From the NCBI RefSeq assembly GCF_001895925.1, contig NZ_MPPI01000010.1:1-64000 (forward strand): a stretch of DNA of 64,000 bases. Direction: 5' to 3'. A program made the translations under genes and the position numbers. This stretch comes from Phormidesmis priestleyi ULC007. Its GTDB lineage: Bacteria > Cyanobacteriota > Cyanobacteriia > Leptolyngbyales > Leptolyngbyaceae. Positions 1 through 64,000 of this stretch are shown in pieces; the first letter of the stretch is position 1, and each line of letters begins with the position of its first letter. The notes beneath the pieces were generated by a model that saw nothing but the letters and a program-made list of their open reading frames with translations, ran no database searches and was not told the DNA's origin.

Positions 1-39
1 TAACAATTGAGCGCTCATACTCACCCCTCTTGGTTGCAT
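1..39 (-). CDS. start of an unidentified gene cut by the window edge
   Basis: Only the first codons are visible, read leftwards off the window. ATG at 18 (MSAQLL) has a purine-rich GAGGGG just upstream. An in-frame ATG at 39 is the alternative start. The gene begins about 14-35 bases after the pyruvate:ferredoxin oxidoreductase stop, so it is probably in the same operon. Because that neighbour lacks its TPP and FeS parts, this gene could supply them, but the visible residues cannot show it. Confidence 0.3.
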   Translation of the reverse strand, partial: MQPRGVSMSAQLL

Positions 40-52
40 CACTGAGGTAATA

Positions 53-1810
53 TCATGATTGAATGATTAAATCAAGTAGAGGTCGCACCCCCATCACAGT
101 GTTGATGTGCCCACCCATGCCATTGTTGTGGGCAACTTTATTGGCATTAATAATGTAAAACTTCAGATGTTGCTCAACGATTTGCTGCTGCATGGGTTGG
201 GGTAGATGTTCCCACACTTCCTCAGTGTTGTACGGAGTATTCAACAAGAAGGTTCCACCTGCAACAACATGCTGAAGCATATCAAACCGTTCCAGGAATG
301 CTGACTGGTGACAGGCGACAAAGTTTGCACAACTAATCAGATAGGATGAGCGAATCGGTTGTGAGCCAAACCGTAGGTGAGAAATGGTAACGGAACCTGA
401 TTTTTTGGAGTCATAAACAAAGTATCCCTGAGCGTAGTTGTCCGTTTCTTCACCAATGATCTTAATTGAGTTTTTGTTAGCTCCAACTGTGCCGTCCGAA
501 CCCAGTCCGTAAAAGATAGCGCGAATGACCTTATCTGATTCGATCGAAAATCCTGAATCATAGTCCAGGCTAGTGTGGGTGACATCATCATTGATTCCCA
601 CTGTGAAATGGTTTTTTGGACTAGCGGCTGTCAGATGATCAAATACACCTTTGATCATCGCAGGTGTAAATTCTTTGGAAGATAGTCCGTAGCGACCGCC
701 GATAATTAATTTTGAGTTTTGAGCTTTGAGTGTTGAATTTGTTTCATAAATAGCGTTGACCACATCCAGGTATAACGGTTCGCCTGTGCTACCGGGTTCT
801 TTAGTGCGATCGAGAACAGCGATCGCCTTCACACTCTCAGGCAACACCTCAACAAATCGTTTGACATCAAAGGGACGATACAGCCGCACTTTCACCACAC
901 CGACTTTTTCACCACGGGCATTCAGGTAATCAACCGTTTCATGAACTGCTTCGCAACCCGACCCCATCAACACAATTACCCGTTCGGCATCGGGTACACC
1001 GTGATAATCAAACAGGTGATAGGATCTCCCCGTTAATTGCCCTAATTGCTCCATCGCAGTTTGCACGATGTCTGGACAATCTGCGTAGTATGAATTGACC
1101 GTTTCCCGTGCCTGAAAATAGACATCTGGATTTTGGGCTGTTCCTCGCAGGACGGGATGATCAGGAGACAGTGCCCGCGATCGATGCGCGTGAATCAAAT
1201 CTTCATCAATCAGCGATCTCAAATCCTCCTGCTCTAACAACTCGATTTTTGCAATTTCATGAGACGTGCGGAAGCCATCAAAAAAGTGCAGGAAGGGAAT
1301 TCTGGATCGCAGCGTGGCGGCTTGAGCAATCAGAGCAAAATCTTGCGCCTCTTGCACAGAAGCAGAGCAAAGCATAGCAAACCCAGTAGCACGAACCGCC
1401 ATCACATCACTATGGTCGCCAAAGATAGAAAGTGCCTGTGCTGCCAGCGATCGCGCTGCCACATGAAACACGGTCGGGGTGAGTTCTCCGGCAATCTTGT
1501 ACATATTTGGGATCATCAGCAACAATCCCTGGGATGCAGTGAAGGTTGTCGTCAATGCACCCGTCTGCAAGGCTCCGTGAATGGTTCCAGCAACCCCTGC
1601 TTCGCTCTGCATTTCAACCACAGCAGGAATAGTGCCCCAGAGGTTTGGCTTGTTCTCAGAAGCCCAGACATCTGCCCCTTCAGCCATTGGCGTAGAAGGC
1701 GTGATGGGATAAATAGCTATCACTTCATTCAGTTGATAGGCAACTTGAGCAACGGCTTCGTTAGCATCAATGGTTGCAACAGTTCTCAGCTTAGAATTTG
1801 CCATAACCAT
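53..1810 (-). CDS. nifJ: pyruvate:ferredoxin (flavodoxin) oxidoreductase, N-terminal portion only
   Basis: This is the front half of a NifJ-type enzyme, which oxidises pyruvate with CoA to acetyl-CoA, CO2 and reduced ferredoxin. The 585 residues cover the PorA pyrimidine-binding domain (YPITPSTPMAE near residue 35), the central domain II, and the gamma domain (GSDGTVGANKNSIKII near 440, ending GMGGHINTVM near 565). A usual NifJ has about 1200 residues and continues with an EKR segment, two 4Fe-4S clusters and the C-terminal TPP domain. All of these are absent. After INTVM the protein diverges and stops within 12 residues, and no other frame restores the family sequence. The start at 1810 (or the internal ATG at 1804) lies 25-31 bases below the shared promoter element. 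It could be a genuinely split enzyme or a truncated one. Confidence 0.85.
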   Translation of the reverse strand: MVMANSKLRTVATIDANEAVAQVAYQLNEVIAIYPITPSTPMAEGADVWASENKPNLWGTIPAVVEMQSEAGVAGTIHGALQTGALTTTFTASQGLLLMIPNMYKIAGELTPTVFHVAARSLAAQALSIFGDHSDVMAVRATGFAMLCSASVQEAQDFALIAQAATLRSRIPFLHFFDGFRTSHEIAKIELLEQEDLRSLIDEDLIHAHRSRALSPDHPVLRGTAQNPDVYFQARETVNSYYADCPDIVQTAMEQLGQLTGRSYHLFDYHGVPDAERVIVLMGSGCEAVHETVDYLNARGEKVGVVKVRLYRPFDVKRFVEVLPESVKAIAVLDRTKEPGSTGEPLYLDVVNAIYETNSTLKAQNSKLIIGGRYGLSSKEFTPAMIKGVFDHLTAASPKNHFTVGINDDVTHTSLDYDSGFSIESDKVIRAIFYGLGSDGTVGANKNSIKIIGEETDNYAQGYFVYDSKKSGSVTISHLRFGSQPIRSSYLISCANFVACHQSAFLERFDMLQHVVAGGTFLLNTPYNTEEVWEHLPQPMQQQIVEQHLKFYIINANKVAHNNGMGGHINTVMGVRPLLDLIIQS

Positions 1811-1835
1811 AGAGTCCCAATGATTGGCTATAGCA

Positions 1836-1871
1836 TTGAGGTTAGGTAAACAGTTTGAGGAACTTGTGAGG
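1836..1871 (-). promoter_or_regulatory. shared bipartite promoter element, copy 1 (nifJ)
   Basis: Read on the minus strand: CTCACAAGTTCCTCAAA, 7 bases, then CCTAACCTCAA. TAACCT inside the second half fits a -10 hexamer and lies about 30 bases before the nifJ start. Five further copies with the same 7-base spacing precede other genes of the fermentation island. The first box covers where a -35 would be, which suggests an activator-binding site. Confidence 0.7.
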
Positions 1872-2184
1872 AATCAGACAATTTCTTTGGGCGTTCTTGC
1901 ATCACGAGTGGAGAGGAGCGATATACGGTGCGCTTAATAGCACATCCGATCGTCTCCGTAATGAATATGAAAATATATGAAAAGATTCTGCCTATTCACC
2001 TTCAGCAGCACATTATGGAGAAAGATTCTACCGAAGTGCTAAATTTGGGGCGTTATGCCGAATCCTTCTGCCTATTCACCCACTACGGGATCTTAGGCGG
2101 AAGCTTTCAGTCTATTAATAGTTAGCCTGACGGGTTGAAGCCAGATTCTAAAATCTGCTGAAGAATTGTCAGGTTTTTGGGTCT
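1872..2184. other. intergenic region with short degenerate repeats
   Basis: This lies between the divergent nifJ and CFI-box promoters. A segment TTCTGCCTATTCACC occurs near 1986 and again near 2065, suggesting a decayed duplication. A 65-codon frame here (1928-2125) has no recognisable features and I do not call it a gene. Confidence 0.5.
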
Positions 2185-2220
2185 ACTCACAAGTTCTTCA
2201 AATTTATCTCCCATAATCTG
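2185..2220 (+). promoter_or_regulatory. shared bipartite promoter element, copy 2 (CFI-box gene)
   Basis: CTCACAAGTTCTTCAAA, 7 bases, then CCCATAATCTG. The -10-like TAATCT is shifted by one base relative to the other copies. It lies 22 bases before the ATG at 2243 and supports that start over an upstream in-frame codon at 2177, which would put the element inside the gene. Confidence 0.65.
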
Positions 2221-2242
2221 GGTAAGAAGAAAAGGAGTGATT

Positions 2243-2851
2243 ATGCCATCCTACACGTCTGACAAATATCAAGTACCCCTCTTTCGAGATTGCCCTCACT
2301 GTAAACAATCTATATCTTCAAACTTTCGCTATTGTCCTCATTGCGGAGTCTCGCTAATACAACCGATTCCCAACTATATAGATCCTTCAATCCCTAATTA
2401 CATAAAAGCCCCAAAGGGGTTTACTCCTACTCCACCTGAATATCCGCGGCAAATTGATCCTCCAATAAAAATTGATATTCATTCGGAAGCGATACCCAAC
2501 GAATATTGTCCACACTGCGGACAACTTATAATTCGTCCAAAACCTCTCGTAGACCCTCTCATTTTTGATGGACGGACGAACTATGTCCCCTCAAACAACG
2601 GCTCATGCTTTATTGCTACTGCCTGTAACGCAGACACAGAAACTTTAAGCACATTCTACAAATTCAGAGACAAAATTTTGTTGCCTTCGTTCTTTGGCAA
2701 AAAATTAGTCCAATTTTACTATTGCTTTTCACCTAGCATAGCTCAGGTTATCCAGAAATCTAAGATACTTCAAAACTCGATTTTATCTATATTACTCAAG
2801 CCGTTAGCAGCTTTATTGAAGCTTACTGTTCTTTACCCCAAAGAACCTTAG
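2243..2851 (+). CDS. zinc-ribbon and CFI-box protein of unknown function
   Basis: A 202-residue protein. A complete zinc ribbon is formed by C17-x2-C20 and C31-x2-C34. A second CPHCG (C89/C92) has no partner pair, so it is a half ribbon. A proline-rich linker follows. At residues 122-128 is CFIATAC, followed by the FRD...FYYCFSPSIA pattern typical of the CFI-box C-terminal domain, whose role is not established. The tail has hydrophobic helices that may touch the membrane. The ATG at 2243 has AAGGAG seven bases upstream. The gene is AT-rich, has no HIP1 octamer and stands alone on the plus strand inside the hydrogenase island, yet carries the same promoter element. Its function in fermentation is unknown. 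Confidence 0.75.
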   Translation: MPSYTSDKYQVPLFRDCPHCKQSISSNFRYCPHCGVSLIQPIPNYIDPSIPNYIKAPKGFTPTPPEYPRQIDPPIKIDIHSEAIPNEYCPHCGQLIIRPKPLVDPLIFDGRTNYVPSNNGSCFIATACNADTETLSTFYKFRDKILLPSFFGKKLVQFYYCFSPSIAQVIQKSKILQNSILSILLKPLAALLKLTVLYPKEP

Positions 2852-3013
2852 TGCCTTCGTATCAATGCTTGGCTATTGCCTTATTAGGAGGATTAGTGGT
2901 CTAACAATCCTGTTGGAGTGGCGAGCAGAGTTTTCTTGCTTCTATTCAGGGCTGTTATCGCCGCTCAACAGGGGCGTTATGATAATCGATATCGATCGCG
3001 CTTCATTGCACGA
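2852..3013. other. short intergenic region between convergent genes
   Basis: This separates the CFI-box gene from the end of hypC. I see no coding frame or clear terminator. The string GGGGCGTTATG near 2970 also occurs near 2048 on the other side of the CFI-box gene, so the gene is flanked by a short direct repeat of about 11 bases. Confidence 0.4.
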
Positions 3014-3244
3014 TCAGGTCTGAATTTGCTCTAAGTACCTCAATGTTCGTTCTGCTTCTTGAGGGTCAAGAATACTGAGGGCAAAGCCCACATGGACGAT
3101 CGCATAATCATCGATTTTTGCTTCAGGCACATAGGCAAGACTGACTTCTTTAATTACGCCTCCAAAGCTGACTCTACCAGTCCGCAGCAATGGATCGTCC
3201 TGATTGTGGATGCCGATAATTTTTCCTGGAACTGCTAAACACAT
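3014..3244 (-). CDS. hypC: hydrogenase maturation chaperone HypC
   Basis: A 76-residue HypC/HupF-family protein with the diagnostic N-terminal MCLAVPGK, whose Cys2 binds the iron centre. HypC carries the Fe(CN)2CO group with HypD and delivers it to the large subunit HoxH. Its start overlaps the end of hypF by 10 bases, so the two are translationally coupled. It is the last gene of the hoxW-hypA-ligase-hypF-hypC run. Partners HypB, HypD and HypE are not in this window and must be encoded elsewhere. Confidence 0.95.
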   Translation of the reverse strand: MCLAVPGKIIGIHNQDDPLLRTGRVSFGGVIKEVSLAYVPEAKIDDYAIVHVGFALSILDPQEAERTLRYLEQIQT

Positions 3245-5565
3245 CGTTCTTTACCTCCTGAAATTTCCCGTAGCGCTGCCATGATTTGACCCAATGCAAT
3301 GCCGCCATCGTTGGCTGGAATCTTCTGGTGCCAGTAGGGTCGAAATCCTTCTGCTCTCAATCGTTGAATGGCGCGTTCGGTTAGATATTTGTTTTGAAAA
3401 CAGCCGCCTGTAAGAACGACTCGCTCTTCTCCAACTCGGTTCGCGATCGCTACTATCATCTCAACCAGTGTGTTATGAAACTTGGCTGAGATATTGCTGA
3501 TCGATAGACCTGATCGACTATCAATTAAGATTCTCCGTACCATCGCTGCCCAATCTAAGATCTCCGACTTCTTTGGAGAAGTCGGAGATCTGGTTGATTG
3601 AATTTCAAATGGATAGGATTCATCGGTTTCAAAGCCCTCGATCGCAAACTCTAATTCCATCGCTGCCTGCCCTTCAAATTGGATGTATTGACGCAATCCG
3701 AGGATTGAAGCGATCGCATCAAACAAGCGTCCGGCACTGGATGTAATTGGAGCATTGAGATTCTTGTTCAGCATAGTTTTCAAGATTTTTAATTCTTGAT
3801 CTGAGAATGTTTGTATAGAGTCAAGTGCCTTCATCTCAAACACCTGATCACCATACAGCTCGTAAAGCAATCCGATCGCCGATCGCCTCGGTTCTTTAAC
3901 GGCTTTATCTCCTCCAGGCAGATGGAACGAACGCAGGTGAGCAACCCGCCTAAAGGTCGTATCGGTGATGTGCAGAAATTCACCACCCCAGAGAGTGCCA
4001 TCCGATCCGTAGCCTGTGCCATCCCAGGCAATGCCTAAAACGGAACCCTCAAGCTGATGCTCTGCCATACAGGAGAGGATATGAGCGTAGTGATGTTGAA
4101 CGGGGATAACCGGAATCTGCAATTGATTAGCAAGTTGATGAGCGAACTGTGTAGAGCGATAATCGGGATGTAAATCGCAGGCGATCGCAGTCGGTTGCAG
4201 TTCATAGATCTGTTGAAAACTAGCGATCGTTTGTTGAAACGCCTCAAATGCCGGAACTGTCTCCAAATCGCCAATGTGCTGACTGACAAAGACCTGCTGA
4301 TTGGTTGAAAAGGCGATCGTATTCTTTAAATGTGCGCCAACGGACAGGATTTTGGATTTTGAATGAATTGAAATCGGCAACGGCGCATAGCCCCGCGCAC
4401 GACGCAATACCACTTTCTGTTCCATCACCACTCGAACAATGGAATCATCAATTGGACGGGCGATCTCACGATTATGAATAAGAAACAAATCAGCAATGGT
4501 TCCGAGCCGTTGGATGGCTTCCTGTTCATCGGTGCAAATGGGTTCATCGGCAAGATTGCCACTGGTTGCCACAATAGGAAAACCCACATCAGCCATCAGT
4601 AGGTGATGTAAGGGCGTGTAGGGCAACATGATGCCTAGATACGGATTGTGGGGGGCAACAGATGGGGCAATTTTAGCGTTGAGAGTTTGGGTTTTGGAGT
4701 GTTTTAAGAGAACAATCGGAGCTTCGGGCGATCGCAACAACTGTTCTTCTAACTCTGAGACTTCGCAATCAGCCTTGATTAACTCCAGGGAAGGATACAT
4801 CAATGCAAAGGGTTTAGCGGCTCGTTGTTTTGCTTGCCGCAATCGCTGAATTGCTGTCTCATTACGAGCATCAACCATTAAATGAAATCCACCCAAGCCT
4901 TTGATCGCCACAATCTTGCCCTGGCGAATTGCATCTGCTGCTATCTTCAAAGCATTGTCGTGAGACGCGATTTCACCGGATGGATTCCACAATTGTAGAT
5001 GAGGTCCGCACTGCGGACAGGCATTGGGCTGGGCATGAAACCGCCGATCGCCAGGATTTCCGTACTCTATTTGACAATCTCTGCACACTTTGAAGTACTG
5101 CATCGTTGTGTTAGAGCGATCGTAGGGAAGCGCGTCAAGGATGCTGAAGCGAGGACCACAATTCGTACAGTTGGTGAAGGGATAGCGATAGCGGCGATTT
5201 GTAGGGTCAAAGATCTCCTGAAGGCACTCTGGACAAGTGGCGATGTCGGGCAGAACAATAGCTGTTTTCTCACCCACAACACTTTTGCGAATTTCAAAAA
5301 TAGAATAACCAACTGGATCAAACCATGAGGATTCTAAACTTTGAATGTGCGATCGCGATGGTTTTTCTTGATTAAGTCGGTGCAGAAATGTATCGAGCTG
5401 CGATCTCACTCCTTCAATGTCAATCACGACACCTTGAGCAGAATTATTGACCCAACCCGTTAACCCTAAATCAGCCGCTAACCGATAGATAAAGGGACGA
5501 AAGCCGACCCCTTGAACAGCTCCCTGAATCACGAGATGTAATCGTTGCTGGAATACAATATTCAT
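3235..5565 (-). CDS. hypF: carbamoyltransferase HypF
   Basis: HypF makes the cyanide ligands of the NiFe active site from carbamoyl phosphate, passing the carbamoyl group to HypE. The 776 residues have the usual order: an acylphosphatase domain ([14 protein letters not shown] near residue 15), two C4 zinc fingers (CPECL/CTNCGPR and CRDCQ/CPQCGP), a YrdC-like domain, and a C-terminal Kae1-like domain with the histidine motif QHHYAHI. The start overlaps the preceding ligase stop by 4 bases. Oddity: a 34-bp perfect palindrome is inserted in frame in the C-terminal part, encoding [11 protein letters not shown]. Its length and all motifs are otherwise intact, so activity is probably kept. Confidence 0.95.
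3558..3591. repeat. perfect palindrome inside hypF
   Basis: AGATCTCCGACTTC, a 6-base loop TTTGGA, then its exact complement GAAGTCGGAGATCT. The 14-bp stem lies in the hypF reading frame without breaking it. It looks like a mobile palindromic repeat that landed in a tolerant surface loop. Confidence 0.8.
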
Positions 5566-8366
5566 CGTGTGATTTGTTGTACCTCAATCGTTGCTTGCAT
5601 CACGCCTGCTTCGATCGATCGCAGGCTAAATCCTAACTTTTCACAGACTCGCTGCATCGCAGAATTATCAGCCAGAATTTCGGCATGAATGTGTTCTAGC
5701 TGTTCATCCTGACCCACTTGGAGCAAACGTTTCAGCAGTTCTGTGCCTAATCCCTGACACTGGTAGCGATCGCTGACCAGGAGCGCAAATTCTGCCTCAT
5801 TGGTGCCGTGCAGTTTGCTGAGTCGGGCAACTGCCAGAATTTCATGCGCTTCGGTATCTGGATGAGTATAGTCAGCCACCAACGCCATCTCGCGATCGTA
5901 ATCAATAAAACAGAGTCGCGTCAGGCGATCGTGAGCCGTGCGTTGACTGAGTTTAATCAGATGAAAATAGCGAAAATAAACGCTTTGTTCAGACAGTGTT
6001 TTGTGGAACTGAATCATCAGCGGTTCATCTTCAGGACGAATGGGACGAATGGTGAGGAAGGTGCCATCCTTCATTGTCCAAGCAGAAAGGTATTGCGTGG
6101 GATAAGGGCGAATTGCCAGCCTGGGTAACTGATCCAGGTGAATATCCAGTCCATGCAAAACGATGCGAGCATCCAGAGCGATGAATGGAGCCGACTCCTG
6201 GCTTCTGGCTAGTAAGGGATTGATATCAATTTCTTTGATCCACCGTTGCTCGACGACAAGTTGACTGAAGCGCACCAATAGTTGCTCTAATGCGGCTAAA
6301 TCAACTGCTGGTCGTCCGCGAACGCCTTTGAGTGCCCGATAGATGTGGGTTTGTTCCATCATCCGTCGCGCCAGTGTGGTGTTGAGTGGCGGTAGAGCGA
6401 TCGCCCGGTCTTCAAACACTTCTACCAGTTGTCCACCCGATCCAAACAACACGACAGGTCCCAACTGATCATCCAGACTGCTACCCATGATCAGTTCATA
6501 GCCGTCGAGTTTAACCATTGGCTGAACGGTAACGCCAATGAAGGAGGCGGGATCAGCAACAACAGCCGCTTCAATGTTTTGATATGCTTTTCTAACAGCA
6601 TCAGCATCGGCAAGATTCAACTTCACGCCACCCACATCTGATTTGTGGGTGATGGTTTGTGAGAGCAATTTCAGCACAACCGGATAGCCGATCGCATCTG
6701 CACAATGCACTGCATCCTCTTCACTCTGGGCAACACAGGTTTGAACGACAGGAATGCCGTAAGCATGGAGAATTTGTTTAGATTCGGCTTCGGTTAGTAG
6801 GGTGCGATCGGCTTGACGAGCGGTTTGGATGATGGTTTCTACCAAGGGGCGACCCCTTGCGGGTATCTCGAAGAGATCGGGAATTTCTGCATCTAATCCA
6901 GCTAATGTAGGCGTTTCGTAGATGCCTCGCAGGTTATAGCTGTAGCGCCACATGTCGCTGAACACTCGTGCGGCTGCATCGGGATAGGCATAGGTGGGAA
7001 TGCCAGCCTGGTTGAGAATTGCCTCCCCTGCTGCCACATCGGCTCCGCCCATCCAACTTGCCAAGATCGGTTTATGTTTTAGAGATGCTGTAGAGGTTTG
7101 TGTAGTTTCGACATAGGCTTTCAACTGCTCGGCTGTTTGTGTAGGATCGGTCATCGCTTGCGGCGTGAGAATGGTCAACAAGCCATCACTGTTGGGATCT
7201 TGAGCAGCAATTTCCAGTGCTTTTGCATAGCGCTGTGGATCAGCGTCACCGAGAATATCGATCGGGTTGTCATGACTCCAGTGTGTGGGCAGGACTTGAT
7301 TCAAGTGGGCGATCGCTTCCTCCGATAGTTCCGCCAGTTCTCCGCCAGCAGCAATCAGCGCATCAGTAGCGAGTACGCCTGGACCTCCGGCATTGGTCAA
7401 AATCGTTAAGCGCGATCCTTGCGGACGGGGTTGTTTTGCCAGCACTTCTGCCCTATCAAACAAGTCAGAAATGGTGTCAACTCGCAGAACCCCACAGCGA
7501 TGGAAGGCAGCATCCAGCACCCCATCACTCCCCGCTAAAGCTCCGGTGTGGGACGTGGCGGCTTTGGCAGCGGCGGTAGTGCGACCTGCCTTCAGCACAA
7601 TAATCGGTTTGGTGAGGGCAACTTCCCGCGCTGCGGAGAGAAACGAACGGGCATTGGCGATCGACTCCATGTAAATCACGATGCTGTGGGTGTGCGGATC
7701 GTCGCCCAAATAATCGATCAAATCACCCCAGCCCACATCCAGCATGGAACCCACTGACACAAACGCACTGAAGCCCACATTCTCCCGCAAACTCCAGTCT
7801 AAAATGGCGGTACACAGTGCCCCACTCTGGCTAATAAAGCCCACATTGCCAGGACGCGCCATTGCTCCTGCAAAGGTGGCATTCAAACCCGTAAGTGGAT
7901 TCATCACGCCCAGACAATTTGGACCAATAATGCGTAAATTACCCCGCCGTGCCCGTTCCAAAATTTGCGCTTCTAATGCCGCCCCCGTTGCCCCCGATTC
8001 CTTGAATCCCGCCGAGATGATGATCGCGCCTTTGACCTTTGCTTCTACGCATTCCGTAATCACATCAGGAACGCCGGGAGCAGGCACAACTACGATCGCC
8101 AGATCAACGGGTTCAGGAATGCTGCTAACGGTGGGATATGCCTGAATCCCCAGCACACTATGTCTCTTAGGATTGACTGGAAATACTGTGCCACCAAAAG
8201 TGTGGCTGATCAGATTCCAGAGCACTGTTCGCCCGACACTGCCAACCCGATCGGTCGCCCCAATCACCGCCACACTTTTTGGTGCAAAGATGGCTTTTAG
8301 AGGTTGATGCTCAGTCCGCAAGATATCGTAGGCTTTGTCCATCGCTGACTTAAATGTTTCGGGCAT
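5562..8366 (-). CDS. ADP-forming acyl-CoA ligase fused to a GNAT acetyltransferase
   Basis: A 934-residue fusion. Order: CoA-binding Rossmann domain ([14 protein letters not shown] near 33), succinyl-CoA-ligase-like flavodoxin domains including SHTGALAGS near 268 (its histidine sits where the phospho-histidine of ADP-forming acetyl-CoA synthetases lies), an ATP-grasp domain (about 490-720), and a C-terminal GNAT domain from about 780 with QCQGLG. The family includes ADP-forming acetyl-CoA synthetases (acetyl-CoA to acetate plus ATP) and Pat/PatZ protein acetyltransferases. ATG at 8366 follows AGGAGGGG. It is 9 bases from hypA and overlaps hypF by 4 bases, so it is embedded in the hydrogenase maturation operon. 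With pyruvate oxidation nearby, I infer acetate formation with ATP gain, but an acetyltransferase-only role is possible. Confidence 0.85.
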
Positions 8367-8375
8367 CACCCCTCC

Positions 8376-8717
8376 TCAAGACACATCGAGAAATGCCAAT
8401 TCAAACTCTTGTCCTTGTTTCACCTCGCAATTGGGCTGGTGACACTCAGGACATTCATACAGTAAATCTGTGGGTTGAAATTCAAGCTGGCAATTGGCAC
8501 AGTAACAGACCACAGGAACTAGCTCTGTTTCGAGCCGAGCATCTTCTGCGATCGTGCCTTTTTTCGCAATTTCAAACGCAAATTCCAAAGAGTCGGGTAC
8601 AACTCCAGAAGCCGCACCCACTCGCATATGCACTCCGTCAATATGGTGAGCGCCTTCCTGTTTGGCACGTTCCACAGCCCGCTCTAAAATACTTTGCATC
8701 ATCCCAACTTCATGCAT
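8376..8717 (-). CDS. hypA: hydrogenase nickel insertion protein HypA
   Basis: A 113-residue HypA, beginning MHEVGMM. His2 is the nickel ligand, and a C-terminal zinc finger is formed by CANC and CPEC (near 73-92). It works with HypB to load nickel into HoxH. Its start lies 19 bases inside the end of hoxW, showing tight coupling. The next gene starts 9 bases after its stop. Confidence 0.95.
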   Translation of the reverse strand: MHEVGMMQSILERAVERAKQEGAHHIDGVHMRVGAASGVVPDSLEFAFEIAKKGTIAEDARLETELVPVVCYCANCQLEFQPTDLLYECPECHQPNCEVKQGQEFELAFLDVS

Positions 8718-9199
8718 GATTCTGTCCTCATTGATTGCATTAACTGTTCAATTTCCTGGAGTGCTGCTTCCATGCCCTGATTCGCAACCACAGAAAAGCA
8801 CTCTCCCAACTCAAAATTTATCCCCGGCACCATCACCCACCACGCCTGGGGATGTTTGCTATAGAGCGCCTGTGTCATTGCCAGCAACACCTGCGGTTCA
8901 CACCAATGTCCTGATGTGATGCCATCAGCAGGCTCCAGTAGGCGAACTTGGATCTCTTGGTCTGCGGTGGCAGGATAAGCATCAATAAAAATGGCGATAT
9001 CAACCTTTGCCAGCAATTCAACCAATTCGGGGGTCAGTTGGTGAACGGCGATCGCCTTCACATTCGGCATTCCCCAAGTTGCAATCTGTTGAGCAATCTC
9101 CTGCCCTACGCCATCATCACTGCGGAGCGGACTGCCGTAACCAATCACTAGAATCGATCGGTGCAAGCTTTTGAGTGTAGCGGCTAGGTGGCAGTCCAT
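8699..9199 (-). CDS. hoxW: hydrogenase maturation protease HoxW
   Basis: A 166-residue member of the HyaD/HybD/HoxW endopeptidase family, with the N-terminal GYGSPLRSDDGVG motif whose Asp binds the nickel of the unprocessed large subunit, and IDAYPA as the second conserved stretch. It clips the C-terminal extension of HoxH after nickel insertion. It is the first gene of its own transcription unit: a shared promoter element lies between hoxH and hoxW, 51 bases upstream of the ATG. Confidence 0.92.
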   Translation of the reverse strand: MDCHLAATLKSLHRSILVIGYGSPLRSDDGVGQEIAQQIATWGMPNVKAIAVHQLTPELVELLAKVDIAIFIDAYPATADQEIQVRLLEPADGITSGHWCEPQVLLAMTQALYSKHPQAWWVMVPGINFELGECFSVVANQGMEAALQEIEQLMQSMRTESCMKLG

Positions 9200-9249
9200 G
9201 ATGTGTTCCTGATAATTTCCTGAGGAGCGATCGACCTATTGGCTCCACT

Positions 9250-9285
9250 TTGAGGTTAGGAAAACAATTTGATGAACTTGTGAGG
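9250..9285 (-). promoter_or_regulatory. shared bipartite promoter element, copy 3 (hoxW operon)
   Basis: Minus strand: CTCACAAGTTCATCAAA, 7 bases, CCTAACCTCAA, with TAACCT as the putative -10. It sits downstream of hoxH and upstream of hoxW, making hoxW-hypA-ligase-hypF-hypC independently transcribable. Confidence 0.7.
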
Positions 9286-9304
9286 GTTTATAAAAAATGA
9301 ATCA

Positions 9305-10759
9305 TTAATCTCGCCAGGTTTCGTTGAGCAGCGTGCCATCAGCACCAACCAGTTGAACATGGAGCGGCATCTGCCCAGCAGCGTGGGTGGAGCAACTGAG
9401 GCAGGGGTCAAAAGCGCGAATTCCGGCTTCCACTCGGTTTAGCATTCCTTCCGGGATATCAGAACCGTGGATGAAATGGCGGGCGATCTGCGCCACAGTT
9501 CGGTTCATTGCCAGGTTGTTTTGTCCGGTGGCAATCACTAGATTCACTTTCTGCATTAGCCCGTTTTCGTCTACCTGATAGTGATGAAATAACGTACCGC
9601 GTGGGGCTTCGCTGACTCCCACACCTGACCGTTGATTAATGCCTGCATCGGCTCTTAAATGCGTTGAGAGTAAGTCTGGATCATCGATCGTTTGTTCAAT
9701 TTTCTCGATCGCGCCCAAAATCTCAATCAAACGGGCGTAGTGGTAGAAGAATGAAGATGTAACGGTGCCATGACCGCGATCGCGAAATTCCCGCAGTTCT
9801 TGATCCGCTAGGGGTGTCCCAATCTGGGTGCAAATATTTAGCCGTGCCAGGGGGCCTACGCGATAGATACCGCTGTCTAGCCGACAGTGATCGTTCTGGT
9901 CGGGGTAGCCCAAGGGACGGTAGTAGGGGGATTTCAAGTAGGAATCCGATTCCACCGCTTCGCCAATAAATTCCTGGTAGCGAGCGGGATCGAGGCGGTC
10001 AGCGACAATGTTTCCGGCACTATCGACAAAGCGAAGATAACCGTCGTAATGCTCCCATAAGCCATCGGGTGTGACCAATCCCATAAACAGAGAGGGAAAA
10101 TTGCCAAAGGTTTGGGCTTCGCGTTCGTGAGTCTGAAGCAATTGCTTAAATTGTTCTAGAGCATTCAGGGCAGTGGTGCGGACTTCTGGAATGCGATCGC
10201 GGATATGAGTCCGTCCCTCTTCAGACAAGGGTTCTCGCACTCCACCAGGAACCGCCCAAGCGGGATGAATTTTGCGTCCCCCTAATTGTTCAATAATCTC
10301 TTGTCCAAACTGACGGAGGCGAATGCCGCCCCGTGCTAAATCAGGGTTAGCCGCCATTAACCCAAAGATATTGCGCGTTTGGGGATCACTTTCCATGCCC
10401 AGCAACAAATCGGGTGCGCTGAGGTGAAAGAAGCTGAGGGCATGGGACTGGATGATTTGTGCCAAATTCATTAAGCGGCGTAGCTTGACCGCTGCGGGGG
10501 GAATCGTGACTGCCAGAATGCGATCGCCCGCCTTAGCCGATGCCAGCAGGTGGCTAACGGGACAAATGCCACAAATCCGCGCTGTAATGCCTGGCATTTC
10601 CCACAGCGGTCGTCCCTCACAAAACTTTTCAAATCCGCGAAATTCTGTGACATGAAAGCGGGCATCGGTGACTTGCCCGACATCATCCAGGTAAATTGTA
10701 ATTTTGGCGTGTCCTTCAATCCGCGTCACCGGATCAATCACAATTCGCTGAGACATCAA
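9305..10759 (-). CDS. hoxH: bidirectional NiFe hydrogenase large subunit HoxH
   Basis: HoxH is the catalytic subunit that evolves or oxidises H2. The 484 residues keep both nickel-binding motifs: [10 protein letters not shown] near 61 and DPCLSCSTH near 451. The 25 residues after that histidine ([10 protein letters not shown]...) are the extension removed by HoxW, so the gene encodes the unprocessed form. The hoxY stop lies 9 bases upstream. It is the last gene of the usp-hox unit. Confidence 0.97.
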
Positions 10760-10768
10760 TCCTCCTCC

Positions 10769-11311
10769 TTAGCCGAATTTGATTTGTTGTCCTTCTAGAT
10801 GAGGCATATTGCCTGTTAATAGCGGTTCCAGGGCAGCTCGAATCCGATCGGCGGGCGGTGGACAACCAGGCAGGTAAACATCGACCGGAACAACAGTATG
10901 AACAGGCGTGACCCGATCGAGCAAAGGCGGCACAATTCCCGGCTCAGTGGGAATCTGAGCATGAAGATCAGCCGCTTCGATGTAGCATCGTTGCAGTACA
11001 GGTTCAGCACTGCCAAGGGAGTTGCGGAGAGCCGTGACGTTGCCAGTCACCGCACAATCGCCAAAGGAAATCAGCAACCGCGATCGTGCTCTGACTTTGC
11101 GAATCATGTCGAGGTGATCTTCGTTGGCGATCGCCCCTTCCACCAGCACTATATCCACACCTTCTGGATACTCTTTAACATCCATAAACGGGCTATAAAC
11201 GAAGTCAACTTGGGCTGCCAAATCAAACAGCCATTCGTCCAAATCCAGAAAGGACATATGGCAACCGGAACAGCCACCTAGCCAAACGGTTGCGAATTTT
11301 ATCCGTGCCAT
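10769..11311 (-). CDS. hoxY: bidirectional hydrogenase small subunit HoxY
   Basis: A 180-residue small subunit carrying the proximal 4Fe-4S cluster, with GGCSGCH at 12-18, a central Cys in SFGDCAVTGN and YLPGCPP near 148. It passes electrons between HoxH and the HoxEFU diaphorase. It lacks the Tat signal and the extra clusters of uptake hydrogenase small subunits, consistent with a cytoplasmic enzyme. Confidence 0.96.
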   Translation of the reverse strand: MARIKFATVWLGGCSGCHMSFLDLDEWLFDLAAQVDFVYSPFMDVKEYPEGVDIVLVEGAIANEDHLDMIRKVRARSRLLISFGDCAVTGNVTALRNSLGSAEPVLQRCYIEAADLHAQIPTEPGIVPPLLDRVTPVHTVVPVDVYLPGCPPPADRIRAALEPLLTGNMPHLEGQQIKFG

Positions 11312-11356
11312 ATTTCCCTCCAGTTATCCTTGTGCAACAACTTCTTGCTGCTTCTA

Positions 11357-11530
11357 CTAAATGAAGTGAGTAGCCTGGAGCAAAAATATGTCCAGAGCTT
11401 CCTTGATTTGGTTCACCATTGCAATGGCTGGTTGAGGCAGGAGAGCGGCTTCTGCAATCAAGAGGAATAATGCAAAAATGAACCATAAAATAATCCACAG
11501 ATAAGTTTCGGGAAAATGCGGTCGTAACAT
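11357..11530 (-). CDS. small single-pass membrane protein between hoxU and hoxY
   Basis: A 57-residue protein with one strong membrane segment (about residues 10-30, rich in W, I, L and F) and a short amphipathic C-terminal helix. ATG at 11530 is preceded by AGAGGT, and I prefer it to an upstream in-frame codon at 11557 that would overlap hoxU. It has no Cys, so it is not an electron carrier. I do not recognise a family. Its place inside the operon suggests a role in membrane association or assembly of the Hox complex (inference). Confidence 0.6.
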   Translation of the reverse strand: MLRPHFPETYLWIILWFIFALFLLIAEAALLPQPAIAMVNQIKEALDIFLLQATHFI

Positions 11531-11550
11531 ATTAACTACCTCTTTTAGGA

Positions 11551-12261
11551 CTACCATTGTTGTTTTTGACGAGCTGTTGCAATAAATTCAATCCGGGCGC
11601 GATCGTGCACCATTTCACCCACACTGGAACCTTGATGAAAAATTGCCCCTGTGGGACAAGCTTCAACACATTTGCCGCAAGATGTACAGGTTTGAGACGT
11701 GCCCCAGGGTTGATTGAGATCTGTAATCACATGGGATTGAGAACCCCGACCCGCCATATCCCAGGTATGTACGCCTTCCAGTTCATCACAAACGCGAACA
11801 CAGCGAGTACACAATACACAGCGATTGTGATCCATGCCAAAGCGATCGTGGGAAAGATCCACTTGGCGATCAGGAAATTGATACTCCAGTCGCACATGAT
11901 CCATTCCCATTTCGATCGCTAAATCTTGCAGTTCACAATTTCCATTGGCAACACACACAGAACAAACATGATTGCCCTCTGCAAACAACATTTCAACAAT
12001 TATGCGGCGATAATTTTGCAAGCGATCGGTGTTGGTTTGAATCTCCATGCCCTCTGCCACTTTAGTGACACAGGCAGGTTGAAGTTTAGAACTACCCGCA
12101 ACCTCAACCAGGCAAAGCCGACACGCCCCCACCTCAGAAACCCCCTCCAAATAGCACAGCGTAGGAATGTGAATACCCGCTTCCCGTGCTGCATCCAGAA
12201 CGGTTTCTTCTTCACGGGCACTGACTAAGCGATCGTCGATCGTTAGGGTTTTGACAGCCAT
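11551..12261 (-). CDS. hoxU: bidirectional hydrogenase diaphorase subunit HoxU
   Basis: A 236-residue NuoG-N-terminal-like electron-transfer subunit. It has an N-terminal 2Fe-2S ferredoxin fold ([15 protein letters not shown] near 36), a His-Cys cluster region ([14 protein letters not shown] near 96), and two 4Fe-4S motifs, [11 protein letters not shown] near 147 and [11 protein letters not shown] near 191. It links HoxF to HoxY. Confidence 0.96.
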
Positions 12262-12333
12262 AAATTATTCCATTAAAGATGTAAGTTTCAGCAGATCAAA
12301 ATTGGAACTTCAAGGGGGTTTGACTTGAAAAAT

Positions 12334-12600
12334 CTATAGTGGTTCTTTTTTAGTAATTTTCTTCAACTCTAGTGCTCTGCACTTAGGACACACTCCGTCC
12401 AAAACTTCCGATTGGAAAAATAGTGTGTTGCATTTAACACATGACTGTGGTGGTATGATTTTTGTCTTTTGTGTTAGTGGTGGAGAAATTTTATTGTTTT
12501 TCTCCTCTCCTTCTCTGCACTCCGAACATATCCCACCCAACATTTGCCATGAGAGAAACTCTCTATAGCACTTTGTACACAACTGTGTTTCTCTCAACAT
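12334..12600 (-). CDS. double zinc-ribbon small protein between hoxF and hoxU
   Basis: An 88-residue protein with two similar halves: CTKC...CSEC (8-11 and 25-28) and CVKC...CPKC (54-57 and 71-74). Each ends in a glycine-Ile/Val-Cys pattern, as if arisen by duplication. A lysine-rich, AT-rich linker joins them. A strong AGGAGG precedes the ATG at 12600. It sits between hoxF (53 bases away) and hoxU (72 bases away), so it is co-transcribed. Its function is unknown. Two more zinc-ribbon proteins under the same promoter type lie at 2243 and 17022. Confidence 0.7.
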   Translation of the reverse strand: MLRETQLCTKCYREFLSWQMLGGICSECREGEEKNNKISPPLTQKTKIIPPQSCVKCNTLFFQSEVLDGVCPKCRALELKKITKKEPL

Positions 12601-12652
12601 CCTTTAAACCCTCCTACCTCAGAAAAGAAATAGACCTTAAAGCTGTCTCTCA

Positions 12653-14278
12653 TCACGGTTTATCAATCAATGTCCTATATTCATCCTCGAAGTGGCGCAA
12701 GGTGCTGAGAACTGGGTTTGGAGCAGACTGACCCAACCCACACAGGCTCGTGTGTTTTACCATATCGCACAGTTCCTTGAGCAATTCCATATCAACGTCA
12801 GTTGCTTGACCTTCTCGAATCTTTGTCAGCAATTGATGGAGTTGCATAGTGCCCACTCGACAGGGAATGCATTTGCCGCAAGACTCATCTCGGCAAAACT
12901 CCATAAAGTAATGCGCCACATCCACCATGCTAGTCGTCTGATCCATCACAATCATGCCACCCGACCCCATCATCGAGCCGAGCTGCGTCAACGATTCGTA
13001 GTCCACTGGCGTATCAAAGGCTGAGGCAGGAATGCAACCGCCAGAAGGTCCACCCGTTTGCACCGCTTTTGCTGACCCGCCATCGGGCACGCCGCCCCCC
13101 ATTTCCTCCACAATTTGCCGCAAAGACGTTCCCATCGGCACTTCAATCAGGCCCGTATTGCGAATTTTGCCTGCCAGCGCGAAAACTTTCGTGCCTTTGC
13201 TTTTTTCGGTGCCAATGCTGGCAAACCAATCGGCTCCGTGGCGGATAATGGGGGCAATATTAGCAAAGGTTTCGACATTGTTGATTAACGTGGGGAAGCC
13301 CCACAATCCCCGTTCGGCTGGATAGGGAGGACGCGGACTGGGAACGCCCCGCTTGCCTTCGATCGATGCCATCAGCGCCGTTTCTTCTCCGCAGACATAG
13401 GCTCCTGCGCCAATCCGAATATCAATCCGAAAGTCGAAGGGAGAATCGAACACCTGACTGCCTAAAAGTTTCAACCGTTGCGCCTGTCGAATGGCAATTT
13501 GCAAACGACTAATCGCTAAGGGATATTCAGCCCGGACGTAAATGTAACCTTGAGTAGACCCGATCGCATAAGCCGCGATCGCCATTCCTTCCAGCACCCG
13601 ATGCGGATCGCTTTCCAGCACACTGCGATCCATGAATGCCCCCGGATCACCCTCATCCGCATTGCAGATCACATATTTACGTTCTGCGGTTGCCTTTGCC
13701 ACCGTTGCCCATTTCAAACCTGTGGGATAACCACCTCCACCTCGACCCCTTAACCCACTGTGGGTAATCGCATTGATAACGTCTGTTGGCTTCATCTCAT
13801 ACAGGGTGTGGTAAAGCGCCTGATAGCCCTCAGCAGCGATGTAGGCTTCGATTCGTTCTGGGTCAATTTTGCCGCTGTTTTCCAGGACGATCGTCCGTTG
13901 CTGGGTAAAAAATGGCTGAGTGAGATCGCCCTGCTGGAGGGTCGTTGGTGTATTTGCAGGGGTTTGGGATTGAAGGGTTGCGACGATTGCAGAAACCTGA
14001 TCGGGAGCCACTTTTTCATACAGAATTTCAGAATGCTCCAGTTCTGCTGAAGTATCAATCTGAACCAGTGGACCTTGGCAGCACAACCGCATACACCCTA
14101 CACCAGAAACCTGCACGGTGTCTGTCAACCCTGCTTCTGTAACTGCCTGTTCCAACCCAGTTTTAACCGCCAGTGCATTAGAAGAGAGACAACCCGCCGC
14201 AACACAGCACCGAATTTGCAACGCTTTTTGAGATTGGCGTTCCTGTTCAGCAATTTCCAGTAGTTCAGAGAGATCCAT
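12653..14278 (-). CDS. hoxF: bidirectional hydrogenase diaphorase subunit HoxF
   Basis: A 541-residue NuoF-like NAD(P)H- and FMN-binding subunit. It has an N-terminal thioredoxin-like 2Fe-2S domain (CCVAAGC near 24, CMRLCCQG near 62), the NADH site [10 protein letters not shown] near 176, the FMN region [13 protein letters not shown] near 291, and a C-terminal 4Fe-4S motif [10 protein letters not shown] near 475. It oxidises or reduces pyridine nucleotide and passes electrons to HoxU. It starts 38 bases after hoxE. Confidence 0.97.
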
Positions 14279-14316
14279 AGTGATTGATTATTGCTGTGTG
14301 ATTGATTCCCTGTTCC

Positions 14317-14844
14317 CTATTGCTCTTTTCCCAAATATTCCTTCAGACGATCGCCAACCAACTCTGGTGTTTGATGACCACATACTGTTCCGTCAAACAC
14401 AACGGCAGGGGCAATCCCACAGGCTCCCAAACAGCGGGCAATTGAGAGAGAAAGCTGATTGTCCGCTGTCGTTTCACCTGCATGAATCTGGGCAGATTGC
14501 TCAACCGCTGCCAGCAATGCCGCTGCACCTTTGACATAGCAAGCAGTTCCCGTACACACTACACAGCGATGGATGCCTTTGGGTGCCAGAGAAAACAGAT
14601 GGTAAAACGTCGCCACGCCATAAACCCTACTGGGAGGTAGCTTCAGGCTATGAGCAACGTAAAGCAAAAGATCGTTTTCGAGATAGCCAAACAGTTCTTG
14701 CGCCTTGTGCAGGATTTCAATTAACGCATCTTGTTGATACTGATGCCGTTTCATCGTTGCGTCTAGTATCTGAAAACGCTTGTCTCCACTGGGATGCTTG
14801 AGTGAGACCCCTTTAGTACTTCTAATTTGCTGACGAGTGGTCAT
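14317..14844 (-). CDS. hoxE: bidirectional hydrogenase subunit HoxE
   Basis: A 175-residue NuoE-like subunit with a 2Fe-2S thioredoxin fold (CTGTACYVKG and CLGACG). It may connect the complex to ferredoxin or flavodoxin. I take the ATG at 14844 (MTTRQQIRS). A longer frame to 14958 would overlap usp by about 100 bases and adds a non-conserved leader. The usp stop is 13 bases upstream, so hoxE is not the first gene of its transcript. Confidence 0.94.
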   Translation of the reverse strand: MTTRQQIRSTKGVSLKHPSGDKRFQILDATMKRHQYQQDALIEILHKAQELFGYLENDLLLYVAHSLKLPPSRVYGVATFYHLFSLAPKGIHRCVVCTGTACYVKGAAALLAAVEQSAQIHAGETTADNQLSLSIARCLGACGIAPAVVFDGTVCGHQTPELVGDRLKEYLGKEQ

Positions 14845-14857
14845 GATCGGTAAGTGT

Positions 14858-15385
14858 CTACGACACCGCTGTAACTTGTTTGTCAGGAGTAACCTCCGAT
14901 GGCTCCCGAACTTGACCTTGCACGGTGAGAACCGAACAAGGAGCATGATGCAGCACATAGTTACTCACGCTGCCGAGCAAGAGTTCATTCAAGCCAGAAT
15001 GCCCCCGCCGACCGATCAGAATTAGATTAGCCTCCCGTGTGCGAGCAAATTCGCAGATGGTTCGACCCGGACTGCCAGAATTTTGGGTGAATTCAGCGCT
15101 TACGTCCGCAGCAGCGGCTTGCTCTACATAGGATCGCAGCATCTCCAAACCCCGATTTTCATAGTCTGCCCATTGCTTCTGGTGCATTTCCGAAATTTCG
15201 CCAGCGATCGTCGGGTAGTAGTCCAACCCAATCATAGAGACGTTGGGGCTGCCTTCCTCTTCACTAGACAAGACGTGCAATAGCATCAGACTAGAATTTG
15301 TTGCTTTTGCAAGATCAAGGGCTTGATCAAAAACCTGATGACTATGCTCGGAACGGTCGATCGCCACCAGAATTTTGTGAAACAT
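14858..15385 (-). CDS. universal stress protein heading the hox operon
   Basis: A 175-residue UspA-family protein. It starts KILVAIDRSEHS and carries the ATP-binding pattern G-x2-G-x9-G-S near residues 128-142 (GRRGHSGLNELLLGS). Such proteins are typically induced by stress or anoxia and bind ATP. It stops 13 bases before hoxE and has the shared promoter element 72 bases upstream, so it appears to be the first gene of the hydrogenase transcript. Confidence 0.88.
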   Translation of the reverse strand: MFHKILVAIDRSEHSHQVFDQALDLAKATNSSLMLLHVLSSEEEGSPNVSMIGLDYYPTIAGEISEMHQKQWADYENRGLEMLRSYVEQAAAADVSAEFTQNSGSPGRTICEFARTREANLILIGRRGHSGLNELLLGSVSNYVLHHAPCSVLTVQGQVREPSEVTPDKQVTAVS

Positions 15386-15456
15386 ATTTTTCCCTCTTTA
15401 CAATTACTGTAAATAGTTGGCTTCTAGGACACCCAATCAAACCATTGACCTCTACG

Positions 15457-15492
15457 TTGAAGTTAGGAGAAAAATGTGAGGAACTTGTGAGG
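15457..15492 (-). promoter_or_regulatory. shared bipartite promoter element, copy 4 (usp-hox operon)
   Basis: Minus strand: CTCACAAGTTCCTCACA, 7 bases, CCTAACTTCAA, with TAACTT as the putative -10. It is back to back with copy 5, which points the other way 36 bases further on, so usp-hox and the phosphofructokinase unit are divergently driven. Confidence 0.7.
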
Positions 15493-15527
15493 CGAGTTGA
15501 AAAGTTTGAGAATAGAGGGTTTCAGTT

Positions 15528-15563
15528 TCTCACAACTTCCTCAAACTTATTCCCTAATCTCAA
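15528..15563 (+). promoter_or_regulatory. shared bipartite promoter element, copy 5 (phosphofructokinase unit)
   Basis: CTCACAACTTCCTCAAA, 7 bases, CCTAATCTCAA, with TAATCT as the putative -10. It lies 22 bases before the ATG at 15586 and decides that start. Confidence 0.7.
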
Positions 15564-15585
15564 GGCAATGGAATTCAGAGGAGCC

Positions 15586-15789
15586 ATGATGGAATCTAAG
15601 GAACTAACTCAATTGCTGCAATTTTTGCAAACCGATCTGGCGATTCCAGATGCGAATCTCCAGCTTGCTTTACGACATCCTGAACAAACGCCTGGAATGT
15701 TACCGATGATTCTTTGGCAATACGGATTTGTTACCCTCAACCAGTTGAATCAAATTTTTGATTGGCTAGAACAACGGCTTTTGGGATAA
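15586..15789 (+). CDS. small DUF2949-like protein
   Basis: A 67-residue cyanobacterial small protein resembling DUF2949 (LPMILWQYGFVTLNQLNQIF near the C-terminus). Its role is unknown. GAGGAG precedes the double ATG at 15586/15589. A longer frame beginning at 15298 is excluded because it would run through both promoter elements. It ends 6 bases before phosphofructokinase, so the two are co-transcribed. Confidence 0.75.
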   Translation: MMESKELTQLLQFLQTDLAIPDANLQLALRHPEQTPGMLPMILWQYGFVTLNQLNQIFDWLEQRLLG

Positions 15790-15795
15790 GTCGCT

Positions 15796-16857
15796 ATGAA
15801 TAGGCAAACACGATTGGGAATTCTAACCAGCGGCGGCGACTGTCCTGGACTCAACGCTGTAATCCGAGCGGTAGTGAGCCATGCCACCCTGACCTACGAT
15901 TGGCAAGTTTTTGGCATTCCCTATGCCACTCAGGGTTTACTGGAACGTCAGATGATTCCGCTGCATGTGCATAGTTTTGACCTGCGCGGCATCGATCCGC
16001 TACTCAGCATGGGTGGCACGATCTTGGGCACGATCAACAAAGGGAATACTCTGGCTTGCATGGATGAAATAATTTCCAGTTACCAAGCATTGGGACTCGA
16101 TGCCCTGATTGGCATTGGCGGCGATGGTAGTATCGCTATTTTGAGTCAACTGGCATTGCAGGGCAACTGGCAATTCATTGCGATTCCCAAAACAATTGAC
16201 CATGATGTGGCACTTACCGAGCGCACGATCGGCTTTGATACGGCGGTGAATACGATTACAGATGCTCTCAACCGTCTGACGTTTACAGCAGCCAGTCACG
16301 ATCGCGTCATGGTCGTCGAAGTAATGGGACACGAAGCAGGTCACCTGGCGCTGCATTCTGGCATTGCTGGGGGAGCCGATGTGATTTTGATTCCCGAAAT
16401 TCCCTATTCTATTGAAACAGTATGTGGTCATTTAGCCGAGCTGCACGATCGCTGGCAACGCAAATTTGCGATCGTCCTTGTGGCAGAAGGCATTCATCCC
16501 GCCCACGATGCCAACTACCTACCCCATCAAAAACCATCCGGTAGCAGAGGGCAGTATATTGCCGATTGCATTGCCAAGTGCAGCGCTTATCCAGTCGATA
16601 CACGGGTTTCGGTGTTGGGATACATCCAGCGTGGCGGCATTCCTTCTGCCCTCGATCGCTTGACTGCTGCCGCTTTTGGCAAAACTGCGGTGGATTTAAT
16701 TGCTGAAGATCAATCAAATCAGATGGTGGCTTGGCAAAATGGACGGGTAGTTGCCGTTCCGATTGCACAAGTTTGCGATCGTAGCCCACTCGCGGTTGAC
16801 CCTGATGGCGATTTGGTACAAACGGCACGCGCATTGGGCATCTACATGGGTGAGTAG
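15796..16857 (+). CDS. pfkA: 6-phosphofructokinase
   Basis: Phosphorylates fructose-6-phosphate, committing sugar to glycolysis. The 353 residues have GGDCPGLNAVIR near 14, IGGDGSIAI near 111 and IPKTIDHD near 132. The catalytic Asp of the TID motif is kept. The GGDGS form is typical of ATP-dependent enzymes, while the lysine in PKTID is the residue found in PPi-dependent ones and in some plant-type ATP enzymes. So the phosphoryl donor is not certain, though ATP is likelier. The histidine in TIDHD replaces the usual asparagine. Under the shared element, it would feed pyruvate to the neighbouring fermentation enzymes. Confidence 0.92.
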   Translation: MNRQTRLGILTSGGDCPGLNAVIRAVVSHATLTYDWQVFGIPYATQGLLERQMIPLHVHSFDLRGIDPLLSMGGTILGTINKGNTLACMDEIISSYQALGLDALIGIGGDGSIAILSQLALQGNWQFIAIPKTIDHDVALTERTIGFDTAVNTITDALNRLTFTAASHDRVMVVEVMGHEAGHLALHSGIAGGADVILIPEIPYSIETVCGHLAELHDRWQRKFAIVLVAEGIHPAHDANYLPHQKPSGSRGQYIADCIAKCSAYPVDTRVSVLGYIQRGGIPSALDRLTAAAFGKTAVDLIAEDQSNQMVAWQNGRVVAVPIAQVCDRSPLAVDPDGDLVQTARALGIYMGE

Positions 16858-16917
16858 TATCCTGTAGGTTACAACAGCTTAAACTCTCTTTTTGTTTCTT
16901 TACTGCATTGATGGAAT

Positions 16918-16953
16918 CTTCACAAGTTCCTCAGATTTTCATCCTACGCTTTA
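16918..16953 (+). promoter_or_regulatory. shared bipartite promoter element, copy 6 (small zinc-ribbon gene)
   Basis: TTCACAAGTTCCTCAGA, 7 bases, CCTACGCTTTA. The -10-like TACGCT is the most divergent of the set. It lies 69 bases upstream of the ATG at 17022. Confidence 0.55.
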
Positions 16954-17021
16954 GATAGATGGATGACACGTTATCCACCGCGTTACTAAACAGTTGATTA
17001 CAAACGGATGTGACGCTTTTT

Positions 17022-17237
17022 ATGACAGACTGTCCTTGCTGCGGATACCCGATGGTGCATTGTTTCTGTCATCATCAAACCGTTTCGTTCTGCCGCCATT
17101 GCTGGCAAGAGATGCCAGATTTGGTGACACTGCACGACTATTCCTTACTGAAACTGAAACAGCGCTCGCTGGAACAAATGATTCAACAACCGACCAAACA
17201 ATCTCTTCTCAATCAGCCTCTTCTAGCAGCAGCCTGA
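17022..17237 (+). CDS. small zinc-ribbon protein
   Basis: A 71-residue protein that is very cysteine-rich at its N-terminus: CPCCG near 4, then CFCHH and CRHC, enough for one or two zinc sites. A short basic helical tail follows. A GTG at 17010 in the same frame is an alternative start. No family is recognised. It is the third Cys-rich small protein of the island, which may mean redox or metal sensing (inference). Confidence 0.55.
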   Translation: MTDCPCCGYPMVHCFCHHQTVSFCRHCWQEMPDLVTLHDYSLLKLKQRSLEQMIQQPTKQSLLNQPLLAAA

Positions 17238-17542
17238 CAGGGATGCTGGGTTCCCGTTTGACGCAGCTACTTGCCCAAATTCTGTCTGCGCTCCAGGCTA
17301 GAATGCCCGCCACCCACAGCAGCAATGCCATGAAGTGGGTTAACTGATCGGTTTTTGCTCAATCCTGAAGGCAAGATTTTCTTTGTGGCGATCGACGTGC
17401 TGGCATCTCCTCAAGAACTGTTGAACTTGGGCTTAGTTCGCTAAGATTAGCTAGTTCGGCGGGAATCCACACACCATACGCTTCGTTGGCAAAAAATAAC
17501 CAATTTCTTACCAACGAAGCGATAGTTCTGATATACTTCTGA

Positions 17543-17775
17543 GCAAAGCAACATAAACGCTGCAACGACTGCAAAAACCACGCAGTCAGGGTCGTGAAAA
17601 CCAAACGGTCAAAGTGGCTAGTCATGATTGTTGAAAACATTTGGGTCTTGGGAACCAGGACTCCTGCCCTTGGAGGGAATGTAAGACCAACGGAATTACG
17701 GAGTTCTAGAGGCGATTCCCGATGAATTGGGAAGCCCACAACGTACCGCCCAGCGGTCGGTGTGTGGTAGTTCAC
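17543..17775 (+). mobile_element. decayed IS200/IS605 element: TnpB tail and right end
   Basis: A plus-strand frame ending at 17725 reads like a TnpB C-terminus (ENIWVLGTRTPALGGNVR, then PTELRSSRGDSR). The RNA/right-end part follows, with GGGAAGCCCACAAC pairing loosely with TGTGTGG and the terminal GTAGTTCAC. The body of tnpB is missing, and upstream sequence (17345-17540) is not recognisable. This explains the 560-base stretch before the next gene. A minus-strand 138-codon frame here is an artefact. Confidence 0.6.
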
Positions 17776-17799
17776 TTGACTACAAATAGGATAATCATC

Positions 17800-18249
17800 A
17801 TGTTAGATATCGATGAGATGAGTTCAAAAGAAATTCAAGAACTCTTGCAGCAAGTCGGACACGGGCATCTAGGCTGCCTCCATCAGGGAAAGCCTTATGT
17901 GATGCCAATGCACTACTACCTCAAAGATTCAGACATCTACATTTTTACGACCGAAGGGATGAAGTCTCATGATATGGACGCGAATCCAGATGTCTGTTTG
18001 CAGGTGGAAGACGTTCGTGATTCAGAGCGCTGGCGCAGCGTTGTTGTCATGGGTCAAGCCAAACGACTCACCGAGCAGCCAGACATTGACCAGGCGATGC
18101 AGTTTATTAAAACCAAAAACCCAACACTGTCGCCTGCTATCAATCGCACCTGGGTTGATGCTGAGGGACGATCGGAAGTGATTGAAATCTATCGCATTCA
18201 CCCCACCGAGATGAGCGGACGGATGACGGATGGGGTGAGCAGTCGGTGA
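17800..18249 (+). CDS. pyridoxamine-phosphate-oxidase-like FMN-binding protein
   Basis: A 149-residue split-barrel flavin protein of the PNPOx/NimA-like group: MSSKEIQELLQQVGHGHLGC, then MPMHYYL, and YIFTTEGMKSHDMDANPDVC. Members reduce or bind flavin, heme or nitroimidazole-type substrates. The exact substrate cannot be read. The ATG at 17800 is chosen because the upstream extension runs into IS605 remnant sequence. Confidence 0.8.
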   Translation: MLDIDEMSSKEIQELLQQVGHGHLGCLHQGKPYVMPMHYYLKDSDIYIFTTEGMKSHDMDANPDVCLQVEDVRDSERWRSVVVMGQAKRLTEQPDIDQAMQFIKTKNPTLSPAINRTWVDAEGRSEVIEIYRIHPTEMSGRMTDGVSSR

Positions 18250-18365
18250 GCATTGAAAAACCACGAAACCACGCTTGTGGGCAAAGAGGCAAATCTTGAA
18301 CGGTATCTTTATCAACTTGTCACAAGGAACAAATCACGAATCATTCACAACGGTATGTTCTGGGT

Positions 18366-18635
18366 ATGGGTACTTCCTATGGGCTACTCGGCGGAGTGGT
18401 TCTTGGAACGATATTTAACAACCTAGCTTTGTGGATAGGAATTGGAGTAGCGATCGGGCTGCGATCGGGGCTACGATCGCCAGAAGTAGAAGATAGAAGA
18501 TTACCATTTCTATCAACAGTAGATACTTTTAGACAGGATCACCACCGCCCTGTAGAAGCTCTATCGGCGTTGCAGAATCAAGGGATGAATACGCCCCCCT
18601 GTCCCCCAATTCTGGTGATACACCTTGCTGATTAA
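18366..18635 (+). pseudogene. possible fragment of a small glycine-rich membrane protein
   Basis: The first 35 residues (LLGGVVLGTIFNNLALWIGI and on) form one glycine-rich membrane segment as in small cyanobacterial membrane proteins. The frame remains open upstream without a start, and the sequence after residue 35 becomes charged and non-conserved (HIP1-like GCGATCGGG repeats), so it looks like a broken gene. Low certainty. Confidence 0.3.
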
Positions 18636-18985
18636 GCGATCGTGCGAAACCGTTCTTGAAAGATTGCCTTGTCTCGACGCTGCGATCGCACCTGTTGTAC
18701 CAAGGCATCGATATCGGGTAAGGAAGCCCGAACCAATCCACCCGATTCAGGAAGTTCTGCTGGCGGATCAACTGCGATCTCATGCCAATCTAATTCCAGC
18801 ACGGAACAAATTTCTAGGAGAATCTGGCGATCGATGGGTTGCCCGGTGAAAAACGGCCAAATCGGTTGGCGTGTTTTTAGGTTCACCTCCCCTGCCAGAT
18901 TTGCCTGAGTCCAACCTTTCAGAGCAAACGCTCGTTTTGCCTGTTGAATCCCATTGGGTGATGCTTGAAGCGATCGCTTGACCAT
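18632..18985 (-). pseudogene. orphaned N-terminal domain of a NACHT/STAND-type protein
   Basis: 117 residues match the N-terminal DNA-binding-like domain that precedes NACHT ATPase domains in many cyanobacterial STAND proteins (KRAFALKGWTQANLAGEVNL, TRQPIWPFFTGQPIDRQIL). It then continues a few residues into the linker (DIDALVQQVRSQRRDK) and stops. No NACHT or repeat domain follows on either strand. It is either a truncated remnant or a stand-alone regulator. STAND proteins of this layout are often defence or stress proteins. Confidence 0.6.
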
Positions 18986-19452
18986 AAGGCAGAATTTCTA
19001 GTCTAAAATTTAAGAAATCAAACATCACATTTACCTCAATACAGCGAAATCAAACGCCGTTCACGTTAAACAGTACTGGGGCGATTGAAAAAGAATTTAA
19101 AGACACGAGCAATTGTTAAGGGAACTCTATAAGGGGATTACGCTTCATTGTTCACTATGAATGACTTGAGAAATCCGGCTCATAGAGTTATGCCAATTTC
19201 GGAGGCAGTTACGACTGATCGTTCAATCCGACGGGGCACGGCATGCCATGCTACGCGGCTCTATTGCATCCACGAATCAAATGGGTATGACATCGAAAAT
19301 CTGTCTTTTGATATTGAGATAAGAAACAAAGTGGGATTGTTCTAACATTAAACTTTTTGAGACAGCAGAGTGATGGGTTTGCTCGTCAAACTAAACCGTC
19401 CAGATCGCTCATTTCAGACTATAAATATCTCACCCCAACTGATCGCCGCCTT
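18986..19452. other. intergenic region upstream of the Omp85 gene
   Basis: This contains a palindromic-repeat relic GGGGCACGGCATGCCATGC near 19235, related to copies at 30193 and 38457. A 65-codon frame across it is unsupported. No other structure was recognised. Confidence 0.5.
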
Positions 19453-21663
19453 ATGCGCCTCTCGACCGTCACAGTCTGCACTCTCGCCGCGCTCTCTACG
19501 TGGGATGCCTGCCAAAACGCAAATGCTGCTGTTTTAGAAACGCCTGCGATCGAGAAAACCGCCGATGTTGTCGTTGCGACGGATGCGATCGCGCCTGCGC
19601 CCATTCCCAAAATTGTCCCGCCTGAAACGATCGTCTCTCAAGAGTTTTCAACGAAGGCACCAGTGCGGGTGGCTCAAACCAACGCTCAATATTATCAAGA
19701 CTATCAACCTACAGCCGCGACTCCAGCGATCTCTCAATCTCCACAGATAGATGCCCCGCCGATAGCAACACCTGCGGCTTCGGTCACACCTACCCCGCCG
19801 ACTTCGATTAATCAACCGACTTGGATCATTCCTCAAAATGTGACTTCCCCGATCGTCAATCCTCCCGCGACTCCGGCTCCTAAACCGATCGTCAATCCAT
19901 CTCAATCGCTGCCCTCTGATTTAGTGGTGACGGCAACTGACGTGCAAATTGTGGGTGCAGATCCTGAGCTACAGCAGATTGTTCGCAGCAACATTCGCAC
20001 TCAACCCGGCGGAGGCACGAGTCAAAGTCAACTTCAAGCAGATGTTGCGGCAATTTTGGAAACGGGTTTGTTTAGCACTGCCAGCGTTAACAGTCGCGCA
20101 AACTCCAACGGGTTGAGTGTCACCTTTCAAGTGCAGCCGATCGTGGTGCGGTCTGTGCAACTGGTCAACGCTCAAGCGCTCACGCCTGCGGTGGTTAATG
20201 ATATCTTTCGATCGCAGATTGGCACGATCGTCAGCCCTTCGGCACTCAATCAAGGTGTGCGACAAATCAATCAGTGGTATGCCCAAAATAGCTACAATTT
20301 GGCGCGAGTCGTGGCATTGCAGCCTAGTCGAGAAGGCGTGTTGACGATCGAAGTCGCTGAAGGTGTGATCGGCGATGTGCAAATCCGATTCACCGACGAG
20401 CTAGGCAAACCCGTCAACGACAAAGGCGAACCGATTCGCGGCAGAACTCAAGAGAGTTTTATTAAACAGCAGGTACAAATTAGGCCAGGACAAGTTTTTA
20501 GAGAAGATATTGCGCGACAAGATCTGCAAAAGCTCGTTCAAACTGGGCTGTTTACTAACGCCCGTGTCAGCTTAGAAGGCGACGCAAAACGGACGATCGT
20601 CGTCTACAACCTCACAGAAGGTCGCGCTCGTTCTGTCAATGCAACGGGTGGCTACAACACCGATTTGGGTCTTTATGGTGGAGTCAACTATCAAGACCGC
20701 AACGTGGCAGGAATTGGGCAACAACTCAGCACCAACGTCTTGATCGGCACGAAAGACGCTCAATTTGATGGACGGTTTATCAGCCCCTACCGCGACAGCG
20801 CACCCGACAAGCTAGGCTATAGCGTCAACGCCTTCCGCCGCAGAGGGCTGTCTCGCGTGTTTGATGACAACGTTAAATTGGAAAACGGCGATCGCGTTCG
20901 AGAAGGACGATTTGGGGGCGGCGTTGAGGTCAACCGTCCGATCGATAAAGACTGGGGTGGATCGCTGGGCTTAAACTACAACCGTGTTAGCTTGCGGGAT
21001 GCGAGTGGCAATGTGGTCAGGCGCGATCGCAATGGCAATCCGCTTTCGTTTAGCGGCACGGGCATTGATGATTTGGTGTCGCTCAATTTTGCGGCGGTTC
21101 GTGACCAGCGCGATAACCCGATCGATCCGACTAATGGCTCTCTTTTGAGTTTGAGCACTGAGCAATTTTTGCCGATCGGCAGTGGCAGCATTCTCGCTAA
21201 TCGCCTTCAGGCAAACTATACGCAATATGTGCCTGTGAATATCTTAAACACGCTGCAAACTAAAAACGAGCCAGAAACGTTCGCCTTTAATATTCAGGGA
21301 GGCACCACGATCGGAGACTTGCCTCCCTACAATGCCTATTCTCTCGGCGGCCCGAACTCTGTCAGAGGCTATGATGCGGGCGATATCGGCATTTCTCGCA
21401 CCTATGTCTTAGCTTCGGCAGAATATCGCTTTCCGATCTACAGCATTATTGGAGGCGCAGTGTTTGCCGATTTTGCTTCTGATCTAGGGTCAAGCCGATC
21501 GGTGTTAGGGCAGCCCGGAATCGAGCGTGGCAGACCCGGATCGGGGTTTGGCATTGGGGCAGGGGTGCGCCTCAAGTCACCGTTAGGAGTTATTCGCGCT
21601 GATTTTGGATTAAACGATCAGGGTGATAGCCGGGTGCAGTTTGGGTTTGGGCAAAAGTTCTAG
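19453..21663 (+). CDS. Omp85/BamA-family outer-membrane assembly protein
   Basis: Inserts beta-barrel proteins in the outer membrane. The 736 residues begin with a signal peptide (MRLSTVTVCTLAALSTWDAC, cleavage plausible after ANA). A proline-rich low-complexity segment follows (about 40-165), then POTRA domains (about 165-400) and a 16-strand barrel ending in phenylalanine (FGFGQKF), as usual for outer-membrane proteins. The barrel has the family GGPNSVRGYDAGDIG motif near 660. I prefer the ATG at 19453 because it starts at the signal peptide; a TTG at 19357 would add a charged leader. Confidence 0.9.
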   Translation: MRLSTVTVCTLAALSTWDACQNANAAVLETPAIEKTADVVVATDAIAPAPIPKIVPPETIVSQEFSTKAPVRVAQTNAQYYQDYQPTAATPAISQSPQIDAPPIATPAASVTPTPPTSINQPTWIIPQNVTSPIVNPPATPAPKPIVNPSQSLPSDLVVTATDVQIVGADPELQQIVRSNIRTQPGGGTSQSQLQADVAAILETGLFSTASVNSRANSNGLSVTFQVQPIVVRSVQLVNAQALTPAVVNDIFRSQIGTIVSPSALNQGVRQINQWYAQNSYNLARVVALQPSREGVLTIEVAEGVIGDVQIRFTDELGKPVNDKGEPIRGRTQESFIKQQVQIRPGQVFREDIARQDLQKLVQTGLFTNARVSLEGDAKRTIVVYNLTEGRARSVNATGGYNTDLGLYGGVNYQDRNVAGIGQQLSTNVLIGTKDAQFDGRFISPYRDSAPDKLGYSVNAFRRRGLSRVFDDNVKLENGDRVREGRFGGGVEVNRPIDKDWGGSLGLNYNRVSLRDASGNVVRRDRNGNPLSFSGTGIDDLVSLNFAAVRDQRDNPIDPTNGSLLSLSTEQFLPIGSGSILANRLQANYTQYVPVNILNTLQTKNEPETFAFNIQGGTTIGDLPPYNAYSLGGPNSVRGYDAGDIGISRTYVLASAEYRFPIYSIIGGAVFADFASDLGSSRSVLGQPGIERGRPGSGFGIGAGVRLKSPLGVIRADFGLNDQGDSRVQFGFGQKF

Positions 21664-21705
21664 GAGATTTTTCGTTAAAATATACCATAAGAAAAAAGGT
21701 GAGAT

Positions 21706-21906
21706 ATGTCCCAGCCTGAGTTAGACCCTGAAGCCTCGATGAAGTCGTTAATTGAGTCGGCGACATCTGTGAAAGTTAAAAAATTTTTTCAGTATGATGT
21801 AACCTCAAAAGGAACTACAGAAGGAACCTTTCAAGCCAGTGATGGGCGTAAGCTAGGGTTTGAAATCGCCGACGATCGAACCCACGTATTTGAGCTGACC
21901 GATTAG
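21706..21906 (+). CDS. small conserved-looking protein of unknown function
   Basis: 66 residues with an alternating pattern suggesting a small beta-rich fold (FFQYDVTSKGTTEGTFQASD). A clear AAGGTGAG precedes the ATG. It starts 42 bases after the Omp85 gene on the same strand and may be co-transcribed. No family was identified. Confidence 0.5.
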   Translation: MSQPELDPEASMKSLIESATSVKVKKFFQYDVTSKGTTEGTFQASDGRKLGFEIADDRTHVFELTD

Positions 21907-22042
21907 CTGGAAAAACTTGGCCTGTAGCTTTTAGCCTTCGCGTAACTTTCTGTTCCATGGGTTCTGAGTTAAAGTTTCCCAGAATTGGGGAATTCTAGGG
22001 AACACTCGGAGAATTTCTTTGCTGGAAATCTTCTTAGCTATC

Positions 22043-22498
22043 TCACTCAGCGTCAACCGATCGCGCAATATCCAAAGCTTCAATTGGCTGATTAAACAAC
22101 ACCATTGTTGTACTGGAATTAACTTCAAAGCCAATCTTTTCGTAAAATGACTGTTGATGAGTCGTCATCAAATAGACCCGCTCAACTCTGTTGACGTGAG
22201 GATGACTCAGCACCGTTTCTACTAATTTGCGTCCCAATCCTGCACCTTGATAGTCAGGGTGAATCACGACATCCCAAATAGTAGCTCGATAGATCCCGTC
22301 TGAAATCGCTCTCGCAAACCCAATTAGCCGATCGCCATCCCAAGCTGAGATGACGGGATTGCTGTGTTGAATTGCGATCGCTAACTCCTCTGATCGGCGA
22401 TCGCTTGCCCAAAATGCTGCAACCCCAAACAAGCGCTGAAGCTGCTGAAGATCGATCTGTTCTGGGCGATCGCAAAGCTGAATATGACTACAATCCAT
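22043..22498 (-). CDS. GNAT-family N-acetyltransferase
   Basis: About 151 residues with the acetyl-CoA loop DYQGAGLGRKLV and a C-terminal QQSFYEKIGF, typical of the short cyanobacterial/plastid GNAT group related to Ycf52. The substrate is unknown. The start at 22498 (MDCSHIQL) is chosen by similarity to the family length; an upstream in-frame ATG at 22573 is possible. It is divergent from the cytochrome c gene. Confidence 0.8.
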   Translation of the reverse strand: MDCSHIQLCDRPEQIDLQQLQRLFGVAAFWASDRRSEELAIAIQHSNPVISAWDGDRLIGFARAISDGIYRATIWDVVIHPDYQGAGLGRKLVETVLSHPHVNRVERVYLMTTHQQSFYEKIGFEVNSSTTMVLFNQPIEALDIARSVDAE

Positions 22499-22685
22499 TC
22501 CTACCGTTTTTACCCTTATTGAATCTACATGCTGAGGCTGCCAATTCCAATGATCGAGGCGGCTCGTTTTCATTGGCAGAATGATCACAAACCCCTCTAT
22601 CCTGAATAGAGAAACATCCAGGGAAGATATTGAGTCTAGATGGCAACGGGTTCTGTAACGTTCGTATCCAAATTGGTTGAAACCT

Positions 22686-23240
22686 ATGCTCCGTTTCCCT
22701 CGTCGCGTCAAGACTAACCCGTCTAAACCTCGAAGGCAAAAACGTTCTCCGATCGTGCTAGTCGCGCTGCTGCTGATTTGGAGTCTGTGTCTAGGATTGG
22801 GCTTGGCGCAAGCGATCGAAGCCCCTCAACCTTCAGCCGTGGTAGGAACAGTGGATGTCGTGCCCGATCGCTACAAGTTTGGACAAGAACTTTATTTAGA
22901 AAACTGCGCCACTTGTCACATTGGGGTTCCTCCGTCGGTTTTGCCCACTCAGACTTGGCGCGATCTGCTACAAGATTCTCAGCACTATGGCGTTGAGGTT
23001 AAACCTTTAATTGACCCGCCACGTCAGTTGGTGTGGAACTATTTGCAAACGTTCTCTCGACAGGTGGCAGTTGACGAAAAAGTTCCCTATCGAGTCTCTG
23101 AGTCTCAATACTTCAAAGTGTTGCACCCCAAAGTAGAGCTACCGCGCAAGCTCAATCTCGCGAGTTGTGTGACGTGCCACCCCGGAGTCAGTCAATTTAA
23201 CTTCCGCAGCCTGACCGCAGACTGGGAAAATGCGCCTTGA
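22686..23240 (+). CDS. membrane-anchored diheme c-type cytochrome
   Basis: 184 residues with a basic N-terminus, one membrane segment or uncleaved signal (IVLVALLLIWSLCLGLGLAQ near 23-42), and two heme-c motifs, CATCH (about 74-78) and CVTCH (about 159-163). It should face the lumen or periplasm as an electron carrier. The stop codon falls exactly at the right end of the adjacent TnpB element (terminal TTGA), so the natural C-terminus may have been trimmed or merely abutted. A cytochrome b gene lies on the other side of that element, pointing towards it, and the two may form one redox unit. Confidence 0.85.
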   Translation: MLRFPRRVKTNPSKPRRQKRSPIVLVALLLIWSLCLGLGLAQAIEAPQPSAVVGTVDVVPDRYKFGQELYLENCATCHIGVPPSVLPTQTWRDLLQDSQHYGVEVKPLIDPPRQLVWNYLQTFSRQVAVDEKVPYRVSESQYFKVLHPKVELPRKLNLASCVTCHPGVSQFNFRSLTADWENAP

Positions 23241-24405
23241 CATACTCCCCGGCGTGAACGCACGGGGATTCTAAGCTCAGACAGCAATTGCAGGCATAGC
23301 CTGTCTAACATCACCTAACTTAAGGGTCGATGCCCCAACCCTTTGAATATTTATCGCGGCGTTCTCATCTCGTCCGTTCACAGACTGACAAGACGGGCAA
23401 CGCCATTCTCTCACCGACAAATCCAACTCTTTCAAGACGTGCCCACAGTTTGAGCAAGTCTTAGAGGATGGATACCATCGGTCGATGAAGACAACTTGTT
23501 TACCTTTCTTTGTTGCCACCCATTCGAGAATTTTCAGAAATTCACCAAACGCGAGATCTGAAATTTTGCGTCCCCATAAACGCTGCATGCCTTTGAGGTT
23601 TAGCGTCTCAAAGCACAAAACATCGAATTGATTCGTTAAGTCGTGCGCCAACTTCCAGAACCAATCAGAGCGGTGGTTCACTACGTCCTCATGCTTGCGA
23701 ACCAAATTCAATCTTGCTCGTTCCCGATTCGATGAACCTTTCCGCTTTTTGGAATGATTGCGACTGGCTTTCTGGATGGCATTCAGCGATTGTTTGAGGA
23801 ATTGCGGCGATTCGATTTTTGTTCCATCTGAGGCGGTGAGGAACGTCTTTAAGCCAAAATCAAATCCAGCGATTCTACTCGTCTCGAATTTGGTTTCAGG
23901 CTCATCAACGCTGTCAACAACCACGACCATAAACAACTCCCCTAATGGAGTGCGTTTAATGGTCAGAGTTTTGACCGTGCCCTCAATTTCTCTAGAATTC
24001 CAGTATGGATAGACTCGATTCCCAATCTGGATGCGATCGCCGCTTAGAAACTTGTAGCCAGTTTGCTTGAGGGTGAAGGACTTATGTCGTCTCACTTTCT
24101 TGAAGTTGGGCGGTCTAACTCCTTTTTTGGGGTGTTTGAAAAACAGTTGATAGGCTTTCTCAATGCGTTGGCAGATATCCTGCACCGCTTGGGAGCCGAC
24201 TAGCTGCCAGAATTCTTTGCGCTGCCGCAGTTTGGCAATGTGAGCCTGAAGTTTCGCGCAGTTCAAGTGTTTGCCCCACATCCGGTAGTAGCGTTTGTGG
24301 AGAGCAATACAGTGGTTATAGATGACTCCAGCCGCATTAATTGAGCGCTTGAGAAATCGATTCCGCTTGTGATTGTACAACTTGAACTTCAAGGTTTTCA
24401 TGGGT
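23237..24405 (-). mobile_element. IS200/IS605-family element carrying only TnpB
   Basis: The right end, next to the cytochrome stop, is a hairpin at 23245-23267 (CCCCG...CGGGG with GCGT/ACGC inside), followed outward by GTATGTCAA. tnpB fills the rest. There is no TnpA transposase, so movement would need one in trans. The left end is taken as just upstream of tnpB and is approximate. Confidence 0.75.
23277..24401 (-). CDS. tnpB: RNA-guided nuclease TnpB
   Basis: 374 residues with the three RuvC parts: GFDFGLKTFLT (Asp) near 194, CFETLNLKGM (Glu) near 270, and NGRDENAAIN (Asp) near 345. A zinc finger (CSNCGHV...CPSC) lies between the last two. All catalytic residues are present and the frame is intact, so the nuclease could be active, guided by an omega RNA overlapping its 3' end and the right end of the element. 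Confidence 0.93.
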   Translation of the reverse strand: MKTLKFKLYNHKRNRFLKRSINAAGVIYNHCIALHKRYYRMWGKHLNCAKLQAHIAKLRQRKEFWQLVGSQAVQDICQRIEKAYQLFFKHPKKGVRPPNFKKVRRHKSFTLKQTGYKFLSGDRIQIGNRVYPYWNSREIEGTVKTLTIKRTPLGELFMVVVVDSVDEPETKFETSRIAGFDFGLKTFLTASDGTKIESPQFLKQSLNAIQKASRNHSKKRKGSSNRERARLNLVRKHEDVVNHRSDWFWKLAHDLTNQFDVLCFETLNLKGMQRLWGRKISDLAFGEFLKILEWVATKKGKQVVFIDRWYPSSKTCSNCGHVLKELDLSVREWRCPSCQSVNGRDENAAINIQRVGASTLKLGDVRQAMPAIAV

Positions 24406-24580
24406 CTATGGTAGCATTAATCGTATAGACAACGTATAGATAACAATGAAAACAGTATAAATCTTCGGGTTGAGGAGTCTAGGCACCAAAAGCTTAGAGA
24501 TGTTGCAAAGGAGCGGAAAAAGACAATGACTCAATTGATAGAAGATTGGATAGACAGACTTCCGAATCCAAACAAGGAGA

Positions 24581-24652
24581 TCTCTGTGGCTGAAGCAGCG
24601 CTCAGACCTGAAGGAGGGTTTCCCTCCGTAGGGGACTGAGTAAGAAGCCACG
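24581..24652 (+). ncRNA. omega-RNA-like structured remnant, copy A
   Basis: Nested pairing is visible: GTGGCT with AGCCAC, CTCAG with CTGAG, and a hairpin GGAGGGTTTCCCTCC, followed by TAAGAAGCC as in TnpB-associated RNAs. About 50 bases match a second copy at 59032, where CTCAG/CTGAG is replaced by CACAG/CTGTG. That compensatory change supports a real RNA stem. No tnpB accompanies it here. Confidence 0.5.
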
Positions 24653-24787
24653 CGGGAACCCGATTCTTCATCCCCGTCGTAAACGAGCAGGGCTTTAACG
24701 GTTCCCGAACCCTCCGTTCTGGTAAAAATAACGTCAGTTCGACAGAAGCGGTTCACTCCGATTGTGAATCCGGGAGAGCTACCTGAG

Positions 24788-24872
24788 CCAAGCTTTCCGG
24801 TTCAAAGTCCCTCAGAATGGGGGATTTAGGGGGCTGATGCCGCTCAGAACGAAGCGAAAAACCTCGTCGAAC
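24788..24872. repeat. MITE half copy
   Basis: It shares TTTCCGGTTCAAAGTCCC, GGGGGATTTAGGGGGC and a downstream GAAGCGAAAAA...CTCGTCGAACTGA with the fuller copy at 39632-39752. Only the right arm is present. Confidence 0.65.
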
Positions 24873-24991
24873 TGATGTTAAAAATAGAATTTTTCTGACA
24901 ATTTGGTAGATACAAAAACCAGAATGGTTACTTCAGAGTTGCGCTCTACGCTAATCGATCGTTCTATTCATGCCAAAAACTGTTTTAACGG

Positions 24992-25657
24992 CTAGAGAAT
25001 CTCGGCTGATGCCCGAACCTCTTCTTCATCTTCACTAACTGCTTTTTGAGCAAACGCGGTTAAAGCCTCTGCCTGCATTTCTCGTTCTTGAACCATCAAA
25101 CTGCCGAGATGAATCACGGCTAACCCGACAGCCGCGATCGACACAATATAGCTGTGAATCGCGTAAAGATGCTCAACGCTGACCGTGCCGATCGCGCCGC
25201 CTCCAGTAAGCGCATCTTTTAGCTGGGTTCCAATCAGAGGAATCGCCTCGATCGTGCCTAATTCGATTTTGAGTCGCCAAAAACCAAGCTGATCCCAGCC
25301 TAAAAGCATCGCAGTCCAAGCCAGCCCGATCGCCGACAAGGTGAATAAAATGCCGCTCACCCAAGCCGTTAACCAACTGGGGCGAAATCGCTCACTCAAA
25401 AACATCACGACGATTTGAATCAACGCCACCCCGATCACCCCATTACCCGACAGGTTGTGCATCGTGTGGATCAGCCAACCATAGGGAACATCAGTGTCGA
25501 TCGCTTTAAGAGAATCGTAAGCGCCGCCAGCCGCTGGCTCATAATAAAACGCTAAAAGAATGCCGCTACTTGCCGCAATCAAAGTCAACGTCAGCGTTGC
25601 CACTGCCAAGATCGTCGATAGCCGCCTAAAGATGAAGGAAAGGGAAAAATCTTTCAT
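24992..25657 (-). CDS. cytochrome b6-like N-terminal-domain protein
   Basis: 221 residues with four membrane segments arranged as in cytochrome b6. Helix 2 carries HTMHNLSG and helix 4 carries HSYIVSIAAVGLAVIH, with two His 15 residues apart. The helix-2 position 14 residues after the first conserved His, which is His in b6, is Gln here, and the heme-c(n) Cys near the N-terminus is absent. So one b-heme probably has altered or missing ligation. An acidic C-terminal tail replaces the rest. It points towards the diheme cytochrome c gene across the TnpB element. Possibly a membrane quinol or cytochrome relay distinct from b6f. Confidence 0.75.
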   Translation of the reverse strand: MKDFSLSFIFRRLSTILAVATLTLTLIAASSGILLAFYYEPAAGGAYDSLKAIDTDVPYGWLIHTMHNLSGNGVIGVALIQIVVMFLSERFRPSWLTAWVSGILFTLSAIGLAWTAMLLGWDQLGFWRLKIELGTIEAIPLIGTQLKDALTGGGAIGTVSVEHLYAIHSYIVSIAAVGLAVIHLGSLMVQEREMQAEALTAFAQKAVSEDEEEVRASAEIL

Positions 25658-25786
25658 GAGACATATACTCTTTTCTAATTAGAAATGAGTCGAAACACAT
25701 CGTTGAAGTGCAGAACCTCAACTTAACTGTAAGATATAAAACTTTACGAATCTTCTAATCCTCCCAAACGTAGAGATGGCGATCGC

Positions 25787-26488
25787 TCAAGCTAAATAAC
25801 TCATCCACTGAGGCACCACTTCTAGAGAGCCATACCAAAGCCCTCCTGACCTGGGCGAGTGTCTGACCTGTTCTAAAGTCAAATTTTCTGCCCCTGCTAA
25901 ATGAGCCGACTCGATCGGGCAAATTCCATCTCCCCAACAGTTGCCTTTGCCGCAGGTTAACTGATAGCTGCTATATGCCAACCAACTGCCAGGGCGACGT
26001 TCTCCATAAATTGCCTTGCCCGCGACGCACACATAATTCACATCTGCATAAAACGCACCGGGATAGGTGAGATTGACGAAATCAAGATTGGTGCGAGTCC
26101 AGCGCTCAAAGCTGGTGTGGGGTGTGCCCAATGTGATCAAGTGAGAAACCCAAGAACGCGCGTTCCAGGTGTAGGTGCGGTTTGCCTGAACTCCGTGTAC
26201 ATCATAGAGATGCTCGCCCAGATAAATGCGCGAGATCCAGCCGCCTGCTGAGTGCCCGATTAAGTTAATTTGCGGCGCGTTATAGTCTTGCAACACTTGC
26301 GTAACCGTTTCGTGAAGGCGTTCTAAAATCGGCAGCATCGATCGTCCGCCTAGAGTCGGCACCCAGTCTCGCTTGAGCAACGGCACGATCACAGTGGGAT
26401 AGCCCGCCTCCGTTAGCTGTTGCTGAAGACGGCGATAATCGATCGCGCCTGCAAGATATCCGGGCAAAATTACAGTCGGTAAGGGCAT
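25787..26488 (-). CDS. alpha/beta-hydrolase, lipase-like
   Basis: 233 residues with the nucleophile elbow GHSAGG near 99 and the family's LGTPH near 141, as in cyanobacterial esterase/lipase-like hydrolases. A late acid and His can be placed in the C-terminal third (CPIESAHLAGAENL). No signal peptide. The substrate is unknown. Confidence 0.82.
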   Translation of the reverse strand: MPLPTVILPGYLAGAIDYRRLQQQLTEAGYPTVIVPLLKRDWVPTLGGRSMLPILERLHETVTQVLQDYNAPQINLIGHSAGGWISRIYLGEHLYDVHGVQANRTYTWNARSWVSHLITLGTPHTSFERWTRTNLDFVNLTYPGAFYADVNYVCVAGKAIYGERRPGSWLAYSSYQLTCGKGNCWGDGICPIESAHLAGAENLTLEQVRHSPRSGGLWYGSLEVVPQWMSYLA

Positions 26489-26668
26489 CGGTAAACGCTC
26501 GAAGGACAGGATCGTTTGTAGAATTCAACGCTGGAAATAGTGGAGACAAAAAAATATTGCCACTTTTCACGCTAGGGGTATCATGAAGATTCAGAGGGTT
26601 AGTCTCTTTGAAACGTCTGGGTTAGAGGATCACCTCTGACAGGGTTGTTCTCTCAACGTTTGATCTTT

Positions 26669-27193
26669 ATGCGGTGTCCTTCTTGTCATCATCCAGATAA
26701 TCGTGTGCTTGAGTCGCGATCGGCAGAAGCGGGTCAAAGTGTGCGACGACGGCGAGAGTGTTTAAGGTGCAATCATCGGTTTACCACCTATGAGCGCATT
26801 GAGTTTGTGCCGATCGTGGTGCTTAAACGCAATGGAGAGCGAGAATCATTTGACCGCTCAAAGCTGCTGCGAGAATTGGTGCGGGCCTGCGAAAAAACCG
26901 CCATTCTAGAGCCGCGTATAGAGATTTTAGCCGAAGAAATTGAATCTGACTTGCAGCAGCGAGTCGGGCGTGAAGTCACTAGTGCCGAGATTATTGAACT
27001 GGTATTGCACCATCTGCGATCGCTCAGCGAAGTGGCTTATATTCGCTATGCCTCGATCTACTGCCAGTTTGCAGGCATTCAAGACTTTGTGGATGCGATC
27101 GATCGGCTTCACGATCGAGTTGAGCCATCCCACCCTTCAAACCAGCAATCTGATCCTGAAGCGCTGTCAGAAATAAACGCCTTTAATTGTTAG
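26669..27193 (+). CDS. nrdR: transcriptional repressor NrdR
   Basis: 174 residues: an N-terminal zinc ribbon (MRCPSC...[13 protein letters not shown]) then an ATP-cone domain ([19 protein letters not shown] near 50). NrdR represses ribonucleotide reductase genes according to ATP/dATP. The ATG at 26669 is where the conserved protein begins. Confidence 0.95.
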
Positions 27194-27280
27194 TTGGTAC
27201 GCTGTTTACACACAAGCTCAGTTGCTATTCTAGAGAAGCCGAATCTCGGCCGCGATTCTTGCTGGTGCAGTCTATCGTTT

Positions 27281-28966
27281 ATGTCTCAACCGACGCTTTC
27301 TAACCAACTTGAGACAACCCTCCAGGATGAGACGATCGGGCGGTTAGCCGTTGGCGACTCTACTCTGTCAGTCGGTTCTGTGCATGGAGCATTGCTCAGT
27401 GATCACGCCAGCGAATCTGTGATTGAGTTGAGACAGACTCCGATCGTGCAGATTCCTCGTGCCTTTGCGGGGCTGGTCGGTCGGCAAACAGAAATCGAAT
27501 TGGCGATCGCCGCCCTGCGAACCAAACAAATCGTTGAGATCTATGGTCAAGCCGGGATTGGCAAGTCTGTTCTGTTGCGCTATCTTGCTCACAGCCCGCA
27601 GATTACGACCTCCCATCCCGATGGCATCGCTGACTTGAGTGGGGTTGGGTCGGTGGGCGATCGCTTACAAACCTTGTTTGACACGTTCTATCATAGTTGT
27701 CCTGATATTAAGCTGTCCGATCGCGAGGTTCGGCAAGCGCTTCGAGAACGCCAAGTGCTGATATTGCTAGACGATGATGCTTTGACGGCAACCGATCTTC
27801 AGCAACTGATCGCCGCGCTGCCTAATAGCACCTTCTTAATCGCTTCTCGCGATCGCCGCCTTTGGGGAGACGGGCGATCAATTGGGCTAGAGGGATTATC
27901 GCTGTCAGACAGTGTGACGTTAATCGATCGAGAATTAGGACGGTTTCCGTCGCGAAGCGCTGAATCGTTGGCTCCACCTCAAAAAAAGACGATCGAAGCA
28001 CTCTGGAAACTTTTGCAGGGAAACCCTCAACGGCTTTTGCAAGTGGCAGCCCTGGCACGAGAAGACAGGCTTTCTCTAGAGACGGTGTTGAGCCAAATTC
28101 AGCCCGATGAGCTTGAACAGTCGCTGACTCGGCTAATTCTTGCCTCTTTGCCCAAGCCTCAACGCTGGATTATGGCAGTGCTGGTAGCAATGGGGAACAC
28201 GGGCTTACTACCCGAACAAATTGCGGTGATCACCGGGCCGCCCAACCCCTTACCGAGTCTGCAAGCGCTGGTGCAACGCCATCTGCTTCAGATCGAGGGA
28301 CATCACTATCGCTTGTCTTCTAGCCTGGTTGAGATTTTGCAAAAAGTCTCAAACTCGACTCCCTGGATGGAAAAAGTTTTGACCTACCTATTGCCTTGGG
28401 CAGAAACCCATCCACGATCGCCAAACGCACTACTCGCTGAACAGCCACTGATATTGCACACCCTTGAGTGGGCAGTCAGCCAAGCACGTTGGGCAGAGAC
28501 TCTGCGGCTTGTGCGATCGCTTGAAGGCGCACTAGCGCTGGGCAAGCAGTGGGAAACCTGGGGACGAGTGCTCAATTGGGGTTTGCAAGCTGCCTGGGCG
28601 CTAGAAGACGCAACCAGCGAAGCTTGGGGGCTGCATCAACTCGGAACTCTGGCACTCTGCCAAGAAGAAGTCACCACCGCTTATGATGCGCTGACTGAGG
28701 CAATCAACTTACGATCGCTGCTAAACGATGAGGTGGGGGAGCGCTTAAGTCGTCACAACCTTGAACATTTGAGGAAAATCACTTTGCCTATCTCGGAGGG
28801 CGAACGATCGCAGCTAGTAGCTAACCCGCTTGGGGTCTATCTAACGCTGGGGCTGATTGGCTTTTTGGTGTTTGTGCTGTCTGGGCTAGTGGGGTTGGCG
28901 ATCGTGAACCGATTTGGTCAGCCTGTGCCAACGGTTAAACCCACACCAGCACACACTCGGAAATAA
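27281..28966 (+). CDS. STAND-type ATPase with C-terminal membrane anchor
   Basis: 562 residues. An NTPase domain opens with VGRQTEIELAIAALR and Walker A GQAGIGKS (89-96). Walker B is QVLILLDDD. A helical region follows, the C-terminal third looks TPR-like, and a single membrane segment near 525-547 (VYLTLGLIGFLVFVLSGL) is followed by a short tail. I start it at the ATG at 27281, since the upstream extension overlaps the nrdR end region and is not protein-like. Probably a signalling or stress-sensing ATPase; the ligand is unknown. Confidence 0.78.
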   Translation: MSQPTLSNQLETTLQDETIGRLAVGDSTLSVGSVHGALLSDHASESVIELRQTPIVQIPRAFAGLVGRQTEIELAIAALRTKQIVEIYGQAGIGKSVLLRYLAHSPQITTSHPDGIADLSGVGSVGDRLQTLFDTFYHSCPDIKLSDREVRQALRERQVLILLDDDALTATDLQQLIAALPNSTFLIASRDRRLWGDGRSIGLEGLSLSDSVTLIDRELGRFPSRSAESLAPPQKKTIEALWKLLQGNPQRLLQVAALAREDRLSLETVLSQIQPDELEQSLTRLILASLPKPQRWIMAVLVAMGNTGLLPEQIAVITGPPNPLPSLQALVQRHLLQIEGHHYRLSSSLVEILQKVSNSTPWMEKVLTYLLPWAETHPRSPNALLAEQPLILHTLEWAVSQARWAETLRLVRSLEGALALGKQWETWGRVLNWGLQAAWALEDATSEAWGLHQLGTLALCQEEVTTAYDALTEAINLRSLLNDEVGERLSRHNLEHLRKITLPISEGERSQLVANPLGVYLTLGLIGFLVFVLSGLVGLAIVNRFGQPVPTVKPTPAHTRK

Positions 28967-29000
28967 AGAGGTCTCGTCAAAGTCAAATTGTGGAGTTGCT

Positions 29001-29036
29001 GTCTGTAGGAGCGTTGTGTGGAAAGTCCCTACAGAC
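29001..29036. terminator. hairpin between convergent genes
   Basis: GTCTGTAGG and CCTACAGAC form a 9-bp stem around an 18-base loop between the STAND gene and the oppositely directed acidic protein. It could terminate both. There is no strong T run. Confidence 0.45.
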
Positions 29037-29044
29037 GGTGAATA

Positions 29045-29419
29045 TTATTCGTGATTGCTGGGTTGCCCTTTTTCGATCGCTTTGTGGATCAAGTCATCGT
29101 CAACGTTTCCGGCTGTGCTTTGGTCGTGGTTGATCGATTTTGCCATGTTGCGAAAGTCACTCGGATCGCCAGTCGGTTCTGCTTCCGCGTGAGTGGGTTC
29201 TGTTTCATGAACCTCAAAGGCGTGGGCGCTGGCAGCTTGGGCAGCTTTTTCTCCTTCATCTGCGCGATCGATTTCGCTAACGCTAAATTCTTTCGAGGCT
29301 TCATAATCTGCCGAGACATCCACTTTAGGAGCCGGGAGACTGCCTTCAGCAATTTCTTCTGAAACTTGTTGAGCGTCGTAACTTTGAGAAGGATTCAAAT
29401 CGCTATTGATTTCTGACAT
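29045..29419 (-). CDS. acidic, probably disordered small protein
   Basis: 124 residues, very rich in Glu, Asp, Ala and Ser and without hydrophobic core segments, so likely intrinsically disordered. The C-terminal part (DFRNMAKSINHDQSTAGN) looks more ordered. The ATG has AGGAGC upstream. No family was recognised. Confidence 0.5.
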   Translation of the reverse strand: MSEINSDLNPSQSYDAQQVSEEIAEGSLPAPKVDVSADYEASKEFSVSEIDRADEGEKAAQAASAHAFEVHETEPTHAEAEPTGDPSDFRNMAKSINHDQSTAGNVDDDLIHKAIEKGQPSNHE

Positions 29420-29656
29420 AAAAAGCTCCTGTTATTATTTCAGGTTCCAGCAAACAGCTTAACCCCTGGTTCTTGCTCACCTTATCAGACTGATCCCCAG
29501 GTTTTTGAACCGTCTGAGGGCAGATTGTTGATCTCTCTCATTAGAATGATCCCATGCTTCAATTTGAGAAACAAGCTCGGTCGATCGGTAGTCGCTAAAA
29601 GACTGTAAATCTTGATACATCTCTTGGTGAACCTAAATTATTTACAGGAGATTGTT

Positions 29657-30196
29657 ATGGTTGAGTCTGCAAATCACGGCACTGTGCGATCGCAGTATGT
29701 TGACGAACCGGGGCAGAAAGCGATCGGGGCTTATGACAAACTAGACACTGATGGCAAGCTGGCATTTTTATATTATGTCTATGAGAAAATGGGCGATTCG
29801 ATCACGCCGGCGGCTCCTGCTGCTGCCGAGCCAGAGTTAGCGCCTATTCTGTTAGGAGGGAGTTTTTATAATCTGTCTCATGATGATCAGCTTAATGTGA
29901 TGCGCGACATCGTGAGTGGAGCCGACAGTGAATATTCTCGCAACTATGGCGCTTTAAAAGAAAACAATCAGCTAGTCGTTTGGTATGCTTGGGCGCAAGC
30001 AATGGGCGAGTCAGTGGTGGGAATGCCCGAAGGTTATAGCGCCTCTGAAGCGATTACGAGCGTGTTGGGTCAAGTCGAAAAGCTAGATTTTGATCAACAA
30101 ATTTCTTTACTGAGAGAGATCGCGGGCACGATGGGCTACACCGATGTGCAAGAGATTCCGACGCAGGCACAAACCGGAAAAACAGCCAGCCTGTAG
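29657..30196 (+). CDS. helical carotenoid protein (OCP N-terminal domain homologue)
   Basis: 179 residues corresponding to the carotenoid-binding N-terminal domain of the orange carotenoid protein, without the C-terminal domain. Signatures: LAFLYYVYEKMG (near 40) and QLVVWYAWAQAMG (near 112), which line the carotenoid tunnel. Tyr replaces the Trp usual at the first position. Such proteins bind keto-carotenoids and quench singlet oxygen or phycobilisome energy. CAGGAG lies before the ATG at 29657. The stop codon is inside a palindromic repeat that begins at 30193. No C-terminal-domain partner lies nearby. Confidence 0.9.
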   Translation: MVESANHGTVRSQYVDEPGQKAIGAYDKLDTDGKLAFLYYVYEKMGDSITPAAPAAAEPELAPILLGGSFYNLSHDDQLNVMRDIVSGADSEYSRNYGALKENNQLVVWYAWAQAMGESVVGMPEGYSASEAITSVLGQVEKLDFDQQISLLREIAGTMGYTDVQEIPTQAQTGKTASL

Positions 30197-30265
30197 GGGC
30201 ATGGCATGCCGTGCCCCCACCCTATCTTCCGTGTGGGCATGGCACGGCAGTGTCTCTTGCAAGGG
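30193..30265. repeat. palindromic GGGCATGGCATGCC-type repeat
   Basis: GTAGGGGCATGGCATGCC followed by GTGCCCCCAC, then a second arm GTGTGGGCATGGCACGGC. Related shorter copies occur near 19235 and 38457. It overlaps the last codons of the carotenoid protein. Confidence 0.6.
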
Positions 30266-30336
30266 TGTCGCGTAAATCAAATTGCCATAAGAGCTAAAAT
30301 TGAGACTCACACTCAGTTTTTGCTTGATTCGCCAAA

Positions 30337-31506
30337 ATGTCTACTCGAACTGATTCTTTGATCTCGCTGACGATCGCACCTGCTCAAGTGATTCGAGGCA
30401 ACGGTGCCCTAAAGCAAGTCGGTTCTGCGATCGCGCAATTAGGTTCCCGTCCTTTGCTAATCGGTGGTGATCACACCTTACAAATCATTCAGCCTCGTCT
30501 TGAGTCTGCTTTGACGGGTCAGAATTGCACGATCGCTCAAGCTTCTTATGGAGCTGATTGTAGTGAGTCGGCATTACTATCTCTGAAACGAGCGGTTGCC
30601 GAACACCGGGCAGATCTGATTATTGGCAGTGGCGGCGGCAAAGCGCTAGATGCGGCAAAACTGATCGCTCATCAATGCAAGTTGCCGATCGTCACGATTC
30701 CGACATCGGGGGCAACCTGTGCGGCTTGGACAGCATTATCCAATGTTTATTCAGAAGACGGTGCGTTTCTCTATGATGTTAGTCTGTCACGATGTCCTGA
30801 CTTATTAGTGCTGGACTATGAATTAATCGCAACTGCACCTCAACGAACCTTAGTAGCAGGGATTGGAGACGCGATCGCTAAGTGGTATGAGGCTTCGGTG
30901 AGCAGTGGTCATTCTCAGCAAACCTTTTTGATTGCGGCGGTTCAGCAAGCGCGAGTTTTGCGAGACATTTTGTTTCAACAGTCTGCCATTGCTTTGCAGT
31001 TCCCTGGCGGCGAAGTTTGGCAAGAAGTGGTGGATGCCACCGTGCTAATGGCGGGCGTAATTGGCGGCATCGGCGGGGCACAGTGTAGAACGGTGGCGGC
31101 TCACGCTGTTCACAACGGGTTGACTCACTTGCTTGAAAGTCACGGCACACTGCACGGCGAGAAAGTTGCCTTCGGAATTTTGGTGCAGCTTCGGTTAGAA
31201 GAAATGATTCAGGGCAATTGGTTGGCGACCACTTCGCGGCAGCAGCTTTTAAAGTTTTATTGCGAGATTGGGCTGCCGCAAACTTTAATCGATTTAGGCT
31301 TGGCAAAAGTCTCGATCGCCGATCTTCAACGAGCTGCCGAGGTTGCCTGTGCTGACCAATCCGATATTCACCGATTGCCCTTTAGTGTGGCTCCGACTCA
31401 ACTGATGGCAGCGATGGTTTCTACGACTGCACCTTGCCACAATCTGAAGAATGACGAGGGTTTTGAGGTAGAATATCCAACTCAAACCTTAAATCTCAAA
31501 CCTTGA
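30337..31506 (+). CDS. iron-containing alcohol (glycerol-type) dehydrogenase family protein
   Basis: 389 residues of the GldA-like group. NAD-binding GSGGGKALDAAK is near 98; metal ligands are in GIGDAIAKWYE (Asp), AAHAVHNG (His) and TLHGEKVA (His). It reduces or oxidises a small carbonyl or alcohol; the substrate is unknown. The aminotransferase follows 33 bases later on the same strand, so the two are probably an operon. Confidence 0.85.
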   Translation: MSTRTDSLISLTIAPAQVIRGNGALKQVGSAIAQLGSRPLLIGGDHTLQIIQPRLESALTGQNCTIAQASYGADCSESALLSLKRAVAEHRADLIIGSGGGKALDAAKLIAHQCKLPIVTIPTSGATCAAWTALSNVYSEDGAFLYDVSLSRCPDLLVLDYELIATAPQRTLVAGIGDAIAKWYEASVSSGHSQQTFLIAAVQQARVLRDILFQQSAIALQFPGGEVWQEVVDATVLMAGVIGGIGGAQCRTVAAHAVHNGLTHLLESHGTLHGEKVAFGILVQLRLEEMIQGNWLATTSRQQLLKFYCEIGLPQTLIDLGLAKVSIADLQRAAEVACADQSDIHRLPFSVAPTQLMAAMVSTTAPCHNLKNDEGFEVEYPTQTLNLKP

Positions 31507-31539
31507 ACTCTTCACTCTTTTTCTTAGAGAGATTGCGCC

Positions 31540-32739
31540 ATGAGCCTAAGTTGGATTACGCCTGCCGATCGTCTGCGAATTTTGCCCCCTTATGTGTTTG
31601 CGCGTCTCGATGAGTTAAAAGCAAATGCGAGAGCGCAGGGTGTTGATTTAATCGACTTGGGAATGGGAAACCCGGATGGGGCGACTCCGTTGCCGATCGT
31701 CGAAGCCGCCACTGAAGCGCTAAAAAATCCTAAAAATCACGGCTATCCCCCGTTTGAGGGCACTGCTAGTTTTCGGCGCGCCATCACCGATTGGTATCGT
31801 CGTCGCTATGATGTCGATCTCGACCCCGATAGCGAAGCGCTGCCGCTGCTGGGTTCTAAAGAGGGGTTGACACACTTAGCGCTGGCTTATATCAATCCGG
31901 GCGATCTGGTACTGGTGCCGAGTCCGTCTTATCCGCCCCATTTTCGCGGCCCGTTGATTGCCGGAGCCGAAATTTATCCGCTCATTCTCAAAGCCGAGCA
32001 GGATTGGTTGATTGATTTGGCGGCGATTCCCGATCGCATTGCCGAACGGGCCAAAATTCTCTACTTTAACTATCCGAGCAACCCGACGACAGCAACGGCT
32101 CCCCGTGAGTTTTTTGAGGAAGTCGTGGCGTTTGCTCGTCATTATCAAATTATGCTGGTGCATGATCAAGCCTATGCAGAGTTAGCGTTTGACGGCTACA
32201 AACCTACCAGTTTGTTAGAAATTCCGGGGGCGAAAGACATTGGGGTTGAGTTTCACACGCTGTCTAAAACCTATAATATGGCAGGCTGGCGAGTCGGCTT
32301 TGTGGTCGGCAATCGTCACATTATTCAAGGATTGCGAACGCTAAAAACAAACTTAGATTATGGCATCTTTGCAGCTTTGCAAACGGCAGCAGAAACGGCG
32401 TTGCAACTGCCCGATAAATATTTGACTGAAGTGCAAGATCGCTATCGCACTCGTCGCGATTATTTGATTGCAGGATTGGCGCAACTGGGTTGGTCAATTC
32501 CTAAAACTCAAGCGACGATGTATTTATGGATTCCCTGCCCGATCGGAGTCGGCTCGACTGATTTTGCGCTGTCGGTGTTGCAAAAGACGGGCGTAGTGCT
32601 GACTCCGGGCAATGCGTTTGGGGCTGGCGGCGAAGGCTATGTGCGAATTAGCTTGATTGCGGAGTGCGATCGTTTGGGTGAAGCTTTAGAGCGGATGAGA
32701 AAAGCCAATATTCGCTATGATGTACCGAAGCTGGCTTAA
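31540..32739 (+). CDS. class I/II PLP-dependent aminotransferase
   Basis: 399 residues with the PLP lysine in TLSKTYNMAGWRVGF (near 243), Asn in YPSNPTTA and Arg in YVRISLI. It resembles the AlaC/LL-diaminopimelate-aminotransferase-like cyanobacterial enzymes annotated as aspartate or alanine aminotransferases. The exact acceptor cannot be read. The last 4 bases overlap the end of the convergent methyltransferase. Confidence 0.88.
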   Translation: MSLSWITPADRLRILPPYVFARLDELKANARAQGVDLIDLGMGNPDGATPLPIVEAATEALKNPKNHGYPPFEGTASFRRAITDWYRRRYDVDLDPDSEALPLLGSKEGLTHLALAYINPGDLVLVPSPSYPPHFRGPLIAGAEIYPLILKAEQDWLIDLAAIPDRIAERAKILYFNYPSNPTTATAPREFFEEVVAFARHYQIMLVHDQAYAELAFDGYKPTSLLEIPGAKDIGVEFHTLSKTYNMAGWRVGFVVGNRHIIQGLRTLKTNLDYGIFAALQTAAETALQLPDKYLTEVQDRYRTRRDYLIAGLAQLGWSIPKTQATMYLWIPCPIGVGSTDFALSVLQKTGVVLTPGNAFGAGGEGYVRISLIAECDRLGEALERMRKANIRYDVPKLA

Positions 32740-33749
32740 TCAGACTCTACAATACTTGATTCCGACATAGCTTTATTTGCTCTCCCCTTCTGCTGAACAA
32801 CAAGTGTATTGCGCTCCCAAAATACACCCTCAGAAAAGCCTTGAATCCCGGGTTCAGAGTCTGCAATCTCTAGCCTGCGTTCGGTCAATAAACTATAGGT
32901 TTCATCTAGCTCAATGCCGAGATGCTTTCTGCCGAGCTTTTTTGCAACCACTGAAGTCGTGCCGCTACCCAAAAAGGGATCGAGCACAAAATCACCGGGG
33001 TTAGTGCTTGCCAAGACTAACTTTGCAATTAATTTTTCACTTTTTTGAGTCGGGTGATCCGTGTTTTCTGACATTGACCAAAAAGGGATGGTTAGATCCG
33101 TCCAAAGATTTGAGGGATGAGTGTCGCGAAAGTTGCCTTCCCCTGTCACCTGCCAGTCTTTGGGTGTGCCGTCTCCATTTCTGTAAGGTGCGATTACTTT
33201 TCTGCGAAGCTTTACATCATCGACGTTAAATGTGTAATGCTCCGACATTGTGCAAAACCAGATATCTTCACTCGAATTTTTCCAGTTTGATTTAGCGCCT
33301 CGACCCTTTTCACGCTCCCAGGTAATGCGGTTTTGAACGACAAAGTGCGATGAGGCAACGGTAAAGATCGAAGCAGAAGACAGCCAATCGCCACAGATAT
33401 AGATCGAGGCTGTCTGCTTCAACAAGGGCTTAAGAATGTGAACAACTTCATCTAGCCAGAGTGCATAGTCATCAACGGTACGCTTTAAGAATTTGCGTCC
33501 ATTAAAACTTTTATTGAGATTGTAGGGTGGGTCAAGGATCAGCAGGTCTACAACACCCAACGGTAGAAGCTTTGCTACTTCTAGACAGTCACCTTGAATA
33601 GTGCCCGTTGGCGGAATTAAAAAGGGATCTGAAGGTAACTTTCTGAGAATGCGAGGAGCCAACCTGACTTTATCTTCATCACTGAGGGTAAGAGTCCGGT
33701 TCATGGGTGCGCGTTGCTTGTCTTGATTAGGTTGAGTTGAGCCATCCAT
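32736..33749 (-). CDS. site-specific DNA methyltransferase, orphan
   Basis: 337 residues, an amino-methyltransferase of the beta arrangement: catalytic motif DPPYN near 77 comes before the AdoMet motif DPFLGSGTT near 265. The central region (THPSNLWTD, TDHPTQKSEKLI) is also typical. It resembles cyanobacterial orphan methyltransferases such as Synechocystis M.Ssp6803II (N4-methylcytosine in GGCC). That assignment is from memory of the family and is unverified. No restriction gene is adjacent. ATG at 33749 has GAGG just upstream, 5 bases after the speA stop, so it is the second gene of a speA operon. Confidence 0.82.
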   Translation of the reverse strand: MDGSTQPNQDKQRAPMNRTLTLSDEDKVRLAPRILRKLPSDPFLIPPTGTIQGDCLEVAKLLPLGVVDLLILDPPYNLNKSFNGRKFLKRTVDDYALWLDEVVHILKPLLKQTASIYICGDWLSSASIFTVASSHFVVQNRITWEREKGRGAKSNWKNSSEDIWFCTMSEHYTFNVDDVKLRRKVIAPYRNGDGTPKDWQVTGEGNFRDTHPSNLWTDLTIPFWSMSENTDHPTQKSEKLIAKLVLASTNPGDFVLDPFLGSGTTSVVAKKLGRKHLGIELDETYSLLTERRLEIADSEPGIQGFSEGVFWERNTLVVQQKGRANKAMSESSIVESD

Positions 33750-33754
33750 AATCC

Positions 33755-35794
33755 TCAAGGTGATAGGTATGTATAGCCGCTCAAACTGCGCTCATAGTTT
33801 TGCAGCAAAAGCTGAGACTCTTCCAGCGTAATCCGATGCTCTTGTAGGGCTTGCTCGGTCTGACGGCGAATGCTTTCGATCATATCTTCCGCGTCATATT
33901 GCACGTAGCCCAAGACCTCTTTCATCGTGTCACCGCGCACGACGTGTTCAATCTGATAGCCCTTCGGCGTGAGTTGAATATGCACCGTGTTGGTGTCGCC
34001 AAACAAGTTGTGCAGGTTGCCCATAATCTCTTGATATGCACCGTTGAGAAACATTCCCAGATAATAGGACTCGCCTGGTTTGAGCGGATGCAACTCTAGC
34101 ACCGACTTGACATCACGCAAATCGATAAATTGATCAATCTTGCCGTCACTGTCGCAAGTTAAGTCAGACAGCGTAGCCCGTTGCGTTGGCTCTTGATCTA
34201 AACGGTGAATCGGCATGATCGGGAACAGTTGGTCGATCGCCCACGAATCAGGTGCAGACTGAAACACCGAAAGATTCATGTAGTACATCGAAGCCATGAT
34301 TTTTTCGAGGTCTTCTAGATCGTCGGGGACGTAATCAAGCTGACGCACGATCGCCAAAATCTTATGACAGCAAGCCCAATATAATCGCTCTGCTCGTGCC
34401 CGTTCTGGCAAGCTCAGATAGCCAAAGCCAAACAAACTCACGGCTTCTTCTTTGAACTGAGTTGCGTCGTGATAGGCCTCCTGAAAGTTTTCTGGCTTAA
34501 TCGAGTCGTAGGTTTCGTAGAGATTGCGAATGATCAGGTGTTCGTCTTCCTGCAATGGTTCGGGTTTGTCAGCCGGGACTTCGCTAGTGCCCAATACATC
34601 AAAAACTAAAACCGATTGGTGAGACGCGATCGCGCGTCCACTCTCAGTCACCAACGTCGGCACCGGAATTTTTGCACTTGTGCAGGCATCTTTAATCGCG
34701 GCGACAACATCATTCGCGTAGTTCTGCGTGTTGTAATTTTTGGAGGCGTGAAAATTCGTTTGAGAACCGTCATAATCTACGCCTAAACCGCCGCCACAGT
34801 CCAAATACTGCATATTTGCGCCCAGTTTCACGAGTTCGACGTAAATCTGACCCGCCTCGCGCAACGCATCTTTAATGACGCTAATCGCCGAAATCTGTGA
34901 ACCGATATGAAAGTGCAGCAGTTGCAGCGAATCCAACATATTTGCTTCGCGCAGTTGCTCGATCGCTTGAATGATTTCAGGAACCGTCAAGCCAAATTTT
35001 GCCCGATCGCCCGCCGATGTGCCCCAGCGTCCAATGCCTTTGGCGCTTAGTTTCGCCCGAATTCCTAAAATTGGCTGAATGCCCAGTTTTTTGCTGGACT
35101 CGATCGCTAACTCCACTTCTTCTACTTGTTCTAAAACAATAATGGGCGTTTGTCCTAACCGTCTCGCCAGCATTGCCGTTTCGATGTATTCGCGATCTTT
35201 ATAGCCGTTACAAATTAGCAGCGCTCCAGGTGTTTTCAGCGATGCTAATGCAATCATTAATTCTGGTTTAGATCCGGCTTCTAACCCAAATTGATGCGGT
35301 TTACCAAAGCGAACTAAATCTTCGATCAAATGGCGTTGTTGATTGCACTTAGTCGGAAAAACGCCTTTGTAAACGCCTGCGTAATTGTAGCGAGCGATCG
35401 CTTTTGCAAATGCCGCATTCAATCGCTCGATCCGATCTTCTAAAATGTCTGAAAATCGGATCAGTAATGGTAAACCTAAATTACGCTGCTTCAACGCATT
35501 CGTTAATTCATACAGATCTAATGAACCGCCACGATCGCCTTTAGGGGAAACCGTCACATGCCCAGCAGCATTGATTGAAAAATAGGGATCGCCCCAGCCA
35601 TGAATGCGATAGAGTTCTTCGCTGTCTTCGATCGTCCAGTTTTTGGGCACGTCTTTGACGATCGCCGCTGAACCAGAAGACTTTGACGGCGTTGCTTCAG
35701 ACTTGCTTTTTAGACTCTTCCCATTCGATGCTGATTGTGCTTCAACCAGTGCTTTTTCCGCCTCTGCTTTCGCTGACGTGTGGCGCTCCCCCAT
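33755..35794 (-). CDS. speA: biosynthetic arginine decarboxylase
   Basis: Converts arginine to agmatine for polyamine synthesis. 679 residues: a charged, disordered N-terminal extension of about 50 residues, then the PLP barrel (GVFPTKCNQ near 145, with the PLP lysine), the glycine loop DCGGGLGVDYDG, and the C-terminal domain. Full length for the family. The methyltransferase follows immediately. Confidence 0.95.
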   Translation of the reverse strand: MGERHTSAKAEAEKALVEAQSASNGKSLKSKSEATPSKSSGSAAIVKDVPKNWTIEDSEELYRIHGWGDPYFSINAAGHVTVSPKGDRGGSLDLYELTNALKQRNLGLPLLIRFSDILEDRIERLNAAFAKAIARYNYAGVYKGVFPTKCNQQRHLIEDLVRFGKPHQFGLEAGSKPELMIALASLKTPGALLICNGYKDREYIETAMLARRLGQTPIIVLEQVEEVELAIESSKKLGIQPILGIRAKLSAKGIGRWGTSAGDRAKFGLTVPEIIQAIEQLREANMLDSLQLLHFHIGSQISAISVIKDALREAGQIYVELVKLGANMQYLDCGGGLGVDYDGSQTNFHASKNYNTQNYANDVVAAIKDACTSAKIPVPTLVTESGRAIASHQSVLVFDVLGTSEVPADKPEPLQEDEHLIIRNLYETYDSIKPENFQEAYHDATQFKEEAVSLFGFGYLSLPERARAERLYWACCHKILAIVRQLDYVPDDLEDLEKIMASMYYMNLSVFQSAPDSWAIDQLFPIMPIHRLDQEPTQRATLSDLTCDSDGKIDQFIDLRDVKSVLELHPLKPGESYYLGMFLNGAYQEIMGNLHNLFGDTNTVHIQLTPKGYQIEHVVRGDTMKEVLGYVQYDAEDMIESIRRQTEQALQEHRITLEESQLLLQNYERSLSGYTYLSP

Positions 35795-35956
35795 CGTGTC
35801 TTACCCCTTGGAAAATCTTATTGAGATGTCAGTCTACCGCATCCTTCACAAATTCGTAGGTTAAGCAGCGCACCCCTTTAGCGATCGCGAAGCCAATCGC
35901 CTCCGTTCTGGGCTAATCTTGTTTTGTAAAAAGGCATAAATTTCTGGGAGCGACTC

Positions 35957-36406
35957 GTGGAAAGGACATTTTTGGCCATCAAACCTGATGGTGTGCAGCG
36001 TAAGCTCATTAGCGAGATCATCGGACGCTTTGAGACAAAAGGATTTACCCTCGTGGGTTTGAAATTCATGAACGTCAGCCGCGAACTTGCAGAACAGCAC
36101 TATGGGGTTCACAAAGAACGCCCATTTTTCGGCAGTTTGGTCGAATTCATCACGTCTGGCCCTGTTGTCGCAATGGTCTGGGAAGGCGATGGTGTGATCG
36201 CGGCGGCTAGAAAAGTGATTGGAGCCACCAACCCGCTCACGGCAGAACCTGGCACCATTCGCGGAGACCTAGGCGCAAATATTGGACGCAACCTGATCCA
36301 CGGCTCAGATGCACCTGAAACGGCTCAAAGCGAAATTGCTCTGTGGTTTAAGGAAGAAGAACTTGTCAACTGGCAACCGACTATCCTTTCCTGGATCTAC
36401 GAATAA
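35957..36406 (+). CDS. ndk: nucleoside diphosphate kinase
   Basis: 149 residues. Starts at a GTG ([14 protein letters not shown]) and has the active-site His in NLIHGSD near 117. It transfers phosphate between nucleoside triphosphates and diphosphates. Length and motifs are complete. Confidence 0.97.
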
Positions 36407-36439
36407 CTTCTAGTATTGCGGAATAGAGAAATGATTTGG

Positions 36440-36502
36440 GTAGGGGCAATCCCCCTGTGGTTGCCCTCCGTCAGGGGTAGGCACGGGGGCGCTCCCCCTA
36501 CA
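36440..36502. repeat. inverted-repeat element, GTAGGGGCAATCCCC family, copy 1
   Basis: Arms GTAGGGGCAATCCCCCTGTG and CACGGGGGCGCTCCCCCTAC are separated by about 21 bases. A better-matched copy at 51149-51210 has the same central segment in the opposite orientation. It is non-coding and MITE-like. Confidence 0.7.
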
Positions 36503-36539
36503 GCCATTTCATTTCATCCCCTCGTCTGCAAAATCTCAC

Positions 36540-37301
36540 TCAAACTTCTAATTTCTTTTCTTCAGGTTCAGCCATTTTTTCTTTTTCAGAGGCTGCTAAT
36601 TTCTCGGCTCTCACTTCTTTAACTTCAACAGGATTGCGCTTAGAGAAACCCCAGACAAATATCAGCGCGACGGCTGTCACCATCACCCATTCGGGCGGCA
36701 CTAGACTATCGTTGATGACTCGCATTAGCAGACGCAATCCGACCAAGGCGACCGTAATGTAACCTGCGTCTTCTAGGTGAGTAAACTCGTCTAACCAGCG
36801 AATAAACAGACCCGCCATAAACCGCAGCGCAATGATCCCGATCGTGGCCCCAATCAAAATCAGCCAGGTTTCTTGAGAAACGGCGATCGCGGTCGTTACA
36901 CTATCTAGAGAGAACGCCAAATCTGTGAGTGCCAGAACGGGGATCGCTTGCCACAGCGAGGTGAACCGCGGCCCGTGGTGTTCGTCTCCATCGTCTGAGT
37001 CAGACGAGAAATATTGAAAGACTAACCACAGCAAGTAGATTGCCCCTGCCAACTCAAACTGCCAATATTTGCTCACCCAGGATGCCGTCAAAATTAAGCT
37101 CATCCGCAAAATGTAGGCAAACACTAAGCCAATGTTGAGGGCGCGCCGTTCAAGCTCAGGTTTTTCCAGCCCTTGCGCGATTGCAGCCAGGGCGATCGCG
37201 TTATCTGCCGACAGCACCGCTTCTAATGCCACTAAAACCAGCAGCAGCAAAAGAGTTTGAACATTAAAGGTGGCAGGGAAGTCTGAAAGTTGGTCTAGCA
37301 T
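36540..37301 (-). CDS. TerC-family membrane protein
   Basis: 253 residues, seven or more membrane helices, with the two acidic metal-site motifs ALEAVLSADNAIA near 28 and DLAFSLDSVTTAIA near 128. The C-terminal tail is charged and lysine/glutamate-rich. The family is linked to metal (manganese) export and tellurium resistance, and in phototrophs to thylakoid biogenesis. Start at ATG 37301 (MLDQLSDF), since the longer frame to 37331 adds non-conserved residues. Confidence 0.88.
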   Translation of the reverse strand: MLDQLSDFPATFNVQTLLLLLVLVALEAVLSADNAIALAAIAQGLEKPELERRALNIGLVFAYILRMSLILTASWVSKYWQFELAGAIYLLWLVFQYFSSDSDDGDEHHGPRFTSLWQAIPVLALTDLAFSLDSVTTAIAVSQETWLILIGATIGIIALRFMAGLFIRWLDEFTHLEDAGYITVALVGLRLLMRVINDSLVPPEWVMVTAVALIFVWGFSKRNPVEVKEVRAEKLAASEKEKMAEPEEKKLEV

Positions 37302-37540
37302 CAATGATTTCTGATTAAGCGTTACAAACAAGTCTTGACAAACTCAATCCTAATTTAAGAAAAAGCTTTGCTCATATATCAGCCTACCTTAACTAGGAGG
37401 TCTGAGTCATGCCACACACGCGAGACCTGAGTCTCATGATCCCCATTTTGTGTTGAATCTTGTAACAAAATCTTCCGAAAGCGGACGGTTTGATCGACAT
37501 TGAGGAACGATAACCCTGAGATTAAGGAGTTTCAAACTCA

Positions 37541-37636
37541 ATGCCTCTATCAGATACTCAAATTCTAGTTGCCCTTGTAGTGGCCCTCATTCCTGGCATT
37601 CTTGCCTTCCGGCTGTCTACCGAGTTGTATAAATAG
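37541..37636 (+). CDS. psaM: photosystem I reaction-centre subunit XII, PsaM
   Basis: 31 residues, one membrane helix ([18 protein letters not shown]) and the conserved end STELYK. AAGGAG is placed 10 bases before the ATG. It is too short for usual gene thresholds but unmistakable. It sits alone, with a hairpin directly after its stop. Confidence 0.95.
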
Positions 37637-37637
37637 A

Positions 37638-37661
37638 TCTCCCTTGATCGCGGCAGGGAGA
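37638..37661 (+). terminator. psaM terminator
   Basis: TCTCCCT and AGGGAGA form a 7-bp stem around a 10-base loop, directly after the psaM stop, followed by CTGCTTTGT. Confidence 0.6.
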
Positions 37662-38039
37662 CTGCTTTGTCTGATCCCCGCAGTAATCAATGATTCTCTC
37701 GACAAGTTGAGTGATCGTTTTTTAAGATGCGGGGTACACTGACGAGGCAGTTTTCCGGCTAGTTCATTTGGGTTGCTGACTCAGACGAAATTATTGGGAA
37801 ACGCTGCTTAGTTCACACGTACTTCTTGATTTTGGCGCAGATATTTGCGATTTTGAGTTAACTCTGTCAGTAGAGTTATCGAAGCGTCAGTATCAAGCTC
37901 TCTAAAATGAGTTTTTAGTCTTCTGATCCGCTTAGTTTTTCAGTCTAGAAGCGCTCAATTTAGAATTAATCGCCAAAGGCAGCTACTTTTCCATTAAGAC
38001 TGTCAAAGTCTACCGTCTGCACCGCATCCCGTTGAACTC
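37662..38039. other. intergenic region upstream of the membrane/coiled-coil protein
   Basis: No coding frame or repeat recognised. It probably carries the promoter of the next gene, but I cannot place it. Confidence 0.4.
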
Positions 38040-38441
38040 ATGAACGCACTTCAATCGCCGACTAAGCCTCTTCAGCCTGTTAGAACGCCTCGATCGCAGC
38101 CTCGCTCAGGTCAACAAAAAAAACGTCAACATCATCGAACGATCGCGATTGAGACCTCAATCAAGTTGGGTGTAAATCTTGCCCTTTCGGGCGTGGCGAT
38201 CGCGGCGCTGGTTCAACTCTTGCCCTACAGCATGGCGCAGCACTCAAAGCTGCAAGAAATCAACGCTGAAGTCAAGGCGACAGAAAAACGAGTCGGTCAC
38301 GTCAAAGCAGAATTTAGTCGCTATTTTGATCCCCGGCAGGCAAAAGTCATTATGCAAGAGCAGACAAACCGCACTGACCCAAGTCAACGCCAAATCGTTT
38401 GGGGAGATGCAACGTCCGAGACGGCAGCACAGCTTCCCTAG
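38040..38441 (+). CDS. single-pass membrane protein with short coiled coil
   Basis: 133 residues: a basic, proline-rich cytoplasmic N-terminus, one membrane helix (about 45-66), then a short coiled coil (KLQEINAEVKATEKRVGHVK) and a conserved-looking SRYFDPRQAKVIMQEQ. The layout recalls FtsB/DivIC-like septation proteins, but the similarity is only architectural. Function unknown. Confidence 0.65.
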   Translation: MNALQSPTKPLQPVRTPRSQPRSGQQKKRQHHRTIAIETSIKLGVNLALSGVAIAALVQLLPYSMAQHSKLQEINAEVKATEKRVGHVKAEFSRYFDPRQAKVIMQEQTNRTDPSQRQIVWGDATSETAAQLP

Positions 38442-39055
38442 AACCGTAAATTACATAGGGGCACGGCAGTGCCATGCCCATTTGCAAGTAATCGATATTT
38501 TTCAATTCACAATCCTTGGAGAATTCTTGGGGGCTGATTCAAGGGTACGCTGGCAGAAATGTCCGATCGAACCTCTTTTCGGTTTTTACAAAAAGTGTAT
38601 CAACCTGTCAAGTTCGCTCCTATCATGCGGGGATCGCACTGAACTAATCCAAAAACTACATGATCGGCGTGGTTTTGTAGCAAGCGTAACCTAACGATCG
38701 CATCAAGACTGTTTAGAATATAATCTGAATTGTTTACTTAACGTTACAAAGTTACCTATGCGTTCGCAATTGGGCAAATTTAGTACGGCTCTGATTCGTT
38801 CATCCGATAAGCACAATCACTTAGGCATGATCATCAAAGTTCAGCAATTCTACGCGTTTACCTAGCTGAAACTTTAGGCAAGATGGTTGCATCAGCTAGA
38901 AAGTGTAACAATAACTTTACACGCCTCCAACAATCCTCAAGGATTTTGAAAAAACCGTCTCACCATCCGAGATTCTGGTTCCTGATTATGTAGTTAATAC
39001 GTACGCTACTCCTCTCCCCATTACGCACTTCAACAGAGTCGAGGAAACGATAGAC
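38442..39055. other. long intergenic region
   Basis: This begins with a palindromic repeat at 38457-38480 (GGGGCACGGCAGTGCC and on), related to 30193. A 35-codon frame at 38758-38865 (MRSQLGKFSTALIRSS) has no support and is only noted. The 3' part likely holds the promoter of the Mo-nitrogenase-C gene. Confidence 0.45.
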
Positions 39056-39430
39056 ATGAAATTGCAAGACACCCAACGCCGCATCGCTCTCGCAAGCTGG
39101 GTCAGCCCTTCACCCGCAGCAGAGCTTACCGATGCTGCCACGGCTACCCGGTCATCTCATGATTCACAAAAACCTAACCTACTCCGTCCACTTCGCAACG
39201 CGATCGATCGCGTTCAAGTCCGCAACCCTGACTTGGCTCACCGTCTTTGTAAGCTAATTCCGTCTCAGTGTCCCTTTGAGCGCGACGTTAAAGCCTTTGG
39301 AAAGACTTTGTTCCACATTCCGCCGATGTGCAAGCTTAACCCCGTCTATGACGAAGTGGTTGCGCTGCGATTTCGAGCGCTGTGCTATCTAGCAGATGAG
39401 TGCGGTGAAGACATTAGCTGCTATTGCTAA
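39056..39430 (+). CDS. Mo-dependent nitrogenase C-terminal family protein
   Basis: 124 residues with the domain found in cyanobacterial proteins named after the Mo-nitrogenase C-terminus: RNPDLAHRLCKLIPSQCPFE near 55, LFHIPPMCKLNP and RFRALCYLADECGEDI. Six Cys are conserved-looking in the C-terminal half. Despite the name it is not nitrogenase and occurs in non-fixing species. Its role is unknown. Confidence 0.85.
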   Translation: MKLQDTQRRIALASWVSPSPAAELTDAATATRSSHDSQKPNLLRPLRNAIDRVQVRNPDLAHRLCKLIPSQCPFERDVKAFGKTLFHIPPMCKLNPVYDEVVALRFRALCYLADECGEDISCYC

Positions 39431-39555
39431 TTCTTTCCACTTACCCTGAGAGAGATCTTACATCTCGGCTTCCAACTAGAGTAATTCTACTGGGTTGATC
39501 CCCAGGGTGGAACACTTCTTAAAAAAGCTTATCTTTACGATTTAATTGATAGAAA

Positions 39556-39587
39556 AGAGATGCCTGTGAAAGACATCTCTTTTTTTG
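39556..39587 (+). terminator. rho-independent terminator
   Basis: AGAGATG and CATCTCT pair around an 11-base loop, followed by seven T. It lies 125 bases after the Mo-nitrogenase-C gene. Confidence 0.8.
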
Positions 39588-39631
39588 TTAATGAAGCTGC
39601 GAATTCGACGACTTCGTTACCAGTCCATCGC

Positions 39632-39713
39632 GCCCCCTAAATCCCCCAATCTTGGGGGACTTCAAGCCAAAATTTCCGGTTCAAAGTCCCTCAGAATGGG
39701 GGATTTAGGGGGC
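39632..39713. repeat. MITE-like inverted repeat
   Basis: GCCCCCTAAATCCCCC at the left end is complemented by GGGGGATTTAGGGGGC at the right end, with further imperfect pairing inside (GGGGGACTT/AAAGTCCC). This is a familiar cyanobacterial non-autonomous repeat. A right-half copy with the same flank lies at 24788. Confidence 0.8.
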
Positions 39714-39756
39714 AGAAGTTGCTCTTGACGAAGCGAAAAAACTCGTCGAACTGACG

Positions 39757-40671
39757 CTATTGAAGCGCGATCGGAAACACCCAATCTCGATAGTCTGGCT
39801 CTAAGTTTTCAGTGATGGCGGTTAGTTTTGCTTTCAACCGATCGGTAATGGGATGGGTTTCAGGCATCGGGTAAGTTTCAATCTTTTTGACCGGAGTAAT
39901 TTTGGCAGCCGTGCCACTCAAGAAGACTTCATCGGCAATAAACAGTTCTGATTTGTCCACTGGTCTTTCTACAGTCTTGATCCCCAAGTTTCGAGCCAGC
40001 GTCAAAATGCTATCTCTGGTAATTCCTTCTAGAATGTCTTGCTCATAGCCTGGAGTGATCAACTCACCATTGCGGATTAGGAAAATATTCATTCCCGAAG
40101 CCTCGCTGACTTTGCTTTGAGTGTTGAGCAAGATCGCTTCATCAAAACCAGATTCAACGGCTTCAGTTTTGGCAAGAGATGACGTGATATAGGCACCGCT
40201 AATTTTTCCTCTCAACGGTAAGCTGCGATCTTCTTGGCGACACCATGAACTGATGCGACAGGTCACGCCATCTGCTGACAAATAGTCACCTAGCTCCAGC
40301 CCATAGACGAAGAAATCTTTTTCAATATTGTGGAGTCGAGGCGCGATGCCCAAGCCAGACGTGTAGACAAACGGACGAATATAAAACGATTGATCGGGCT
40401 TGTTTTTCCGAACAAACTCAGTAATGATCGCTTGAATTTTATCGGCAGGTAACTCGTAGTTAATCAGCTTGGCACTGTTGCTCAGTCGCTGACAGTGACG
40501 ATCGAGCCGAAACAACAAAATCTGATTGGCGTTCTTAGGGTCGGGAATGCCTCGCAGCCCGCCAAAAGCTCCGGTGCCATAATGAAGGGCGTGAGTCGCG
40601 ATCGAAAGATTTGCCTCAGCAAACGGGACAAACTGATTTTTGAAATAAGCGATCGGCAGAAAGTTGTGCAT
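39757..40671 (-). CDS. ilvE: branched-chain amino acid aminotransferase
   Basis: 304 residues of the class IV aminotransferase family. It has an N-terminal THALHYGTGAFGG, the PLP lysine in SSLAKTEAVESG near 167, EASGMNIFLI near 194 and FLSGTAAKITPV near 254. It makes leucine, isoleucine and valine from their keto acids. Confidence 0.94.
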   Translation of the reverse strand: MHNFLPIAYFKNQFVPFAEANLSIATHALHYGTGAFGGLRGIPDPKNANQILLFRLDRHCQRLSNSAKLINYELPADKIQAIITEFVRKNKPDQSFYIRPFVYTSGLGIAPRLHNIEKDFFVYGLELGDYLSADGVTCRISSWCRQEDRSLPLRGKISGAYITSSLAKTEAVESGFDEAILLNTQSKVSEASGMNIFLIRNGELITPGYEQDILEGITRDSILTLARNLGIKTVERPVDKSELFIADEVFLSGTAAKITPVKKIETYPMPETHPITDRLKAKLTAITENLEPDYRDWVFPIALQ

Positions 40672-40824
40672 AGCAGCAGTTGAAGAGAATTGAACGAGGA
40701 AAACTTTTCGCCATCAGGCACCGTCAACCAGATTCCTGTTAACGAAACCCGATGACCTGCGATCATTCACCATTGACACGCGCAGCATTTACTGATGATA
40801 ATGGGAGTTTGTTGAAAACTCTAG

Positions 40825-42180
<1,356 letters not shown>

Positions 42181-42249
42181 AAGAATTTTGGATTGAGACT
42201 GCTTGAAATCCAAAGTCCAAAGTTCATCTCTCACATTCCCAAGGTCATT

Positions 42250-42846
42250 ATGCAAATCACGATCGACTGTCATAAACGCGCTGCCGGAAGTAAGCCCAAT
42301 GCCCTGCGCCGCTCAGGACAAATTCCGGCCGTACTCTATGGTCACAAAGGCAACGAATCCCTTGAGTTAACCATTGACGCTAAAAAGGCTGAATTTTTGG
42401 TGCGCGATGCCTCGGTTAACAATACGCTGATCAATGTCAACATCCCTGAACTGCCCTGGACGGGTAAAGCGCTGCTGCGCGAGATTCAGTCACACCCCTG
42501 GAAGCGTTACCTCTATCACCTCAGCTTTTTCTCAGTGTCGGCTGAGAGTGTTCTTGAAATCACGGTGCCTCTATACTTTGTGGGCGAAGCCTATGGGGTC
42601 AAGCAAGAGAGCGGCGTGATGGAAACCGAACTCACAGAATTAGAGGTGAGATGTCTGCCCGATCGCATTCCTCAAAGCATTGAAATTGATGTAACAGCCC
42701 TCAAAGTTGGCGATGCTCTGCACGTTCACGAGTTGCCTTTGCCTGAAGGCGTTACGGCTCAAGGTGAAGCCAGTCGAGTGGTCGTGATGATTTCGGCGAC
42801 CCGTGCTGGAACTGGCGACGACGAAGCAGCCGCCGCTGTCGTATAA
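42250..42846 (+). CDS. rplY: 50S ribosomal protein L25 / Ctc
   Basis: 198 residues: an N-terminal L25 RNA-binding domain (RAAGSKPNALRRSGQIPAVL) and the C-terminal TL5/Ctc beta domain (about 95-185). It binds 5S rRNA. ATG at 42250 begins the conserved fold. A strong terminator follows the gene. Confidence 0.94.
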   Translation: MQITIDCHKRAAGSKPNALRRSGQIPAVLYGHKGNESLELTIDAKKAEFLVRDASVNNTLINVNIPELPWTGKALLREIQSHPWKRYLYHLSFFSVSAESVLEITVPLYFVGEAYGVKQESGVMETELTELEVRCLPDRIPQSIEIDVTALKVGDALHVHELPLPEGVTAQGEASRVVVMISATRAGTGDDEAAAAVV

Positions 42847-42880
42847 GCGCGGTTCACGTCAACTTAAGGTGTATATAGAA

Positions 42881-42909
42881 CCAGGGAGCAACCATTCCCT
42901 GGCTTTTTT
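42881..42909 (+). terminator. rho-independent terminator of rplY
   Basis: CCAGGGA and TCCCTGG pair around an 8-base loop, followed by CTTTTTTAT. Confidence 0.85.
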
Positions 42910-42930
42910 ATAATTGTCTAAAAGCGAACT

Positions 42931-44457
42931 ATGACCCAAACGACCCTACCCCCTTTAATTCAGCAAATGCTGCGATCGGAGTTTTATCCGCATCCGGTGA
43001 CGGAGCCGATCGAACTGATTCAAACCCACGTCTCTTATGTGTTGCTCACGGGTGAGGTGGTCTATAAACTCAAAAAACCAGTCAACTTCGGCTTTCTAGA
43101 TTTCTCGACGTTAGAGAAACGGGAGCATTTTTGTCATGAAGAGTTGCGTCTCAATCAACGAGGAGCCGCCGAACTTTATTTAGGCGTTGAGCCGATCACA
43201 CAGACCGGAGAAACCTTTCAGCTTGGCGGCACCGGGGAACCTGTCGAGTATGTTGTCAAGATGTGTCAGTTTCCTCAAGAGACGTTGCTAAGTGCAATGT
43301 TCGATCGCGGCGAACTCACCGAACAACATCTAGAAGATCTGGCACGAGAATTAGCAGCGTTCCATTTAAAGGCACCGACCAGCGATTACATTCTCAAGTT
43401 TGGAGAAGTCTCGCAAATTCGACAAGCGATCGACGAAAACTATGATCAAACCGTGGGTTATGTTGGACGATCGCAAACCCAAGTCCAATTTGATGAGACT
43501 CGCGCCTACACAGACAAACTATTTGCTGAACAATCAGAACTTTTTGTCAATCGAGTTCAAAATAAATGGATTCGCGAATGTCACGGCGACGTTCACTTGA
43601 GAAATATCTGCTTTTGGCACGACAAAATCTTGCTGTTTGACTGCATCGAGTTTAATGAGCCGTTTCGCTTTGTCGATGTGATGTTCGATGTTGCCTACAT
43701 CGTGATGGATTTAGATGCCCGGAATCGTCCTGATTTGAGTAATTTATTTCTCAACGCTTATCTTGAGCAAACGGGCGACTGGGAAGGCTTACAGGTGTTG
43801 CCGCTCTACCTCAGTCGTCAATCTTATGTTCGTGCCAAGGTAACTTCTTTCTTATTAGACGACCCGGCAATTGCAGAATCGGTGAAGCAGGAAGCCAGCG
43901 AAACGGCATCTCGCTACTATCGTTTGGCGTGGGAATACACTCGTCATAAATCGGGACGATTGGTGATGATGTCGGGTTTGTCGGGGTCTGGCAAAAGTAC
44001 CGTAGCCCGGCAGTTAGCTCGTCAGACTGGAGCGATTCACCTGCGATCGGATGCCATTCGCAAACATCTCGGCGGCGTTGCGCTAGATGCCAAAGGAGAA
44101 GCCGATCTCTACAGCCTAGAAATGACTGAGAAGACTTACGATCGTCTCCTCAATCTCGGCATTACGCTGGCATCGCAAGGTTACACCGTGATTTTGGATG
44201 CTAAGTACGATCGTCAAGCGCTGCGATCGCCCGTCGTTGCTCAATCCGCTGCTCACCAGATTCCGCTAGAAATCTTCTATTGTGATGCGCCTCTGTCGGT
44301 GTTGAGCGATCGCGTGCAGCAGCGTCAAGGCGATATCTCAGATGCGACGACTGATTTGCTCAAAACCCAACAGATGGAGCCGTTTACCGAAACCGAAAAA
44401 CCTTACCTCAAGATGCTAGACACCACTCAAAACTTAGAAGAACAATTACCAAAATAG
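42931..44457 (+). CDS. aminoglycoside-phosphotransferase-like domain fused to a P-loop kinase
   Basis: 508 residues. The N-terminal half is an APH-like fold with the catalytic loop CHGDVHLRNI near 218 and metal-binding DCIEFN. The C-terminal part is an AAA/gluconate-kinase-like P-loop domain (GLSGSGKSTVARQ near 349). The fusion is widespread in bacteria with unknown substrate. Both active sites look intact. Confidence 0.85.
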   Translation: MTQTTLPPLIQQMLRSEFYPHPVTEPIELIQTHVSYVLLTGEVVYKLKKPVNFGFLDFSTLEKREHFCHEELRLNQRGAAELYLGVEPITQTGETFQLGGTGEPVEYVVKMCQFPQETLLSAMFDRGELTEQHLEDLARELAAFHLKAPTSDYILKFGEVSQIRQAIDENYDQTVGYVGRSQTQVQFDETRAYTDKLFAEQSELFVNRVQNKWIRECHGDVHLRNICFWHDKILLFDCIEFNEPFRFVDVMFDVAYIVMDLDARNRPDLSNLFLNAYLEQTGDWEGLQVLPLYLSRQSYVRAKVTSFLLDDPAIAESVKQEASETASRYYRLAWEYTRHKSGRLVMMSGLSGSGKSTVARQLARQTGAIHLRSDAIRKHLGGVALDAKGEADLYSLEMTEKTYDRLLNLGITLASQGYTVILDAKYDRQALRSPVVAQSAAHQIPLEIFYCDAPLSVLSDRVQQRQGDISDATTDLLKTQQMEPFTETEKPYLKMLDTTQNLEEQLPK

Positions 44458-44463
44458 TCATAG

Positions 44464-44516
44464 GTCATTCGTCATCAAACCTCTTCTCTAAAAGCGATTC
44501 AAAAATGACGAATGAC
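44464..44516. repeat. inverted repeat GTCATTCGTCAT
   Basis: GTCATTCGTCAT and ATGACGAATGAC pair over 12 bp around a 29-base loop. A third partial copy GACGAATGA follows. It may act as a terminator for the kinase gene or be a small repeat. Confidence 0.6.
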
Positions 44517-44565
44517 TGACGACGAATGAGGTATCCTTTGTAGTGACTATTTAAGGGTCGAGACC

Positions 44566-44898
44566 GTGCGAAGACAACCAATCTCAAAAGGATTTTCGAC
44601 AGGACTGAAAATCTGGCTGCTGTTCTTAATCAGTCTGTTTGGGATGGGCTACTCTGCGCCCTTAAGTATTTTTTTAGGCGCGATCGGTGGTCTGGCAAGC
44701 GGCTTAATTGTCGATTGGTGGGTGTCAAAAGAGATTGAGCCAGAGCAAAAAGAAGCTGCCGAAGATGGACTCGCCGAAGAAACGAAAGTCCGTAAAAAAC
44801 GCAGTCAATACTCTAGCCTCAAACAGCGAAGTAAAAAGCGCAAACAGCAGCAAGAAGGCACCACAAATTGGTGGCAGCAGCTTCGTAGGCGATCGTAA
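44566..44898 (+). CDS. small membrane protein with basic tail
   Basis: 110 residues, GTG start. Two adjacent hydrophobic stretches (IWLLFLISLFGMGYSAPLSI and an AIGGLASGLIVDWW stretch), then a highly charged lysine/arginine/glutamine-rich C-terminus. No family recognised; small proteins of this form are common in cyanobacteria. Confidence 0.6.
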   Translation: MRRQPISKGFSTGLKIWLLFLISLFGMGYSAPLSIFLGAIGGLASGLIVDWWVSKEIEPEQKEAAEDGLAEETKVRKKRSQYSSLKQRSKKRKQQQEGTTNWWQQLRRRS

Positions 44899-44909
44899 TT
44901 CAGGTTGCC

Positions 44910-45998
44910 TTATTGGACTTCGCCGCACTGTCCGCGCTGTCGTAACAGGTGATCGCACAAGACAAGCGCCATCATTGCCTCAACCATCGGCACCGCCCTC
45001 GGCAATACACAAGGATCATGACGACCCTTAGCGGCTAACGTCACTTCTTCGCCTGCGTTGGTGACGGTGCGCTGCTCTTTGCGAATCGTTGCGGTGGGCT
45101 TGAAGGCAACCCGAATCAGAATATTTTCTCCATTTGAGATGCCGCCCTGCACGCCGCCCGATCGATTAGTGACGGTGCGAATCTCGCCATTTTCGGTATG
45201 AAACTCGTCGTTGTGTTCACTGCCAGTCATCACCGTACCCGCAAAGCCAGAGCCAATCTCAAAGCCTTTGGTCGCGGGGAGTGACATCATCGCTTTGGCG
45301 AGGTCTGCTTCTAGCTTGTCAAACACTGGCTCACCTAGTCCTCTCGGAACTTGTCGCGCCACACATTCGACCACGCCTCCGATCGAGTCTCCCTGATTGC
45401 GAACCTGCTCGATCAAGTCCACCATTTGCTCGGCGCAATCTGAGTCGGGACAGCGCACAATGTTGCTCTCAACGTCTTCTAGCGTCACCGTGTTGGAATC
45501 GATCACGCCTTCTAAATCTTTAATGCGCTTCACGTAAGCGATGATTTCAACACCCGCAATCTCGCGCAGAATTTTTTTAGCGATCGCGCCTGCTGCCACT
45601 CGCCCGATCGTTTCTCGCGCCGATGAGCGTCCGCCGCCCTGCCAGTTGCGAATGCCATACTTTGCGTCATAAGTCGCATCGGCGTGAGAAGGACGATATT
45701 TGACCGCCATCTCGTCATAGTCTTGCGATCGCTGGTCTTGATTGCGAACGAGAATCGCGATCGGCGTTCCTAGAGTTTTGCCCTCAAACACGCCAGACAA
45801 AATCTCGCAGCGATCGGCTTCATTGCGAGGAGTCGTAATTTTGCTTTGCCCCGGTCTTCGTCGATCTAACTCAAACTGAATCTCGTCTGCTGAAATCTCA
45901 ATTTTGGGTGGGCACCCGTCGATCACCACGCCTACGCCACCGCCGTGAGATTCGCCAAACGTAGAGATGCGGAACAAATGACCAAAATTGCTGCCCAT
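44910..45998 (-). CDS. aroC: chorismate synthase
   Basis: 362 residues: [20 protein letters not shown] at the start, conserved [16 protein letters not shown] near 130 and [17 protein letters not shown] at the end. Last step of the shikimate pathway. ATG at 45998 is chosen over 46058 because the family begins here. Confidence 0.96.
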
Positions 45999-46042
45999 GA
46001 TGGTTTTTGAGGACGATGGTGTCGATCGTACCTGAAAAGGTG

Positions 46043-46074
46043 AATAGGGAGTCAGCAATTGCTAACTCCCTATT
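46043..46074 (-). terminator. terminator-like hairpin after tRNA-Lys
   Basis: AATAGGGAGT and ACTCCCTATT form a perfect 10-bp stem 4 bases beyond the tRNA 3' end. The following T run on the minus strand is weak. Confidence 0.65.
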
Positions 46075-46078
46075 TTAT

Positions 46079-46149
46079 GGGTTGCCCGGGATTCGAACCC
46101 GGGACCAGTCGGTTAAAAGCCGAATGCTCTACCACTGAGCTAGCAACCC
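46079..46149 (-). tRNA. tRNA-Lys (anticodon TTT)
   Basis: 71 bases forming a full cloverleaf: acceptor GGGTTGC/GCAACCC, D arm GCTC...GAGC, anticodon loop CTTTTAA, T arm CCGGG-TTCGAAT-CCCGG. The first anticodon-stem pair is a T-C mismatch. CCA is not encoded. Confidence 0.95.
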
Positions 46150-46242
46150 TTGTTTGCGCGTTTTGAACGTGCGATTGCAAATATAGCACGAATTCGAGGG
46201 AAGTTTGCAACTTACTTAATGCTTTCTCCGGGGCGATCGCAT

Positions 46243-46314
46243 TTAACCCTCAATTTTGGCGATCGGGTCTGACATGATATTGGTATCGAGAACAAATGAC
46301 CGTTCAAGACTCAT
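46243..46314 (-). pseudogene. truncated PIN-domain (VapC-like) toxin
   Basis: Only 23 residues remain: MSLERSFVLDTNIMSDPIAK, then a stop. VLDTNIMS is the typical first motif of VapC ribonucleases, with the first catalytic Asp. The start overlaps the antitoxin end by 11 bases, as in functional pairs. The other PIN motifs are absent, so the toxin is dead. Confidence 0.65.
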
Positions 46315-46438
46315 TGAGGATAGACTCCAGAATCTCCGGCGTTAAGCCTCTAGCTCTGGCTCTGTCGCTGATTTCATCCATCAATTCTCGAAGAAAAGCC
46401 ACATCTTTATCCATTGGAGAATTATCTGTAGTATTCAT
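46304..46438 (-). CDS. VapB-like antitoxin
   Basis: 44 residues, charged and helical (DVAFLRELMDEISDRARARG, then LTPEILESILNES). The closing LTPEILESIL and the coupling to a VapC start are typical of cyanobacterial antitoxins. It survives without a full toxin. Confidence 0.55.
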   Translation of the reverse strand: MNTTDNSPMDKDVAFLRELMDEISDRARARGLTPEILESILNES

Positions 46439-46789
46439 TGCCTACTTCGCAATTTCTAAGGTTTGATGTCTATTGCAGAGCAACCAAACAAGCACCTTTT
46501 AGCTGGAACAAATCGGAGAATTTGGACGATCGTAAGCCATGCCCTGTGATTCCCGCCCTCAAAGCCCGATTTCCTGACTCTGCGATCGACGATGATGATG
46601 TTGAATTTTGACGGTGTAGTGCTGGAACACAGTGGATACTCTATCTGGAGTAGCGGTTCACGCAAGTCCGGCAATCCACACCACATATATTCCTTCACAC
46701 TGTTGCACTTTCTTGCAATAGTGCTAGTGTTCTATATGACGTGAGCGCGAACCTCGCAGAAACGTAAATTTTTAACACAAGTGATCGCG
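46439..46789. other. gene-free stretch upstream of the Pycsar pair
   Basis: An 80-codon frame on the minus strand has no protein features. The 3' end must hold the promoter of the cyclase, which I cannot place with confidence. Confidence 0.45.
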
Positions 46790-47641
46790 ATGAGCCTATT
46801 TGATGATGTAAGGGATGCCCTTCTCTTTAGAGAAGATTCTACAGTAGAAGGCAAGCTGCTAACTCCGATTGAGCAAATCATTGAAACAGAACTGGGTCAT
46901 TTTAGTAAGTCAGTATCTATTACTAACGTAGATCAAATTCCAGACACTCCCAAGATACCAATTCAGAATCCTAGAACTTGGTTGAAGATCCCGAATGTGA
47001 TCTGCTGCTTTGTAGATATGGAGGGATCTACAAAACTTAGTGCTGGTTTGCATGATAAAACAACGGCAAAAGCATATCGGCTTTTTACGGAAACGGGTAT
47101 CCGCATTTTTCATGAGTTTGGAGCCGAATATATTGACATCAAAGGAGACGGAGTTTTTGCCTTATTCAACCAGGATCAACCCTATTCGGCACTCGCGGCA
47201 ACAATATCATTCAAAACTTTTGTTTACGAGCATTTTACGCCTAAAGTCGAAGCCCTTACTGAGCAGCACATTGGCGGTCACTTCGGAATAGATCAAAAGA
47301 CTGTCTTAGTTCGCAGGTTTGGATTAAAAACCTATCAGAACAGAACAGATAGGCAGAATGAGGTTTGGGCTGGAAAGCCAATAAATATGGCAGCAAAATT
47401 AGCCAGTTTATCTACAGACAACAAGCTCTGGGTTTCAGATAGATTTTTTGGCAACCTCAGAGATGAGAAGGCAACACACTCTTGTGGATGTCCGAGTGGT
47501 AATAAAGTCGAGCTTTGGACAGAGGAGAATATGTCTGACGACAGCCGATTTGATTTTGATACTGCTTATAGCTTGGATAGCAATTGGTGTGAAAAACACG
47601 GCAGATCCTTCTGCTCAAGCCTAGTTGAGCTAGACAGTTGA
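46790..47641 (+). CDS. pycC: Pycsar pyrimidine cyclase PycC
   Basis: 283 residues with a class III nucleotide-cyclase catalytic domain. The first metal-binding Asp lies in CCFVDMEGST (D76) and the second in YIDIKGDGVFALF (D120). The C-terminal part has WAGKPINMAAKLAS and ends WCEKHGRSFCSS. Paired with a PycTM-type effector, it fits the Pycsar anti-phage system, in which phage infection triggers cCMP or cUMP synthesis. The choice of base cannot be read. I use the ATG at 46790 rather than the GTG at 46781. Both Pycsar genes are AT-rich and lack the HIP1 octamer that fills neighbouring genes, suggesting acquisition. Confidence 0.85.
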   Translation: MSLFDDVRDALLFREDSTVEGKLLTPIEQIIETELGHFSKSVSITNVDQIPDTPKIPIQNPRTWLKIPNVICCFVDMEGSTKLSAGLHDKTTAKAYRLFTETGIRIFHEFGAEYIDIKGDGVFALFNQDQPYSALAATISFKTFVYEHFTPKVEALTEQHIGGHFGIDQKTVLVRRFGLKTYQNRTDRQNEVWAGKPINMAAKLASLSTDNKLWVSDRFFGNLRDEKATHSCGCPSGNKVELWTEENMSDDSRFDFDTAYSLDSNWCEKHGRSFCSSLVELDS

Positions 47642-47670
47642 TTTAAGTCTATTTCTCAGGAAAAATTTCT

Positions 47671-48240
47671 ATGGAAGTTACAGAGAAGCTGCTTTCAATT
47701 TTTCAAATAACTAATGATTGGCTTAAGTTTGCTGAAGCAAAAAATGCTGTCCTTCTTGCTTTCTCAGGTACTGGTGTTACTGTAATTGTAACTTATCTTA
47801 GTGCAGCTTCAAACGTGCCAAATTCGCTTCAGCAAGGCTCTTCAATTTCGATGTCCCTTCTGTTTATCAGTGCCTTGATAAGCTCTCTGTCTTTTCTTCC
47901 TAAGACTGATCTTGAGCGGATTGTTTGGTTAATGTCTAAACCGTCTAGAAGAGTCAAACATGGGTTGAAGGATACCGATAATTTCTATTTCTTCAATGAT
48001 TTGAAGAAATATCAGCCCGTTGAATTACTAAGTTCAATGAACAGGCTTTATTTCGACGATCAAATTAAGCTTCCATTTAGAAAAGAAGATTTGGATGTAG
48101 TGAGTCAAACAATCGTAAATTCGGAAATCGCATCGATAAAATTTAAGTTTTTCACAGCCTCTCTTTCGATTCTAATACTTTCCTTTTTTGTTACGCCAAT
48201 TTCGCTGTTGATTAGCTTGCTGTTGTATCGTAGTTTGTAA
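47671..48240 (+). CDS. pycTM: Pycsar membrane effector PycTM
   Basis: 189 residues of the Pycsar-effector family (DUF5706-like). The N-terminal helix WLKFAEAKNAVLLAFSGT leads into two membrane segments (about 27-45 and 57-75). A cytoplasmic stretch follows, then a C-terminal membrane pair (about 157-187). When bound by the cyclic pyrimidine nucleotide the effector is thought to damage the membrane and stop phage growth. It lies 29 bases after pycC, with AGGAAA before the ATG. Confidence 0.8.
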   Translation: MEVTEKLLSIFQITNDWLKFAEAKNAVLLAFSGTGVTVIVTYLSAASNVPNSLQQGSSISMSLLFISALISSLSFLPKTDLERIVWLMSKPSRRVKHGLKDTDNFYFFNDLKKYQPVELLSSMNRLYFDDQIKLPFRKEDLDVVSQTIVNSEIASIKFKFFTASLSILILSFFVTPISLLISLLLYRSL

Positions 48241-48373
48241 GTTGTCCCTCTTCTATCACTCTAAATGGGAAGAATCACGTTTAAGCCTTAAAGAGCTTTC
48301 TGCCTGCGCTTTTCACCACTCAGATTGAGTCAGCAACAAAGTATTCATCTTCTTAATTTAACTGAACGAGAAG

Positions 48374-48412
48374 GTGTCGATCGCTCCCATGTTTCCCGGA
48401 GCCGATCGACAC
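48374..48412 (-). terminator. hairpin downstream of gap1
   Basis: GTGTCGATCG and CGATCGACAC pair, extended by CTCC/GGAG, 11 bases after the gap1 stop. A moderate T-rich tail follows. Confidence 0.65.
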
Positions 48413-48422
48413 TTCACCCGTT

Positions 48423-49460
<1,038 letters not shown>

Positions 49461-49667
49461 TCAAAGCGTTAGTGAACTCAGATTTTCTCAATAAATTAGC
49501 GTACTTAATCGACGATCGCGGTTAGCGTAATCTTTTCATTCGTTTAAGTATCGCTCTATAGGGATCATTCCAGCTTTGGTTAGAAAAATTTGGACTCTGC
49601 ACGAAATAGAACAATCGATTTTGTAGCGAGTATAACAGTTCAACGATCGAGGCTTCGATAACATCTG

Positions 49668-49698
49668 TTACCCTTTCCTTAAACTTGTTCCCTAACGT
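49668..49698 (+). promoter_or_regulatory. possible seventh copy of the island promoter element
   Basis: TTTCCTTAAA, 7 bases, CCTAACGT: the same spacing, and TAACGT as a -10-like hexamer. The CACAAG part of the first box is replaced by ACCCTT. It ends 8 bases before the amidohydrolase ATG, so transcripts would be nearly leaderless. Confidence 0.35.
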
Positions 49699-49706
49699 TC
49701 ACCGAC

Positions 49707-51128
49707 ATGAGTTTTACGATTCAGAATGTTTTAATTCCAGTTGATCGTGCCTACGAGACGGTTGATGTGCAGATTGAGGGCGATCGGATTGCGGCGATCG
49801 CGCCCCATTTAGAACCCGTTGGCACCTTGATCGACGGACGCAATAAGCTACTCTTGCCCGGTTTTGTCAATGCTCACACTCACTCCTCTGAGATGTGGCA
49901 GCGAGGCATGATTCCGCCCGTTCCTCTAGAGTTGTGGATTGCAGAACTCTATGACTTTACGCCCCTAGAGCTAGAGCAAGTTTATCTCAGCGCGATCGGA
50001 ACTGCGGTCGAAACGCTGCTCTCTGGTGGAACCAGTGTGGTCGATCACTTGGTCTTGATCCCCGGTCAGGAATTGGCGACGATCGCGACGGCGGTTAGAG
50101 CTTATCGACAGGTCGGAATTCGGGCGTTTGTGGCTCCTCTGATTCAAGATGAGGCTTTAGCAGCAAGCCTTCCCAACGGGGGAATCGAGCGAGAACACGG
50201 AGACTATGTGCGATCGACGGCGGCAACTTTAGCGCTAATCGAGGAAGCCGTAAATCAGTTTCATCGACCTGATGAAGGAGTGAACATTCTCGTCGCGCCC
50301 ACGGGAATACAACTCTGTTCAGATGCCTTGTTTGCAGGGTGCATTGAGTTAAGCGATCGCTACAATCTCTGTCGCCACGCTCACTTGTCAGAAACCAGAG
50401 CGCAGAAGCTTTTGGCTCAAGAAAAATATGGCCGTAGCGCCGTTGAACATCTCAAGCAAATTGGGTTTTTGAGCGATCGTACCTCTCTCGCTCATTGCGT
50501 TTGGCTCGATGATGCCGACATTGAGATCATGGCAGCCACAAAATCAACAGTTGTTCACAATCCTCTTAGCAACCTGCGATTGGGGAGTGGAATTGCCCCG
50601 ATTCTCAGATATCGGCAGGCAGGCGTGAATGTCTCATTCGGGTGTGATGGTTCGGCGAGTAATGATTCTCAAGATTTACTCGAAGCGATCAAGATTGGTT
50701 CGATTTTGCACAATACGACTGACTTCGATTATCAGAATTGGATTACGCCTCGCCAAGCGATCGAGATGGCATCTCTAGGAGGCGCAATGGGCTTAAATCT
50801 AAATGATCAACTCGGTTCGCTGACGGTGGGTAAAAAAGCTGATTTAGTCCTATACGACTTGATGAATCTGTCTTTGTTGCCGCGCACCGACCCGATCGGG
50901 CTTCTGGTTTTGGGTCGCCCCGTCAATGTTGTTGATCATGCCTGGGTGAATGGTCAGTCAGTCGTTGCAAATAATACTGTCTGCAATGTAGATGTGAATC
51001 AATTGAAGCAAGAATTATTTAATCAAAGCCAATGGAATGCAAAACGGCAGGCTCCGACGGTAGCGCAACTCGAAGCACACTACCGATCGGTGATGGGTTT
51101 ATCAGAATCAACGCTAGGCTATTCTTAA
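49707..51128 (+). CDS. TRZ/ATZ-family amidohydrolase
   Basis: 473 residues of the cytosine-deaminase-like group: metal motif NAHTHSSEMWQRG near 56, HAHLSETR near 229, His in LAHCVWLDD near 262, and FGCDGSASND near 311. Family members deaminate or dechlorinate nucleobases or triazines. The substrate cannot be decided. Full length. Confidence 0.88.
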   Translation: MSFTIQNVLIPVDRAYETVDVQIEGDRIAAIAPHLEPVGTLIDGRNKLLLPGFVNAHTHSSEMWQRGMIPPVPLELWIAELYDFTPLELEQVYLSAIGTAVETLLSGGTSVVDHLVLIPGQELATIATAVRAYRQVGIRAFVAPLIQDEALAASLPNGGIEREHGDYVRSTAATLALIEEAVNQFHRPDEGVNILVAPTGIQLCSDALFAGCIELSDRYNLCRHAHLSETRAQKLLAQEKYGRSAVEHLKQIGFLSDRTSLAHCVWLDDADIEIMAATKSTVVHNPLSNLRLGSGIAPILRYRQAGVNVSFGCDGSASNDSQDLLEAIKIGSILHNTTDFDYQNWITPRQAIEMASLGGAMGLNLNDQLGSLTVGKKADLVLYDLMNLSLLPRTDPIGLLVLGRPVNVVDHAWVNGQSVVANNTVCNVDVNQLKQELFNQSQWNAKRQAPTVAQLEAHYRSVMGLSESTLGYS

Positions 51129-51148
51129 AATTATTCGATGAAATGGCT

Positions 51149-51210
51149 GTAGGGGCAATCCCCTCGTGCCTACCCCTGACGGAGGGCAACCACGAGGGGA
51201 TTGCCCCTAC
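51149..51210. repeat. inverted-repeat element, GTAGGGGCAATCCCC family, copy 2
   Basis: GTAGGGGCAATCCCCTCGTG and CACGAGGGGATTGCCCCTAC are a perfect 20-bp inverted repeat around 22 bases. It is the reverse orientation of the copy at 36440. Confidence 0.85.
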
Positions 51211-51348
51211 AAATTATTCCTGTTCAGCAATATCCGATCGTGGATTAAACAACATCGGTTACTTGCAATCCTAAGTCGGCAGGATCGTTGCACAACCGCT
51301 AAAATTAAGCTTTGCCCGCTCAAATTTACTAATCACTTGAGGGACGGC

Positions 51349-54300
51349 ATGGCCATCAAAACCGTTGATTTGGCAACCCGTTTGGATCACTACTACGAAC
51401 AGGTTCGAGCCGTCATTCTCAGCCGTCAAAGCCCGATTTCTGGGCTGCTTCCTGCCAGTACTGCTGTCAACGCCCACGGCGACTACACTGACGCATGGGT
51501 GCGCGATAATGTCTACAGCATTCTCGCCGTGTGGGGGCTGGGACTCGCCTATCGCAAACTCGACGACGATCGGGGACGTACCTACGAGCTAGAACACAGC
51601 GTTGTCAAGTTGATGCGCGGCTTGCTGTTCTCAATGATGCGACAAGCCGAAAAAGTCGAGAAATTCAAAGCCAATCAAGCCCCGCTCGATGCACTTCATG
51701 CCAAATACGACACCGACACCGGAAGCACCGTCGTTGGCGATGACGAATGGGGACATTTGCAGCTTGACGCGACCTCAATTTTTCTGCTGATGTTGGCGCA
51801 AATGACCGCATCAGGGTTAGCGATCGTCTTCACCACCGATGAGGTGAACTTCATTCAAAATCTCGTCTACTACATCGGCAGAACTTATCGCACACCCGAT
51901 TATGGGATTTGGGAGCGAGGCAACAAAATTAATCACGGCAACCCTGAACTTAATGCCAGCTCGGTGGGCATGGCAAAAGCAGCACTCGAAGCGCTGAATG
52001 GGCTAAATTTGTTCGGCGTTCATGGCAGCCAAGCCTCGGTGATTCACGTCTTGCCCGATGAAATTGCTCGGTGTCGCACGACGCTAGAATCACTGTTGCC
52101 TAGAGAATCTAGCTCTAAAGAAGTCGATGCCGCTCTGTTGAGTGTGATTAGCTTTCCAGCGTTTGCTGTTGAAGACGTGCAGTTGGTCGATCGGACTCGC
52201 ACCAAAATTGTGACGCTGCTGCAAGGTCGCTATGGCTGCAAACGCTTTCTGCGCGACGGGCACCAAACTGTTCTAGAAAACAGCAGTCGTCTTCACTATG
52301 AGCCGTGGGAACTCAAGCAATTTGAGCATATTGAGTCTGAATGGCCGCTCTTCTTTACTTATTTGGCACTCGATGGATTGTTCCGCGACGATCGTCAACA
52401 AGCGCAATACTACCTCGATCAACTGGAACAAGTTGTAGTCAAACGAGACGGCTTGAACTTGCTGCCAGAGTTGTACTATGTGCCTGAAGCCGCGATCGAG
52501 CCAGAAAAAGCGAATCCCTCTAGTCAAACTCGTTTACCTAACGAAAATGTTCCGCTCGTGTGGGCACAAAGCTTATATTTTCTGGCGCAAATGCTGCACG
52601 AAGGATTGTTAGCTGTGGGCGATATTGACCCGATCGGTGGTCATCTCCGCATCGGTCAAAAACGCAAAGCGACTGTACAAATTGCGCTCTTGGCTGAAGA
52701 CGAAGATTTGCAGTCTAAACTCGCTGCCAACAACATCACAACTCAAACCCTTAAACAAGTCGAGCCGATTCAAGTCCGTCATGCACGAGAACTAGCCGCC
52801 GCCTATGCTCAAGTCGGACGCAATGATAAGCTTGATTTAACAGGTCGCCCCATGCGACGAATGCGGAGTTTGACAACTTCTAGAGTGTTTAAAATTTGTG
52901 GAGAGACGATCGTCTTTCTGCCATCGTTCTTAGAGCCAAGACGGTTTTATCTCACTCTCGATTATCATTTTCTGGTTTCCAACATCAAAAGTGAGCTTGC
53001 CTACACTCATCGCCACTGGCAAGATTTGGGCAAACCGACGATGACGCTGTTGTTAACCAAAGAAATGCTAGAACTGGGTCGAGAAGCGCTGATCAACCTC
53101 GTCCAAGAATTTCAGGAAGGTCGCTGTGGTGACGTTCCTGTGCAGTTGGGTCGCCTGAACCAACTTGCCCTCACAGCGGGGACTGAACGCATCGATTCTC
53201 TGCACGATTTTGAGTTTCCCCCGTCGTCTGTGGTCGATACAACGTTACCCAACTATCATCTGGTTTCTCATCCAGAGAAAAACTGTCCATTAAGCCTTTC
53301 GCAAGAATTTAAGCTGGAGTATGAAACCGATATTGACTCGTTAGTTTCAAGTCTGCATCAATCTCATAACTTGTATGAACAAATCGAGTTATTGAGTACT
53401 CTAGCTCGTCTAAAAGGATTAGACTTTGATACCCGCTTCACCGAATCGCAGCCTATCATCACCGTGATGGATTTGCTCAACGAAGTCTACGCAAAAGCCA
53501 GCAAAGGCGACGAGTTGGGCTGTCCTTATTGGGGTATTGTTCGCCGATCGGCAGGGTTGCTCGATAAACTTGATGTCGGTTTGTCGGATGCAGTTACCGA
53601 TATTTTAGTGCGGCAAAAACAGATTGCTGTGGGTCGGGCCTATAGTGAAGACTCGCTGATTATGCAGCCGTTGCCCTACGTCGAAGTGCTGGAAAAAATT
53701 CGTCACTTTTGTCGAGAAGACATTCGCGATCGCGTCCTCACTCAAGAAATTCTCATCTATCTCAGCGTCTTGATCAAAAGCGAACCCAATCTCTTTCAAG
53801 GCTTGCTAACGCTGAAAGTGGGCTATCTGATCTTGCTCATTACAGCCAACCTCGCCCAAGAACTTGCTCTCACACAAGACGAAGCCTACGAACACTTAAT
53901 GCAACTCAGTCCGTTTGAGATTAAAACGTGTTTGCGACAGATTCTAATGGGTTATGCCGACCTCAATCAGGCATTGTTTAAGCAAGAATCGCTGCGGGTG
54001 AAATTGCCCGATCGCGGCATCGATTGGGTGGTTCTGCTAGACGAACAAACTGAAGTCGAACCTGCTAACCAAGATTGGTGGCGCAAGCGGCAACTAGACG
54101 GCTCTCTTAACCGCGTCCCTAAAGATTTTTATCCCAGTGTGTGGCAGCTATTGCATCACTGCAAAGGGTTGGTGATTGGTGACAAGCTAGAACGCCGCAA
54201 CCGTCTCGATAGCGAATTGATCATCATGGAAATGACCGCAGGCGAGAAAAACTTCGCACTCCAAATTGAACACTTGTTAAACAAAATTCAAGCGCCCGAA

Positions 54301-54579
54301 TATCGCCAGGTGAATGTAGAAGCCATGATGGAATTAGCCACGATCGCGCAACGTAACCCCGATCTCAAAATTGAAGAATCGATCGTGCTAGATGTGTTGA
54401 TTGGTCACGCAGTTCGATTAGCGTGGCTCGACAAATTTCCAGACTTCTTCGATCGCTACGATGAACACAAAGGATCAGCATGGCGATCGTTTTATGAATC
54501 GTCACCTTATGATTGTGCCAGCTATATCGCTAAAGCAATGCGTTTCTTGACGCAGTTGGGGCAAACTACCCCTGTCTAG
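51349..54579 (+). CDS. phosphorylase-kinase-alpha-like / GH15 glucanohydrolase family protein
   Basis: 1076 residues. The N-terminal two thirds are a GH15-like alpha/alpha barrel (GLLPASTAVNAHGDYTDAWV near 24, DDEWGHLQLDATSIFL near 133) as in phosphorylase b kinase regulatory subunits. The C-terminal third is helical and family-specific. A role in glycogen metabolism is likely by family, but the activity is not proven for cyanobacterial members. I start at ATG 51349; the longer frame to 51166 runs through the repeat element. Confidence 0.85.
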   Translation: MAIKTVDLATRLDHYYEQVRAVILSRQSPISGLLPASTAVNAHGDYTDAWVRDNVYSILAVWGLGLAYRKLDDDRGRTYELEHSVVKLMRGLLFSMMRQAEKVEKFKANQAPLDALHAKYDTDTGSTVVGDDEWGHLQLDATSIFLLMLAQMTASGLAIVFTTDEVNFIQNLVYYIGRTYRTPDYGIWERGNKINHGNPELNASSVGMAKAALEALNGLNLFGVHGSQASVIHVLPDEIARCRTTLESLLPRESSSKEVDAALLSVISFPAFAVEDVQLVDRTRTKIVTLLQGRYGCKRFLRDGHQTVLENSSRLHYEPWELKQFEHIESEWPLFFTYLALDGLFRDDRQQAQYYLDQLEQVVVKRDGLNLLPELYYVPEAAIEPEKANPSSQTRLPNENVPLVWAQSLYFLAQMLHEGLLAVGDIDPIGGHLRIGQKRKATVQIALLAEDEDLQSKLAANNITTQTLKQVEPIQVRHARELAAAYAQVGRNDKLDLTGRPMRRMRSLTTSRVFKICGETIVFLPSFLEPRRFYLTLDYHFLVSNIKSELAYTHRHWQDLGKPTMTLLLTKEMLELGREALINLVQEFQEGRCGDVPVQLGRLNQLALTAGTERIDSLHDFEFPPSSVVDTTLPNYHLVSHPEKNCPLSLSQEFKLEYETDIDSLVSSLHQSHNLYEQIELLSTLARLKGLDFDTRFTESQPIITVMDLLNEVYAKASKGDELGCPYWGIVRRSAGLLDKLDVGLSDAVTDILVRQKQIAVGRAYSEDSLIMQPLPYVEVLEKIRHFCREDIRDRVLTQEILIYLSVLIKSEPNLFQGLLTLKVGYLILLITANLAQELALTQDEAYEHLMQLSPFEIKTCLRQILMGYADLNQALFKQESLRVKLPDRGIDWVVLLDEQTEVEPANQDWWRKRQLDGSLNRVPKDFYPSVWQLLHHCKGLVIGDKLERRNRLDSELIIMEMTAGEKNFALQIEHLLNKIQAPEYRQVNVEAMMELATIAQRNPDLKIEESIVLDVLIGHAVRLAWLDKFPDFFDRYDEHKGSAWRSFYESSPYDCASYIAKAMRFLTQLGQTTPV

Positions 54580-54595
54580 AGAATAATTTTGTGAT

Positions 54596-55399
54596 TCACC
54601 CACGATCGGGATCTTCTCCCAATTCTCGTAGACGTACGGCTAGGCGATCGGCTCGTTGGCGTTCTTCATCGGCTCGTTGGCGTTCTTCATCGGCTCGTTG
54701 CTGTTGTTCATTAGCACGTTGGTGTTGTTCATCGGCTCGTTGACGCTCCGCTTCTTCGGGTAGAGGCACGAGATTGCCGTTACGATCGTAAAATCGCAGC
54801 CACGTCGTTGTATCGATATCGACTGCCCCCGACCATGATCCCAGCCACAACTCCAGCGTTTGGCACCATCGCCATCCCTGTTCATTGACGGGAATCGGCT
54901 GATAGCCCTGATCTAAGTCAAGATGCCACCCTTGAAAGGCACTGGGATCAAACGGATCATAAACAAAATAGTCCCGTGTGCGAAACACTTGTTCATAAAG
55001 GGTTTTCTTGGCTCCCAAATCAACGTTGGTCGTGCTAGGTGGCAGCATTTCTACGATCACATCGGGGTAGCGTCCCCCTTCTTCCCAGACCACCCAGCCT
55101 TGACGAGACGAGTCAGCCTCGACCCCTAAAACTGCAAAGAAATCAGGTCCTCTAAAGTCGCGATTGCGGGCTTGGCTGCTGCTGTAGTAGACAAACATAT
55201 TGCCGCCTGCAAAGAAGTCCTGGCGGTCTGACCAGCCTTGATTGAGCGATCGAATCAAGACATTCATAGCTACTCGGTGACGATTGCTCTCCAAAGGTTC
55301 TCCGTCGTCAAAAATTAGATCGGTCGGTGGCATAGGCGGTTCCCACTCGATCGGCTCTAGAACTGGGTTAGTCTGTTCAGTGGTGGCTTCTAGTGACAT
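54596..55399 (-). CDS. Uma2-family putative restriction endonuclease with repeat tail
   Basis: 267 residues. The N-terminal 190 residues form the PD-(D/E)XK-like Uma2/DUF820 domain (PDFFAVLGVE, GRYPDVIVEMLPPSTT). The tail is a coiled coil of seven-residue repeats of the type EERQRAD, then RLAVRLRELGEDPDRG. Such genes are numerous in cyanobacteria with uncertain function. Confidence 0.88.
   Translation of the reverse strand: MSLEATTEQTNPVLEPIEWEPPMPPTDLIFDDGEPLESNRHRVAMNVLIRSLNQGWSDRQDFFAGGNMFVYYSSSQARNRDFRGPDFFAVLGVEADSSRQGWVVWEEGGRYPDVIVEMLPPSTTNVDLGAKKTLYEQVFRTRDYFVYDPFDPSAFQGWHLDLDQGYQPIPVNEQGWRWCQTLELWLGSWSGAVDIDTTTWLRFYDRNGNLVPLPEEAERQRADEQHQRANEQQQRADEERQRADEERQRADRLAVRLRELGEDPDRG
54646..54735. 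repeat. 21-bp tandem repeats encoding a heptad coiled coil
   Basis: Four to five units of about 21 bases (CGGCTCGTTGGCGTTCTTCAT with variants) lie in the Uma2 gene. Two adjacent units are identical. Copy number may vary by slippage without frame loss. Confidence 0.8.
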
Positions 55400-55486
55400 C
55401 GCAGTCGTTCTCCCGACACGAAATTTCCGCTTGACCCTTACGGCACATTTTACACCGATAATAAGTGTAGCCCCTTGATTAGTCTT

Positions 55487-56833
55487 ATGTTTCAGGTGAC
55501 TCGTCGTCGTCTTGCGATCTGGTATACTACCGTTACGGCAGTGTTGCTGCTAGTGTTTGCAAGTGGATTTTATTTGTATGTCCGCAGCACGTTAATTGAA
55601 CGCATTGATGACACGCTTAACCATGTGGTCGAAGTGGTGCAGCGATCGTTGGTAATCGAGCCAATTAATCAAGGCGGAGACGTGCGCGTTAATGTCGAGT
55701 CGAGCTTTCGAGATAATGCCATTTCGGTTGAAGATGATCACATTGATCTAGAGTGGTTTAGCCCTCAAGGTGAAATCGTGTGGTCAACATTTGCCGACCC
55801 GATCGCAGTTCCGCTCCACTTCAATATCAATGGCGAAACGGTGCATTTATCGGCAGATCATTTGCTGCGACAAGTAACGCAACGAGTGCAAGTCGGGCGA
55901 CAGGTGTTAGGCTATTTGCGCGTTAGCCATCCCTGGTTTGAAGTGACAAAGCCCACTCGCGAGTTATTTCTAGATTTAATAGCTGGAACAACGGTGATGG
56001 TCGCGATCGTCGCCGCGATCGGATGGTTGTTATCCGGTCTGGCGATGCAGCCGATTCGAGAATCTTATCAGCGATTAAAGCAGTTTACCGCCGACGCGTC
56101 TCATGAGTTGCGGAACCCGATCGCAATCATTCAAACTAATGTGCAGGTTGCGCTTTCAGATCCAGAATCAGATCCACAAATGCAACGCTATCACTTACAG
56201 GTAGTTGAACGGCTAACTCGTCGTTTAGGAAGACTGGTCGATGATTTATTGTTTCTCGCACGACAAGATAGCAGCACGGCACAACCCAGACGCGTTTTAG
56301 TCAACCTGGATGATTTGCTGACTGAAGTGTTAGAAGAACAGCAGACGATCGCCGTAGAAAAAGGAATTTCGTTAAGTCTCAATTGCAGTGCAGCATCAGA
56401 GGAACTCGCTGCAAGTCAATCAATTATTTTGAAATCACTCCCTCGTGTTGAAAATTTGCTCTCGCTGCAATGCGATCGCGATCAAATTTCTCGATTATTC
56501 ACCAACTTAATCAGCAACGCTCTACAGTACACACCTGCGAATGGAAAGGTAACGATAGATTTACAGCAACTTAAACGCACGAGTGGATCTTCTCTGCAAG
56601 TTAAAGTGACGGACACCGGAATTGGGATTCCAGAAGAGGCATTGCCGCAATTGTTCGATCGCTTCTATCGCGTCGATCCTGCCCGAACTAAAGCAACCGG
56701 GGGATCGGGGTTAGGTTTAGCGATCGCGCAAGCCATTATCGAAAATCATCACGGACAAATTCAAATCGAAAGTAAATTCGGTAAAGGAACTACGGTTACA
56801 GTGACGCTACCACAGCAGGAAACTGCAAGCTAG
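55487..56833 (+). CDS. membrane sensor histidine kinase, orphan
   Basis: 448 residues: membrane segment near 9-32, a periplasmic domain of about 130 residues, a second segment near 165-185, HAMP-like linker, H-box ASHELRNPIA near 210, and the ATPase motifs DTGIGIPEEALPQLFDRFYR and GGSGLGLAIA. No response regulator is adjacent. The signal is unknown. ATG at 55487 is preferred to a TTG at 55475. Confidence 0.9.
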   Translation: MFQVTRRRLAIWYTTVTAVLLLVFASGFYLYVRSTLIERIDDTLNHVVEVVQRSLVIEPINQGGDVRVNVESSFRDNAISVEDDHIDLEWFSPQGEIVWSTFADPIAVPLHFNINGETVHLSADHLLRQVTQRVQVGRQVLGYLRVSHPWFEVTKPTRELFLDLIAGTTVMVAIVAAIGWLLSGLAMQPIRESYQRLKQFTADASHELRNPIAIIQTNVQVALSDPESDPQMQRYHLQVVERLTRRLGRLVDDLLFLARQDSSTAQPRRVLVNLDDLLTEVLEEQQTIAVEKGISLSLNCSAASEELAASQSIILKSLPRVENLLSLQCDRDQISRLFTNLISNALQYTPANGKVTIDLQQLKRTSGSSLQVKVTDTGIGIPEEALPQLFDRFYRVDPARTKATGGSGLGLAIAQAIIENHHGQIQIESKFGKGTTVTVTLPQQETAS

Positions 56834-56843
56834 TTGACACAAA

Positions 56844-57902
56844 TTAAGCTTCAACTAATTGGGCTTCGGCTTCTTCGGTTTCTTGCCAACCAGAATGGGT
56901 CAAACGCTCGATCGCCCGATCAATAATCTCTAATCCCTGACCCACATTTTCAATTAGACTGAGTTTTCCGCGCAGATCTGCGGCACCATCAAACCCTTTT
57001 GCATACCACGTCATGTGTTTGCGGGCTTGTCTGACTCCGCGATCGCCTTTGTATTCCCACAGCATTTGTAGATGTTCACGGGCGCATTCCAAACGCTCGA
57101 TCGGAGTGGGTTTTAGTTTCTCGATTCCTGTCTTCAAAAAGTGATCAACTTCGCCTACTAAGAATGGATAGCCCAGCGTTCCGCGAGAACACATCACACC
57201 ATCGGCTCCGGTTTGCTCCAGGCATTTAACGGCTGCCTCGACTGAGAACATATCGCCATTGGCAATCACCGGAATCGAGAGAATTTCTTTCACGCGCCCA
57301 ATCCATTCCCATTTGGCGGCTCCGTTATAGCCTTGCGATCGCGTCCGTCCGTGAACAGTGATCATTTGTGCCCCCGCATCTTGCATCCGCTTGGCAAAAT
57401 CGAGGATGTTAATTTCTTGGTCTGTCCAGCCGATGCGAGTTTTAACCGTCACCGGAACGTTTACCGCTTTGACTACGGCGCGCACGATCGCTTCTGCCGT
57501 TTCGGGGTCTCGCAGCAGAGAAGAGCCGCCTCCGTTTTTGGTGATCTTGTTCACCGGACAGCCCATATTGATATCGACCGTATCAGCTCCTTCTGCGACT
57601 GCCATTTGTGCGGCTTCTGCCAAAAAGTCGGGGCGACAGTCAAAAAGCTGAATGCTAATCGGACGCTCGTTGGGGTCTACCTCCATGATGATCGGCAGTT
57701 CTTTCACGTAGTGCAACCCTGTAGCGTTGACCATCTCGGTATACATCATTGAATCGGGCGCATAGCGACGCACCAGGCGACGAAACACGAGATCTGTTAC
57801 GCCAGAAAGGGGCGACTGCAAGACGCGGCTTTTGACCTCTAAGTGACCAATCTTGAGAGGTGCAGATAGTCTAGCTTTTAGGGTCGGAGACAGAGAAACC
57901 AT
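56844..57902 (-). CDS. dusB: tRNA-dihydrouridine synthase (DusB type)
   Basis: 352 residues, FMN barrel with catalytic Cys in DINMGCPVNKI near 107, then GGGSSLLRDP, and VIANGDMFSVEAA near 232. It reduces uridine in tRNA D loops. Convergent with the histidine kinase gene, ends 11 bases apart. Confidence 0.92.
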   Translation of the reverse strand: MVSLSPTLKARLSAPLKIGHLEVKSRVLQSPLSGVTDLVFRRLVRRYAPDSMMYTEMVNATGLHYVKELPIIMEVDPNERPISIQLFDCRPDFLAEAAQMAVAEGADTVDINMGCPVNKITKNGGGSSLLRDPETAEAIVRAVVKAVNVPVTVKTRIGWTDQEINILDFAKRMQDAGAQMITVHGRTRSQGYNGAAKWEWIGRVKEILSIPVIANGDMFSVEAAVKCLEQTGADGVMCSRGTLGYPFLVGEVDHFLKTGIEKLKPTPIERLECAREHLQMLWEYKGDRGVRQARKHMTWYAKGFDGAADLRGKLSLIENVGQGLEIIDRAIERLTHSGWQETEEAEAQLVEA

Positions 57903-57950
57903 AATTCACGAAAGTAGCGATCGATCTCCAGGATAAAGGATTTGTGCGAA

Positions 57951-58508
57951 TCACTTCCTTGCTTGAGGATAAAGCCATCGATAAAAGACGCGAGTTAATC
58001 GAGGCATGACGAAGTAGGTGAGTAACACTACCGAAAGGCTGATCAGTACCAATGATTGCAACCAGATCGGTAAACTGACGAGAAAGCCTGAGAAAAAATA
58101 CCCCACGATCAGAGAGACGAGGTAGACAGCGATCGAGGTCAAAATCGCCATCTTATAGCGGGCCGGAGGTGCTTGAGTGGGTCTTCCTGGCAGGGTAAAC
58201 CAGGCTTCTAACCCTTGTAAAACCTGCACTTTTTCAGATCCTTGAATCAGAGGTTTTGCTCGATCGAGCCAATATTTGCGAACGTCGGATTCGATCCAGG
58301 TTTTGAGGTTTTGATAGTGGTCAAATCTTAGAATGATCACATATTCAGGATAAGTGTGATCATGCGGTCGAATAATGTTGACTCCTGCGTGCCCTTCAAA
58401 TTGATGAGCGGCGACTGTAATATCTTTTTGCCATTGTTCGTAAGCCTCCTCGTATCCAGGTTTCACGACTTGAGAAATGATGGCGGTGACAGGCAAATTC
58501 TCGTCCAT
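57951..58508 (-). CDS. antibiotic-biosynthesis-monooxygenase-like domain protein with two membrane helices
   Basis: 185 residues: an ABM ferredoxin-like fold (about 1-105, EQWQKDITVAAHQFEGHAGV), then two membrane helices (about 121-170). The same fusion occurs in other cyanobacteria; function unknown. ATG at 58508 (MDENLPVT) chosen. Confidence 0.8.
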   Translation of the reverse strand: MDENLPVTAIISQVVKPGYEEAYEQWQKDITVAAHQFEGHAGVNIIRPHDHTYPEYVIILRFDHYQNLKTWIESDVRKYWLDRAKPLIQGSEKVQVLQGLEAWFTLPGRPTQAPPARYKMAILTSIAVYLVSLIVGYFFSGFLVSLPIWLQSLVLISLSVVLLTYFVMPRLTRVFYRWLYPQARK

Positions 58509-58520
58509 AACGCAGAGCAT

Positions 58521-59019
58521 CTCACGGCTTAACGCGGGCGATCGCTAAAACTTTATCCATAATTCATATTCTCATAGAATAGTCGCGGACTTGAGCGATT
58601 CAACATTTTGGCTCTACCCGATGCTGTTCCCAACTAGTGGCTGCACCCTCCGACTACAGTGCATCTGCCCGATGAATCGACTCGATCAGTTCCTCAACCT
58701 CTTCATCATTAGCCCAACGTGGTAAGCCCCGCGATCTACCTGTACTCAGGTGATCGTCGGGATATAAGACGGCGCGACGGAGGTACGGAGTCCAGCATTT
58801 TCTGGTAAACGTAGCGCGGAAGCCTGATATAGTACAGATGGTCGTTGACCCGCCTAGACTCTCGAACAGACAGGACACGTAGCAGTAATATGCTTGCCAC
58901 GGAAAGAAAGTAGCTGGGGAAGGAACAGATCTGGCTGGTGGGCTATTGCCATAAATCCATGATGTGTTGTGCAAAAAGTTATCAACCTTGGGACACAGGG
59001 TTGCCGCCTGGGTAACGTG
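58521..59019. other. gene-free region upstream of an IS605 remnant
   Basis: No protein recognised. A minus-strand frame ending at 58654 finishes with a plausible acidic helix (NDEEVEELIESIHRADAL), which may be the tail of a lost gene. The rest of that frame is composed of mobile-element sequence. Confidence 0.4.
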
Positions 59020-59213
59020 AGCGCACAGCCCTGAAGGAGGGTTTCCCTCCGTAGGGGACTGTGAAAGAAGCGTTGCGAGAGTCAGTGGAGTGCTTTGCAT
59101 TTCAAAACCTCTGGAGTCAATGTCAGACCAAAGCTAGACATCTAGTAGAGGCAGTTGCCGACGAAACAGGAAGCCCGTGCTGTATGCGTAGCATCAGCGT
59201 CGGGTATGTCACC
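59020..59213 (+). mobile_element. IS200/IS605 omega-RNA and right-end remnant, copy B
   Basis: Begins with CACAG...GGAGGGTTTCCCTCC...CTGTG, followed by AAAGAAGC (compare 24581). It ends with a right-end hairpin GCTGTATGC/GCATCAGC inside CCCG/CGGG and the terminal GGGTATGTCAC. No tnpB remains. It abuts the next gene, 24 bases before its ATG. Confidence 0.6.
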
Positions 59214-59236
59214 TTCTTGTGGTGGGTATTCGTTCG

Positions 59237-61045
59237 ATGCAAATTCTCAAGACTGATGTGCTCGTGGTGGGTGGCGGCACTGGAGGAACGGCGGCGGCAC
59301 TTCAGGCAGCTCGACGCGGAGCCAATACGATTTTAGTCAGTGAGTTTTCTGGCTTAGGCGGAATGCTCACTAGCGCTGGAGTGACCGCCCCAGATGGCAA
59401 CGAGTTAGCTGCCTTTCAAACTGGGATTTGGGGCGCATTCTTACAAGCGTTGCAGCAGCGTCAGCCAGAGGGGTTAGACAACGCCTGGGTGAGTTTTTTC
59501 ACTTACGATCCGCGCGTCGGGGCAGATATTTTTGCCGATTGGGTTGCCCAACTTCCAAATCTGACTTGGCTTCAAGAGCAAACGCCATTAGAGGTTTTGC
59601 AGGAAGACGATCGCGTCATCGGCGTTCGATTCGCAGAGTTCACGATCTTCGCCAACATTACCCTCGACGGCACTGAGCTTGGCGATTTGCTGGCACTCGG
59701 AGACATTCCGCATCGCTGGGGCTGGGAGTTGCAGTCTGAGTGGGGAGAACCCAGTGCGCCGATCGCTGCCAATACGCTCACCAAAACTTACCCTGTTCAA
59801 GCTCCGACATGGGTTGTTGTGCTTCAAGACTTTGGTGAAACAGGATTGGCTCCAAAAATTCCGGCACCGCCTCGCTACAATCCAGCAAAATTTACCCCAG
59901 CTTGGGCAGATTACGGAGCCGAGAAGTTTTTGAACTATGGACGCTTGCCCGGAAACCGTTTTATGATCAATTGGCCGATCGCAGGTAATGATTATGGAGA
60001 AGGCGTTGAGCGACTGATCGGGTCAGCGGCAGAGCGATCGCAGTTCCTTCAAGAAGCGCTCTGGCACACTCAAGGCTTTGCCCACTTCATCCAAGCCCAG
60101 CTAGGAGGACGTTTTGGTCTAGCAGAGGAAATTTTTCCAGTTTCGATTCAAACTTCTCTGGGAGGCGGTGCCTATGCCCTTCACCCTTATTATCGAGAGA
60201 GCCGAAGACTTAAAGGGTTAGTCACGGTTCGAGAGCAAGATTTATTACCCAACGGACAAGTCGCCCCGCTACCGATCAGAATCACGGCTCAAGGGTGCGA
60301 GACTGCTGAGAATATTTGCCAGTCGATCGCCATCGGCAACTACGCCAACGATCATCACTATCCCAGTGGCGACATTTCGTTAAAGCCTAAATCAATGCGT
60401 TGGGGCGGACGTTGGACAGGCACACCCTTCACGATTCCCTATGGCTCTCTGGTGCCAGAAATCACCGAGGGATTTTTAGTGTGCGAGAAGAATATTTCGG
60501 TGTCTCATCTCGCGAATGGAGCGACTCGCCTCCAACCCCTGGTTTTGGGAATTGGACAAGCCGCAGGAATGGCAGCCGCCTTGTGTATTGAACAAAATTG
60601 TCAGCCGAGAGAGTTGTCGGTACGATCGTTGCAAAATGCCCTTTTAGAGGATGCGATCGCACCTGCCGCCATCATTCCGCTTTTAAATCTGGCTCCCAAT
60701 CATTCTGACTGGCTCTACTGGCAACACTATTATCTAGATGCTCCAGAGGCTTATCCCCATAGCGGGTGTTGCCCCATGCGTACTCCGTTGTTGGACATGC
60801 CTCCTGCCAAATTCAACATCTCTGGCATTTTTTATCGGCACGGTGAGCAAGACTATACGATCGTCCTTGAAACCCCCCACGACCCAAATCAAGTCAAAAA
60901 AACCTGGGCACTCGTAACCCTGACTCCAGAAATTGATCAGCAGCTAAAGCAGTATGAATGCGAAAATAACATCTTTATACTTGGTAAAAAAAATTACAGT
61001 GGAGGGTGGATTTTAGTAGAGTCAATCTTTTCCGTTCTGGCGTAG
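59237..61045 (+). CDS. FAD-dependent oxidoreductase
   Basis: 602 residues. N-terminal VLVVGGGTGGTAAALQAARRG is the FAD-binding motif. The middle and C-terminal parts follow the FAD-dependent-oxidoreductase family (GGMLTSAGVTAPDGNEL near 43, GQAAGMAAALCIE near 438). The substrate is unknown. ATG at 59237 starts the conserved fold; earlier codons lie in IS sequence, so its native promoter may have been displaced. Confidence 0.85.
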   Translation: MQILKTDVLVVGGGTGGTAAALQAARRGANTILVSEFSGLGGMLTSAGVTAPDGNELAAFQTGIWGAFLQALQQRQPEGLDNAWVSFFTYDPRVGADIFADWVAQLPNLTWLQEQTPLEVLQEDDRVIGVRFAEFTIFANITLDGTELGDLLALGDIPHRWGWELQSEWGEPSAPIAANTLTKTYPVQAPTWVVVLQDFGETGLAPKIPAPPRYNPAKFTPAWADYGAEKFLNYGRLPGNRFMINWPIAGNDYGEGVERLIGSAAERSQFLQEALWHTQGFAHFIQAQLGGRFGLAEEIFPVSIQTSLGGGAYALHPYYRESRRLKGLVTVREQDLLPNGQVAPLPIRITAQGCETAENICQSIAIGNYANDHHYPSGDISLKPKSMRWGGRWTGTPFTIPYGSLVPEITEGFLVCEKNISVSHLANGATRLQPLVLGIGQAAGMAAALCIEQNCQPRELSVRSLQNALLEDAIAPAAIIPLLNLAPNHSDWLYWQHYYLDAPEAYPHSGCCPMRTPLLDMPPAKFNISGIFYRHGEQDYTIVLETPHDPNQVKKTWALVTLTPEIDQQLKQYECENNIFILGKKNYSGGWILVESIFSVLA

Positions 61046-61140
61046 ATAGCGATTAAGGCTCCTTTTCTAAAACCTCATACGTAGGATTACTGAACTTAAA
61101 AAATTACATCAGTTCATCCTGATCTACTAATAGACGGTCT

Positions 61141-61158
61141 GTATCTGTGAATAGATAC
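61141..61158. promoter_or_regulatory. inverted repeat upstream of patX
   Basis: GTATCT-GTGAAT-AGATAC, 20 bases before the patX ATG. Possible operator; the factor is unknown. Confidence 0.35.
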
Positions 61159-61177
61159 ATCAGAACAGACCCAACCT

Positions 61178-61393
61178 ATGCATGTTCAAACTTCTGTCAC
61201 TCTAATCAGTTTGCTTCTCGGTTCAATAGCCGCAGGTCTGCACCAAGTCGAGTTTTTGCCTGGGTTGAAGCAGGATTCTCCTATCTCTTTGTTGACTCAC
61301 TCAGAGCCACAAACTCAATATCTTGCCCATCGGGGAAGTGGGCGGATTGAAGGTCGTTTCCATCCTCCGTTCAATACTCAAAACTTAGTTTAA
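61178..61393 (+). CDS. patX: PatX-like RGSGR signalling peptide precursor
   Basis: 71 residues. An N-terminal hydrophobic export signal (TSVTLISLLLGSIAAGL) and the pentapeptide RGSGR at residues 52-56, preceded by His, match PatX, the relative of the heterocyst inhibitor PatS. RGSGR-containing peptides bind HetR and shut it off. The C-terminus after the motif (IEGRFHPPFNTQNLV) is longer than usual. It lies 336 bases before hetR on the same strand, with a terminator between them, so they are neighbours but separate units. Confidence 0.8.
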   Translation: MHVQTSVTLISLLLGSIAAGLHQVEFLPGLKQDSPISLLTHSEPQTQYLAHRGSGRIEGRFHPPFNTQNLV

Positions 61394-61450
61394 TTCACGG
61401 CTCACGCCCGATCGTTTCCTGCTCTCTAAGATTTCTCGATACGACTTGCT

Positions 61451-61490
61451 AAAAATGGAAGCTCCTACATTAGAGATTGCTTCCATTTTT
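61451..61490 (+). terminator. patX terminator
   Basis: AAAAATGGAAGC and GCTTCCATTTTT form a 12-bp stem, then GTTTTC. It separates patX from hetR. Confidence 0.8.
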
Positions 61491-62626
<1,136 letters not shown>

Positions 62627-62632
62627 CTGACT

Positions 62633-64000
62633 TTAGGGCAAGTCAGTGCTGCCCATGAGATAGCGATCGCACTCACGAGCCGCACCGCGCCCCTCGTTAA
62701 ACGCCCAGACGACAAGGCTTTGTCCCCGCCGACAGTCGCCAGCCGCAAACACTCCAGGAATGCTGGTGACGTATTTCTCGTGGTCAGCTTTGACATTGCT
62801 GCGGGCATCTCGATCGACCCCTAGCGCATCTAAAAGAGGTTGCTCAGGCCCCAAAAAGCCCATCGCCAACAGGACAAGTTGCGCGGATAAAACTTTCTCA
62901 GTGCCAGGAATGTGCTGGGCAATAAACTGTCCTTTCTCATTTTTCTCCCACTGCACCTCGACGGTGTGAACCGCTTTGACCTGCCCGTTTTCGTCACCCT
63001 CAAAATGGGTTGCGGTCGTGAGATAGCCGCGTGGATCGTCGCCAAACTTAGCGGCAGCTTCTTCTTGCCCGTAGTCGAGGCGGTAGACTTTGGGCCATTC
63101 AGGCCAGGGATTATCGGGCGAACGTTCTTGCGGAGGCTGAGGCAAAATTTCAAGCTGCACGAGGCTCTTGCATCCGTGACGAAGGGATGTGCCTACGCAG
63201 TCGGTTCCGGTGTCGCCACCGCCAATGATCACCACATCTTTGTCTTGGGCGGAGATGAAGTTGCCGTTGCTGCTCTGATTCAAAACTGCTTTAGTGTTGG
63301 CGGTCAGGAAATCCATTGCGAAGTGGATGCCCTTTAACTCGCGCCCTGCGATCGGTAAATCACGCGGCTTCGTCGCTCCCACACAAAGCACGACAGAATC
63401 AAAGTCTTTGAGCAGCGTTTCGACGGGCAAATCTTTGCCGACTTCGGCGTTGCAGATAAACGTGATGCCCTCGTCTTCAAGGACTTTGATGCGGCGCAAC
63501 ACAACTTCTTCTTTCTCAAGCTTCATGTTGGGGATGCCATACATCAGCAGTCCGCCGGGACGATCGGCGCGTTCATAAACTGTGACCCAGTGCCCCGACT
63601 TGTTGAGTTGTGCAGCCGCAGAAAGTCCGGCAGGCCCAGAGCCGATAATGGCGACTTTTTTGCCCGTGCGTTTGGTGGGCGGTTCGGGCTTGATCCAGCC
63701 TTCGCTCCAGCCTTTATCGACGATCGAGCATTCGATATTCTTAATGGTGACGGGCGGATTGTTGATGCCCAAAACGCAGGAGCCTTCGCAGGGTGCAGGA
63801 CAGACGCGACCCGTAAACTCAGGAAAATTATTGGTTTTGTGGAGCCGATCGAGCGCTTCGTGCCACAGTCCGCGATAGACCAGATCGTTGAATTCGGGAA
63901 TCAGATTATTGACGGGGCAGCCGCTTGCCATGCCGCTAATCAACGTGCCGCTATGACAAAACGGGATGCCACAATCCATGCAGCGTGCGCCTTGAGTGCG
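62633..64000 (-). CDS. gltD: glutamate synthase small subunit, cut by the right edge
   Basis: At least 455 residues are visible; the N-terminus runs past 64000 (upstream codons read RTQGARC). It has N-terminal Fe-S cysteines ([16 protein letters not shown]), FAD motif [12 protein letters not shown] and NADPH motif [12 protein letters not shown], ending at [15 protein letters not shown]. It supplies electrons from NAD(P)H for glutamate synthase. Convergent with hetR, 6 bases apart. Confidence 0.93.

Follow-up and report, generated by a model that had tools for sequence, protein, structure and literature searches.

Pyruvate:ferredoxin oxidoreductase (PFOR) of the NifJ type is a single chain that combines the alpha, domain II, gamma, FeS, and TPP domains and is described by the 1167-position NCBIfam model TIGR02176. 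In contrast, two-subunit oxoacid:ferredoxin oxidoreductases are encoded by conserved separate genes, with the split at a domain boundary. The other system that bears on this locus is the ISKra4 family of insertion sequences (p-MULT 4 group), and part of the text of PMC3942029 reports that several members insert upstream of sigma-A promoters.

We examined a stretch of 64,000 nucleotides from Phormidesmis priestleyi ULC007 ("the window"), in which nifJ lies at the contig edge. Judging from the sequence, this nifJ was almost certainly broken by the insertion of an ISKra4-family element, and is not a natural split enzyme. Unlike the family members that insert upstream of sigma-A promoters, this copy lies inside a coding region. 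Among the papers listed by a literature search on nifJ and insertion sequences in cyanobacteria, none is about this nifJ disruption, judging by the titles and the opening lines of the abstracts.

The two halves of nifJ

Position 1 of the window is also position 1 of contig C101 (188,523 bases), so the assembly has no sequence to the left of it, which is where the earlier note had suggested looking. As that note reported, a 585-codon open reading frame (53–1810, minus strand) covers PorA, domain II, and gamma and ends 12 residues past GMGGHINTVM; the nifJ part has no internal stops. The note had also stated that the protein ends after the gamma domain. A profile search found POR_N, PFOR_II, and positions 1–131 of 173 of the POR/gamma domain, so the reading frame breaks within gamma. 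The last 12 codons (GVRPLLDLIIQS) are not nifJ and derive from the junction and the insertion element. The front half matches positions 2–558 of TIGR02176 with 987.5 bits (cut-off 911.35).

Table 1. Features at the beginning of the window.
Feature	Position	Strand	Basis or remark
Left end of the ISKra4-family element, truncated at the contig end; terminal repeat GGGTGCGACC	1..90	-	Repeat matches within own genome
12 foreign codons and stop (GVRPLLDLIIQS, then stop), closing the chimeric ORF	53..91	-	
Upstream copy of 8-bp target duplication CTGTGATG	92..99	-	Second copy on G000:C44, adjoining the right end of the element
5' part of nifJ, 573 codons	92..1810	-	POR_N, PFOR_II, and most of the gamma domain; TIGR02176 match
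hypF, upstream neighbour of nifJ	3235..5565	-	TIGR00143, 885.9 bits (cut-off 466.1)
hox bidirectional hydrogenase cluster	9305..14958	-	HoxU and HoxE above NCBIfam cut-offs; HoxF, HoxY, and HoxH by order and weaker or domain matches

A search of the same genome with a TPP-domain profile identified a 672-codon open frame at the start of contig C44. This contig begins with the right end of the element, followed by CTGTGATG and then by the rest of nifJ, so the gene does have the continuation that had been thought missing. The piece on C44 contains EKR, 4Fe-4S, and TPP domains, and the iron-sulfur and TPP domains are what the earlier note had proposed to look for. It has no internal stops, occurs just once in the genome, and matches positions 559–1166 of TIGR02176. 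Its score of 868.3 bits is below the whole-protein cut-off, as the score of a half may be. The two halves thus abut at profile position 558/559, where the insertion sequence interrupts the gene, and together they cover 2–1166 of 1167 positions.

Descent from single-chain NifJ is indicated by both TIGR02176 matches and by the front half being 71–87% identical to six genes in long open frames, although here the element separates the domains into two pieces. In a wider scan of genome contigs, which kept 80 of at least 593 relatives, the best ones include several cyanobacteria at 74–76% identity, and the top match (76%) is from a contig labelled Gracilibacteria.

We found no second or full-length nifJ in this genome, using either the POR_N profile or the back half as the query. 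Besides C101 and its duplicate (contig C118), the POR_N search returned a frame on C103 at 21.2 bits, which is below the cut-off of 27 bits. We considered this frame as a second nifJ and rejected it: it carries the strongest match to TPP_enzyme_C, and we take it to be another thiamine enzyme.

C118 (27,409 bases) is identical to positions 1–24191 of the window and departs from it at the start of a TnpB/OrfB gene (23277–24401, minus strand). This could reflect duplication of the contig or structural variation at an IS605-type element, and C118 is not fully explained.

The element at the break

The reverse complement of window positions 1–130 has 13 matches in the genome, including C101 itself and C118. 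Seven other contigs (C102, C57, C10, C113, C90, C58, and C54) are 100% identical to it starting at query position 40 or 41 (window 1–90 or 1–91), and each of these matches is less than 400 bases away from the end of its contig. Another match, on C69, is an 82% identical relative of the element that is located inside a contig. The remaining three (two on C72 and one on C48) are just 24 bases long and belong to a related small element. Copies of the element begin with GGGTGCGACC, and the complement of GGGTGCGACC is found at the right ends, which gives inverted terminal repeats.

The relative on C69 is about 1.39 kb long, as estimated from its end positions, and encodes a protein of 434 amino acids that matches NF033572 (ISKra4 family transposase) at 227.3 bits (cut-off 205); a Pfam search with this protein found no match. 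In the copy on C54, which has the same left end as the window, the first 114 residues match NF033572 weakly (29.3 bits; being a fragment, it stays under the cut-off). Over 103 bases, the right end on C44 is 91% identical to the C69 copy, and it encodes the same transposase C-terminus. The copy inside nifJ is seen at its two ends; assuming the length of the C69 relative, it would measure about 1.39 kb. Features shared with the ISKra4 family (as described in part of PMC3942029) are the transposase of the C69 relative, the inverted terminal repeats, and target duplications of 8–9 bp.

The earlier note had also described a new gene that starts soon after the stop codon of the 585-residue frame. 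There is a start codon shortly after that stop, and in the C54 copy, the same frame is the start of the transposase, which runs in the direction of nifJ and whose MSAQLL stretch begins at window position 18. Because the gene of the C69 relative encodes an ISKra4 transposase and the start of the C54 copy weakly matches the same family, the "new gene" is the element's transposase. It is unrelated to PFOR, as one of the note's two arguments against a split enzyme would have it, while the other, a separate full-length nifJ elsewhere in the genome, was not borne out.

To look for target duplications, we compared 9 left ends with 9 exactly matching right ends, pairwise, and permitted a slip of one base on either side. 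Six of the 81 pairs share 8–9 bp: C101–C44, C118–C44, C113–C78 start, C58–C27, C10–C78 end, and C90–C55. Five of these are distinct, as C118 duplicates C101. The left ends are partly dependent, since C118 repeats C101 and since C57 and C102 have a common flank. Random flanks from the window share 8 bp or more at a rate of 0.000245 per pair, so about 0.02 such pairs are expected among 81. One further pair shares 5 bp (C28 appears in that pair only). No partner sharing at least 5 bp was found in this comparison for the left ends of C102, C57, and C54 or for the right ends of C66, C29, and C38. At the ends of the C69 relative, comparing the flanks by eye, a duplication was not evident.

If the element and one duplicate are omitted, then the flanks (60 bases on each side) align without gaps to the nifJ genes of relatives: 46 and 51 of 60 bases are identical in genome G033, 48 and 52 in G025, and 46 and 41 in G016.

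Several observations count against an insertion. There is one unmatched G at window position 91, between the left copy of CTGTGATG and the element; no duplication is evident around the C69 relative; some ends of the element lack partners; C118 is not fully explained; and the back half scores below the cut-off for the whole protein. Also, no single contig contains the join from C101 through the element to C44. We pair C101 with C44 on the basis of the duplication, the complementary domains, and the gene order. On C44, the FeS and TPP domains come after the element's right end, so they are probably located physically just off the window.

A 174-bp element with the same GGGTGCGACC terminal repeats was seen in three places (L027:8278–8451, L028:6075–6248, and L023:651–824). 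It is too short to contain a transposase gene and is perhaps a MITE that is mobilised by the ISKra4-type element.

Interruption, split enzyme, or artefact

The sequences of the two contigs show an insertion of the element into nifJ behind codon 573, with a target duplication of about 8 bp. The contig is broken at the element, with the front half of nifJ on C101 and on its duplicate and the back half on C44; the assembler presumably broke it there because the element is multicopy. The front half would yield a 585-residue chimera that lacks the FeS and TPP-binding domains, and the back half would be severed from nifJ's own promoter and start. PFOR is therefore most likely inactive in this strain. 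This agrees with the suggestion in the earlier note that the enzyme might be truncated; its other suggestion, a split enzyme with the beta part just off the window, was probably right about the location and wrong about the split, which relatives do not share.

Could the two pieces form a working enzyme? Both halves of nifJ are open and under constraint, and the frame on C44 remains open backwards into the element, with a GTG and an ATG within the duplicated target. These features are compatible with a lineage in which the alpha-gamma and delta-beta chains are made separately. But nifJ is in one open frame, of 1216–1265 codons, in all six of the other genomes from the family that have the gene. 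Also, the break is within gamma, where an insertion sequence sits between copies of a duplicated target, instead of being at a domain boundary between conserved separate genes. Simple consensus scans, which are weak evidence, found no promoter-like site for the back half in positions 1–400 of L024, and a terminator-like site on the plus strand at 115–127. So, we consider it very unlikely that a working two-chain PFOR is a trait of this lineage. Alternatively, the insertion itself might have created a two-chain PFOR, if the element drove transcription of the back half, with translation from the GTG or ATG in the duplicated target, and if the two chains assembled; we view this as extremely unlikely.

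The break coincides with a repeat, and the first 24,191 bases of the window recur in C118, which is what one might see if the element were absent from the real nifJ and the contig ends had been wrongly extended into a repeat. However, the element is joined to nifJ on both sides (C101 and C118 on the left, C44 on the right) with matching 8-bp duplicates, which would rarely result from a random misjoin, and such an artefact has only a very slim chance of being the explanation. Finally, GTGCGAC near the start of the repeat resembles the 5' ends of group II introns, and an intron that is spliced out would leave the protein whole. We dropped this idea, whose probability seems negligible, given the inverted terminal repeat and target duplication on C44 and the ISKra4 transposase in the relative.

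Interruption by an insertion sequence removes an apparent new split enzyme as a false lead: what remains is a transposon-interrupted gene at a contig edge.

Distribution in the family and the adjoining hydrogenase genes

We searched 42 genomes from the family, including this one, and found the front half of nifJ in 7 of them. We read the whole NifJ translation for G033 (1262 amino acids), whose gene is the closest to the front half (87% identity), and for G025 (1225 amino acids; 85% identity). Relative to G033, dN/dS is 0.079 for the front half and 0.073 for the back half; relative to G025, these values are 0.056 and 0.067. The two halves are similarly constrained, and neither shows decay. The insertion may thus have happened recently, or the product may still be of importance; the lack of decay would fit a recent insertion, without proving inactivity.

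Upstream of nifJ are a hypC-like ORF, hypF, an acyl-CoA-synthetase-like gene, hypA, an ORF for a putative hydrogenase protease (which has no family match), and the hox genes. The gene after nifJ on C44 is dihydroorotate-dehydrogenase-like (DHOD-like; NF005741). The combined order from the window and C44 is hypF, the hypC-like ORF, a zinc-ribbon ORF, nifJ, and the DHOD-like gene. In G033, the order is hypF-like, two other genes, nifJ, the DHOD-like gene, and then putative hypD and hypE (hypF-like, hypD, and hypE were read from the sequence). In G025, the DHOD-like gene follows nifJ, and there is no hypF upstream of nifJ within the stretch examined. The DHOD-like protein is found in the same 7 of 42 genomes as nifJ and in no others, although in G023 the two genes are on separate contigs.

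HoxH has matches in 10 of the 42 genomes, counting weak ones. G023 has nifJ and no match to HoxH, while G039 and G002 have strong matches to HoxH and none to nifJ. In G030, the only genome from the same genus, there were no matches to nifJ, HoxH, or the DHOD-like protein.

The hox and hyp reading frames beside nifJ are open, and the hox hydrogenase is the likely partner of the interrupted PFOR. If PFOR is inactive, then the hydrogenase would have lost its source of electrons from pyruvate to ferredoxin, as suggested by the physiology of Synechocystis. The likeliest consequence is that the enzyme was lost recently beside the hox hydrogenase cluster. This would be a modest snapshot of a probable loss of PFOR, in a family with patchy occurrence of the gene and with the hydrogenase genes still adjoining; if the loss is real, one would expect less hydrogen from fermentation.

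Three other observations concern this neighbourhood and its relatives. Within the hydrogenase maturation cluster, positions 5562–8369 of the window encode the acyl-CoA-synthetase-like protein (935 amino acids), whose synthetase part is below the NCBIfam cut-offs and whose C-terminal part is GNAT-like, as read from the sequence. G033 has a second, 43-residue start of nifJ on another contig (G033:C156; L120:3025–3452), directly beside a hypD-like fragment. This is possibly the scar of another loss of nifJ, as if the intervening stretch of G033:C36 had been deleted. In G002, the HoxH gene is divided between two contigs, with each piece close to a contig end (G002:C346:121–873, which has an internal TGA, and G002:C33:133–678), and this is possibly another interrupted hydrogenase gene.
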